From Lepidurus packardi (taxonomy: Eukaryota > Arthropoda > Branchiopoda > Notostraca > Triopsidae), in assembly GCA_023053545.1 (NCBI GenBank), contig JAKZAN010000005.1, positions 4,464,001 to 4,528,000 on the forward strand: DNA of 64,000 nucleotides, in the 5' to 3' direction. The notes below the pieces were generated by a model. It searched no databases. It was not told where the DNA came from and worked only from the letters and a program-made list of their open reading frames with translations. This document shows, piece after piece, positions 1-64,000 of this stretch. Position numbers and translations under genes: made by a program. Within the stretch, counting starts at the first letter, position 1. Every line of letters begins with the position of its first letter.

Positions 1-3000
1 CTTGATGTTAATTCGTATAAGCCAGCCGTCAGACTTTGCTATCAATATGGTTTAGCATGTGTTCATAACAGACATCTGCAAAAATCTTGTTACCAGCAAA
101 GAACGAAGGTGATAAGAGCCCCAGTTCCATGGCATCAACAAGTCCTTATCAGCAAGCAATTTTCGTTTTACAATTTATTTATTTGCCATAACCTGTCGGT
201 GGCCATTAGAAACGCGTGGGAGTCAAGGTAAAAATATACTCCTAACGAGCTTTATATAGGAAAGTAACGCTTATTGGTAGATATGCCTCTGTTGAGCTTT
301 TAACTCCTTCACCGTTTCCAAGCTCAGCTTCAGCTCTGCTTTTGCCACCGGAAAAGCTTTTAGAAGACGTTTCTAAGCGTTGTGAAAACTTTAAACACCT
401 TATCGTCACAGAGTATGCACGCTTATATTAGAGTTAGTTCAAACTGACTAGGAGTTTTATTTAAAAGGTGGCTTCCTGCGTGTGTTAATTTGCTCATGGA
501 AAAAAAAGAGAGTTGGTATCGCCTAGTTCCTACAAAACCTAAAGAATCTATGCAACAAGTTCGGCGATTCTTTAACTCTATTAATCAACTGCTATTCTTG
601 CTCTTACGGCGACTAATCTTGACGTGGATCGAGCGCTGGAAAGCATACTTACTTCCATATAAAGTAACACATAACCGGTAACTAATCAATTTATTTTATT
701 TCCATGCATTGTGATTTAGGAAACGCCTTTACCTTATGCTCCATTACTTATGCTCCAAGTTAAGGATCGTTGCATTGAAGGGCTAGACTTAGTTTGCGAA
801 GTTTTACAATGTTGCGTAGACGCACTAGTTGGAATTAGTGAGAACATTCCTAAAATCGAAACCATTTTCCTTCCAGGTAATTTACTACCCTAATTTGAGC
901 CAATTTTTAACTTTTCTTGTGTATAGTAGGCATGGCTGGAGAAGGATACATTCCTTCTTTATCATTCAACGAAGAACTGGTGCAAAAGATGCCCGTTATC
1001 ATTAAAGAAGTAGTTGAACTTCACTACGATTCCCCTTCGCGTTATGTGGAAACTGTCTACCAGCCTTTGCGGCACATGTTAGACACCACGACTTACCCAG
1101 ACTGGGGGGAGTATCTGCTAACAAGCGACGGTATTATAAAGGAGCACGTAAGCACAATATACTTGGAAAGTTCGTTAAATTTAAGATTGGCTGTGATAGA
1201 AACTCTATGATGTTGTCACGGAAAACCAAAAGCTAGCCGAGACAATCCGTTCACTGCCTCACTGGGCTTATCTTGGCCTATTTCAATTGAGTTGCAGTTG
1301 TCTTAATAGTGCGCTATTGGAAGCGGTTCATTTCCAGAAACGCAATTTGGATAAGTTCCTATCTCAGCATAATAGGAAAATGATAAGACAGTACCTAGAA
1401 AAACAGCATCTTTCTTTCGAAAATCTAAATTATTTATTCTTTTCAAGGCTTTGTTCCCAGTTTGAGTTGCTTACAGAGCGTGCTTCGACCATCCCGTGCA
1501 ATACTGCTCAACTAGTCAATCTGAGCAACTTTTTGGTCCAAGCCCAAACTGTAGACACGCCACAGTTGAAGCTTAAAGTGGCACAGTCAGCCGGCCGTCT
1601 GCTTCTTATCTTAAACTATATCGTTCTGCCTAGTAATCTTATTTACAGTTAAGAGTTAAGAAATAAATTAAGCCGTCTTGGTTTCAGGTGAAGATATAAT
1701 GTTGAATTGCCGTTTGTTTCACTGGCCCGAAGATTTGGCGTCGGTTTTGGCTGTGAGTAGTGGAAGGTTGGATCACAGTCGGATCCAAGCACAGAATGCG
1801 CTTATTGAACGTACCAAGCTCTTCCACGAAAAGTAACCAGACTCGTTTTTCTTAAACAAAAGAATTATTATTGTCTTATTTTCGTCAAGATTAGTGCAGT
1901 ATACTCAAACTTTGGACTTTTTCAAGAAAAAGGACTCACCTAACCTTTCAATCGAAGAAATGACATCGAATTCCCATGCGTTAGAGACCCTGAACAAGAA
2001 GTTAGTAGAAGCTCAAGAAGAGATACAGGTAAAGATAGCATTATGCTGCCTCCCATAAACTTTCGAGGATTTACGTGGATAGGAAATCAATGAAGATGAG
2101 AAGTTACTGGGCTGGGAATTGACGGAAGCTCGGGCTCTGCCAAATCTCATACTTTACATTGACCCGTACTACAAACTGTGGCATACAGCTTTGAGATTTC
2201 ACGTCGAGTACGAGACTTGGTATCATGGTAAGGAGACAAGAATTAGTGCTCGTTTTCCACATTTTCCTGGTTTTATAGGGCCCTTTCGTCAGCTGAATGC
2301 GGAGGAGGTGGCGAAAGAAACAGATTTCATGCTAAGAGAGATGATCTCCCTTAGCCACACATTTTCGGAATCAATTGGCCCCAGACGAGTGTCCGAAGCG
2401 GTCAAGTCTCGTCTAGAAAAATTTCGAATGCATTTGCCGCTCTTAAAAGCTGTTTGTAATCCTGCGCTACGGGAACGTCATTGGCTGATCGTACGCTTGT
2501 AGCATTGTCAGTTCATTTGAACCCATTGACTGAGTCTTCTGCTAGGGAACTACGTGCTTAGAGAGCCCCTGGGTCCCTGAACCAGCAGTTAGCCTTTCAG
2601 ATTTGATTTGCGCTGGGCTAGGGAAGCACACAGCCGGTTTGGAAGACGTGAGCAGGCTCGCTTGTCAAGAGCGAGCATTGGAAGAAGCATTAGAGCGTAT
2701 GTTAGGCGAGTGGGAAACAGTTCATTTCCGTTATCAACCCTACAGGTACTAAGAGTCCTTTTTCCCTACTTTGGACCGCGTGTTCAGTTAATGATGGTAT
2801 TATTAGGAACTCTGACGCGTCTATACTCGTGGGCGTCGAGGAAATTCAGGCTTTGTTGGATGAACATATTCTGAGAGCGCAAACCATGCATAGCTCGCCC
2901 TTTATTGAACCTTTGCGAGAAGCCCTAAGAGCATGGGAACATCGTCTTGTATCCGTCCAGGACAGTATTGATGTCTGGCTCAAGGTAGAAAGCGAATCTG

Positions 3001-6000
3001 TCTTCAATTATAGGTCTCGATGCGATAATTTTTTTTTTATAGGTTCAGAGTACTTGGCTATATTTAGAACCAATTTTCGCATCGGAAGATATTTTGCGTC
3101 AGATGCCTGCAGACGGCGCTAAATTTGCTCAAGTTGATATGACCTGGAAACAACTTATGGAAGGCTTGCCTTCAGATTCGCGTGTCTTGCATGCTGCTGG
3201 TCAAGAGGGCCTTCTTGAACGTTTGAAAGAGGCGAGTGCCTTACTCGAAGATATTCAACATGGTCTACATGAATATCTCGAAAAAAAAAGAGCATTTTTT
3301 CCCAGGTTACTAGAGTGACGCCTTCTCTACTTGACACGAATTCATTTTTACTGTTTTTAATGCATTTTTAGATTCTATTTCTTATCCAATGACGAGTTAC
3401 TGGATTTGCTGTCCAAAACCAAGGAACCGCACCGTGTTCAGCCTCATTTAAACAAGTGCTTCCAAGGCGTCAAGCGTTTGCAGTTCAGAGAAGGGCACCA
3501 AGGCCAAGAAGTAGTGGCTATGGTGTCTTTCGACGAAGAAACGGTCACTTTTACCCATCCAGTCATACCAGCAGACTCTAAAGTACGCATCCATTAAAAA
3601 ACTGAGGACGTAATTAATTCTCGCGTGTTTTAAAGGGAATGGTGGAGCTGTGGATGGCGCAGGTAGCTCAATCTATGACGGAAGCGGTCCGGAAACTGAT
3701 AAATGAAGCATTGGAGAGTTATCCTGCTGTGGTGACACCTTCTTGGCTCCTGTTATATCCAGCGCAGGCTGTTTATTGTGCTGCAGCTTTGCAATGGGCA
3801 TCGAATACTGAACGAGCCTGGGAAAACGAGGGGTTAACTGCTTATTCAGCTCAATGGAACTCTGATTTGGAACATTTAGCAGGACTTATGCAGATTCCAT
3901 TAAGTGCTGTCCAAAGAACAAGTCTTCATGCCCTCATTTTGTTTTATTTGCAAGGTAAATCCTAATCTTAAAAAGAAAAAAAAATCCGTAATTTAACATT
4001 TGTAATTCACAGCGCGGGACGTTTTACTTCATTTAAGCAAAGAAGTTATAATGTCAGCAGAGGATTTTGAGTGGGCGTGTCAGCTACGGTACTATCTGGT
4101 AGAAAAGGAAGAAGGCGAAGATAAGAAAGTGGAAATACGCATGGCAACAACCAAGTTAAACTACGGTTACGAGTATTTGGGTAGTTGTTCACGAATACTA
4201 ATTACACCCCAAACTGACAGATGCTACAGGTTCAAAGCAGAAAAAAAAATATTAAGAACTAATTGAGTTGCTCTAGGGCTCTCATGGGAGCTATTCATGG
4301 ACATTTGGGTGGAGCTTTACATGGCCCAGCTGCAATGGGCAAGACTTCTACAGTCCGAGAACTAGCCTGGGTTGTTGCGAAGCAGTTTTTGCTGTTCCAA
4401 TGCTCGGAGTCCATGGATTCCAACGCTATAGCTACCATCTTAAAAGTGAGGAATAACTTAAGACTAAGGGAGATTATTTTTTTTATTTTATCTTAATAGG
4501 GTACTGCTCAGTCAGGGAGTTGGGCGTGTTTGGAAGATTTTCACCGACTTTCTACAAACGTATTAATTACCATATCTCAGCAATTCCAAGGCTTGCACGC
4601 AGCCATGTCTCGGGGCTTACGAAGGTTTCATTGGGAAGGAGCGGAAATCAACTTGGATCCGAGTTGTGCCGTATTTGTCACCTTGCAACCCAAGTAAAAT
4701 CTTGTAAAACAAATGAATCAGTGGTGCTCATTGGGGGGTGTCGTGAGGAGTAACTCCTCTTGGCCATTTTTTCAAGGAATTTTTTTTTCTTTCGTAGCGA
4801 TCGAGGAGAGTATGCAATGCCTGATCACATGAAACATCTATTTCGAAGCGTTGTTTTGACTGAACCGAACGAACCTCTTATTGTAAAGGGGCTACTCTAC
4901 GCTATGGGGTTTGTGGAGGCGAATAAGTATGTTAGGTTATGTTTTTTTTTCTTTGTGATTAATAGAGAATATTTTTTTAGCCTTTCCCAGAAGCTACTGG
5001 CCATTTTCCGTGTATGTAAGGAAGAGTTGGCGAGCTTTTATGATTGGTCGTTGCGCACAATCAAGACCGTTATAGAAATGGCTGGTGCTAAAAAAGCCCG
5101 CCACTTGTACCAGGATGAAGCTGTGATTATTGTTCAAGCTATTTGCTGTATTATTGAACCCCAATTACCGAAGAAGGTATACATCTTACATTTTATTTGC
5201 CTTTCTTTATATTTTATAAAGTGTGTTTCATTACGACTTTTAGAAGGTAGAACGATTTCAGAAAATTATGTCGCACATCTTCCCGGATTTCGATTTTACC
5301 ATTAGTCCATCAGACCATTTTCGTGCGACAGCAACGGCTGTTTGTCAAGAATTGTGTCTTGAGCCTCTACCTGACTTCGTAGCATGCGCCTACAACCTTT
5401 ATCTAGCGTTGGAGTCGAGAAGAGGAGTTATTCTTTTGGGAGACAGTCTGACGGGCAAATCCATGTTATTGAAACTGGTTAGCAAAGTCTGCAGCAAGTT
5501 GAGCAACCAGGATATCTTTTGCCAAGTACTAAACCCTAGTGCTATGACTTTGGAAAGCTTTTACGGTCAATCAGACGTTGGAGAAGGTAACATTTCCGTA
5601 TCAGTAAACAGGATGTCGTGTCAGAAGCCGTTGTGGTTTATAGGAATTCTTTCGAAAGCTTGTCGACATTGCGCTACGCAAAGTGCTAATGGTACAGCGT
5701 GGCTGATCATGGATGGGCCTTTGGATGTGTGGGTCCAAGGTTTGCAGACTGCTTTGGAACCAGCTGGGAGACTCACATTACCTTCTGGCGAAATCTTACA
5801 GGTAATCGTCAACAGTCTCAGAAGCTTTTTTTTTTAAATAGTAACACCTTGTATTTTTCAGTTGCCGGATAAAGTACACATGATATTCGAAACCGATAGT
5901 ATTGGCTGTGCGTCGCCGGCTATAGTATCTCGCTGTGCTGTTGTGTACCTAGAGCACCATCCAGAGCAGCCGGTGTCGTTTTACGAATACCTTCGATTTG

Positions 6001-9000
6001 CGAGAGATTTTGAGAAAGAACAAGCCTCCTTGGTACAAGCAATGGCCGAATGGCTTCTTTATCCCTGTGTCCAGTTCGTCATCAATCATTGTCGTACTTT
6101 CCAGTTATCAGCTCCGTTGCTATGTCACGTAAGATAGATCATTAGTGTGGCAATTCATTCAGATGAATCATTTTCGATATCTTGTTTAGAACTTTTATCG
6201 TTTGCTCAGAGTTCTCTTGACGCAAGAAGAACACGTGGATGCGCAAGGAATTCCTGTTTATTTTGTATTTGCGGTTCTATGGGGAGTAGCTGCTTTTCTT
6301 TCAAGTAATAACGCATTTCTTATTTTAATAATTTACGCTAATAATCTTACACATTTCATAAATGTTTATTTTGCGTAGGTCCAGAACGTGTCAAATTTGA
6401 GAACTATTTGAGGGACTTGATCACTGGGGAAAAGTTACGTGATGTGGAACAGTCAGCCGAGACTTATTCAACACTTACTAGCCTTACACTACCGAAAGGT
6501 TCTCTCTACCAATATGCGGTTAATAAGCAAAACTGTTCGTGGGTTCCATGGGAAAGTCTGGTCCCAAATGAACTACCTTCATTGAAGGTATTTGTATTGA
6601 GTTTTGTAACGTGATTGATTTATTAATCAGGAAGCTTTGAATTCCATAGCTCACTTTGGAGTGCTCTTTGGTCCAAACCTATTTCCTGCAACTTTACTCT
6701 CAAGCTGGAGTTCCTGGACTTATAATTGGGTCGGAAGGGACGGGGAAAAGTTACGTAATCCACTCCTACTTACAAACCCTACCAGCTGAGCGTTTCGTAG
6801 CCAACTACATTCCCTGCACGCCCCAGATGTCACCTGCGTTATTGCAGGATGCTATCATGGCAGGTCTTGATAGGTAATTTGGGTATTTTTGACGTTACCT
6901 TTATTAATCTTCGATTGTAATGCCTTTAAATTGTCAAAATTCAGGAGACGTAAAGGCGTGTACGGCCCAACACTAGGACGCAAATGCTTGCTATTTCTAG
7001 ACGATTTGCAAATCTTTGCTCTTAGTAAATCGCGAATACGAGCTCCTCTAGAACTGTTACGTACGTGGTTGGAGCAGCAAATATTATTCGACAAGAAAGA
7101 CGCGTCCAGAACCGAGTTAGTGGACATGGTAAGACTCTTATGACCCCTCCATTCGTTAACGTTAATGCACAAATTGTCGTAGCTTGTACTGGCAGCAGCG
7201 CAGAGCTATATTATCTCCGAATCGCCTCGTTTGGTTCGGCATTTTGGGTTGGTCTGCACAGGAGTTTATGATACGACGCAATTGAAATGCGTACTTGGAG
7301 CCGTTATGGAAGCCCGTTTTGGTAAACACACACAGCTCCCGTTACAGCGTGTTATAAAAGTAAAAGAGAAAAGTCCACATTTTGAAACGGGACAGTTATT
7401 GTAACTTTTATTTCTTTGTAGCCGGTTATAAACGCGGCAGTGGATTTGTGGGTCGATTTATCACGCCGCTTCTTGCCCGCACCAAGTAAACCTCATTATG
7501 GTTTCTCGGTAGCAGATTTGGTGCGTTTTTTCACCAATCTGGCTTGTTTGCCTTGGCCAGCTAGTCAAGAACCGCAGAAATTTTTACAATTTTGGCTCTA
7601 TGAGCTGTGCCGAACCTTTGCCGACAAACTAACAAACGACGAAGACGAGTAAGTATAATCAGTCAAAGAAAATCATGTCCAACGCGTCTTGTGTCCTTCA
7701 TCAGGGAGCTGTTTTTCGCTGTTTTGAACACGGTGTGCCATCATAACCTCAAGACATCGGAAAAAAAGTTAAGAGGAATGAATGTGTATTTAACATCCAT
7801 ATCCAAAGCCGGGGCTAATGATGTTTACGATGAGGTAGAAATACACGCACAAAGGGAAGAGGGATTGTTAATAAAAGTTGAGGGTGTAATAGGTGCCAGA
7901 CACGGATGAATTTTTGGCTTTGTTGGAGACGTTTCTTGGGCAGTACAACATGGTTTGCAAGAAACCTGTGGACTGGCTTTTATGCGATCCTTTAGTGGAG
8001 TTAGTAGTTCGTGTTCACCGCATTTTGATGCTTCCCAAGCAACACGTAATAGTTGTGGGAATGCCTGGCCATGGCCGACGTTCTTGTGCACGCTTTGCAG
8101 CGTATTTGGCACAGTGTGAGATCTTCGAAGTAGAAAAATCTTTTCCTTTTGTGGGGTTTAACATTTTCGTCTAAAATTTTCTTCATTTGTTTAGGTAAAG
8201 CAAGGTCAACGGTACAGTGTGACTCAGTGGCGCGAAGACCTGAAGGCCTTGTTAAAGCAGGCGTTCGATAAAAAAACCATGTTTCTGTGCTTGGATAACC
8301 AATTGGAACTGGGGCATGATTTTGGACAAATGCGAGAAGATATGGCTCGTTTGATGGCAGCAGGGGATTTCCCCATCTTGTTTAGTCCGGACGAAAAGCT
8401 GGAACTTATGGAAAAGGTGCAAATGATGGACACAGATCAGGTAAATTCAGGAAATGAATTAGAATCGGGAAACTTTTTCAAAACTGCCTTAAACCTACCT
8501 TCCAGAAGCTGACCACCGACTTCTCACCTGCAGTGTTATACGAGAAATTTTTACAGCGAGTTCAAACCAATTTGCATATCGTGTTATGCGTATCTACTCG
8601 GAGCCATTTTTGGCAATGGAAGATCCACCTTTACCCCCAATTCCGCAAGTACTGCCATTTTGCGTGGATCAGAGCGTGGTCACCAGCAGCACTACGGAAA
8701 GTGGGTCTCACGATCCTAGCGGATTTGCAGTTGCAACCATCTGTTTTGGAAAAATGTGTAGACGTCTGTGTAAGGATTTATAATGACGCATTGGAAACCG
8801 CAAATTTACGTATGGAAGAAAGAGGTCTGAAGCATTTTGTAACGCCTATGGCATTCCTGCAAATGATACGAGACTATCGGCAAGTTTTCTTCAAGAAAAA
8901 GGAAAAATTCGGCTCACAGAGAGATCGCTACGTAATGGGGCTTCAGCAGCTCGAGTTTGCCGCCACACAAGTCAACTTGATGCAAGAGGAGTTGACGAAG

Positions 9001-12000
9001 CTCCAACCTCAGCTCATGGAAACTTCAGCGGAAACGGAAGCCTTGATGATCAAAATTGAGCAAGACACAGTTGAAGTTGAAGCACAGAAAGAAGTTGTCG
9101 CGGCAGATGAAGCGTTAGCCAATGACGCCGCGGCTGCGGCCCAAGCTATCAAAGACGAGTGCGAAAACGATTTAGCAGAAGCGAATCCTGCATTGGAAGC
9201 GGCCGTAACCGCTTTGGATACCTTACAACCGGCTGATGTCACGCTAGTCAAGGCTATGCGGCGCCCACCGTCTGTCGTTAAATTGGTCCTTGAAGCGGTG
9301 TGCGTTATGGTGAACGTGGGACCTGTTCGCAAACCGGATATATACGGCTCGGGCCAAATGATCGAAGATTTCTGGGTTCCAGCGCAGAAGTTGCTAGGCG
9401 ATTTGAAATTTTTGGATAATTTGCGGGAGTACGACAAGGATAACATTTCTGAGCATGTCATGAAACGGATACGGGAAAAGTACTTACCGCATCCCGAGTT
9501 TGATCCCGCGCTGGTCCGCCACGTGTCCACTGCTTGCGAAGGTTTATGCAAATGGGTTCGGGCGATGGAAGTCTACGATCGTGTAGCGCGTATCGTAGCA
9601 CCGAAAAGGGCAAGGCTTTTGCAAGCCGAGCAAGACCTAGCGCAGCAAATGACACGTTTAGCGGAAAAGCACGCCCAGTTGCAGCAAATCACAGACAAGC
9701 TGCAAGCACTTAACGATGATTTTGCGGCCATGTCCAAAAAGAAGAAGGATTTAGAAGATAGCATACAGATTTGCTCTCAAAAGCTTGAGCGGGCTGAAAA
9801 ACTCATAAGTAAAGGAACGCACAAAGTTTGGATTATTTCACTATTATAGTTTGATAACTGTAGGTGGTTTGGGGGGAGAAAAAGAGCGATGGTTAACCCT
9901 CGCCCAGAGTTTGAACGACAAGCTAACGAACCTGATTGGGGATGCATTACTGGCTGCAGCAGTACTCTCTTTCTCTAGCAATTTGCCCTGGCACGAAAGA
10001 CAAGTAACGTTTTCTTTTTTCTTTATTTCTTGTTTTGTTCCTGTGGTTTGGGGATTCTAATAAGTTTGCTTTTCGTGGTACAGGAGTGCGTTTCAAAATG
10101 GCACGCTTTGGCGCGAGAAATGGAAATAGTGTGTGCAGAAACATTCTGCTTAAAGGAAACCTTGGAGGAGCCTAGTCATCACCAAACGTTGCAGTTCGAG
10201 ACAGATCCGTGTGCCATGGAAAATATATTACTGATGGAAAACTCTCACTTCGCACAGCTTATCCTAGACCCGCATGATCAAGCCTTGGAATGGCTCCGTT
10301 CCAAAGGACATCGTGAAAGCTTGCAAGAACTCGTGGAGGCTGACTTTCTCCCCAAATTAATCATCGCCATGGAGAAAGGGATTCCAGTAGCTATGGGGCT
10401 TGCCCTAGCTGAATCCTTACACGACATTTTGGGTAAGAGAACAAATTGTCTTGAAGAATTGAATTGAATTGAGCTTATCTTGTTATTTTTATTTTTTACT
10501 GTCAATCCAAAACTATTATGTTTATCTTTTATTTCTTTATAGAGCCAGTGTTGGCTAGGCAGTTATGTATACGGAATGGAATGAATTCCTTGTGGTTGGA
10601 TGAACGTTGGGTATCATTGTCTTCCCAGTTCCGCTTATATGTGTTGGCAGCTACTTCGAATTTTAAAGCCATTCCGGAACCTCTTTTGAAGGTACATTGT
10701 ATTTTTCGCTTCTGTTTTCCTTGTAAAAAGAAGTTTTGTTTTAGATGCGGGTTATCAATTTTGATGTTACCAAGTCGGGCCTGGAAGGATCGTTTTTAGC
10801 AGTTCTGGTATCTCATGAGCGGTGTGAACTGGAAGAAAAACGTCGTGCGTTGAGAACTCAGCGAGCAGTCCACGAGCAGCAATTGCGCGATTTAGAAGAT
10901 CGTATTTTACACGTCTTAACCTTGTCTAAAGGCAACATTCTGGAGGACGAAACTGCCATACGTACCCTCCATCAATCCAAAGTAATGGACCTTCTTTCTG
11001 CAAACCAAATTTGGATTATACTATTACTTCCTTTTAGTTGATGAGCGAAGATGTAATGCAAAAACAGCGAGCTGCTCGACAAACGGAACGCGAAATTGAT
11101 GGCACGCGTAACCAGTACCGAGACGTGGCAAAATGGGCGTCTACCTTATTCTTCTGCACTCAAAAGCCAAAGAGCTTGAACCCTAAATACTGCTATTCCC
11201 TTGAAGCTTTTACATACTTATACACACAAGTAAATGCGCGACTCTTTTATTCACTCCTGTTATGGAAGTATATAACGCAACGTGCCCTGTTATCCTAGTC
11301 TATATTGAAGAGTCGGAAGTCGGCCATTTTAGAAGAAAGACTCATGTATATATCAGAGCATTTGACACGGGCTATTCATGGCGCAATAACGCGTTTTTTG
11401 TGGATTAAAGACAAGCTGATGTTTACTGTTCTTTTGGCTTTGGAGAGTTACAAGCACAAGGTGACTTTTTCATTGCCAACAAAATAGGTTACAATTGTAC
11501 CCCTTTATCGTTGTAGGGTAAGCTCAATGAGTGTTTGATGGAATTGTGGTTGAAGACGCCTGACAAGCCAGAATTTACAGCGAGCCCTGCGTCGTGGATT
11601 GAAAACAGTGAATGGCAACGCTTGGTGAACGCTGTTAACCAGCTGAAATCGTATGACTTTGAAATTAACTTTAAAAAAAATGCGTTTCATAAGCTTTGTT
11701 CCTAGAATGAATGGCTTGACGGAGGATATAGTTAGATGTCCCTTGAAATGGCGTGAATTTTTAGAGACACCAAAAGCTCCCTTACCTAGTCCCTGGAATG
11801 GCCTGTCATTCCTGGAACAGTGGATTGTTTTACGTTGTGTGAAACCTAGCGATCTCGCCTGCAAGCTTAAGGTAATCAATCTCGTCTTGCTTTAAGTCCA
11901 TCTATAGTAAGCTTGGTTTTGCTGCAGGACTTCATAATAGAAGTGCTGGGACAGAGCTACTTGGAAGGGAAAAGCAGTGCCGATGCAGATAGCGCTACCC

Positions 12001-14182
12001 AAGAATCGTCAGCTTGTACACCTGTATTGTATCTAGTCCCTTTGGAAATGGATCCGGTTAACAGTATCAAAGCCTTGGCTGACTCATTAGGAGTTGGTAA
12101 AGGGCGAGTTCGGATGCTGAATTGCGCTAAAGAATTGGTCAAATTTCATTATTTTTTTAAGCACAGAAATCTATAATTACGTTTTGTTGTAGGATTCTAC
12201 GTTGTGGAGCGTAACTGAGCGTTGTATGGCAGATGGGGGCTGGGCGTTAATGCAGAACGTTCATTTAGTTCTAAATTGGATGGAAATGGCAGTGAAATTC
12301 GTCCGGTCCAAGAAAAACGAGACCCATCCTGAATTCCGACTCTGGTTAATTGGACAGTCTGATGTTTCGTATCCTTCCTTCGTATTGCGACATAGTAAGT
12401 TTAAGCGTTGATGTTAGCGTACGGAGTTGTAATTATTGAGTTCGATTTTCTGTAGGTATAAAGATACTGGGCGAGCTCCCGAAAGGTATCAAGGAAGTAA
12501 TGCGCAGTATCTTGAGTAGTGACCTCACAACGTTCAAATCGAACGATTCAGAAGACAATTTTAACCGTTCACATGTATTGGATCCGAGTTCGCTCAACAC
12601 CTGGAGGAAATTGTCAGTAAGCCTAGCACTCGTTCATACGTTCCTCATGGAACGCGGAAAGTATTTGGAACAACAGGAATCTTTGCCTTTGTGTATCCAC
12701 GATTTGGCGCCTATACTCGACTATTTGAAAGTCAGATTATTTAATGAAGAATTATCCTTAATAAAGTAATATGTGGTCTTTAGGAGTGCTTATTAACCAA
12801 GCCTACAATCCCTTTCCTCGCCTTGCGGGGGCTTATCGCTAGTTACTATGTCAGTCACATGATGAGCGAAAACCCTGCAAAATTTGTCCTAAAACTCCTT
12901 CAGCGTTTCTTCACATCGGAACTGCTATTGCCAGAAAAGTAATTCTCATTTTTAACTCTAACTTTAATTTTTTACATATTTAAATTTTAGTGAAGCCTGG
13001 ACGTTTTGTGGCACGATTACGTTACCTAAAGGGGATCATCCACGCGTTATAGCGGACTGGTTGCGTTCGTTGCCTAATGATTGTGACTGCGTCCACATAG
13101 GTTTGCCTCCTAGTGCTGCATTGGCTTGTAGCAAACGTGATGCTCAGCAGGTAAAAACCTTAACTGCGAATGGCAAGTTTTTTCATAGCTAGTTAAATTA
13201 CTTTGCCTCAGGTTATGGCCACGTTATCGCTGTTCTACTTGGAGCAATTGGACCCGAGTTCTGATTCAGAAATCCGTTGGGATAAGCTTGCTAAACGTAT
13301 TGATGCCAGTCTAGACGCATTACCCTCCTCAATTGATGATGTCATCTTAGAGGAATGTCTTAAAAATGTAAGTAGTAACGCTTTGTTTTCATTTTTTAGC
13401 CACATTTAATAGCTCCCTTTGTTTAGGAGGTGATATTCTTTAATGAAGAGTTGTGGACCATTCGTCACGCGTTAAAAGAAATGCGTCTACTTTGCGGTGG
13501 TCAGTTACACTTGGATGCACTACGGCAAAGTCAAATCTTGGAGCTGCAGCGTGGCTTCTTACAAGGAGAAGCTCTACGCAAGCTTTTACACCGACTTAAA
13601 AACTCGTAAGTCGAATGAGTTTCAAATAGTTTTTTTAGATGGAATTGTCTCATGCCAAAGTGTAGGTGTATCTTGCTAAAGACGTGGGCCATGCAAGGAC
13701 TCACAAAACGGAATCCACTGGTTTTACCTCTCCTTGCTCGCCCTCAGCGGGTGCTCCAGGGCTTACTTTTGTCGTTTGCTAAAAGGATGGGTACTCCCTT
13801 TGAAACTTTAGAGTGGATTGGCTTTGTGGAAGCAACTTCCGAGCTTGATGTTCCATTGGAAGGCTTATGCGTCGTGGGAGCTACTTGGAATTCCAGTATT
13901 GGGGGCGTGGAGCTTGGGACGACACCCGAACATTGCTTTGTTCTTCCCTTGATGTACCTGAAGCCATGTTTTCAGGTTAAGCTCTCGCTTTCGTGCAACA
14001 AATATTTACAATATTTAATTTTATAGAGTCAAGAATTCGAAACCAATTGCAGCTGCTACCAGGTCTACCCGAACTCCCATCTCACTAGTGATGTATTGTG
14101 CAAAGTCGTTCTGTCTACTCCGTCCAGTTCTAGTCTTGAGACTTGGTCTTTCGTGAAATGCTGCGATTTATTGTCTAAATGA
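1..14182 (+). CDS. Axonemal dynein heavy chain, inner-arm DNAH3/7/12-like, 5' partial
   Basis: Force-generating chain of a single-headed inner-arm axonemal dynein, an ATP-driven microtubule motor of cilia. I joined 49 exons into one unbroken frame of 11,337 nt (about 3,778 residues); the 5' end lies left of the window and the stop is TGA 14180-14182. Exons: 1-227, 260-412, 468-663, 720-876, 930-1147, 1200-1632, 1688-1832, 1890-2028, 2083-2227, 2279-2490, 2546-2745, 2807-2984, 3043-3305, 3372-3582, 3636-3954, 4013-4229, 4277-4445, 4500-4693, 4798-4926, 4981-5176, 5244-5801, 5862-6128, 6190-6304, 6379-6587, 6650-6873, 6945-7128, 7183-7359, 7422-7648, 7705-7834, 7893-8129, 8195-8440, 8506-9808, 9864-10003, 10084-10432, 10543-10691, 10745-10981, 11038-11229, 11299-11460, 11517-11650, 11706-11871, 11928-12137, 12193-12394, 12456-12730, 12784-12938, 12991-13150, 13212-13367, 13427-13605, 13639-13975, 14027-14182. 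Order: tail and linker; AAA1 P-loop GPAAMGKT (window residue about 1154) and linker-side GYEYLG; AAA2 GDSLTGKS (about 1433); AAA3 GSEGTGKS (about 1777) with FLDD Walker B; AAA4 GMPGHGRRS (about 2120); stalk and microtubule-binding domain in the 1,303-nt exon at 8506; AAA5 SGLGGEKERW; AAA6 GNILEDETAI. The stalk is closest, from memory, to DNAH3/DNAH7. Odd: AAA1 Walker B reads CLEDF instead of CFDEF, and the C-terminal domain is poorly conserved. Family is certain; the exact paralogue is not. Exon 1 and the exon at 13639 are the least certain boundaries. Confidence 0.9.
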
Positions 14183-15681
14183 GTTTATAAGAGGTTTTTA
14201 TAGAAGCTTAGCTAAATTTAAACTTTTGAAATTGGTTCGAGTACAGCAGCTACAATACTATTTGAATTACCGTGTTTAATCGTGATGAGAAGTCTAAAAC
14301 GGGTTCAATGGATAGAAGAAAAAATAAAGCGAATTTATACTCGAAACTATTTTGGGCAATCACTTTGAACCCGTGGGAGGGCGAAGCCAGGAAATGCACT
14401 AATAAAGACCGTGTACAAATTCTTCGCAAAGACACCGGTGACTCATCACAATCCTTGCGCGGGAGTTTTTGTAAATATCTCATCAGTCGTAAACTGTTGT
14501 GTTCCTATAGGTTCTTGGTTACCAAAGTCGCCTTGGTCTTCTCGGTAACTAGTTTATAACTTACCCAATTGATTGTGTATATGTGTGTATCAGTTTATTT
14601 GGTAGATGGACATATGGTAATATGTTGTAAGCACCCGTTTAAGGTTAGTTACCTGTGGTACGCGGTATAGTTAGATAAGTTTTACATATGGTTATAGTGT
14701 TAGTTCAATCAACTCTTCCTACTGTGTTGTCATTAAGATTTAAATTTATCCTTGTGCTAATTCTACGCCTTACAGTAGTAAATTGTCGTTTCTGAATGAC
14801 CCTCATTAAAGGGGAGTAAGGTTCCAAAATGAAAAAAATATGTGTTATAGAAGAGACCAAATTACATGTTCTGGCTTAAGAACCCCTATGTCAATTATGC
14901 ATATTAACCGAGTAATTAATTATTTAGCGGTTTAAGTTCCACCCTTTTCAGCCAAATTTCAAATTTTCCTATTCTTATAACACGGGGGGACCGTTGGCCG
15001 GAGAGCTAGCGCTTTTACCTATTAGCGCATTCAAAATAGGACCTTCGATTCATAGGGGAGGTCCCATTAACTTCCATTTGAGTGCTAGAAAAAAGTCTCT
15101 AGGTGCTTTGGTTAATTTACAAGCTCGATCACAAAATATTGTCTTTTTCTTCGCGCCATCGCTCGATCGCCATAGCTTGCCGTCCTGCCTGTCGAGACCC
15201 GCGGTGAGAGCCTTGGGGAAAGTTTTGAGTCGGCTTCGCACTCGAGAGCCATGCCCTAGCAATGGGACCGCACAAGGCAGTTTCGACAATGCGGGTAACG
15301 CTCGTTGCATGGAGTTCAGCGGAGCCCGCAAGTCGTGGCGCGAAGATAAAGTCATTCTGTTGTGGATGAAGAGTAGATTAATCCTTTTTAGGCCAGTAAA
15401 GCTGACCCCATGGTTTTATATAGCAAAAATCGCTGGTAAAGAATCGTTGGAACACGGGAATAACGGAATTTGTTGAGCTGATCAAAAAGACTAAACAGTA
15501 AGCATCTAAGGAACTATTTGAACGGTAAACTTCAAAGCCGGTGAAACCGATTTCGATTTTAAACGCAAACCTTTCAGAAGTCTAGCTGCAAAACAATGAT
15601 TGTATATTACAAATGTATTGAAATACCTGAACTGAGATTTAAAAAAAAAAGATTTTTGCAAATATAGGAGAAACCTCGGAC
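14183..15681. other. Convergent spacer between dynein and PRPF18
   Basis: About 1.5 kb holding the 3' ends of two convergent genes. A canonical AATAAA lies 141 nt after the dynein stop. The rest is mostly AT-rich; 14990-15480 is richer in GC and open on both strands, but I recognise no protein, RNA or repeat in it. Confidence 0.6.
14323..14328 (+). terminator. Poly(A) signal candidate of the dynein gene
   Basis: AATAAA about 140 nt downstream of the dynein TGA, the first perfect hexamer on this strand after the stop. Placement fits a short 3'UTR; no cleavage data. Confidence 0.45.
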
Positions 15682-17055
15682 TTAAAAATCAATCCCAATC
15701 GCACCATATTCAACGCATCTTGAAGGATTGGTGGTGAAGAATTGTTGGCATTTCGACATGAGACGCTTAAGTCCTTGGATATATTTCCTTTGTGTTTCAT
15801 CGTTCATGACGTGGGCTACGTGTTTTGAAAAAATCTTTTCTCGACCTGTACGTGCGTGAATACCCACCATGGTCACACCGATAGGCCACGGAGCATTTCC
15901 AATCGCCATTTGTAAATAAGCATCACTTGCCTAGCGAAGGTACAACACAAACAGCGTTAGAGAATAGGAGAAGCATAAGATAAGCAAACTTACTGCAACG
16001 TAATTCCTTTTTAAGAGGTGCTTGGTTATGGTTGTCAAACTGTCTAGAATGTCATCAGGCATTGACTTGTTGCGAAGTTTCTTTAGGAGTGGCTTTACGT
16101 AGGCTTGCGTTTGGCCGTAAGTTGCTGATGCCATCTTTCCCTTCACGCTTCTTTTTTCAGCTTCTGGTCGACTATTCAAGCTTTGACCCCATAGCTGCAG
16201 AATTAGCTTGAGGAGTTGATAGATAACTTTGACATCCAAGTCGTGGTCGCCTCTGTCAAGCTGACGGGCAAGGGCCTGAATTTCTTCATAACTCATGGCG
16301 TCGTCTAGCACTTTAACATCTCCAGATGCTCCTGGTTTACCGTCCTTTTGAGTATCCGTTTGGTGGGATGCCAAGACTTCGTTGACATAGGCTTCATCTA
16401 CTTGTTCCATCGCTTCTTGGAAATCATTTCTCATGCCCTAAAGCGAAATTAAATATCAGCTATATTTTAAACCCACTTATTTATTTTAAAATTTACTCTG
16501 TTAATTTCTGGTTCTAAGATTTCAAGTTTCCTTAGTCTTTTAATGGAATCAACCTCGGACTCTCCGAACAGCAAAATTGGTTCGCTCCGGTCTCTTAGAC
16601 GTCGAATAACTTCTTTCCGTGACAAAGCTGGCATGGACCCACCCTCCTCACCAAGTAAAAGATCTGTTATGGAGAAAGTTAGCTTAATCTTCTTTGGTAA
16701 TTACAATCAATAGTAAGGCTTACCATCAGTCAATGCATTGCTACTCTTCCCTTTATCAGGGCTTGTTAGGATACTTCCCCCGTACTTCTTTAGATATTCC
16801 TCCTTTTGTATCTCCGCAAGGTCTCCGCGCTTAAAGTACTTTTTGTTGGGTTCCTAAGAACAAAGCATATATATTCCTCACTCTACTTTTTATCTATTAC
16901 GTATTAGGTAGGGTAATTTTCTCCGGATAAACAAAGTCCTGAACGAGTCTCGGATGTCGCAATACAAATACAATACAAAACTGAAATCTTACCAAAACAT
17001 TTGTTTCAATCAACTGTCTCTTCTTTCGTTCCATCTCCGCGCGTAAGACATCCAT
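15682..17055 (-). CDS. PRPF18: Pre-mRNA-splicing factor 18 (Prp18)
   Basis: U5-associated factor for the second step of pre-mRNA splicing, acting in the nucleus. Five exons on the minus strand, in transcription order 17055-16993, 16853-16724, 16663-16497, 16437-15994 and 15930-15682, give 350 residues (human about 342). The start [15 protein letters not shown] and the next exon's [16 protein letters not shown] match the known N-terminus. The third exon carries the PRP4-like/SFM segment [13 protein letters not shown]. The last two exons form the helical Prp18 domain, including the highly conserved loop run [20 protein letters not shown] and [16 protein letters not shown]. All junctions are GT-AG and phases agree. 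It is convergent with the dynein and divergent from CNBP, about 340 bp from the likely CNBP start, so a shared promoter is possible. The protein ends GAIGIDF rather than the short human tail. Identification is essentially certain. Confidence 0.97.
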
Positions 17056-17395
17056 TTTTGGTGCCCAAAATCAGTAAATACCTTAAAGCAAATCAAAACA
17101 CAACCCACGCAAACGAGATGTTTTCTTGTTGTTATATTATGGCTATACTGCAGTTTCAAGGAGAAGAAAAACCGACGTTAATATAAAATTTGAGCGCCTC
17201 TATCGGGAAATGAGAAGAAGCAGGACTAAGCTTGGGAATTTGTAGATGGCAGGGGAAAGACAACTTTGCGCACGAACCTGGCAAACAACAAACGAGCGTG
17301 CCGTGTGCAACTGATGATAAAGCACGTGGAGTCGGTTTGGCATGGCCGGGGATCCTATGCGTTAGCCTGGGCGGACCCGTAGCGCAAAATACCGG
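17056..17395. promoter_or_regulatory. Bidirectional promoter region, PRPF18 / CNBP
   Basis: 340 bp between the PRPF18 ATG (minus strand) and the likely CNBP transcription start (plus strand). It becomes GC- and CpG-rich towards 17280-17395, unlike the AT-rich surroundings. I see no TATA box. The short head-to-head spacing of two housekeeping RNA genes suggests a shared promoter; this is inferred from layout only. Confidence 0.5.
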
Positions 17396-17405
17396 CCTTC
17401 TCCTT
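17396..17405 (+). promoter_or_regulatory. TOP-like pyrimidine run, likely CNBP transcription start
   Basis: CCTTCTCCTT in a GC-rich stretch about 105 nt before the first splice donor. CNBP mRNAs are terminal-oligopyrimidine mRNAs in vertebrates, so transcription probably starts at the first C. Inferred from position and composition; not proven. Confidence 0.4.
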
Positions 17406-18609
17406 GCTTTGCTGCTCGCTTGTCGCCCTGTCTCAGGTCTCTGTCGTGTTCGTAAAGCGTCGAGGAGTGTGCGGAAGTTTGTGTCGCGGTGAATTCGAGA
17501 GTTTCTTAAGGTAATTACTGCGTCCTATTCGTTTATTGAAAGGTGTAAAACTTGATCCAAGTTACTACTTTAGCGTAACAAAATCTTGAGGCTGCCCCTT
17601 TAATTGTTTCGTGAATTTGTGTCCGTCCAAATGGCGTGCATTTTAACAAGCGAACATGCCATGGAGATGGACGCTTGGGTCTTAGCACGTGGGTTTTCCC
17701 CGATTTACTGGCTATTGAGCGGGGATTTAGGATGATAATTATAAGTTCTGACATCAATGATGTTTAACAGGCTTAATCTTTACTGAAATCCCTTGCTATC
17801 GTGTCTCGCTATTATTGATTTTGGGGCTTTTTACCCGGTAAACTAGGTTCAATACCATGCCACAACGCTAATGCGCAGTTCGTTTCCTTTTTCTGAATTT
17901 CTGTAGGCAACGTCATCATGAGTTCTGCTATGGTTTGCTACCGGTGCAATCGCACAGGGCATTTCGCCAGAGAATGCACTGAAGGAGGTAGCGGCGGCGG
18001 TGGAGGTGGTGGTGGTGGCGGCGGTTATGGCGGCAGCAGCTACAGCTCACGTGGTGGCCGAGGTGGATCTCGCGGAGGTGGCGATCGCGGCGGTGGAGAT
18101 CGCAGCGGTGGCGGATCATCCTTCGGTAGTTATTTTCTTTCCCATTTTCGGCTCCCGAACTAACTCGATTTTGTTGTTAGCGTCTTGCTATACCTGCGGT
18201 AAGCAAGGACATATTGCCCGCGCTTGTCCCGAACAGGGCAACAAGACTTGCTACAACTGTGGCAAGTCGGGACACATTTCTAGGGAGTGTGATGCTGAGC
18301 AACGTAGCGGTGGTGGCGGCGGCGGCGGCGGAAATGGTGGTCGTGGTGGTGGCGCTGGAGGCGGCGGCGGCCGTGATGTAAGTTGGGAAACTCATGTTTT
18401 TCTTTAATTCCATGTGAGTTAATATTAATTTCTTAATCATTTGACAGTGCTATAACTGCGGCAAGAGCGGACACATTTCCCGTGATTGCCCTGAAAGCGG
18501 CTCCGACTCTCGTAAATGCTACACTTGCGGCGAATCTGGACATCTTTCCAGGAATTGCGTCAGCGGTGGGGGTCAGGGTGGTGGCAGTGGCGGAGATGGT
18601 AACTTCTAA
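17396..18609 (+). CDS. CNBP: CCHC-type zinc-finger nucleic acid-binding protein (CNBP)
   Basis: Cytoplasmic and nuclear single-stranded RNA/DNA-binding protein linked to translation. The coding exons 17918-18125, 18181-18377 and 18448-18609 encode 188 residues from ATG 17918. Five CX2CX4HX4C zinc knuckles are visible: [14 protein letters not shown] near the start, then [42 protein letters not shown] and [15 protein letters not shown] long Gly/RGG-rich linker follows knuckle 1, as in CNBP, and there is a second Gly-rich linker. Human CNBP has seven knuckles, so this copy is shorter. A non-coding first exon probably runs from the pyrimidine run at 17396 to the donor at 17510; the intron 17511-17906 ends 11 nt before the ATG and holds a box C/D snoRNA. 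CNBP is a known TOP mRNA in vertebrates, consistent with the pyrimidine-rich start. The glycine repeats also open shadow frames that are not genes. Confidence 0.93.
17722..17792 (+). ncRNA. Box C/D snoRNA in the CNBP 5'UTR intron
   Basis: A 71-nt box C/D snoRNA candidate that would guide 2'-O-methylation of 18S rRNA. A terminal stem GGGATT (17722-17727) pairs with AATCCC (17787-17792). It encloses box C AGGATGA (17729-17735, one mismatch to RTGATGA with the k-turn GATGA intact), box D' CTGA (17748-17751), box C' ATGATGT (17757-17763) and box D CTGA (17783-17786). The twelve bases GGCTTAATCTTT (17770-17781), one base before box D, are perfectly complementary to the conserved 18S segment AAAGATTAAGCC near the 5' end. 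By the D+5 rule the modified base would be the G in AAAG (G41, human numbering as I recall the sequence). The host is a TOP-type gene, the usual class of snoRNA host. The D' guide has no target I recognise. Confidence 0.8.
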
Positions 18610-21600
18610 GCCTTCAAAAACAAAGTTCGGGAAAGGTCGGGGATAAGTGGCTTTACTTGGACACGAGATTCTGAAACATGATTTGGAGTTGGTTGCTGGC
18701 GGAAACGCTCCATTTTTCCCTACAAGTTTTTTCTTTACTTTTTGGTCCAGCTCCCTTACGAGTTGCAGTGGTGTGCGGGGAAGCTGCTGCAATAGTTTGG
18801 GAGCGTATTCCCTTTACAGATTTACTATGCATGTAGGCATACGCGTTTTCCGTTTTTTTTTCGAGCCTAAATTGGTATTCATTCTGGGTTGCGTCATTTT
18901 GTTCAACCCAAACGCAAGGTTTAGTTTGTTTGATTTCTTGGCATTTTGATTTTTTCCTCGATTTGCTACTACGTGTTATGATCTACTATACCCATGGATT
19001 GGAAGTGGGTGGCGGTGTTCTTTTTTGCTATTTTTTCTGATTCTTAGTCGTAGTTGAGATGATGTGATGAGTCCCTAGGTGAGTCCAGCGTGTGCAGATC
19101 GATGGGGAGAGGGACTAAAGGGGCATGGGAGCAAAAGTACCGTTGCAACACAAAGGTGTAGTAGAATTTTACTAACGCTGTTAAAATTAAAGAAAGATTA
19201 GGCGGGAGAGAGGGCGTTTCCTTTTTAGGAGCCAGGTGGGGGAAAAGTTACTGTTGGATTTCGAGAGAACGAGGCCTTTTTTTCTAGATCCAGAGCAAAA
19301 GCAGTTTGAAACCGGAGCTACTGTTTTACGTAGCCACGTTTAAAGAAAGTAACCGTGGGATTAAGCAGAGATGTAGTGCAAGAAGTAACTCGCTGTCCAG
19401 TATCGATAATGCTTTCCCAACCTGAAAGTCTCGCGATGGAAGTCTTAACCGAGTTCACTTCCAGGTTCCCATGTACCTGATTTGGTGTAATGAGGAGACG
19501 AAGAGAGGAAGTTTTGTTACCAGGTTGGGAGATGGAAGTATACAGTTGACTAGATTAAAAAAAAGAGACGTAACAAGTTCGAAGAAGACGAAAAAACGGG
19601 TCTTAGTTGTCTGTTAACACAAGTCCTGCTGCCTTGACCTAGATCAGGCAAACCAAGTCATGCGGCGAAGTTTTCACTATGTTTTTTTTGCTGGGAACAA
19701 ACGACAGTTGGAAAGCGAATTTTTTAAATTAGTTAACCCCCAAAGCCAAGATGATGAGCTCATTCGCGGCACGTTTCCTCTTTTTTAATGGTCATTATTT
19801 TTATACGAAAAGACTTGGGGAAATTGGAAGAAATATGGGGAAGGGACGATCTGTGAGCGCGTGCGAGAAGCTGAAGGGATGATTTGCTGATGTATTTAAA
19901 ATTCTGTGCTGTTTGTAATCGACCAATTCCCCGACAATAAAAAATTCGCAAAAAATAGACTGGACCTCCTGTTTCGGGAATGGGAAGCTGGCTTTAGCTT
20001 TGAAGAACTTTGGAAGAAAAGGGCATCCTTTCCAAGCTTAAAGCTTTTTTATTAGAACAGTCGACTGCGTGTTACCTGAAAAGGTTCTAGCTTTTGAGCC
20101 TTGCACGGCAGCTTCAGTAATCAAATGTCGTCAAAAAGGGATATTTTTACGTTAGATTCTATCGACTTCGTAGGTTCGAACAATGAAAATACTGCAACTA
20201 AGGACGACATCGTTATGTCAACAAGGAAAAAGGTAACTCGACTTAATTTGTTTGTAGACACTGGTTTTCCGTATCGTCTCGTAAATTCGGAGCAGCTTTA
20301 TTTACAGATCATCAAAAGACTTGCTGCAATGCGAAAAAGAGTAGCTACATTTTCGTTGTAAGCTATCAAACCTTGGGATTTTAAAACTCTGGAACTAACG
20401 CCATAAAAAGCTAGTCTTTCGACAACAATGAATTTATTTCCAATGTTAACCAAAACAATCCAGCAACTTAGCTTCTATACAGCCCAGTTGTCGAGCTTTT
20501 TCGTTTGTGGCAGTGTTTCCAATACACTGCCGCGCCCCTCAGAACATGGCCTATCGGATTGCTGCAGTGCGCAAGTGGTACAGTTGGATTCATAAGAAGA
20601 AATTAAATGAAACGTAACTATTTGGAATTCATAACACATTACATAAAAGCTGTTTAATAAGTTCTAATTAAAGCACCGAATAATTACATTAATAAATCGC
20701 CATGATTATAGGAATCTTTCGCGGTGCCCTGCAAGCCCACGAGGGGGCCGCGGCGCAAAATTTGAAAACCTCTGATAAACATAAAAATGACCTACTTAAT
20801 TTAGAAAGAGCTTTATATTCTTCATATTAGCTAAATTAGGAAATTGATTCCTGGAATTGGGACACAATTGTAACAATAAATTCTTCAGTTGTAAAGACGT
20901 GAAGTTTTTAGAGAAGATGAGAGATTAACTTGAAAATCTTTCGCGTGCGCTATTCACGATCTATTCGCTGCCTTGTCGTTGGAGAATTCTGAAAAGGAAA
21001 AGATCTAATTACTAACTGAATTAGCTTTAGTTTGTTTCCCGAATTTGGCTGCAGGACATAATATAAAGCGGATCGTTATGTCCTGACGCCCGTCTGGTTA
21101 CCAAGAACGCATCACGGTGAGGGCGAGCGTTTCTCCAGGAAATCCAAATCCCAATCTCTTGTTACCTAAAAGGGATGGTAAACAGGCAAAAATTGTCCAA
21201 ATTGGGAACCAGAATTCTCGAGAACCGTCTTTTTATTTTCTTAGTCAACGTGCTTAACGTTGTAACAAATGAAATACCATTGTATACATTTTGCCAGGTT
21301 AATTTACATACAGCTCATTTGTTATGAATTAAATAAACAAAAGCTAGACTATATGCGTTAGCTAGTATGTTACACAATTGGTTAATGCAAACATGAGCAG
21401 GTTTCCAGAAAGTTTTTTTCCCCCCGAATTTCATCACGCTAACCGCATATGCAGAGCTAACATGACCCGAGGGAGCCTTACAAGGCAGCCGGTCAAGAGA
21501 GGTTTTATTGTTTTTTTCCGCCAAGTCATTTCTGAAACGCTGCAAAAACTGAACGGCAATGAAAAATGGGTTTGTATTCTTGAGCCTTATTGTCATGTCC

Positions 21601-22557
21601 CCTGGACAAAATATGAAATGTATGGCTTATAACAATGAAAAGTCCCTCGCGCAGAACTCGCTGCTTTTTGAACACACGTGCCAAGCCAAGACATAATACA
21701 AAAATAATTATTAATATTTTTTTGCAGATTGGGTTTCTGGTGACTTTTTGCGCCTCGCGTTACGAAACTTTTCACTACTGACTTAAAAACATTAGAGTGC
21801 TTTTCTATGGCACGCCAATCCCAAAATTGAGATGGGAAAAATAGCCCCATGTCAGTACCCCTTCCCGTAATCATCAAATTGTTGCTGAGGTTATATACAA
21901 GATGCACCCCCTTTTTTGGTCGTTTCAAACATTTTTTGTTGAACTTGTCTTTTTACCCTTGAAGATAATGATGAAAGTTAACCCCCCAAAACATATAAAC
22001 CGGCGCTTAAAATCAGAAATTACTTAGAATAAAGTGGAACAAGGATTTCATGGTCATGTGCGACTAATTCAGGGCAATTATTTTTTTCCCATCTTTCCTG
22101 ATTGAATGCAAAAAGGTGCAATTTGACTACAGGGGCAGGATGCATTTTTTTTAGCCTTGAAAAAATTCACATAATCCTATATACATTCTATGCTTGTAGG
22201 AATCGTCACAATATGCGGCAACCCTCTTAAATAGTGAATACTTCAAAAAATGAAATCACTTCTTTTTCTTAGGGGGGCTAGCCAAAGGCTTCCTAGAACA
22301 CGCACACTAATTAAAAATAGGATTTTCATTTTTTTCTGCTTTTTCTCTTCCATCCATTCTGGTCCTCAAATCACAACATCACAAGGTCATGGCCAGCCAA
22401 AACTAGTACCTTTTTTTCACAATAATAGTGACCAATAATACTGACGTGCTTTTTGTCTTCAGACTCGTCTCCTTCACGTGTTTTCCTCAGTTCCCAACTG
22501 ACTATTTTGGAAAACAAGGCGCACTTAAATATATCTATATGGCGTTGATCACGTTGG
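18610..22557. other. CNBP 3'UTR and spacer to UGCG
   Basis: About 3.9 kb without a recognisable gene. The left part is probably the CNBP 3'UTR, with an AATAAA at about 19935. The remainder is AT-rich with only short frames on both strands, none with a domain I recognise. It holds a short hairpin at 20507-20533. Confidence 0.55.
20507..20533. repeat. Short hairpin, 10-bp stem and 7-nt loop
   Basis: GTGGCAGTGT (20507-20516) pairs with ACACTGCCGC (20524-20533), with one G-T pair, around a 7-nt loop. It stands in unannotated AT-rich spacer. Function unknown; the stem is too short for a miRNA precursor. Confidence 0.55.
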
Positions 22558-25000
22558 TCAGAGTTTCACTTTAGGTTTGATCTCTTCCGCAATGCCGCCC
22601 CACCGTAACTTAAACGTGCCGGTCCGCCAATGAATGGTGGGATCCCACAAAGCATGCATAAAGAGGAAGGGCGCACTGCACTCACGGAATAACCATCCCA
22701 CGACAAACTCAAATTTGCTGAACGGAAGTGATGAACTCTGTGGACGACGAACGGACTACGCATTAATTTTCAAGGGATCTGTAGCTTTCCCCGAAGGTGC
22801 CTTAGCAAGTCTCCAAGCTTTTGTCCCGCCGTTTGTCTACCATTCTCGTAGCGCAAAAGCTTGGCCATGGCATGTATACCTTAACTTGCTAAGGTATCTT
22901 GGTGAAATGATTTGATTTAAATCAAAGAAAAGACTTCAAGGGACTTGAAATCTAAGGTTTAAGAATAAAGGAGATCCAAAAAGCCATACCATGCCTACCT
23001 GCACGATTGAAAGGAGTATATAGTCCATGAGAAACCATATCAGAATATGAACTAAATAGAACACCAGCGGATCCCACTGCAGAAGCCAAGAAGCTGCCCA
23101 GGCTGCCATGGCCCCCATCATCATACATTCTGAAAGCGGTTCCAGGATGATTGTTGTAGGTACCATAGCAATCCTTAGCTTGGCCCATCTTTCGTATGGA
23201 AAAAAAAATAAAATAAAGAAGAGAAAAACAAAGGACCAGGTGGTTAAATCATGCATATGCATTTCATAGTATTCAAGCTGTGTTGTAACCTCACCTGGTT
23301 ATTCTAGCTTGGAATGACGACACTTCACAGGTGCCCGTGTTCTGCCAAGCAGGTTGATTACTCACAGCTAGTCGCCATCCTCTATCCGTAATAGACTTAG
23401 CTAAAAAGAAATCTTCGGCTAAATAACACCCAAAAGCTTTCAATCCCCCAACTTCATCAATCAGGCTCTTCCTCATTAAAGAGGACATTCCTGTGGCACA
23501 ATTGACATTTACGAGATCTGCAGCGAGATAAACGCGGGCATGAGCAGTGCCAAAGAAAATCTACAATTACAAAAAAATCATTACATAACCTATATTGTAA
23601 AATTTTATTTAAAAGAAAATTAAAGCCATTAAAAAATTCATAAAACCTTTTCTAGGGTAGCGGGAAAGCCGTCTCTATCGCAGACAAAAGGCATCTGATG
23701 TACCAGACCCACTTTTTCAGACATGTGATTAACCATATCCATCAGAGTGTCTTCTTTCACTAAGAAAATAACAAGAATTTATGTTGAACGTTACTTTTCT
23801 TTAGAGCGTATTTCAAAACAAACAGAAGACGATTGAAAAATTGGGACAGGAAAATTACGAAAAAAATTAGGTTAAGTCCCACTGCAAGAAAAATTATTGT
23901 ACAATACTCACTTCGTAACCCAGAATCCGATATGAGAACAAACTCGTACTTGGCTGCCACGTAACCAGGATGTAGGTTATTGATTTTAGGGTTGATACCT
24001 ACTTTAGTGCCACCTGTACACCCAACAATAGGGTTAATTAAAGTTGTCTTATAAAATCACGCCTACTAAGGTATAAAATCACTTCAACTTACTTACCGAC
24101 AAACATGGAACAGGCCACATGAGGGTATTTTTCCATAAGCCGCTTGACTAACATAACGGACGGGTCACTCTCGTCGTGTATGCAAAAGATGAGTTCGTAC
24201 TGTAACGCAAAACCAAAAAGCAATCTAATTAATTACATTCTCGTCTTCCTTGCATATCTTCATTACTGTGAAATGGAAACACGTATTGTTTAATATTAAT
24301 TGTATAAAACATGGCAGGTGAGTCACTAGCGAGAACAAAGAAACCAAAAGGAAAAGAACCATACTTACTAATGGATAGGACATACTAAAAAATGTTTCCA
24401 GATTGGAAAACAAGTTCGGGTCCACGCCCACTAAAGGCTTGAGTATAGAAACTCCCGGGTAAGGCGTCTCTCGTGGTAACTGACATGTCTTCCGATGCAG
24501 CTTCCATCGACTGCAGGCCCGGGGGAAAACAAGCAGCAAAAAGAAGGGGAGAAAAAAACGACTTTTATTTTATAGTACGCCCCATTAAGGAAGCAGTTAC
24601 GGAAGCTTCAACATTGCTGAACGAGACCTGAGACTCTCAGACAGATTTTCTCTCCCCAGCTTATCTCCTCTTGCCTACCACGAGAATTTCTGAGAATAAC
24701 GTCCAACTATCGAGACCAACGTTTCGATTCCTATCTTTTTTATTATTTATTTCTTTTTGCTTGTTCGGCAGGCGTTTGCAAATCTGATCGGCTTGTCAAA
24801 GAGGGAGAGAAATCCATGTCTGCATTTTTTTTCCTTTCGCTAGTAAGAAAAAAAGGCTGAATAAAAAAACACAAAACACAAATATGTCTATACGAACGTT
24901 ACCCATAGCAAACTGCTGCGACGTGCACCACCCAATACCCCGCCCAAAAGACGGCCATGGCTATGGCTAACAATGTGCAAACGGTGTACCAAAAGGCCAT
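22558..25000 (-). CDS. UGCG: Ceramide glucosyltransferase
   Basis: Golgi GT21 enzyme that moves glucose from UDP-glucose to ceramide, the first step to glycosphingolipids. Eight minus-strand exons, in order 25000-24903, 24510-24369, 24199-24097, 24013-23912, 23759-23647, 23560-23295, 23188-22999 and 22737-22558, give 397 residues (human 394). The first exon is an N-terminal membrane anchor ([20 protein letters not shown]). Counting from this Met, the catalytic residues fall on the human numbers: D92 in HDESDP, D144 in SDSG, H193 and C207, D236 in AEDFF, and R272/R275/W276 in FQARITRW. C-terminal hydrophobic segments and the closing [10 protein letters not shown] and GGIAEEI motifs are present. 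The last exon lies in a frame overlapped by a longer spurious frame (22566-22763), so it is easy to miss. No lesions are seen. Identification is certain. Confidence 0.97.
22800..22894. repeat. Nested inverted repeat (fold-back)
   Basis: Two perfect 11-bp inverted repeats, one inside the other. The outer arms CCTTAGCAAGT (22800-22810) and ACTTGCTAAGG (22884-22894) enclose the inner arms CCAAGCTTTTG (22813-22823) and CAAAAGCTTGG (22854-22864). The apical loop is 30 nt. It lies in the last UGCG intron. It could be a small fold-back element or a structured intron RNA. Confidence 0.7.
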
Positions 25001-26571
25001 CTTTGAGATGCCCTCGTTGGGGTAGTTGGCGGAACGGAAATGACAAGAATGGAATGGCTTAATTTATCCACTGACACTGCAGCTTCTTCGGCTTCACTTT
25101 CAGTAGTTCTTGTTGCTAGAGCAAAGGCTCTTTCCGCAACCACAGCAGCCCTCCTTCGCTCTAACTGGACTCCTCTATGCGGGTATCCAGCACTGCGATT
25201 GATATTTTCCATACTGGGGACACATTCAATTTGCACCGCATTCGGTCGGGGGTGACTTTAAACATGAGGCTTGCAAATCTTAAATTTCGAAGACTAAAAA
25301 AGTATGTTTCCCAGAACAACAACAAGGAAAAAGAAGAGCGAGGAACGCAATTCTTTTTTATTTCTCTGGCTTTTTCCCTCAATGGGTTCTCCTTTGAGGT
25401 GATTCTCCTGTGGTCAGCAATAAGGTCCCTGTGCCAAGGGCAAGCTTTCAGGTTAAAGTCAATGTCAACTGGCAACCCTAAATAAAAACAAGAGAAAAAG
25501 TAACTCTAATTAGTTTCAGATACTGTCTTATCTACTATACACTACATCAATTCGCATCATATTTCAAACTTTTCGGTGCTTGGCTTGCATTTCCTTTACT
25601 CTAAAATAAATCACGATATACCACATAAACACGGAAAAATACCCGCCGAGCAGACGATCGTCCTGAATGGCAAAAATCAATGACGTTGCAACTTGCAACT
25701 GGCCCGCCAACACATTCGACTCGTAGGAACCGTTTCACACTTTGCACATCGAACGGAGCATTCCAGTGTTTAGCCTTCTACCTTGGATTGCATTAAGAAA
25801 AAAAGGAGCTTAACTTCTCTTTTTGACAGCTCTTAATCCTATTGTTTCGTTCTCGTACATCACCCAGTTTGTACGCCCCCGAAAAAAAAACTTATGGGCG
25901 TTGTTTTCCGTTTTTAACAAATATTTTCGCAAAGGCTCGCTTGCTTTGCTGGCTCTGACTTTTTAATCAATACTACCAAGTTTTCCTTGCCTGTATTTCT
26001 TTTTTATTTTCGGGGTCCTCCAAGCTCAACGATGCTTTTCAGGAGTGCCGTGCCGTTTTCACTAGGAGACAGGTCCCTAAGAGCCCTGGCAAAGCTAAGA
26101 CATGATTTGAAGGGTCAACAATCGTAGTTGGGACGTCTCCATTTTTCCGATAAACTAGTCCCACGCAAGAAGGCCAAAAGTACGGCGAAAGTTGTTCAAG
26201 TTGTCCCCATTTTGTATGCACAAAACAAGGTCACGCGCAATTTTTTATCGCTTTTTACATGCACTGCTATGAGGGAACTACGTTAGGCCCATTATTCGAT
26301 CAAATGGTGTCGTGTGAGCGAATAATGTACCAGGTTCTACCATCTTTGCCATCTACCCTCCCTTCCTCCCCTTTACCACCCTGACACGTGTTACGACCTT
26401 CCCGACATTCTGGTGAGAGAGCCCACCTTGCTTGTCGTTGTCGCCCCTTGACCAGTTCTTCACACGACTTTTCTATTTAATGCCGGACAAGCTTACCTAT
26501 TATTGACTGCCACAAAGCTCTACGCAACACTTACTAAACGGAAATAATTATTACACATTTCACTCACTTAA

Positions 26572-26595
26572 ATCCTTATGGATTTCCATAAGGAT
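26572..26595. repeat. Perfect 11-bp palindrome with 2-nt centre
   Basis: ATCCTTATGGA (26572-26582) and TCCATAAGGAT (26585-26595) are exact reverse complements separated by TT. It may be a dimeric transcription-factor site or a small hairpin; nothing else supports a role. Confidence 0.6.
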
Positions 26596-27101
26596 AAAAT
26601 TCTAGATAATTTTCTACATAACAACACATGTAATCAAATCTGTGGCTATTACAAAACACTTACGGGTTATTCGTGGTTTTATTAGCTGAATTACGCGCAC
26701 AGCGGCCACTGACGACAGACAAACATGCAACTACGGAAAACGCGTTAGCTTCATTGACTTAATTAACGAACTGTGCTGTCTCCAATCACATATGTTTTTT
26801 GGAGTTTTTTTTTTGGCTGCTCGCTAAGTGCAAACGACCCAGGAAATCTAGTACACGTTCCAACCACGTTTTTCGATAACCTGGTCGCTCGACTTACGGA
26901 CAACTGAAGCGCCTTGGGCGATGCCCCCCCTTTTCTCACTCTTCGCAAGCCCTCCGGAAGCCACGCCTACGCAGTAGAAGGCGGAGTCCTGTCGTTCGAA
27001 GTTGTCGTCTAGCCGGTACCATATGTAGGTACCACGTTACGTTACTATGACTACCCGCAAACCAAACTCGGGCATCGTCCGCTTAACGAGACAAAAGTAA
27101 A

Positions 27102-27439
<338 letters not shown>

Positions 27440-30400
27440 AATACATGGGAAAAAATAACGACCCGGAAGGACTAACAATAAGCAATACAAAATACAGCTT
27501 TTAAATGTGGCTAACACCAGCCTAATTCTTCACTTGACGCACATCCGCGCAGTACGTAGATAAAAATAGGCTATATGTCCAAGTAGCATTATTGGTCTTT
27601 CTTAGATGTATAACGACAGCAGTTGGCAAGTTTAAGAACGAGTACAGGATGCGACCTGCAGTCCGGGATACAAAAGCCCCTTCTTGTGCTATCGTAGTGA
27701 GACATTGCACAACAAACATATGTCTGACGAATATAATAGACAACAATTAAATGTCTTTTGTAACACAATCCGAGATTTCGAAGGCGGAACACTTGGGTTA
27801 TGACACTGTTCTCCGTCTTTAGAAAAAAACAGACTTTTTCAAGCCACCTGCAATCGGCAAACACAGCACATCTCCAAGCACCGTGAACAAAACAGAGCTA
27901 TTAAGAAAGTTGACGTAAAAATACAGTAATGTTTATATCCCCTACGCGAAGAGTACCGGGCTACGTCATTACATCCATCGAGGAAGACAATTCATTACAA
28001 AAAGTGTATACCTTTTAGTGACGTTTTCCCTTTAATAATCACTCAGAACCGGAAACACTTCGCATTAATTGCGTAATGAACTAACTGATTGTAGAAGTAC
28101 TTCGTACAGTAAACGAAACAATGTCATCAGTTGCCTGCGCACTTCAGGCACACCACCAATTAAAATAAAAAATACCGAATATGTATGGCTTTTCTTGTTG
28201 CCTAGTCAACGAAAGCTCGCACTAGAATCCCTCCAAAACAAAGGCAAGTTTTGGTTTGATTCCCTTAACCGTCGACCTGTGCTATCTACGTTATCTGTGG
28301 ACACTTACACACCGAAAAGAAACTAGCACCACTATCAGTGGACAAACCTTATGACGCTTTCTGCCTCTTTCAGTATGCAATATATGCACTCGAGAAACCT
28401 TCCAAAAGCTCAAGAGACTTTGTATCGTTCCCGTATCGCTTTGAACAATGGAAAATAAAACAAAAAGCACTGCCAAGAATCCAAGAAGGGGAAGTTGGAC
28501 GTTCAGATTACCAGGAAAAGCCGAGACAAAGCAAATTGCGGATATTGACATGCTTTCTTATGGGGGAAAACTCCTTAAGTTAAGCAAGAGAAGGAAATAC
28601 GGTTTTCCTTCCTTCCTGTTCACACTTTCGGGTGAACTCCGATTACTTTACAATCGCGCGACACTGATAAAATAAGGGATTTGTAAACCTTCGATGGTGC
28701 GTTTATGTCACCTACCTCATCTAATGACACGAACTTGAACCCGACGTGGCGTTTAGTTTTTACTCTACGGTTTTCTAGCTTTTTTAAAACATTTATCATT
28801 GCATATGACGTAAGTTTACGACATCGCTTAGGCGGAGAAGCCAGATTTCCTAAGACGATTAAAATGATTCAATGCAGTTTAGACGGCGTACGAAACACAC
28901 TCGGTTTCCAAAACGCTACTAATCCTTTCTTCAGCCTTTTATTACATACAGAGATGTACAGAGAAGTAAAAGAGTAATGCCTGCTTTGAACTAGTTTATT
29001 TTATTGCATTTTATTGTTATGTCTGTGACCTTAAAATTAAAGGACCCAGCGTTATAAATAACACACCCCGGAAATTCACCTTACAGACTTAACGATAATA
29101 GATCAATTGACACCACTATTCAGCAGCTTCTTTTTTCTGAAAAAAGCCCACTAATTTAAATTATCTCCTCTAAAATGGAAGCGTGTTCCCACTGCCAGAT
29201 ATTCCATTAATTTCCCATTACCACATATCCACCATCGAAATTTTCCAGATTAGTTTCTGGTTTTGTTTACCCATAGTCGGCTTTCATGATGAAAACGAAA
29301 AAAGGGGCGACGAGTAGTGACTTTTTCTGTCCAAACTTCTTTTCACAATAGAACTCTGAAAAACAGGCGGATACTCAGGGCAAGACTCAGGGTATAGAAC
29401 ACTGCTTTATGTAGTTATGGAAACTTGGTAACGACCTGTAAGGTAATAATAAAAAAGTTTTGGAAAGGAACAAGGCATACTATACATGAAACGCTAGATA
29501 ACGTGGAAAAAAACGCTTACGAACTTTTGGAAGCCCTCATTTCTCATTAAAAAGCAGGATTCAAATAGTAAAGCCATGCGTTTTCAAAAGTTCGGGTACC
29601 TCTCGTCCCAAAGGTTTGTTCAGGTTAAACTACGACCCCACAGAGCCGTTACGTATTTTTTTAACCACAATCTACAGAACCACACGAGAAACTACCCCGG
29701 ATATCCTACAAGAAAAAAGGAAGAAAATCCTGGTTTCCCGCCGTCTTTTCATCAATTGACTCAAGGAATTGTAGAGGCAGAATCCAAGCCAAAAAATCTC
29801 TCCAAATCAAGGAAGAAAAATTATTCGCATCTCGCTCATGGGTTCAAAGCATTTACTGAGGACTTCATTTTACATCCGTTACGTGTCCTCACATACCGGG
29901 AAGATTTCGGTAAGGTGTAAATATGTTATGTTAACCGGCAAGAATCACTCTTGCTCCCCGCGTTTTGGCTCGCCGACAAGAATGCGCAAGCCATGGCAAT
30001 TGAGTACCCGAGAACCCGATGAGCCTGTTTCCAAACGAGTAGAAGTGACTCACTGAACATCCAGCAAGATCCAGGACACGGAATGAACAATTTTTTTTAC
30101 CTTGCTAGAAAAGCTGGTTTCGTCACCAAAATCGAGGACATGCGTAATCACGACCGAACTGGGAGGGATAACATGGAAATCTATTTGCTCTCACTGATAA
30201 GGAAGCTACGCAAGTCTTAATCTTTGTGAGAAGTACGACTCGATACGCTTTAGCCAAGCTTTGCGATAAGAATGACCGTTAAAAAGGTCCACTTTCAATT
30301 CCTAGCGAGTCAGCTCTTTTTAACTTTCCGGAGAACGTATCTTTTCTGATGAACACAATCGCGTATAGTATAACCGTTCCACATTCAGGGTCGGTGAAAG

Positions 30401-32545
30401 CTTAACCCGATGTAACTAACAGAATGACCACAACAAACTGTTACCTAGCCGCTATCCAATCATTGTCATGTTTTTGCGGGAATTAAGGGTGGCTTGAATA
30501 TAACGCTTGCTGGTTAGCGGGGAAAACCCTCAAAAGCAGAAATCGAAGTTGCAGGGCCCTCTCCCGTTCGTTAGCACACGTTTCTCTCGGCGGCAGACTC
30601 GCTGCTTGAAATAACATCCAAATCAATACAGAATATCGCTCAGTAGGCTCGAAGGCCATGTCATAAATTAGAGATTGATGGGATCGATTACCTCACATAT
30701 GATACATCCACAAATCCGTAAACGACATGAAGTAATAATGAAGTAATAATTATTTTGTCGGGGAGAGGCATTGCCTTTGTTGCAGTACGCTTACAATCTT
30801 ATAGCTTCCAATTATTGTTACTATAAGTAATGTCGAATGCTTGGAATAAAGCAAGGCAATACAGAATGATGCCCTGTAACCGAACGCTTCCGTTTCCTTG
30901 ACTGAGACGAAATTGAGACATCTATCATCTGCGTCCACATTTTGTTTCTTTGGTAAGCACACTCCACAATTTTGCTAACCACAACTCAACAATAAAAACT
31001 ACTCTGACATGCAACACCATTATTTTTTCTAATTGATCGAGTTCAAGAAAGAAAAAAATATAATCTCGTTTGAGATCCTTTCTTGAAAACGTGAAAAGCT
31101 TCCAACTTAAGTTCCGCACGCGGATTTTTCTTAAAAAAGATGCGGCCCGAAAAAAACAGGAGCAGGTGGACCCCATATTGCTGACAATGAGAATCTTCGT
31201 AGGGGAGATCTTCCTAACCGACTTTTCCCAGCGGGGGGTTGTCTAGTCCCTAGTTTTTAAGATGCTTAACCGCCCAAGTCAGCCGAGTGAAACTAAAAAC
31301 CATACACTTTTCTGCAATGGATGTACTAACGAGAAGAAAGCGGAAGTTATAATTTTTAAAAAAGTAACAACCTGGGGAATGCGTTTGATTTTTGGCTTCC
31401 AGCCTGCTCTAGTTTTGCCAAACACCGCCCCACCTTATTCAAGGGCTTTATTTAGATTTACTGAGCTTACTTTTGACACACTGTCAAGATCAGATTGTCG
31501 AGCTATGGTTAAAAGCTATGCAAAAACGAACAAGGGTACGTTTGGCACAAGCTTTAATAGACTGACGTATATGCGGTTCCTGTTTGTAATGGGGTCGAGG
31601 TGCGAGATTCTAACCATTTTCCTAAGCCGGTTCAAGGGAGGGAAATTTAGTCCAAGGAAGGGAAAGATTATCTTAATTAAAAAAATAGTGGAGCTAAGCT
31701 GATCAATGGAATGCTAAGCAGTTTTAGAACGATGAATCATGTACGGCTTTCTAAGGTCATATGGGACTGTGTTGAAGATAGCGTAATCAACATGCTAGAA
31801 TTCTTGACCTATGATTCAGCTTCCACCAACGCTCTGACATTTGAGATAGTGACAACTCAATATGAATCGTGAAACATAACAAACTGAACATGAAGAAAGC
31901 ACAGGAGAAACTTTTCCACGTGACTGATAGCACGATAAGAATTAACGTAATTAAGATATCGGCTTAAAAGAGAAGGGGCGTCTTATAGATCGCAAGTAAA
32001 CTTGCAAGATTCTGGTAACACAATACGTACTTGAAAGTCAACTTTCAATAAGAGGTAACATAACCCATGCTCGAAAAACCTCGAAAAGCCGGCAAACAAG
32101 ACACCTAACAAAAACAAGCAAACGAAACGCCATACTGCGCGCCAAGTAAAGTATAGGTACTAAACCGCTTGCTATAAGTAAGAATAGGTTAAGGAAATTG
32201 AAATACCTGAGTTTGGATGCATCAGTAATAAGCTGTATGGTAAATAAACAAATCTGAGTGTAGCACCAAGAAGCACAAATTTCTTTATCAGGCATAGTTG
32301 CTAGTCTGCATCTAGTAAAATCCTCAAGCCGCATCAAAAGTTAGGGCGTTTAGCGTCATGGTAACCGTCAAACCCACCCGACACCCCTTAGGGTACTAAT
32401 CAGGGTTTTTGTAGAGGAATATATGCCACTTCATCCTTTTAGTGCCATCTAGCGAGCAACTTTCTTAGTTTCCCTGTCAACAATTCGCATTTAAAACAGA
32501 AACAGCAAGCCGTTTAATTATTTTCCCGTCGCTTTTTCTGCAAAA

Positions 32546-33951
32546 ATGGTAAGTTTGTATTATACGATTCCATTTAAACCTATTTTCGTTCTAATAGTTG
32601 CCGCTTTCGTTGCTGAGGACAGCCCAGAATCACCCCATGGTATGTTTGAAGTTCTGACGCTTCTATTTTCTACTTACTCAACTTCTGGTTATTTTCTTAA
32701 CATTTATGATTTGTACTAATTTCTTTAAAATTGAATGCCTTAATATTATAGTTAGTGGAGTTAAAAAATGGTGAGACCTATAACGGGCATTTGGTCAGCT
32801 GCGACAACTGGATGAATATTAATTTAAGAGAAGTTATTTGCACCTCTAAGGTATGGGCTCTAATTATTGTATTCCATTTAGCGATCTTCACCGAGGTATT
32901 ACTAAATAGGATGGTGACAAGTTTTGGAAAATGCCTGAATGCTACATTAGGGGTTCAACCATCAAGTACTTGCGTATCCCAGATGAAGTCATAGACATGG
33001 TGAAAGAAGAAGTTTCCGCCAAAAGTCGTGGCAGATCAGATAGAGGCCGTGGAGGTCAGCGGGGCCGTGGCGGAGCGCGAGGTTTGTGCCTTTTCTTCAT
33101 GGATTGATTACTTCTTAGAGTTACAAGATTGACAGCACTTTGCTATCAGAACTCACTCAGCTTGTCGCCTTGATCTCTGTTTGTAGCAGTCGCTTAAAAG
33201 GATTTTGTAACATGAGAGCTGTCTTGCTTTTCAAAAGGAGTTTCTGTGATTTCCAGGGGCACCTACAACAAGAGTTTACTTCGCTTTTGTTTTGGTATCT
33301 TTCGAAGTAGACTAAGTCTGGGTGCCACAACTTTCTATGTGGTCTTTAAACCCAGGAGCCATAAAGTTCAAAAGTCAAGAGCGTTGTCTTGCCACACGCA
33401 GTGACGCATGCTACATTTTCTCAAGTGCAATCTTTTGCAGTATGCATCATCACTTTTAGACTTCTCATTCACATTCCATAAGTGCCTTTAGGCGACTTAC
33501 ACTACAAAATCGAAACTAGCTTACTCGGAAACCTTTTCACTAAGAGTTTTTTCTTCTCCCTTTTTCTTCTAGCAAAAAAATACTTAAAAGAAAACGCAAT
33601 ATAGAGAAACGGCGAGATTCCTAAACTGGCAAATAGGGTTATAAATTTAGAAAGAGCTGCTTGTAAAAGTCCGACAACTCTGTTTTTTTTTACCTGGGCA
33701 AGGCTAGAAAGGTAGACTATTCAAAGAACCGCTTTTCTAAAAGCGGGTATTCTTTGCTTGGCCCGAGCGACGCGCTTTGTTCCTTTCTGTAGGTTTAGTT
33801 AAAAATCCTTGCCAAAATAATGTTCTTTTTTTTTCGACTAATGGTCTTCACTTAATTAGGAGCGTTTGGAATGCGCGGAGGCGGAGGTGGACGTGGCGGA
33901 GCTGCCAGCGGAAGTGGCCGAGGTGGAGGAAACAAACCGAGAGGCAAATGA
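32546..33951 (+). CDS. LSM4: U6 snRNA-associated Sm-like protein LSm4
   Basis: Subunit of the LSm2-8 ring on U6 snRNA (splicing) and LSm1-7 (mRNA decay). Five exons, 32546-32548, 32598-32639, 32752-32850, 32910-33081 and 33860-33951, encode 135 residues (human 139). The first coding exon is only the ATG, immediately followed by a GTAAGT donor; the second exon then starts [14 protein letters not shown] exactly as in LSm4. Sm1 ([19 protein letters not shown]) and Sm2 ([17 protein letters not shown]) are complete. The C-terminal tail is RG-rich, the known arginine-methylation and aggregation-prone tail. Intron 4 (33082-33859) is much longer than the others and holds two structured elements. Identification is certain. 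Confidence 0.97.
33258..33332 (+). ncRNA. H/ACA-like 3' hairpin in LSM4 intron 4
   Basis: The lower stem GGCACC (33258-33263) pairs with GGTGCC (33321-33326). A 9/7-nt internal loop then leads to an 11-bp upper stem, 33273-33283 with 33303-33313 (one G-T pair). The lower stem is followed directly by ACA at 33327-33329, and the upper stem ends 13 nt before it; an H/ACA pseudouridylation pocket normally lies 14-16 nt from the box. I could not find a convincing 5' hairpin and H box (ACATGA at 33210 is a weak option), so this may be half a snoRNA or chance. Confidence 0.4.
33722..33756. repeat. Near-perfect hairpin in LSM4 intron 4
   Basis: CAAAGAACCGCTTTT (33722-33736), a 2-nt loop, then AAAAGCGG, a 3-nt bulge and TTCTTTG (to 33756): 15 base pairs, all Watson-Crick. 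It lies about 100 nt before the last LSM4 exon. Function unknown. Confidence 0.7.
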
Positions 33952-34041
33952 AACTATTCAACTACTCGAGACTTATGTATGTTTGATCAAGTACATTTTT
34001 TGTTACGTACCCAAAGCCAAAAGTTTTTTCGTTTTTCACAA

Positions 34042-34047
34042 AATAAA
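34042..34047 (+). terminator. Poly(A) signal candidate of LSM4
   Basis: AATAAA 91 nt after the LSM4 stop, followed by an A-run and a T/G-containing tract, the expected arrangement. Confidence 0.6.
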
Positions 34048-34612
34048 ATTTAAAAAAAAATAAGGAAAGAATGTTGGGAAGCAGATTTTATTTTTTGCTT
34101 CTCTCCAATTCTGTGAGCTGTCGGTGTTCTAATTTACATAATGGAGGCAGCTTAATGGCATGGTTTCAGGTAATGAGGTTGGCCAGGGAGTAGTAGAAGG
34201 TTTTTTTTCGCGTTCATCTGCAACGTGTGAAACGTCATTTCAACTTCGGAAGAGCCGACGACATAAGCGAGTGGTCCAGGAATTTATGCGAAAGTGTAAC
34301 TGCACAAGACTTTTTTTTATGACCGAGAAACACATTCCAGAACATTGTGCTGGCATGTCAAACAAATCAAGAGAGACGAGTTATAATTAAGGGTTCGGAT
34401 TGCTGGGTAGGGAAAGAACTTGTATGGTCAATGCAATGTAACTAGCAATGTTGCTGTTGCTCCCGGGTGCTGGCGCTGTTCCAAGGTGGTAGAATGATTG
34501 CCGTGTACGTAAATAATGTTGTTGGGGCCAACGGCAAGCGTTTCAGAGTTTGACCTTTATGTTTTTAGCAGACATTACTTGAGGAAGCAATTTACACGGC
34601 ACGCAATTGCTC

Positions 34613-34620
34613 TATAAAAG
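34613..34620 (+). promoter_or_regulatory. TATA box candidate
   Basis: TATAAAAG, a full TATA consensus, followed by about 60 nt of GC-rich sequence. The start would be near 34643, about 250 nt before the tentative TIKI ATG. No other gene start lies nearby. Context only. Confidence 0.35.
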
Positions 34621-34896
34621 CGAGTTGAAAGCGCGGGCCTTTTCGGCTTCGACTTCGACGGCGCACCCCTCCTCTTCGCATTCAGCTGGAGCTTTTCGCC
34701 TTGACTTTCAGCGCCATGCCATGGACCGACCAAAAGAAAAGCAAAACCAGTCTCTGTTGGGCTGTGAAAGGTGACGAAGGCGAGTAAACAATGCTCCGTG
34801 ACCCGTGACTATAACAACAATGTGGATTGAACGTTTATTTCTGGGTGGCCATAACACAACAGCCACAGTTAGTTACTTGATTCCATTAGCTTCTTA

Positions 34897-37800
34897 ATGG
34901 CTATGTTTCCTCTCATTCTACGTTTTGGCAATGAAAAACATGACAATTGGTTTAATCCTCTGGAGAAGAAGTGTAGTTTGGTGGATATTCTCCCTCGTCT
35001 TGGTATAATCCCGTTTTTTTGCCGTGTACTTGTAAGCTTTCAAATAAATGCTAACGGCTATTTCTGTAGCTTTGTAGGTTTACTAGAATTGATGCCAAGA
35101 AGCATGCCAAGCAGCCAGATGCTTGCGACAAGCCTGAGGTGAGCTGTATGAGAGCGTATATTTTCTGTTAAACTCTCCTCTTGGTTTTGACGTAACTCCG
35201 TAAGCAGCAAGCAGGCCATGGCCATAAGCATATAGGACATACAGTGTTTCCTTTAAAAAGAAGCCATTTATGGGTTCCATAATCCCCTGTAACGTGTTTG
35301 CAAAGGAGCTAAAAAGGGGCGGACAAAATCAGGGAAACAACTTCCTCACTCTGCTGTGGGACAAAGTATTAATCCTATTACAGCTTTTCTCCAACTCAAC
35401 GCCCCTAGTACGTACTGCTTTCCTTGTTCTCAAAATTCTCTTCTTCTCCCCCTTCCCCCCTAATCACCCTAGCTTTCGTACTCCCACCCTCTTTACAGAA
35501 CCTTTTGTACGTGAGGGAGCCCACTAACCCTAATTTTTCAAGTTTCCCAAACCATTCATTGATGGGCTACCATCGTTCAACTATTTTCCCCTCATATCAT
35601 TTATCTTTTCCCTCCGTTGGTTTGTCTGAAAAGCTCGTCAGCGTTTTCTGATGACTTCATTAAGCGCTATGATGAAGAAATTTTTGGGAAATGTGTACCA
35701 TTGCGCTGCGCGAGTTGGGTTGAAAATTGTTCATGGGACAAAAGAAACGATTTAACATGGTACACAAGAGCGTCAGCTTCATTTCAGGAGGCACTTTTCG
35801 GCGTTTTTTGCTTGTTATTATCCAGTACATACTTTGCCTTGGCAAGGGCTCAACCATCCCTTCCAGCATCCCATTGTAGAACTTTTCTAACCTGCCATTT
35901 ATGATCGTTCTGGCAGTTCTATATAAGCAGTCGGCTCTTTTTACCTGCCTCAAGATGGTCAACTGAAAGAGTTCCTGCGTGGCCTCCAGCTTCTCGATGA
36001 AAGGAATAGCTTACAACAAGGGACGTCGAGGAGTTCGAGAACTCGCTTCCCCGTTTCCCTTCGCCTAAGAAAACAGAATAGACGAAAACCCGGTCTCGCT
36101 TTCTGACACAGGATAAGCACACATACACTCACACTTTCTCGATATCTGTTCTTGGTTATTTAAAAAGTCTTACCGTTGAGTTCTGTGTATACATACCCAC
36201 CAACCTCGTTACATATTCATGGAAATAAAAAGGGACAACTCCAGCTCGTAGCCGACAATGGCAACAAGACGATCACAAAGAAAGCCAAAGATAGAAGAAA
36301 AAAAAGTCCCCAAAGTAAAAAATGGCATGCGTGCAACATCAAAGAAAACATTCCTGGACCCTGTAAATGACATAGCTAAATCTTCTTCCGCCCCACGAAC
36401 CCGTGGCCCACCACGGGACGTCCATCGTCGAGAAGTTGTTTGCCATAAAGCTCTCCCCGACGAATGCAAACGTTAAATCTTGTACCTCCTCGGAGACCTC
36501 ATGGTGTCAAAGCCAAGGTTTACTCGTTCTAAAGCCCCAAGTTTGTTCAGTTGAACCTGAAGGAACTGGCACAAATGATCCAGTTCCGAGTCGATGAAAG
36601 CAAGTTTCCTGCATAGGAGAACGCAGGAAAAGCCGCTTTTTCATTAAGCTGCCTAGGTCAGATGTTGCGAAGGGTAGAAAAACTCATTACCTCGGTTCCA
36701 CGATCTTATAGCTTCGCCTCGAAAGATTTGTTTATATACCTGCGCAGTCATAAATAATCGGCTTGTTAGTCCGGAAACCCATTGGCATTGAATGTTAAGG
36801 TCTTTTTGGAATCTGGAATGCAGCTGGTCTGATTACAGCTTGCCGGATAATAACGATTTGTTGGTTTCTTTGTCTTTTGTTAATAGTATGAGCGGCCGAC
36901 CTCGTTTATGTGGAAAACACAGTCCGATCCGCCATCATTTTTCTTTGGCACTATTCACGTTCCGTATTCGCGAGTTTGGGATTTTGTGCCAGACAATCTG
37001 AAAAGGGCTTTCGAGGCGTCAGACTCGGTTTTCTTTGAGCTGGATTTAACGGACCCTTACACGATCGCTGCCCTTACTTCGTGCCAGCTTTTACCGGTAT
37101 TGTACACCAAAACACGTAGCTCGCACTGTTTATAATTTGCCAAGGGTTTGTTAATTTTTTTTTCTTAAGCATGGCCAAAGTATAGCGGATATTTTGCCAT
37201 CGGATCTTTACGGGCGTCTCAAGAGGCATTTGGAGTATGTGAAAGTTGTGATGCCCTCTTGGATGAGTGCCGATCAAAGAGGGAGAGGTATGTATGCAGA
37301 TTACCTCTTCAACGCTATTACGGGCAACTGGGAGCGGAAGCGACCCGTCTGGGTCATGTTAATGGTCAATTCCTTAACCGAAAGCGATGTTAAATCACGC
37401 GGTGTTCCAGTCTTGGATTTATATTTGGCCCAGGAAGCAGAAAGGCGCAATAAGCGAACCGGAGCAGTGGAACGAGTCGAAGAACAGTGCGTTCCTTTGA
37501 ATGGCCTCAATCTTACACAAGTACAAACAATATCTGTTCTTTTATTAAAGATGATGGTGGGTAGTAATAAAGTTAAAATTTAAGGTGATTTTTGTCTTGA
37601 ACCAAACGTTGCATCACCAAGAATCTTTGCGATCTGGTAATCAGCCCGCCCCTTTTACCACAGATGATCTCATCAAACATTACAATTGTGGGAATTTAGA
37701 TGCCGTTATGTTTAACCAAGATGCTGCTCAGGTATGGTGCCATTTTTTTTGCATTACTTCCAAATTTTTTATTGTGATTATTATTATGATGAATTTATTT

Positions 37801-38512
37801 CTAGGTCCCGAGTATTTCCAATGTCACACTTGAACCGTACGAGCAAATGATGGCGAAAACTATCGATGACTACTTTCGCCGCGAGCTCATTTTCAAGAGG
37901 AATCAACGAATGGGCGAACGAGTATTAGACTTGTTAAAGAATCATCCAAACGAAAGCTTTTTCTTTGCATTTGGCGCAGGGCATTTTTTAGGAACTCACA
38001 CTGTTTTGGATGTAGTTACCAAAGCTGGCTATGGAATCGATCACGTGACGCCAAGTCAGCGACTTAGACACAAGAAAAAGAAACGGATAATGCCAACTGT
38101 CCTTGTGCCTGAACTGAGTGTGGTACGTGACTTTACCTCATCCTCCAATAACTTGGATAGCAACGATGACTTTTTCTCGCACTATCTGTCGAGATTGCCT
38201 GCTAAACCCTCGCTGGCAACAAAAGCTCTGGAATCACCCCATCCCCGAGTTCATCACTGGAGTTTATCCAGGATAAAAAGTTCGGTATCGCCTAGGAAAC
38301 ATCACAACTTTAATGATCTGTGGGTGCGTTTGGAATCAATCAATAATCCCAGAAGCCAAGTGTCGCAACCAGATAGTTTGTCTGAAGATGATGCCAAAAT
38401 CGAAACTTCTTTAAAAGTTTGGTATGGCTTGCCAGTTAATCATGGAGCGTCTTGCGTATTCAGTTATCAAGTGCTGTTGATCGCCAGTATTTTAGAATAT
38501 ATTTTAGTATGA
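34897..38512 (+). CDS. TIKI: TIKI-family metalloprotease (Wnt-cleaving, TraB-type)
   Basis: Membrane-tethered TraB/TIKI protease; vertebrate members remove N-terminal residues from Wnt proteins. Secure exons are 36887-37096, 37170-37520, 37585-37731 and 37805-38512. An upstream exon 35070-35138 ([19 protein letters not shown]) lines up with the Cys-x-x-Lys-Pro segment that precedes the protease domain in human TIKI and joins in phase. A first exon 34897-35031 starting [10 protein letters not shown] joins in frame through a 38-nt intron but lacks a clear signal peptide, so the start is tentative. With it the protein has 539 residues (human about 505-517). Active-site motifs FFGTIHVPY and FAFGAGHF (GxxH pairs) and the [10 protein letters not shown] acid are present, as is the long conserved [16 protein letters not shown] block. 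The C-terminus ends in a hydrophobic anchor ([19 protein letters not shown]). TIKI genes are known only from animals as far as I recall. Confidence 0.9.
35139..36886 (+). other. Intron of TIKI, no other gene seen
   Basis: 1.75-kb intron between the Cys-rich exon and the first protease exon. It is far longer than the other TIKI introns (about 40-75 nt). Several frames of 60-95 codons occur, including a Lys-rich one at 36258-36476, but none shows a domain. No repeat or RNA gene recognised. Confidence 0.5.
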
Positions 38513-39122
38513 ATTGTACATTTTTTTTTGCCACCGAATCGTTCCGACGAAAGACAGTATTTGTAACCTAGTGACTGTGTTGTTTTTATTCAGTTTTCTG
38601 CCTTTTCCAAACATGCTGGCATTGTCCAAGGAAACCCCGTCCTATATATGCCTTGATAATACTCGGATTTTGGTAGTTTTCCTTTCAAGGGATGAGCTTT
38701 TAATGTACCATGATTGTACAGCCGTAAAAAGATCAGGGGTTTTTATGGTTTTCCCGACGGTATATTTTTTTACTGTAAGTGGATGCTACCTCATTGTATT
38801 CATGATTATATTTTGCCTACAGTGCCATTGTTGTCTGGTTAGCAGGATATATAATTTTTGTAAATGTTGTAAACTACAGCAAACCGGAGTCAAACCATTC
38901 CTTTGCGACCCTTATTATCAAGCCAGGGGAATATCCGTCTGCGACGCAAAAATCGTGTTGTTTCATATGTGTATTAGAAATATGATGTTTATACAGATCC
39001 TGCAAAGCAACTTCATAGCCTATTTTTTTGTAGATACATTGGCCGGAACGGACATTTCAAATAAACCGCGGAAAGTCAGTCGTATAACTTTACCGCTAGG
39101 CAATCGCTAGTGTTTTCTAAAG
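38513..39122. other. TIKI 3'UTR / CAPZA upstream region
   Basis: 610 bp between the TIKI stop and the CAPZA ATG. It contains a frame open for 198 codons (38514-39110, first ATG 38612), rich in Cys and Phe, without a recognised domain. It also has a pyrimidine-rich AG at 39021-39033 and the AATAAA at 39060. Both the end of TIKI and the start of CAPZA must lie here. Confidence 0.5.
39060..39065 (+). terminator. Poly(A) signal candidate of TIKI
   Basis: AATAAA only 58 nt before the CAPZA ATG. If used, TIKI cleavage would fall in or next to the CAPZA 5'UTR. Confidence 0.35.
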
Positions 39123-40321
39123 ATGGCGGCTGATGGTGACGAACCCATTTCAGATCAAGAAAAGGTAAAATATTCGATTTTCGTAAACGGTAAATTTTAA
39201 AGTGCTGATTTTCTGTCTGTGAGTTTGATGCGCATGCTTTATTACATACAGGTTTGACTTAAGATAGATTGGGAGACCTATGGTGTAATCTATTGCTATT
39301 ATTGTTTGGGAGTGGCTAACTTGTAACCGAAAAAATGAACAGATCTTAACTTTCTGGTATTTGGTAGGTTCGTATAGCGTCCGATTTCATTCGCCATGCT
39401 CCTCCAGGAGAATTTAATGAAGTCTTCACCGATGTGCGAGCATTACTGAACAATGACAACTTGCTGAAAGAAGGAGTTGCAGGAGCTTTTGCGGCTTACA
39501 ACAAGGATCAGCTCACTCCCGTGAAGATTGTCAACTCTCCAAAACCTGCGTTAATTACAGAGCACAATGATTTGGGTGGCGGCCGGTTTTTCGACCCACG
39601 TTCCAAGCAGTCTTTCAAGTATGATCACCTGAGGAAGGAAGCTTCTGATTTCCAGCCTTGGGAACCTGACGCAACAGCGGAAGCTTGGAGGGAGGCTTTC
39701 GAAGCTCAGATGACGGAATATACGGAAAATCATTACAGGCATGGTGTTTGCTCTGTGTTTGGTCATAGCCGAGGCAACGATAACGTAACTTTGGTTGGAT
39801 GCATCGAAGATCACCAGTTCCAGCCCAAAAACTACTGGTAAAAACTTACTTACCTCAACTCATATGATGTTCACTCATTTCTTTTACTCTATTTTCTGTA
39901 GGAATGGTCGTTGGAGGTCGCAATGGAGTGTGAGCTTTTCCCCCGTTGGTGGCAATGCGGAATTACAAGGCACATTACGCGTTCAAGTCCACTATTACGA
40001 AGACGGTAACGTTCAACTAGTATCGTCCAAAGACGCCAGACAAGCTATCACTATTACGGTAAACCTTACACTACTATTCCTTGTACGTGACTGACTTTTT
40101 TCTGGATTTCTTAGAGCGAGTCAGAGACCGCAAAGGAACTCGTTCGCCTGATAGAAGAAGCTGAGAATGCCTACCAGTTGGCATTGAATGACAATTACCA
40201 GAGCATGTCTGATACAACTTTTAAAGCCCTGCGTCGTTTGCTGCCCATAACTCGTAGCAAGATCGACTGGGCCAAATTAGCTGTTCAAGTCAACCTGGCT
40301 AAAGAGCTCAAAACCCAATAG
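39123..40321 (+). CDS. CAPZA: F-actin-capping protein subunit alpha
   Basis: Alpha subunit of CapZ, which with the beta subunit caps barbed ends of actin filaments. Exons 39123-39164, 39368-39837, 39902-40058 and 40115-40321 encode 291 residues (human CAPZA1 286). Conserved runs are [72 protein letters not shown] and the C-terminal tentacle [20 protein letters not shown]. The family signature and length are intact. ATG 39123 is preceded by TTTTCTAAAG and matches the known N-terminus ([20 protein letters not shown] follows across the first junction). Same strand as TIKI upstream and RhoA downstream. Identification is certain. Confidence 0.97.
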
Positions 40322-41303
40322 GTACCCTATAAATGCGGACTTGGTACTATTTTTTATCTCCTTTTTACCCCTTCTTCCTGAAATTTGTTGTTAACCGTCG
40401 GACTATCCACATTGTGAACGGGGTTGCATTCCTTGGAAATTTAAAAAATAGTTCAGCCCAAGTCCCTTGTTATAAATAACTTGATTTTTCCTCGTCCCCA
40501 ATTTATTTATCAAGTCTTTCTTCCGCTTACGCAGCGCGTGTTCTTTTTCATCAGCAACTTGAAAGGAATTCGCTTATCATTTTGCGGTCAATTTTTTTTT
40601 GTCATAGTTGCAGTGGGAACTAAGCACCTGCAACCAAATCTGAAAGACCTATTCTTGCTAGAATTACTTTCTTGCCTTTACGTTCTTGCTTGGATTGGGG
40701 GATGGGAAGAGCTGTTTGCGTGAACATGTACTGGCAAGAGCGTGGGCAACATTCGAATATGTTACATTAGATAGAAGTGAATGCTTCATCAAAAGGGACA
40801 AATATGAACTGCCTTGTTAACAATACAAAAGATGCCTATTATTACAGATATTCGGTCAGTCTATCAGGTTCTAGTCCAGTACGTTTTTATGAACTTGTCA
40901 GCGGATATTTCCTCTCTTTGAAGCCCTATAATAGTTTAATCCACTTAAAAAATGGGTGTCTTCAATCGGTTAGGAACGTAGTCAGTAGTGATCAGTATAC
41001 GCAGTGTCCCGCAAGGATTTTTACATTTACAAAATATAAGCATGGATCTTTTAACAATATCAATGCCAAAATTGAGTGTATTGCGGAGTTTTGGGTTTGG
41101 AGGTCAAAGTTCAGGTAGGAATGAAAATAGTTTCCATCGCTGTTTTGTTCTCGTCGTTACAAGTTGTTAAAGAAACAATAGATTCCCTTTTTAATGTAGT
41201 TGTGATCGTAAGAGTCGATTGTCTCCATTCATCCGAATTAAGTTTTGCTCAAAAGTGTGAAGGAAAAGGGAGGTCACTGGATATCGCAAATATTTATCTT
41301 ATA

Positions 41304-41311
41304 TGACGTCA
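41304..41311. promoter_or_regulatory. CRE palindrome TGACGTCA
   Basis: Full CREB/ATF consensus about 100 nt upstream of the likely 5'UTR splice donor of RhoA, where the proximal promoter is expected. Sequence match only. Confidence 0.45.
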
Positions 41312-41726
41312 CACGCCTAGATGGCGTCAGTTGTCGGTAGGGGTGTTGGCTGTTGAGTGGCATCCGGTGAATAATAAAGTCTTAAATTGATTGGGTTTAT
41401 AATTAAGCATCAGGTAAGATAGTTCTATGTTTTCTTACTTAAAGTTTTGGCAAATCTATGTGCCTACCGTAGTGTCTCTTCAAAACTGTGGTCTTTGCCT
41501 TAGTGATAGCATGTTTATAATGTGGTGATGGAAGGTGGGTGCGTTTCAGACGCCATGACAAACAGCTATCAACTCTCACGGTGAACAAAGGGGCTATTAA
41601 GTATTTGAAATTTTGCATTGGTTAATAATCCGAATTCTTGATGGGCAAGTCCAGAAAGAAGTCAGGTATGCCGAGCAATCGTAAGTTAACTTTGATGTGA
41701 TTATCTATGCAATGCCCAAAGAAAGT

Positions 41727-41753
41727 CTGACTCAGTTTGTCATCATGAGTCAG
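41727..41753. promoter_or_regulatory. Inverted pair of AP-1 sites
   Basis: CTGACTCA (41727-41734) and TGAGTCAG (41746-41753) are exact reverse complements around an 11-nt loop; each contains the AP-1 consensus TGASTCA. They lie in the likely RhoA 5'UTR intron, about 130-155 nt before the start codon. They could bind DNA factors or form an RNA hairpin. Confidence 0.45.
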
Positions 41754-41819
41754 TAAACCTTGAGAGTTTCACTTGTTGAGTTTAGTCCTAGCTACTCCTG
41801 ATGTTTTAAAATTTGGTGA

Positions 41820-42589
<770 letters not shown>

Positions 42590-44073
42590 AAAAAATTAAC
42601 ACGCTAACAGTCGGACACCTCAATGATTTAAATTTCTTCTACCAAGGTTTCCCTTTTCTTGTTTTTCTATTTTTTTATTTTTTTCTCCCAGTTTTCTATA
42701 ACGAGAAATACACCACGTGTAGCTAGCTATTCAGTTCCATACTCCTGCTGAAGTGAGTTGCATGGCTTATTACGTTATTAGGATCTAAAACGACATGTAA
42801 ATTTGCCTGGCGCAGTAAGCATATATGTTGCTAGATTCACAATCAGATTTTTGCTGCACTTGGAAACCTGGGATGGTGTTTACGTCTTAATTTAACAGAG
42901 GAACGTAGAGTGGGTGGTTTTTCTTGCTGAATGAAAGTCCTTATGCGTGGTCAAGCGAATCGTAATTTAGCACAAAAACGGCGAATGTTTAGTTCATTAT
43001 TATGTCATCCATTTTTTCACTCGAAGGAATGGCTCCGTAGTTATTTGCGGCGTGCCTTTTCTATCCCCATTGAATAATTTGGCTTCTTTTCCGATTAATC
43101 GAGTTTTTACTTGTCGTTTATTTTTCGTCTTTTCTTTTGCTGTTATCCTGAACTTCCGATGTCCGTGCCTCCCTTAAAAATCATGTTGGAGCTTATCGTC
43201 ATCTATGTAGCCTGACATTGCGAGCCATACAATTTTCGTGGGGTCTTAAAAAAAACTATCGTACATATAATAATTAGTTTTTAGTTCCTTTACACCAACT
43301 CGTACGACTTACAGGGAACAGCAGTAACACAAATCCTCATCTGTGAGGTGCATAGAAACGCTAGATGGCGATAGCACTCCGTTGCCATACAAAAAATCAG
43401 AATTGTTCTCCGTTTTCAAACTGCAGACAATATGAAATACGACGCCACGGATTACATGTTATTAAAAAACTTAATAACTTACTACTTTCAAATTGCTTAA
43501 GTCTCGTGATAATAAAACAGCGTGTTTGTTCTTACTTTGGAAACGTTTTGCACGATTTTGTAATAAATCTTAGTCAAAAACAATGGATCGACGACTGACT
43601 TTTTTTTTATTTTATTGATCTTCACCAATGTAGGCCGAAACCTATTACTGGGTTATTAGGTTTTACAAAGCTTTATACAGTTCGTTAGACCTGATGAGTG
43701 ATGACTGACTTTCATTCAAGTTTTGTTTTTTTACAAGGTTTATATTTCATGGGACGTGTTTACATGTATTTTGTATTGGATTGCCCTTTGGAAGTCCCTA
43801 TCGGTCTTCTGTGAAAAGAAATCTGGTCTACCACACTGGGTTTCAAAAGCTTTTTCACTGACAATAATGTATAGAGCTGTGGTGGTGGTATACAGTGAGT
43901 TATTAATTATTACAAATCTCTCTTCGATTCTTTCAGAGTGCCTTTTGCATAAGAGTACAATAAGCTTTTTTACAGTTTGACTTTATAGGATATTGCCCCC
44001 CGTAGCCTTTGTATATACAGTTTTTGGTTGGTATAATTCATTGTGGATCGCTCAAGTGCCCCAGAAAACCTTG
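42590..44073. other. RhoA 3'UTR and convergent spacer to PDZRN-like gene
   Basis: 1.5 kb between convergent genes. Candidate RhoA poly(A) signals AATAAA occur at 43511 and 43562; TTTATT at about 43604 could serve the minus-strand gene. Long T-runs; no gene recognised. Confidence 0.5.
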
Positions 44074-47000
44074 CTAAACGGTTGTCACTGATAAAAGGCC
44101 TTGTCCTACACGATTACCGTGCACCAGCATTTCTTGCACAGTAGTAAAATCATCAATTTGATTATCACGTCGCTGTCTAGCGATTGCAGCCATTTTGCGG
44201 TGGCTCAGTTCCACAATGTTTATGTTACGCGGACTGCTTCCGGTGTCGTTAGGAGGATTCGAATAATAACCTCGCATCTTAGCCCGTATGACTTCTTCTT
44301 GGCGTTTTCTACGTTCGCGGGCTTTTTCCAAATGTTCCTTCTTTTCGTCTTTACTCCAATATCGTCCAGTCTGGGGAAAAAAGGTAGGTAAATACAAATA
44401 AACCGCAGAAAAACTGTTAGTTAAGATCAAGTTTTCATTGTAAACAATTCCTTACCTTCATTTCTGACATGGCGTCGTCGTCGGTAGTAATACCAGCCCG
44501 CTCTTCATTAATTTGCAAGGCTCGGTCTCTCAACACTCGCGTCCGGGCCGGTTTGCGAGTAATGTAACGCGTGCCATCTGTTCTCTTTTTCACCTTCCAT
44601 TCCATCCCAAGTGGTAAATCCTCCATGCCAGAGCCATTGGGATGAGCATAGCCATTGACGTGCCCCACAAAGTTCCCTTTCTTGTCCATCAAGGGGGTTT
44701 GTACGCCTTCGGTGGGCGTGCTCACGTACTGGTAATGACTGAAGTTCAGCTTAGGGAACAGGGCAGGCGGATGCTTGCCTAAAGACCGTACCGAGACCGG
44801 AGTCATGGGAGCGTCTTCAATGATCGTATCCATGGACACGGGTCCATGCCTTCCGTTACTGCTACTTCGGTGGATTTTATTGGGCAAATCTGCTTGACTA
44901 GAATGGTGTTGCTGCTGCTGAAGCTTTTGTTTGAATAACTGCTGCTGGAGCCAAATGGTTTGTTGCAAGTTTTCAGCGTTCGTGTACATGGTATGTGCGG
45001 GTAGCATTGTCACGTAGTTGCGATTTCGTTCCAGCGAATCGGACACCCCCACGTTATTCGCTGCAGACCTGGAAGAGCGCGGTTTCAAGTCGGAGAATCG
45101 CGTAGGTCTACTCGAGGTCTTGGAAGTAGTGCTGTTGGCATTGTTGAAAGACGAGAGGGGTGGAGGGGGCGGAAACCCTGAGCATAGCATACAGCTGTTG
45201 CAAGAAAAAACGCTGCAGGCTTCCGAGTCCAAATTGGCTTGTAACGCTCGGTCTTCCATATTTATTTTAAAGTTGGCCAAAAGTTTGCCGTTTTCAGCCA
45301 TAGGGTTATCTGATTTCCCGCCCAAGGAGACGGAGAGCGAGAGGTTGGACTGGCGCCAGTCTTTCGCCTTCTCACATTGCGAACACGGTGCTCGCTCACC
45401 GTTGGTCATATTATCATGCATGCTGACATGACTAGCCATTTTGCTAGACGTGTCATCCAAGTTGGCAGGAACAATCTGTTGACTGCGAAAGGATTCGCCT
45501 GTGCCGGTATTGTACGCGCTGGAACTGTCTCGGTCTTCCCCTGACCCCGAACTGGCTGAACCTTTCGAGCCATGTTTTCTGACTCGGTTCGCTATGGGGA
45601 TTATTGGTATCGCATGAGGAGTGGTGTCTTGATGACTGCAATTGTAGGCTGGTGCAGAATCTTTCCTGGGATTTGAGTCCCCGCTGCTGGAAGCGGAACT
45701 GACCTTGGTCGAATTGGTTCCCTTCCAGCTGCGCTCGTTTGTGAGCTTCCCGCTACTTTTTCCCGAATTTTTAACGGGCGATTGACAAGTGGGTATTAGA
45801 GCCGATTTGTACAAGTCTTCAAACTTGCTCGACTTTACCCCTTTGCTATTTTGGCCAGGCTCCTCGGGTGGTTGCGAGATGACCGTGGAATGGCGAATCC
45901 AGTGCTCCACATCTTGGGTTTTATCCATCTTTTCAAAGCCACGCGACAACTTTTTATCGAGAGTGAATTTTTTCGGCTCCACCGTCCTGCTTTTTGTATT
46001 CCAGGAGTTCGTGTTCGTTCTCGAAGCGTTGTTACTACTGCTATTAAGGTTTGCGAGGAGCAATTGTTGCTGCCTCTGGAAGGCTCTTTGACGTGCAATT
46101 TGGACTTCGTAAGGTGTTGAATAGATGGGCTCGTCAGATTCCTCGGTCAGTTCGTGGATGGTTTCGTATATGTGCTCTGTCTCGGACTCGCCCCAAGGAC
46201 TGTTTTTTTTCTCGGGACTTTCTGGAGGTGACACGACATCGGCATCCAGAGTATGTAGATGAGCTTGTTGTTGCTGCTGTTGGCGAGCTACCATACTCTC
46301 GCACTCGAGTTGGATATCTTGCATTTTCTTGTTGAGCATGTACAGTTCCGTGTCGAGACTAAGAACGCTGTCAGATCGCGTGCCAGGCAGCAAAGCCTGT
46401 TTCCCCCCCGCCTGTTCCAGTGAATTGGTTGCCTGATGAACCGAATCAGGAGATGTCTTATCCCAAGTCTTGGGCTGTGTCTGCATGGTGCACACATACC
46501 TGTGTATATGAAAAAAATGAGTCCCTTTATTAGTGCATGTCGGTCACGAGAGACGCTCATCTTGATCAAGGAGCTGAAAAATCTTGTTTCAACGTACACT
46601 TCTTTCTCGCCGGATTCATTCACTTCGCTGCTAAAGGCTTCTTCCTTCGGCAAACTGCCCGTACCAAAACCACTGTCCTTATGCGACTCGTTTTCCATCA
46701 CACCTAGATCTTCTTGAAGATCCAAGGGAGATTTCTAAAAGTGGTTAAAATGTTTGATATTTAAGCCATTGCTGTACGTTTTCCTGTTTTCGGAATAAAA
46801 AGTTTGTACCTCAACAAAGTACAAATCTTCGTCGTCTTCTGCTCCTCCAGGTAAAGTTTCCAAAGGATGCGGCTAAAGTGAAACGGTAAACATTATGTTA
46901 AGGATTTTAGTCCGGGACAATGAAGAGTAGAGCTTTCTTACTGATTGATGGGGTCGTGAAACTAGAAGTAGGATCTCCGAGCGGGCTTCGGCGAATAGGC

Positions 47001-50000
47001 GCTCAGCTGTGGCACGATTCCGCACGTCTTCCCCGTCGATCTATAATAGGATTAGAGTCGTTCAGACGTTTGATTGCATGGAACTATTCAGGAAGGCTGA
47101 GAAAAGGCTACACCAAAAGCTTCCCCTTTCAGTGGTTTTACCGAAATGCACAGTGAATAGGAAGTGAATAAAGAGAAAAGAATCCAAAAAAAAAGAACTC
47201 GACGCTTATTTTTCAGTCTCCTTCGTGTTTTTACCTGTAAGATTTGGTCCCCAGCTTTGAGTCGTCCATCTAAAGCTGCCACTGAATTGGGGGCTATCTC
47301 TTTGATGTATACATCTTCCTCGGCCTGTGTTTCTTTGGTTTCGCCTTCATCGTCTTCACAAATTCGTGGAGGTGAAGGGCTTCCATTGTCGTTTCCTCCA
47401 ACGAGGGAACTACTTTCTTCTTCAATGGCAGGAGCCATTCCTGGGTTGTCTGCATTTAGCAGCAGAGGGGTGACGGTAGTGTAGCACAAGGTGAGTCCTA
47501 GCTTGTCTTGATTATTGTCACGGACCAGCCGAACTTCCTGCGAAAGCCCAAATACAAACAACGTCAAAACCATCGAACATTTTGGCAACCTGACATAGGG
47601 GTGGGTGAACAATACGGTGGCAGCGAACATTTCAGAGTGCTACGAAGGCATGAAAAGGGGCGCGCGAGACACGATGAACAAAAAGAAAATCGAACGTTTT
47701 TCCTCAATTCCCAAGGAAGGCTTGGAGAAGACAAACGGATGCGAGGCAGCGCAGGGATACGTCGCTTTTAACAATCAATTTATAAACTCGATTACTAATG
47801 ACTGTGTTAATCTATAATTCGTAAGCTTCTTAAAACATTCTTTATCCATACTTAACCATGTTAAGTCCGTGAAGTTAATGAGAGGTAAGCACACGGTATT
47901 TGAACGGAATAAACTACGTAAATAACATAGGTGGAAGTGATGTATGCAAGGCTATAGTTGTTCAGGAAGAGGAAGAAATTTTAGCTAAGCGAGTATACGC
48001 AAATAAATGTCGGGGATTCGGATGCATTGCACAGCAAGGGTGCTCTCATGTCCACTAAAAGGCCACGGCTCGTGTCTGTTGTAAGTTGAGGCATAAATGG
48101 ACGCAGAAAATGTGTTTCCGTCCTATAGGCGCCCGGTGTGACGGAGCAATTTACGCATACACATTGCAGGGTTTCGGGGTGTTTATAAACAAGACGCCAA
48201 ACGTCGGAGGCGTCTCTGGCGTCTTTTGCACGGGCTGCTGGCGTGCTGATGAAAGAGAAGCTGTGAGCACAGGACTTGACTCTAACTTTATACAGATAGT
48301 ATAAGCAATAAGCAGTCCCCCGACCCGTGCGAGTTTGGCTGTACGTATATATCGAAAAAGGCTCCCAGAAAAGAAGGACCTTCCTCCATATAGACGTGGC
48401 TCGTTCGGAAATAGCTTGGGTTAAAGCGTGATATAGACACGTTTAATGAGCCTGTGAATTTTTGCTCAGCGGAGCTCTTTCTCAATCATATAGCTTCTCT
48501 TTCCTTTCTTTTCAACCTTTTTATTTCTTTTTTGCTTCTGTAAGTCTGGGCGCATCCTATGTTTAGTCTCGCGGTGCTTCCATGAACTAAGAGCCTCTTG
48601 AGGTATGACTTGCATGTTGAGTGCTGAAGTCCTGAAGCGTTCTAATGGCCAAACAGTGTTTTGTAAGACAATCGCAGGACTTTCTGGAGTTTCAGAAAAT
48701 ACGAATGGGATTTTTTGTTGTTGCCTGTTGGTTAAGTTCCTTTCGACTGAAAGGGGGGAGAATTACTGCCATGCAAACATGTCGTTGCTGGTTAGGGAAA
48801 GTGAACCAAAAGCAAAGAAGCTAGCAATGTTAGAACTACCGAGAAGTTGAGCAGTTTTCTACCAGCAGAACGAGAATCCCGTTTTATGGGGCATTAAATT
48901 GGCCCCACTTGGACGGATTTTTATTGGCTTCCCCTCTTTTAGTTGCTGTAGTCCGTCGTAGGCTTCTCCTGTTCTCCACGCGGAATGGCAAAACTAGGGC
49001 GTACTTTATGGAGCTATTCTGCTTCCCATGTTCATTGCGTCGGAGCAAATGAATCTTTCCGTTGCGACAAAAAAATACTTCCGTGCATCCGGAAGTCCGG
49101 CTAGTTAATATAGACTACGCACATGTAGACACTATCTCTCTGAGCATCTTTTTTCCTTGACAGCTGGGTAGCGATCTTCGTGATGAATGACTCCATTGGC
49201 TTAAGCTTTAAAGTCGGGCGATAGAAAAAAGATTTGTTAAAAAAGAGACACGAAGAAAAAAATCTATGGACCGAAAGAAAAGTGGGTGCCGTTATGGGAT
49301 ATCTTCTATAAGCCAAGATGAGGACGGCTATTTTCACGGTAAGTTCTTTGACAAGCAACGAGGCATGGAGGACACATGGCAAGGCAGATCATCCATTATT
49401 TATGCACGCAGAAGACAGACCCAACCCTCTACAGACGTGTCACTATTTCATTTCAACGTTTTTTTTTTTGTTTTCGATTTTTTGTGTGTTCACGTCCCAG
49501 GCGAGAAAAGTTTGGTGCTCTTCCTTTCGTCTTGTCAGATCAGTTTACGTGAGAAAAAAGAAATTAATAAGTAGTCAATTTGGTAAGTCGAGAAGCGAGA
49601 ACTCCAGCGTAAGAACAGGGAGGCCAAATAAAAACGCCGAAGAAAAAATTGAGAAGCCGTGCGTGCCCGGCATTTCGACGATGAATACGCCCGTCAACAT
49701 TTAGTTACGAGGCTTGTCATTTTTCCACGCGTTGCGAGTTATTTTGAGCAACCCGTGCAGGAGCCTTTGGAACGTGGCGGCAAAGTGCTTTTTCACAAGG
49801 GTTTTAAGTTTGGTCTGTTGCACAGCCGTAATTTAAGGGCTGGCTTCGCTAAGGTTTTAGTATGAAAAGGGAATGCATCACAAATTAGAATTGGGAGAAA
49901 CTGACTTAACAAGTAACCAAGTTGCAAAAGTTTCTCCCCAAAGGATTAATTTGCTGTCTTGTTTGGCAAGGACTGCTGTTACGTGCGTGCTGTGCGTGAC

Positions 50001-52609
50001 TTAAGGATTGAATTCACATCGGAAAAAAAAGAAGGCGTCCTGGGAGGTCTGGTCCGCGTCCTTTTGCGTTTGGGACTGTGCATTACTTTGTAAGAATAGT
50101 CGGAGCCTCACCTTTCGCGACGACGTGGGGTCACAAGTGAGTGTGAAAGGGTTAGTTAAAAGGTTGGAACCTGGGACCGGAAATTAGTCCACGTGCTTGA
50201 GATGGAATAGCAGATGAGGAAAGGGACAGAGAGAGAACTGGATGCGAGTTCACTCGGTAGGGTGCAAAGTCAATGTTTGCTGGTTTGCTAGCTGCGTTTC
50301 TTCCGTTCGACTTGTTTGTTGTGTATGTATGGGGCACACGATGCCAGGCATAGCATGAGCTCACTCTTTTGTTTCAGCACGCCCACCTCATTAGTACTTA
50401 AATTCCTATCCTTACGGTGTCCAAAACTTTGGTGGGGGGTTGTGTTGTCTGAGCCAGTCGAAAAGGTCGAAAGTTCGTAAAAGTTCATTTTCCACTTTTT
50501 GGAAGGCCGTTGAAGAGTTATTCACACTTAAAATTTTTGCACATGCAAGGCGTGGTTTACGCGCGCTTGTTACTATCGTAACTATTTACTTTCATGTTTA
50601 AAACTGTAAACAAAGCTCTCCGTACCATGGATGCTGATACGTCTGTGAAGGAAGAAAGCTAAGAATTTTTATTATTTTGAAATGTCTTTCTTTGATAGCT
50701 TGTGTACGATATCAAGAATTGGCATGGCACTAGAAATACAGAAACAGGGCATACCACTAGTGAAATAGGGTTTTTGCTCTATTTTTTAAGACAAAGTTGT
50801 TGTTTCTGGGTGGCTATTGCCCTTTAGGAGATTTTCTGGGTTATGCAGTGGAGCAAGGAAGACGAGGAGCTTAAATTGTTAGAGCAAACTTCCTTGCAAG
50901 AAGGTATTTTATATGCAGATAGGATTGGAAGTTTCAAGACAAAGGTGCGGCGTCGTTTCGTCCTGGGAAGTTCTTCTTTACTTGGAGAATTTGGGATTTG
51001 CATAGAATTGTCATGTTTGCAAGTGGCGCCCAAGCCGACAATCTTGCAAGTTTGTCTTACTTTCTTTTAACCCATACACTGATATTGGGTGGCCACAGGG
51101 CTTGTTTGGCCTTGATAGAGCGTACAGTTCAGGGAAGGAGGAAACTTAAAAAGGAAGGTAACTTGGGCAAAGTTGAAGCATAATATGGTCCACTTCCTTT
51201 TGTTTTTCATGACCTTACCCGTATGTTTTCACACAACTGGAAGACACAAAGCGACACGTTATTTACAACACCTCAAGGTTCTGTAAGCTAGGAAGCTGAC
51301 ACTATTGGGTCTTGAACATAAAATCGGCTCATCTTGCCCACCCCTTTTTCTCTTTTCTTAACCCTTTGCTTTGTCTTTCGTTCCCAAGCATTCTACATAA
51401 GCTCCTTGTCGAGTTCCGAAAACGTGAGCTATGAAACTTGAGGGGAATGAACCAGTCTGCTAAAGTTTCTCTAGATAAGAAATGCCATTTTCGGGAAAAA
51501 TCCTTTTAAAACTTAACTTCAGCTCTTCCAAATTACCTAGTTGCTTTCCTAATTACGCTCTAATACAGTTACATGTACACGATTTGTCTACTCATGGGAG
51601 TTTGAAGTGAGCCATTAGTTCCGTTTTTTGTTCCTTTTCCTCCCTCTTTATTTTATTTTTCTTGAGCGTAGAGGTCTCAGTTAACCATATGGAGGATGAT
51701 TGAGGAACTTTTCATCAAGAGGAAGAATCGCCTTAATTTATGGGTGCAAAAACTATTGGGTTTGGTTAGTTCAGTTAGCCCAGCTGTTCTTTTTTTAGGG
51801 TTAGACTTGGGACATTTTTTTTTTGGTAAGAGTAATCAGATGGGGCAACGGAGTCTTCTTGTCGTCCCTATTTCTCTTCTTGTTTCCTCTTTTCTCGTCT
51901 CTGTCTCTCGTTTTTGCTCGTCTTTAACTTTTTTGGTTGGGATGCCAGAGCTGTTACGGTTACATTTGGTTTGGGAAGAGTGGAGAAACAAAGTATACCC
52001 TCCCCTTTGAGTGAAAAATTTCATTTGAGCTTAGGCATGCGGCTAGTGGGAAACTTGTTAGTTACCAAGTTAGGTCTGGAAAAGTCGTTACAAGTCTCGT
52101 TGCCTGCCTGGGCTATACGTGCTGATGCTTTCTTCCATTTCTTTGGGGCTCTCGCGGTTCAATTTGCCTCTCCACACACACACACACACACCACACCCCT
52201 TTAATTCCAAAGCTTTCAAGCACATTATTACCTCGTATTCCATTTCTTGATCCATCAACTCGTCAAAGAGCTCATCCGAGTCTTGGGGATCATACATGGC
52301 TTCGAGCAGGTCTAGGCCATCCACTCCGTGATCTGTCATATTCGCCATGGTTGTCCATTCCGTTTGCGTCGACGTGGTACTGGTCGTACCATTGTTGTTG
52401 CCACTGCCATGCAGGCAACAACTGGCACCGGCGAAGCAGGCTCTATTGGGTGTTGTTGCTGTCGGAGAAGGGGTCGACACAGGTGAGGCGGCTTCTTTGT
52501 TGCTGTTGGCCGATCTTCGCAAGACTTGGACGACAATCGGTTCTGCAGCGTTTTGGAATGCTAGGGAAGCTTCCTCGGTCGAAAACGTGGACACGTCAAC
52601 CCCATTGAC
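44074..52609 (-). CDS. PDZRN3: PDZRN3/4-like PDZ scaffold, 5' partial
   Basis: LNX-family scaffold; complete members have an N-terminal RING E3 domain and act at junctions and in receptor turnover. Seven minus-strand exons are present: 52609-52232, 47537-47235, 47040-46942, 46872-46810, 46734-46598, 46499-44456 and 44370-44074, totalling 1,106 residues plus stop in one frame. The first completes PDZ1 ([15 protein letters not shown] to PIVVQVLRR). The next two form PDZ2 ([19 protein letters not shown] ... [16 protein letters not shown] ... [16 protein letters not shown]) with about 55 acidic/Ser residues inserted after its second strand. Then come [10 protein letters not shown] (the family HEKDSGVGR site), a coiled segment [19 protein letters not shown], a 2-kb exon of low complexity with [15 protein letters not shown], the C-terminal LNX3-homology domain ([51 protein letters not shown]) and a PDZ-binding terminus LSVTTV identical to PDZRN3. 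The RING, TRAF-type and first half of PDZ1 are not in this window. Confidence 0.93.
47538..52231 (-). other. Long intron of PDZRN-like gene
   Basis: 4.7-kb intron separating the PDZ1 end exon from PDZ2, very long for this window. It has no other recognisable exon. It contains an (AC)n microsatellite near its 5' side (52172). Frames of 60-130 codons on both strands lack domains. Confidence 0.6.
52172..52193. repeat. (AC)n microsatellite
   Basis: About ten CA units followed by CCACACCCC, inside the PDZRN-like intron just after the donor of exon 52609-52232. Confidence 0.85.
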
Positions 52610-55600
52610 CTAAAAAAAAAAAGACAAAATATTTATTTTAGTTGGGTCAGGCTCGGGCGCAGGTTTTTGTAATATTTTGACAAGTTATGAGAAGGAGATA
52701 GAGCGCCCAGATGTTGAGGCTCTTCTTCTTGAGATGTTTCCCTGATTCTCCATATGGAAACTTGTGATTGTCAGCAGTGTCGACACGGCTGACGAGACCC
52801 AGGAATTGCAAAAGGACAAGATCAAGATGCTTTTTTCCTTTTTACTTGCGTTGAAACAAGCCATATAAGCTTTCCACTAGGCAGCGCAGAACAAGCACAC
52901 ATTCCCATTTCTCGCCTCAAAAGTTTGGGGAAAGTGTAATCTTGACGGCTAGCAAAAGACACATCCGATAAGCCGTTATTGGATGTCCTACTTGTCGCAC
53001 TGAATAACATGTTTGAGAATGTCAGTCCAGGAATGATCTCCCCAAAAGCACGACAAATATTTCCCGTGGTTCACCTCCTTCCACGCATCTGCTCGCTTTA
53101 GCTTTAACTCATTAGGATTACAAGCTTGCTTAGTAATAAAGGGGTGCCGGGTGAGAGGAGTTTTGACCCGTTTGGCCCTTTGACGCAGCTCATTGGTTTG
53201 GGAATTTCGACCAAAAGTTTGGGCAAATTGCGACGAGTCTTTCTCCACTTTTCTTTTCCTCTGTCTCCCTTTTCTAAATGTGGAAGCGGTACGAGAGAGA
53301 AAAAGCAAAGTTTGTCTAAAGCAGTTTTTGATTGAAAAATATCTTCAAGACCGCGTCCTTTTTGAACTGAAAAACCTAAACCTAAAAACTTGGAACCTTT
53401 TCTCTATAGTTTTGATGTTGGGACGGGTGTGTAGGGGAGCTCGTGCACTATCTTGGGAATTGCTAGTGCTTAGACGAAAACAAAAGAGGCATCGTGTCAT
53501 GTCTTATTAGGAAGAAGAGCCCTGCTTCACGCGTAACCATGTCAGCTTCGCATTTTTGGAGTTTAACCGTGCTAAATCTCAGGAGCCCCTGGTTCCTGGC
53601 ACAAAAGGGACTCGAAAGTTCGGAGAGCGTTCCGAGTATTTAGGTAGTCAAAGCCAGATAAGGTAAGCCTGACTGATAAACCAGTGAGGCTTGTCCTAAG
53701 ACAAAAATTAGATGCTGGCTCCTTCCCCCGACATATCAAGTGGCAGCAACGGTGATAAGATTTTGAACTCGAAAAACGACCCCAAAAGCCTTCGCCGTAC
53801 TTTGTTCTTTTTGTAACAAACAGTAAGAAATGAAATCGCCTGACTGTCTTTAGGTCAAATACCCCATAATGGATTTTTTTTCTAATATTTTCTTACGTTG
53901 ATCCAAGGTCAACAGAAACGAAAAGAAGCGAGGTTCAGTCTTCAATCAAAGGGTTGTGGATACGCCATAATAACCTAATACGTTAAGAGAGACCTAGCCA
54001 GCAAAAAAGAAGCGCAAGCACATAAACTGCACCAAGAGGTGGATCGGAGCAGAAAAAAAGAAAAATATTATTCGGTATGATAATGCCGGTTTTATGGAGA
54101 CGAGGAACAGCGAACAAGAGGCCTGCTTTTTATGTGTTGACGGTTCTTCGTGTCTGGCATAAAGCACCATAGCCACAGCCGGCCGCAATACTCCGAAACC
54201 TTCGCAATTCAGCATCTCTTAGTCAATATGAAATGCAAACGCTTCAACTTCAACGGTATGCTTCCACTGGGCCATGTAAGTTCCCAAATGCCATGCAATT
54301 CCATCAGTTCAACCGGTTTGGAGAACGAAAACAAGAAGAAGCAAGCGCTGCTTTCTTTTGCTGAATACCTTTTGTCCGTATCCATATATACAGCTCTCAG
54401 AAAAAGCATTCGTTTTCTGTTCTTTTTTTAAGAGGGCTAGATATGCAAAGTGTAATCTTCCTGCACCTTTGGGTCTACCGCGCTCCTCTGTATCGCATAA
54501 ATTCTTGGGCACTTCTTTTGTTGGTTTGGTCGGGAAAAAACTTTTAGATTCGGGGTGTCTGTTACGGTTTTAGTTGTGGAAGCAGATTTGGATAGTGCTT
54601 ATGGCTGTAATCCGAAATAAATGTGGCTGTTAGCCCAAGAGATAAGAGGTTCTTTGGGCGTTTTTTATTTTTATTATCGTTTTTTTAAATTTATTTTTCG
54701 AATATATATCGCATAATTTGTTGTACGGCTGTTCTGCGTTGCCCCTGTAGGCCTTGTGCAAAGCGTGTGAAGATGACAAGAGGGCCTTATGGAGTAGAAC
54801 AGAAGGCAGTTGCTAAGTATGTGAGAGAATTTATGGTGCTGATGGGAGCAGATATGAGCTTCAAAATCCGGTCGTAAATTTCAAGACGTAGTGACTCTTG
54901 TTAGTATAAATGGTAAATGCGACTTTAAGATTTTCTCCAACAATTCCTTCTAAAAAGGCGTGCCAAGTACGGAGCATCTTAGGGTCCATAATCCAGGGAG
55001 ACGTTTTTAGTTCTGTTTGCAATGAGCTGGACTCGAAAACCTTCTTAGACATGCTGCTGGCCCTTCGACCTCCTGTGTGTCTGTGTGTGTGCTCCTTTAC
55101 TCTGTACAAAGCAGATTACGTGTCCCTCGTTTGGAAACATTTCAACGCCTTGACTTAATCGTCTGTGCCATCTTGAAAGGGCCCAAAGGCAACAGCAGCG
55201 TCGGGACGCCTTCGCTTTAGGGAAGCTTCTTCGACGACGGAGGAGGGCGGCGGCGGCTTTTCTTTGAAGTTCACGACTTCTGCCAAATTGTAAAGGCGAA
55301 GGAGGAGGTAAGGGGTGGTATACTGTATACTGTGCAAGGGGTCAAAAGATCATACGGTTTTGTACAGTGCAGGGAGCGAAGAAATGAGTCAGGATCAAGA
55401 GGCTGGCAACGGCAAGTTGCAAGACGGCGAAAGGCAAAAGGTACAGTACTGTACAAAAGAAACTCTACTATTTCAACCCTAAACGAAGTCACAGGTCTAG
55501 GCAAGAAAACGAGAAATCGAAAGCGGCAAATATCCTCGGAGTCATTTCCTCCCCCTTCCTAACTCACGGTGTTAATGAGCCTCGAGCTTTCAATGCGAAG

Positions 55601-58600
55601 TTTCACTAGCTTACCAACTTGAACTAGTTTCTGTAACTTGCGCGGAAAAGGGAAGTTCACTGGACTTGTTGGATTTAAGCTCCCTTATTGATTCGTTTTT
55701 ATTATTTTATATTTTTTGTGGCGTTCCGGATATTTTTCTCCTCACGCCGGTGGATCTTGCCAACCAATTGTGGAAATGACCTTAATGGCCAGTTTGGACC
55801 TTAGCTTAGGACGTTATCTGTCGCTTGCAGGCGTCCTAGAGCATAATACATCCTTTGGGAAGCTTTCAGGGCGCCTAGTGTCTGTTGCCTTTGGGGGTAG
55901 GCCATCCGAAATCTTAAAGTTTACGTGGGGTCTTTTGGCTCCTTGAGGTCTTTGATTGATTCATTTAATGAGGCTATAAGTGACCTCTGAAGAAAAAATC
56001 CGACCCTGAGAAGCTGATAGTGACTTGCTCTATATTTGATGGGGGCGAACTTGTATTGTGGGAGATTATAGATCTAGAGGGGGAAATATAACTAAAAAGG
56101 GGGAAGAGAGCGTATAGCTGTATAGGGTATAAGAGAGGGGTACACACAAAAGCTGCTGGCGCCAGAGCTATCAGGAGAAATTGGAAGCCCCGCAATATCA
56201 GACGTTGTGGAAGAAAAAGAAAAGTTTGGCGGGATATATGGATACGAGGGGTTCTCTTCGCGTAAAGGGTCACGTGACCTCTTGATAGGTCTCGGGTACC
56301 GCATTACATTTCTCGCAAGGTTTGCTGGGGAGCGTGTCAAAGACTTAGCCGCTGCATTATGCCTATCAAGTGGCATGAATCGCCCCCAACTTTTACAAGT
56401 GTGCGTGTTATATATACATAATGCGTGTTGTATGTAAAGCTCTTTCGCGTTTTTCCCACAGGGGTTTGGGCTGGCGTTATGGAGAGTTGGAGTGGATCAA
56501 ATTGCTTTTGCGTTATGCCTCTCTTAGCGGAGAAATAGTCACCACAAAACAACCCCACCTACAAAAATAGAGCAAGTAATCTAGTTTCTAGGACTATTTT
56601 CTTTCCCATCATGCACGACATAGTAATTAAACTGCAAGATGGGACACTTATAGGCTCAAAAGAACGAGGATAGCTTTTCGGGCTTTACTTGTCGGTAGCT
56701 CTTGATGATTTAACCGTCCATACCTCATCAAAATTACCTTGGTCTTTTCGAGTGGAACTAGTGTTCTTCGCTTATACGAGATGCAATACGTAAATTAAAT
56801 AAGCACCAAATAAAGAAAATGCTTTCTTCATTTCGTCGTCAGCCGTTGGAGAAGCACTAATTATAATTATGCAAGTTTTTATCAATTCAGTGAGAGGTAG
56901 AAACTCAATTATATAGGTTTTTCATGTGAACACGCAACAGAGAGCTTGTGGGCGGGGCAAAGTGAAGACCAACTTCCTGCCAAGCACGTTGAAAAAAGCT
57001 CCTTATGCTTATCGTAAATTTCTAAGCCCACGTTTTAAATCGAACGACAATAAGCAAAATGTGCTGTCAAACAAAACGGTTTTAAAAGCTTCACGTTCAA
57101 CTTAACGCTTGAAGTTGGTGCAAATCGAACAGGGCTGGCATGCAGGGTACCCCAAGCGCTTTGTTTATGTTACGCCACTGACGTAAACAGTAACCATGGT
57201 AACAGCCACAAGCAGGGTACGTTTGTAAACGCCATGAACAATAGTATGAAATAACTCCAGAATTTCTGCTCCAATGGTTTTGAACAAAGCTCGCTGTTCA
57301 TGTATAGACCAGAAGCATCCATCAAAACCTCGACATGTGAGTTTGGTAGCTGTTGCCCTTTAAATGTTCTCAAGTGTTCCGAAATGCTTCTGCTGAGCGG
57401 CGGGGAGTTGATTGGTATAAATGAGGAGATATTATACTAACGTATCAATTTTGCTTACAGACGCACACATTAAAGCTTAACGTTGAAGAGGGAGAGATTC
57501 TATGGATTGGGCGAAAACCTCGATGTAAGAAAAAAGGGAAATTGAATATTTTCTGATAATTATCATCTGTCACGTTGCTTCTTTCAAAGGAAGATACGAA
57601 GCAACAAACTCACGGGGTGTGAGGCTTCAGGAAGTGAAACCTAAGTATGAGTAATTAGCGTAAGCCGGTTCATTAAGCTGCCTCCTGACTAATGAGTTGT
57701 ATAGAAGGCACATAAGCCAGGGGTCTTTTTGCGAACCCCAGGTGCTCTTGTTAAGGCATCAATTTCCCTCCTTTTTTATCACGTCAAGAATAAAAGCAAA
57801 CAACCAGCGTATAATAAATCCAAAGGCGAGAGAGATTTTCTTTCTTTCGCTTGGGCCAAATAGATGAAGGGAAGTTTTATGGGTCCAACGTTAAAGGAAA
57901 TGTGAGAAGAGGCAGCTTTTATAAGCTGGAAATTTATGGTTAAGCATTATGATGTGAGAATCATGCAAGTTAAAAAAATTATACATATATTTTTCAAAAC
58001 AGGGTCCAGGACGCGGAACTTCTTATGGGTTTGGTTTGTGCTGTGGTCTGCTTGGGAAGTAGTGAGCTGGTTGTAAATAATCCATAGCGTCACACTTGAT
58101 TACTTTGCCTTAAATTCTTGTGTTGTGGAGCCACTGCAAGAATAATAAGGGACTGTAAAGAGCCAGGAAAGGGAATTGAGAAAGCAAAACCAGAAATATT
58201 CATGTGGTTGCTAAGAGGTTTTATACATCATGGCTGGAGTTGTTTTGGGTCTGTGTAATGCAGCGAAGAAGCAAAGCTTCTAAGCTGATCTGCTTTCTGC
58301 TGGTGCGCACGTATATAAACAATTTCTTCCATCGTTTTGTTTCCCCCTACGCTGTATTGTTCTGTTTACTTTATTGCTGCTCTCACCAAGCTTAACTCGA
58401 GCGAGTCCCAGCTCTTGCTTTTCCATATCTTCAAGTCTTAAGTCTTCTCCCGTATCAACAATTAAGCCGCCCTCCGAAAAAAAAACGAGACTCAGCAACA
58501 ATGGGAGCTTGATTATTACTAACCGAGAAAGAGGAGAGCAAATGAACAGCTCATGTGTGCGAGCCTGGGAAAGATTGGATGAGGATAAAGTCTGTGGTAT

Positions 58601-61600
58601 TTATGGGTTTTGCAACAGTGGTGCAGAAGAATAGAACTTTTGCTTGATAAATTAAGAAAGATCCCGCGACCGGGAAGAGGAAAAAAAAAGGCCAATGAAC
58701 GCTTAGTGGTGCATAACACAATGCTGACCGCATTGTATGACGGAAGCTACATTTTCTTGAAACTCATCTTCATTCAGAAAAGAGTAATGACGAAATAACA
58801 AGACAGCCCCTTTCATTTTAATAGTACTTTTCAATTTGAGGCATTCAGGTGCCGCTGCACGTTTTCTTTACACATGATGGGGCTATAGAATTTGGAAAGC
58901 GGAACTTTTGCTTAGCAAAAAGGGGAAATAAATAAAAATAAGAGGGTTTTGCTAAGGACCCCATGCAGTTGTGGGTTACAACTACAAGGAGAAAAGGTTT
59001 TAAGCTATTGTCGAAAATATTGGCATTCTTAAATTGTTATTTCGCTAGCTATTGGTTTCCGTGGGAGTTCATGAAACGTAAACACAAGAACTCGTACGAA
59101 TTTTACTTCATGCGCAAAATATACCCTCTTACCCAGGTTCAGGGCCATATAACGAAAAGCACTTGGCCTTTTCTTATGCTGAGACAAGTGCTCGAAAAGC
59201 AAGCCCTATTGTTACACAGCTGTTTATATTGTACACGTTTGGGAAGCATCTGAGGCACTTTACGTTTCGGTTGGAAAAGAGCGTTGGGATGTGGAAATTC
59301 CTTATCCGTGGCTCAAGTGGTTATCAAGAAGTTTTTTGTTCCCGCCAGAAAGATTTTATTTTATTTTCCTTAGCTTCGGTTTTCTTTCCGAGAGATTTGT
59401 TAAGCCAGTGAATCGTATGCGTACTCTGAAGGTTGTGTTCGTTCAATGTCACAAGCGGCATGTCGCGTCTTGTGGTTCTATGAAAGACATCTAGACATGT
59501 ATATGCAAAACATTAAGTTGCATACAATATACACATCCCACGTCAAGCGAGAGCTACTGCTGAAAGAAGTTACGAAGACATTAGCCAAATGGACTGACAA
59601 CAGCCAAAACAGCCAGCATCCATGAGCCATGAGGCCCTTTTTTTCTCTGGTAGTCTTTAATCATGGTGGCCTTATGGAAGAGTGGAGTATACAGTGCGGT
59701 ACAGTGCAGTACGTTACCCGTCAACAGAAAAAGGGGTAATCTGCCATTTTTTGCCTTCTCCCATGCCGGTCTCGCGGCTGTTTAGAATCTGACGAGCAAG
59801 CCTAGTCTTGAAAGGCCGAAAACTCACGGGGGCTCTTGTCTGTCCATTTTTTCTCTCTTTCTCTCTCTGGGATCTCTGATGCGGCGGCCCCTTCTCTCGT
59901 TTGGACTATTCAATAGCGTGCAAAATGAGAAAGGATCCTTTTCACTTGCCATTGCCAAGGTTACCATCCTACAGAACTTGTATAGAATGATCACGCTCTG
60001 TGTTGATAAAGGATTCACCGAACTGTTGGAAACCTCCTTTCCTCCCTTTGGGCCAGTGGCGCACAATCCCCTTTTAACCCCATGGATGGTTTTCAATTGG
60101 GATGACGGATTCAACGAATGTGTCACGTAGGCTACCGCTGCTGGTAAGATGTAATCATCGGGTGATGAGCGTGCCGTTTCAATTGTACGTATGTACTCTA
60201 CGGTGAAAACGCCTTGACACGATGTTGGTGTCGCTTTATGGAGCCTCGTGTGAACCCTAGAGAGTGGAACTTTCCACTTTGGGAAAAGATTTGGATTTGA
60301 CAAGCTGGTTATGTGTAATGATGCCAGAAGGTGTTAGAAAAGGAGGAGTAGTCCATTAAGGGATTGCCGGGTCCCACATGACAAGATGTAACGTTCTCCG
60401 TACGAGTGACGCCGTTAAAAAAAGAAAGCCTACCTTATATGCTTACTAAAAGGAAAAGGTGAATAAAAACAAAAGGAAGCAAATAAGAAAAAAAGTTAGT
60501 GGTTAAGGATTTTTGCTATGACGTGGTGATTTGCATATCAGTGACAAAAGCCTTCACAAACACATAACACATTCCGTAGGGCGTTGTCACCTTGGGTTTA
60601 TACCGCCGAAGAGTTCTTGTTGGAACTTTTAGAAGTTGTTGCAGAGTGACTCAAACGTTCTATATAACGTTAACGCGTTTCTTCTTCTCTTATACAGGAC
60701 TTTTTCGTAGGAAAAGAAACAACACAAGCGAATTCTGTAAAAGGCTGGGCTCTCTGCTTCGAAACATGACTTGTACGCAATGAAGGGCGTCAATTGACAT
60801 GGTACTGGGTTGTAATCTTGATGCAAATAGCTGCGATAGCTGCTTGTTATGTCTGCTGACTGCTTAAGCTGCAATATCACGAGCCTTGCGGATGTCTTGG
60901 GATTTTCGACGTTTCCTTTACTAACCCCGCAAGGAACAATAGTTGGGCGAGAGATTATTCGAGAGCAACAAAAAAAATATAAAAAAATTGGAAGATTTTG
61001 CTGCGTCACTGTTAAGAATATCAGAGAAAATAAAACTAAACAATAATCATAAAAAAACGGCAGAAGAAGCATAAAAGCAGGAAGGTGTACTATGAAGCTT
61101 ACCTTGAGAATGATAAAGTCCATGGCCGCAGTAGTCCCCAAACCAAACCAAAAGGTGTGGTGGTGGGAGTCGAGTTGCAATGGTTTTCCACTCTTACAAG
61201 AAGGTTAATGCATTTTGGAGCGCGTCCAGGCGAACACACATGGCCGCTAGCACTAAATATAGGTCTTCTCCCCCAAAACGAACAATCTTCCCTGTATAAA
61301 CATATAACACAGATTAGACACCGTATTTCCCCGTCCACCCTCCTCCTCTTGGCCTGTATAAGCTCCGTAATATATAGCTTTGGAACACTGCTCGCAGGCA
61401 GGTAAAAACCCGTGGTGCAATATGTGTTCGTAAACTTGTGTGTATATACGGGACATAACATAAAAGCTTAAAGATTTTTCTTGGGGAAAAGAGAAGGGTG
61501 TCAAGACATAACACCTCCCTGACATCAACCATTTCCGCTAGGTTAAAAAACACAACAAAACCCAAAGACTTGTTGACGCTGTATAGAAAAAAAATATGAA

Positions 61601-64000
61601 TTGTGGCGCGCATCTCTCCGTCAACGTCGCAAGCTTTGCTTCTTAACAACAGTCATAGTTGGCTGCTGTGTCTGTCACCTCGGACTGATTGTAATGAGTT
61701 AATAAATTGGAAGGCCTGTGATGGTTTGCAGACGTCTCGGAATGTCGCCTTGGTCGCGTATAAGGAACTTCTAAAACACACAAAATGGAAGGGGAGGGGG
61801 TAAAGGAAAACGCTGCAGAGGACAAGTCTTAGCCCCTAATTGGGGGGTCATTACGAAAAATAGGGTACCGTTGAGGTTGAAGACAGCTTTTTTTTCGGAG
61901 GAAGGAGGGCGAAGACGACGCCCTGCCAATCAACCGTAATTGTGCTTCTAAGAGATTTTTTTCCCTCCTCCCGCCTTACAGCTAAGTTAGCAGAGAATTT
62001 TCCCGCTATTGGCCTTCTTTTTATTCCGTCCTAGTTCATAACGGATTTCGAGTTTGCTTCAAGACTCGGATCGTGTGTGGACCGGCATGCAATTTACTAG
62101 GTTGGACTTCAATATAATGACTTTGGACCATTGCCCTCATGTCACGACTTGTCCATCTTCTGCCATCCTGCTTTGGCAAAAAAAAGTCGGGGAAATCGCC
62201 TTTGACAGTTGTTCTGTACTCAGACATGAACGCAACTATTTTTAAAATTATAGAAAACTGCGCGAGCATAAAGCCAAGAGAAATTTGACAAGACATGCAG
62301 GCCATTCCAATAATTCTATTCTGTTTTACAAATATTTTGTAGTAAAGTGCCTCCAAATTCTGGAAAAAAACAGTGCACTGAATGTCGAAAGATGAAAACG
62401 AGAACACTTCCTTTCTGCTATTCCGGCTTCATCTCTCTTTTTCTTGAAAGGGGAAAAGGAGAAGATACGAATAAAACGAAAAGCAGGAAAGAATGGGTTC
62501 GAGTAAATAAGCGGCCAACGTAATTTGCATGGGAAGCTGTCAGAGACATCGAGTTTTGAAGCAGTCCCTGGCTTGTTATATTACCGATCTTTTTTTTTAT
62601 TTTTTATGTAAACGTGAGCAGGCCTACCTCTGATTACTATACTCGGTTAAGGTTCCCCCCATGCCTTTCTTAGGATATGGAACGAGCCCCATGAAATATT
62701 CAAAGATTCCACTCCGGAGTCCAGAGGATGTGCGAGAGGTTAACTATCCAATACATGGACCACGACCCAAAAGCCAAAAAAGACCACCCTACCGCAGTGA
62801 CATTAGGCAAACATGAATCTTTTTTCTCTCTCTCCCCCTTGGTATATATCTCGTCTGGGTGTATATAAAGTCCCCTTGGCCCATATTCTGAGCACATTTG
62901 AATGTATCTAAAGCCCAGATCGAGGGGAGATGGTATGGAACAAGGAGTCAAGTCAAACTATAGAATCCAGTTGGCTGGCATTTTTCATCCCCCCTAAAAA
63001 AAACTTTGGTTACCCCATACACGCATATCCCGAACGAATATTTGGTAGGAGGAATGAGATGAGCACGACACAGAATACAAAATAGGATTTCCCCTCCCAT
63101 CCAATGCACTAAAGGCCCTTTCCCTCGTCTATAGACGGTCTTAGCGTTGGGTCGCGTCTTTCTCTCACAATAAACGCACCAGTTCTGCACTGCTGCCAAA
63201 GAAAAGAGAAGTGCTATAGCACAATTTATGTACGACGACATGTGCTGGGCCTAAAACGGAAGAATTTGTCGACGGAGTATTAGGCCAGCGCTTAAAAGCG
63301 AAAAGGGCAAGAGGAAGTCACACGAGTGTCTCCCAAGGAAGGGACGAAGGATACATCCGTAAGTTAACTGATTCCTATCCAGCTTCCCATGCATTTGCAT
63401 GTGATTATGTGCTACAAGTTGGGAGGGCAAAAACTCGGACTTCAGAAGAAGACCGCAGCGACCAGAGCCATACCATACCACACCCCAAAGGAAGTGCTCC
63501 GGCTCCAAATACTCACACACACTTTTTGAACCTGTATCATCAGTGCCAGGAAACCAAACCAGTTTGCGCGCCGATCACTGGTGACAGTCAACAATCCTGG
63601 GAATTAGATGACCGAGGAAGATGGATGCCAAAAAGAAAAAAAAGTTACGTTTGAGTACTCTTTTTTGTTTTAATTACATCGGGTCGTGGGATGTGTGAAC
63701 GCATCAGAAAAAAGATACTGATAAAGACGAAACCGAATCTACTGCAAGGTTAAAATACAAAAGGGGATTTTTTGTTCGATATCCATTATTATGTTACAAA
63801 AGGAAAATGTTATTCAAAGAGATGGGAGAGAAAAAGCGAGACGAGGTTTAGGAACGGCCGGGAAATGCTCGGCGAGAGTGAAGGAGTTTTGCATGGGACG
63901 TATGTAAATGAGGCGATGATGGAAAAGGGACTAATATGCGTGCAGTGCGTAACATTTGCACGGCGCAAAAGGCGATGGAGAATATTACGGAGGTACACAA
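52610..64000. other. Probable upstream intron of PDZRN-like gene plus spacer
   Basis: 11.4 kb to the right edge. I searched both strands for the missing PDZ1 first half, TRAF-type and RING exons and found none, so they probably lie beyond 64000 and this stretch is largely intron. It has many short frames but no recognisable domain; a coding-like stretch at 55155-55290 on the minus strand is listed separately. Simple pyrimidine runs occur (for example 59850-59872). Confidence 0.45.
55155..55290 (-). other. Coding-like segment with acceptor and stop, unidentified
   Basis: On the minus strand a strong pyrimidine tract ends in CAG at about 55291. A frame follows reading VVNFKEKPPPPSSVVEEASL, then KRRRPDAAVAFGPFQDGTDD and TAA at 55155. 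The composition (Pro run, basic cluster, acidic end) resembles a real C-terminal exon, but I recognise no family and find no upstream exon. It could be a nested gene's last exon, an alternative exon of the PDZRN-like gene, or chance. Confidence 0.25.

Follow-up and report, generated by a model that had tools for sequence, protein, structure and literature searches.

The guide described so far that comes closest to the one analysed here is Me-Eh-SSU-G41, a box C/D snoRNA predicted in Entamoeba histolytica with G41 of the small subunit (SSU) rRNA as its target, and its antisense element is 100% identical in E. dispar (PMC3542256, passages on this guide). In that table the row of this guide carries no asterisk, the sign used there for validation by RT-PCR or northern blot. 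It shares with our candidate the guide core GCTTAATCTTT, the single spacer nucleotide before the box and the target G41, but its guide stands before a TTGA box, i.e. on the D' side, and its gene is listed as intergenic (PMC3542256, same entry). The same short segment of 18S rRNA is also addressed by plant SnoR66 and Dictyostelium CD35, which guide 18S Cm38 according to the relevant parts of three reports (PMC8053127, PMC11542601, PMC8817022). Unlike that of our candidate, their target is a C, 4 nt upstream of G41 after alignment of the numberings. For this alignment we assume an offset of +1 between Cm38 and the numbering of the genome's own 18S rRNA.

As far as the cited portions of the maps go, there is no methylated G at this place in the Dictyostelium RiboMeth-seq rows for the SSU (Am28, Cm38, Am432; PMC8817022), in the Arabidopsis list (A28, C38, U123; PMC8053127) or in a plant table that shows human and yeast sites only where they are shared with plants (Am28, Cm38, Um123; PMC11542601). 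The main text of a study of Drosophila S2 cells mentions neither Gm42 nor G42 nor G41, and the parts cited do not print the full list of sites (PMC13228274). Among the literature matches listed for G41, Gm41, G42 or the guide sequence, the Entamoeba paper alone is relevant; mentions of "Gm41" concern, where passages were shown, 28S Gm41xx or larger 28S numbers, and no title on chelicerate rRNA methylation was relevant among the matches listed. To our knowledge, human and yeast 18S rRNA are not methylated at this G. An earlier note on this DNA had suggested that the site may be lineage-specific. The rarity implied by this is weakened by the E. histolytica guide for the same G (PMC3542256, as above): with a predicted guide of the same core and register, G41 is an uncommon target, not an unprecedented one.

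A predicted snoRNA in the leader intron of a CNBP-like gene

The window, i.e. the whole 64-kb stretch of DNA analysed, is C4:4464001-4528000 in a genome of 108.6 Mb and 344 contigs. The features of the locus are collected in Table 1. Four boxes, a 6-bp terminal stem and a guide adjoining box D, all within 71 nt, had been claimed for this intron, and they are indeed present and in register. The boxes are slightly less regular than this implies: all four are there, yet both box C and box C' have one mismatch to RTGATGA. Hence, an exact box D is joined to a one-mismatch box C by the 6-bp stem, and internally an exact CTGA D' accompanies a one-mismatch C'. The second position of box C lacks the usual U, which counts against the snoRNA reading.

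Table 1. Coordinates of the predicted snoRNA and its host gene in the window.
Feature	Position	Strand	Details
Host intron 1 of CNBP-like gene	17511..17906	+	leader intron, GT-AG, 396 nt
Predicted box C/D snoRNA, 71 nt	17722..17792	+	boxes, stem, guide pairing, chance scan
Terminal stem, 5' arm GGGATT	17722..17727	+	6/6 pairs with 17787-17792
Box C AGGATGA	17729..17735	+	1 mismatch to RTGATGA
Box D' CTGA	17748..17751	+	exact
Box C' ATGATGT	17757..17763	+	1 mismatch to RTGATGA
D guide GGCTTAATCTTT	17770..17781	+	12 bp with nt 38-49 of own 18S, all Watson-Crick
Box D CTGA	17783..17786	+	exact
Terminal stem, 3' arm AATCCC	17787..17792	+	pairs with 17722-17727
CNBP-like coding region, 188 aa	17918..18609	+	exons 17918-18125, 18181-18377, 18448-18609 in the model used

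The C/D scanner counts seven stem pairs, the seventh being an outer G-U beyond the 6-bp terminal stem. The trinucleotide TAG (17728-17730) separates the stem from GATGA and has no counterpart on the D side, and we take this 3-nt bulge with a bulge-free D side to be the geometry of a C/D kink-turn. The guide region between box C' and box D measures 19 nt, and the folding z-score over 17716-17798 is -2.92. At the curated gathering cut-off, an Rfam search of the 64-kb window returned no match to a snoRNA family; below the cut-off, four C/D families gave weak alignments spanning nearly the whole element (E 0.47-3.4). Box C/D snoRNAs are stable RNAs of 60-90 nt to which fibrillarin, NOP56/58 and 15.5K bind, and the element very probably encodes a real one.

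It lies in sense to the host gene, with its 3' end 114 nt upstream of the 3' splice site of intron 1, and the ATG at 17918 is in exon 2, which agrees with the claim of a location in the leader intron of CNBP. As in CNBP, the encoded protein combines an RGG stretch with an array of CCHC zinc knuckles, here five. Human CNBP has seven zinc knuckles, and for this reason we name the host "CNBP-like". The frame is preserved as well by an alternative donor 3 nt downstream of the one in the gene model. A search of the genome with a 107-aa query gave 73 matching places, of which the best two are the gene's own exons and the next has E 1.7e-10; many of the remaining zinc-knuckle matches share frame lengths and might thus be repeated elements. 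Matches of the protein among solved structures are mostly retroviral zinc knuckles, as expected for the motif. Upstream of the exon 1 donor there is a pyrimidine-rich stretch. A pyrimidine-rich leader is typical of TOP genes.

The idea that CNBP would be an unusual host is weakened, because snoRNAs within introns usually have host genes of broad expression (PMC3511168, in the part cited). Among the literature matches listed, none presents CNBP or ZNF9 as a snoRNA host in its title or the start of its abstract.

Pairing with 18S rRNA and the predicted target

The genome's own 18S rRNA was found through Rfam matches, and its nucleotides 38-49 read AAAGATTAAGCC. This 18S looks like that of an arthropod, perhaps a mite. 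The guide, placed 1 nt before box D, pairs with them without a mismatch, and this uninterrupted pairing covers D+2 to D+13, with a predicted duplex energy of -17.2 kcal/mol. Methylation guides form about 10 or more uninterrupted pairs adjoining box D or D', and their target is the base under D+5. Here there are 12 such pairs and the base under D+5, in the genome's own numbering, is G41, so that both the 12-base guide to a conserved 5' segment of 18S and the G predicted earlier are recovered with the organism's own rRNA. The target is present in 18 of the 18 fetched 18S copies, but these were retrieved by a pattern containing it and their agreement is no independent test.

We propose, with a probability of roughly 0.8, that intron 1 of the CNBP-like gene encodes a box C/D snoRNA that would guide 2'-O-methylation of 18S G41. 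The snoRNA would be freed from the spliced leader intron by debranching and trimming, and trimming would stop where the C/D core proteins shield its ends. Its D guide would then pair with nt 38-49 of 18S in the pre-rRNA, as the complementarity of the two sequences suggests, and fibrillarin would add the 2'-O-methyl group to G41, as predicted by the D+5 rule. The D' half probably has a structural role alone, because the rRNA that could be compared offers no target for it: there is no match of at least 9 nt in the 18S, 5.8S or 28S of one rDNA copy (L022), and the best match in another (L074) has only 8 nt and lies outside the matched rRNA segments. The 28S is incomplete in both copies, so that this search covered it in part.

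A genuine C/D snoRNA might also use its 12-bp pairing mainly as a chaperone of rRNA folding near the 5' end of 18S and leave G41 largely or wholly unmethylated. Chaperone-type C/D snoRNAs exist, and the pairing (nt 38-49) is indeed close to that end. The cited part of the Dictyostelium map fits this possibility, since its SSU rows list Am28, Cm38 and then Am432 and thus have no G here (PMC8817022). Yet, the guide adjoins box D in the exact methylation register, with 12 uninterrupted pairs from D+2 to D+13, and we consider a role confined mainly to chaperoning unlikely.

If methylation of G41 guided from this intron is confirmed, it would add one more guide and one probable methylation site in an animal branch without a map among the matches listed, and would make it simple to test if methylation of 18S G41 has more than one origin. 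One might speculate, at slightly less than even odds, that a lineage-specific, CNBP-hosted snoRNA family methylates G41, a site predicted in Entamoeba as well but not seen in the parts of the fly, human, yeast and plant maps covered here, and that the site was gained more than once. The general view of box C/D snoRNA function would be unchanged.

The rRNA copies themselves are heterogeneous. After CATGACAAAGA, 56 nt of otherwise conserved sequence are missing in 13 of the 17 scored 18S copies and kept in the other 4, and the copies without them, on C1 and C16, fall into two types that differ slightly. The observation concerns the copies L002-L006 and L013-L020; L011 and 7 further pattern matches stand outside the count. 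The 28S match in L074 stops after model position 2345 (L074:7532), as if interrupted by an insertion, which is possibly, though this is a guess, an R-type retroelement.

Chance expectation and other targets

The element might also be a look-alike, in which words resembling the boxes and 12 nt complementary to rRNA coincide in an intron by chance. We estimated the expectation with an order-3 Markov null trained on the gathered sequence, simulated over 3.2 Gb and scaled to both strands of the 64-kb window; the criteria were set post hoc, with the candidate already seen. With at most one mismatch in box C, a stem of at least 6 and a guide of at least 12 at D or D', the null gave 100 hits, i.e. 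4.0e-3 per window, and with the guide at D only it gave 40 (1.6e-3). The same stem and guide at D or D' together with a C' were found 8 times (3.2e-4 per window), and with both a C' and a CTGA D' 3 times (1.2e-4). The full set, including C' and CTGA D' and with the guide at D as in the candidate, had 0 hits in 3.2 Gb. An earlier null of 320 Mb had given 7 hits for a stem of at least 6 and a guide of at least 12 (2.8e-3 per window).

For that looser set about 7 matches are expected genome-wide by chance, which together with the post hoc criteria means that the argument depends on the complete anatomy together with the intronic sense position. At a loose setting (stem at least 5, guide at least 9) the window has one match, the candidate, for 0.51 expected. 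The 11-nt guide core with box D (GCTTAATCTTTNCTGA) has exactly one exact occurrence in the 108.6 Mb. When one mismatch is allowed, the genome has 9 places that match the core with CTGA and 12 that match a reversed control, hence the exact match alone stands out. A look-alike is thus favoured by the yield of the looser set and by the absence of an Rfam match above the cut-off; set against the rarity of the full set in 3.2 Gb (no hit for a guide at D, 3 if D' is permitted as well) and the position in an intron, in sense to the CNBP-like gene, it appears highly unlikely.

There is a very slim chance that the element is a C/D snoRNA or scaRNA acting mainly on another RNA, e.g. U5 snRNA: the stretch TAAAGATT of the genome's own U5 (L069) offers a G at D+5, but only 8 Watson-Crick pairs, from D+1, against the 12 with 18S. 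For U2 in L072 the guide forms 8 pairs, 7 of them Watson-Crick, and the 9-nt matches of the D' side in the U2 loci L071 and L073 are at the edges of the compared stretch, in the flanks. This comparison covered U5 and U2, and it bears on the RNA of the plus-strand loci only, since the minus-strand loci L068, L070 and L071 were compared in antisense. In the U2 search of the genome, three matches scored about 180 bits, and 25 others did not exceed 65 bits.

Scanner controls

In a control scan of 168,379 bases on both strands (stem at least 5, guide at least 10; rDNA and three duplicate loci excluded, some overlaps kept), the scanner returned two matches. One is the candidate, with a guide of 12 and a stem of 7, and the other is a SNORD18-like snoRNA in RPL4, with a guide of 13 and a stem of 5. 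Reversed-rRNA decoys also gave two matches, both with guide 10 and stem 5.

Positive-control patterns were short motifs from the human U27, U24 and U18 guides, and only one of the three led to C/D RNAs, which counts against the candidate. The U27 (A27-type) pattern had 0 exact and 39 one-mismatch matches, where the reversed control had 12; no C/D boxes were seen by eye in nine contexts (8 distinct places of the 39), nor did any turn up in a scan of the fetched loci that was confined to a box C close to the match. Neither of the 2 genomic matches of the U24-type pattern is C/D. Rfam searches for SNORD14 and SNORD27 returned nothing in this genome, and likewise nothing in 14 control genomes, so that this negative carries no weight. 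The U18-type pattern had 4 matches. Two are in RPL4 and include the one that the scanner returned; the other two are not C/D-like. The RPL4 locus (L058) had been fetched for its guide and thus shows that the scanner recognizes a true snoRNA, not its detection rate.

The introns of RPL4, a host confirmed by Pfam, contain two SNORD18-like C/D snoRNAs 448 nt apart, at L058:1480-1545 and near 1930-2000, the second being C/D-like by eye alone and not returned by the scanner. We presume that the RPL4 element is SNORD18 (U18), a long-known family whose human host is RPL4. Like the candidate, the SNORD18-like RNA is an intronic C/D RNA with a one-mismatch box C, found in the same genome by the same scanner, and its host is a translation gene; unlike the candidate, it targets 28S from D', at an A (nt 805 of the L022 copy).
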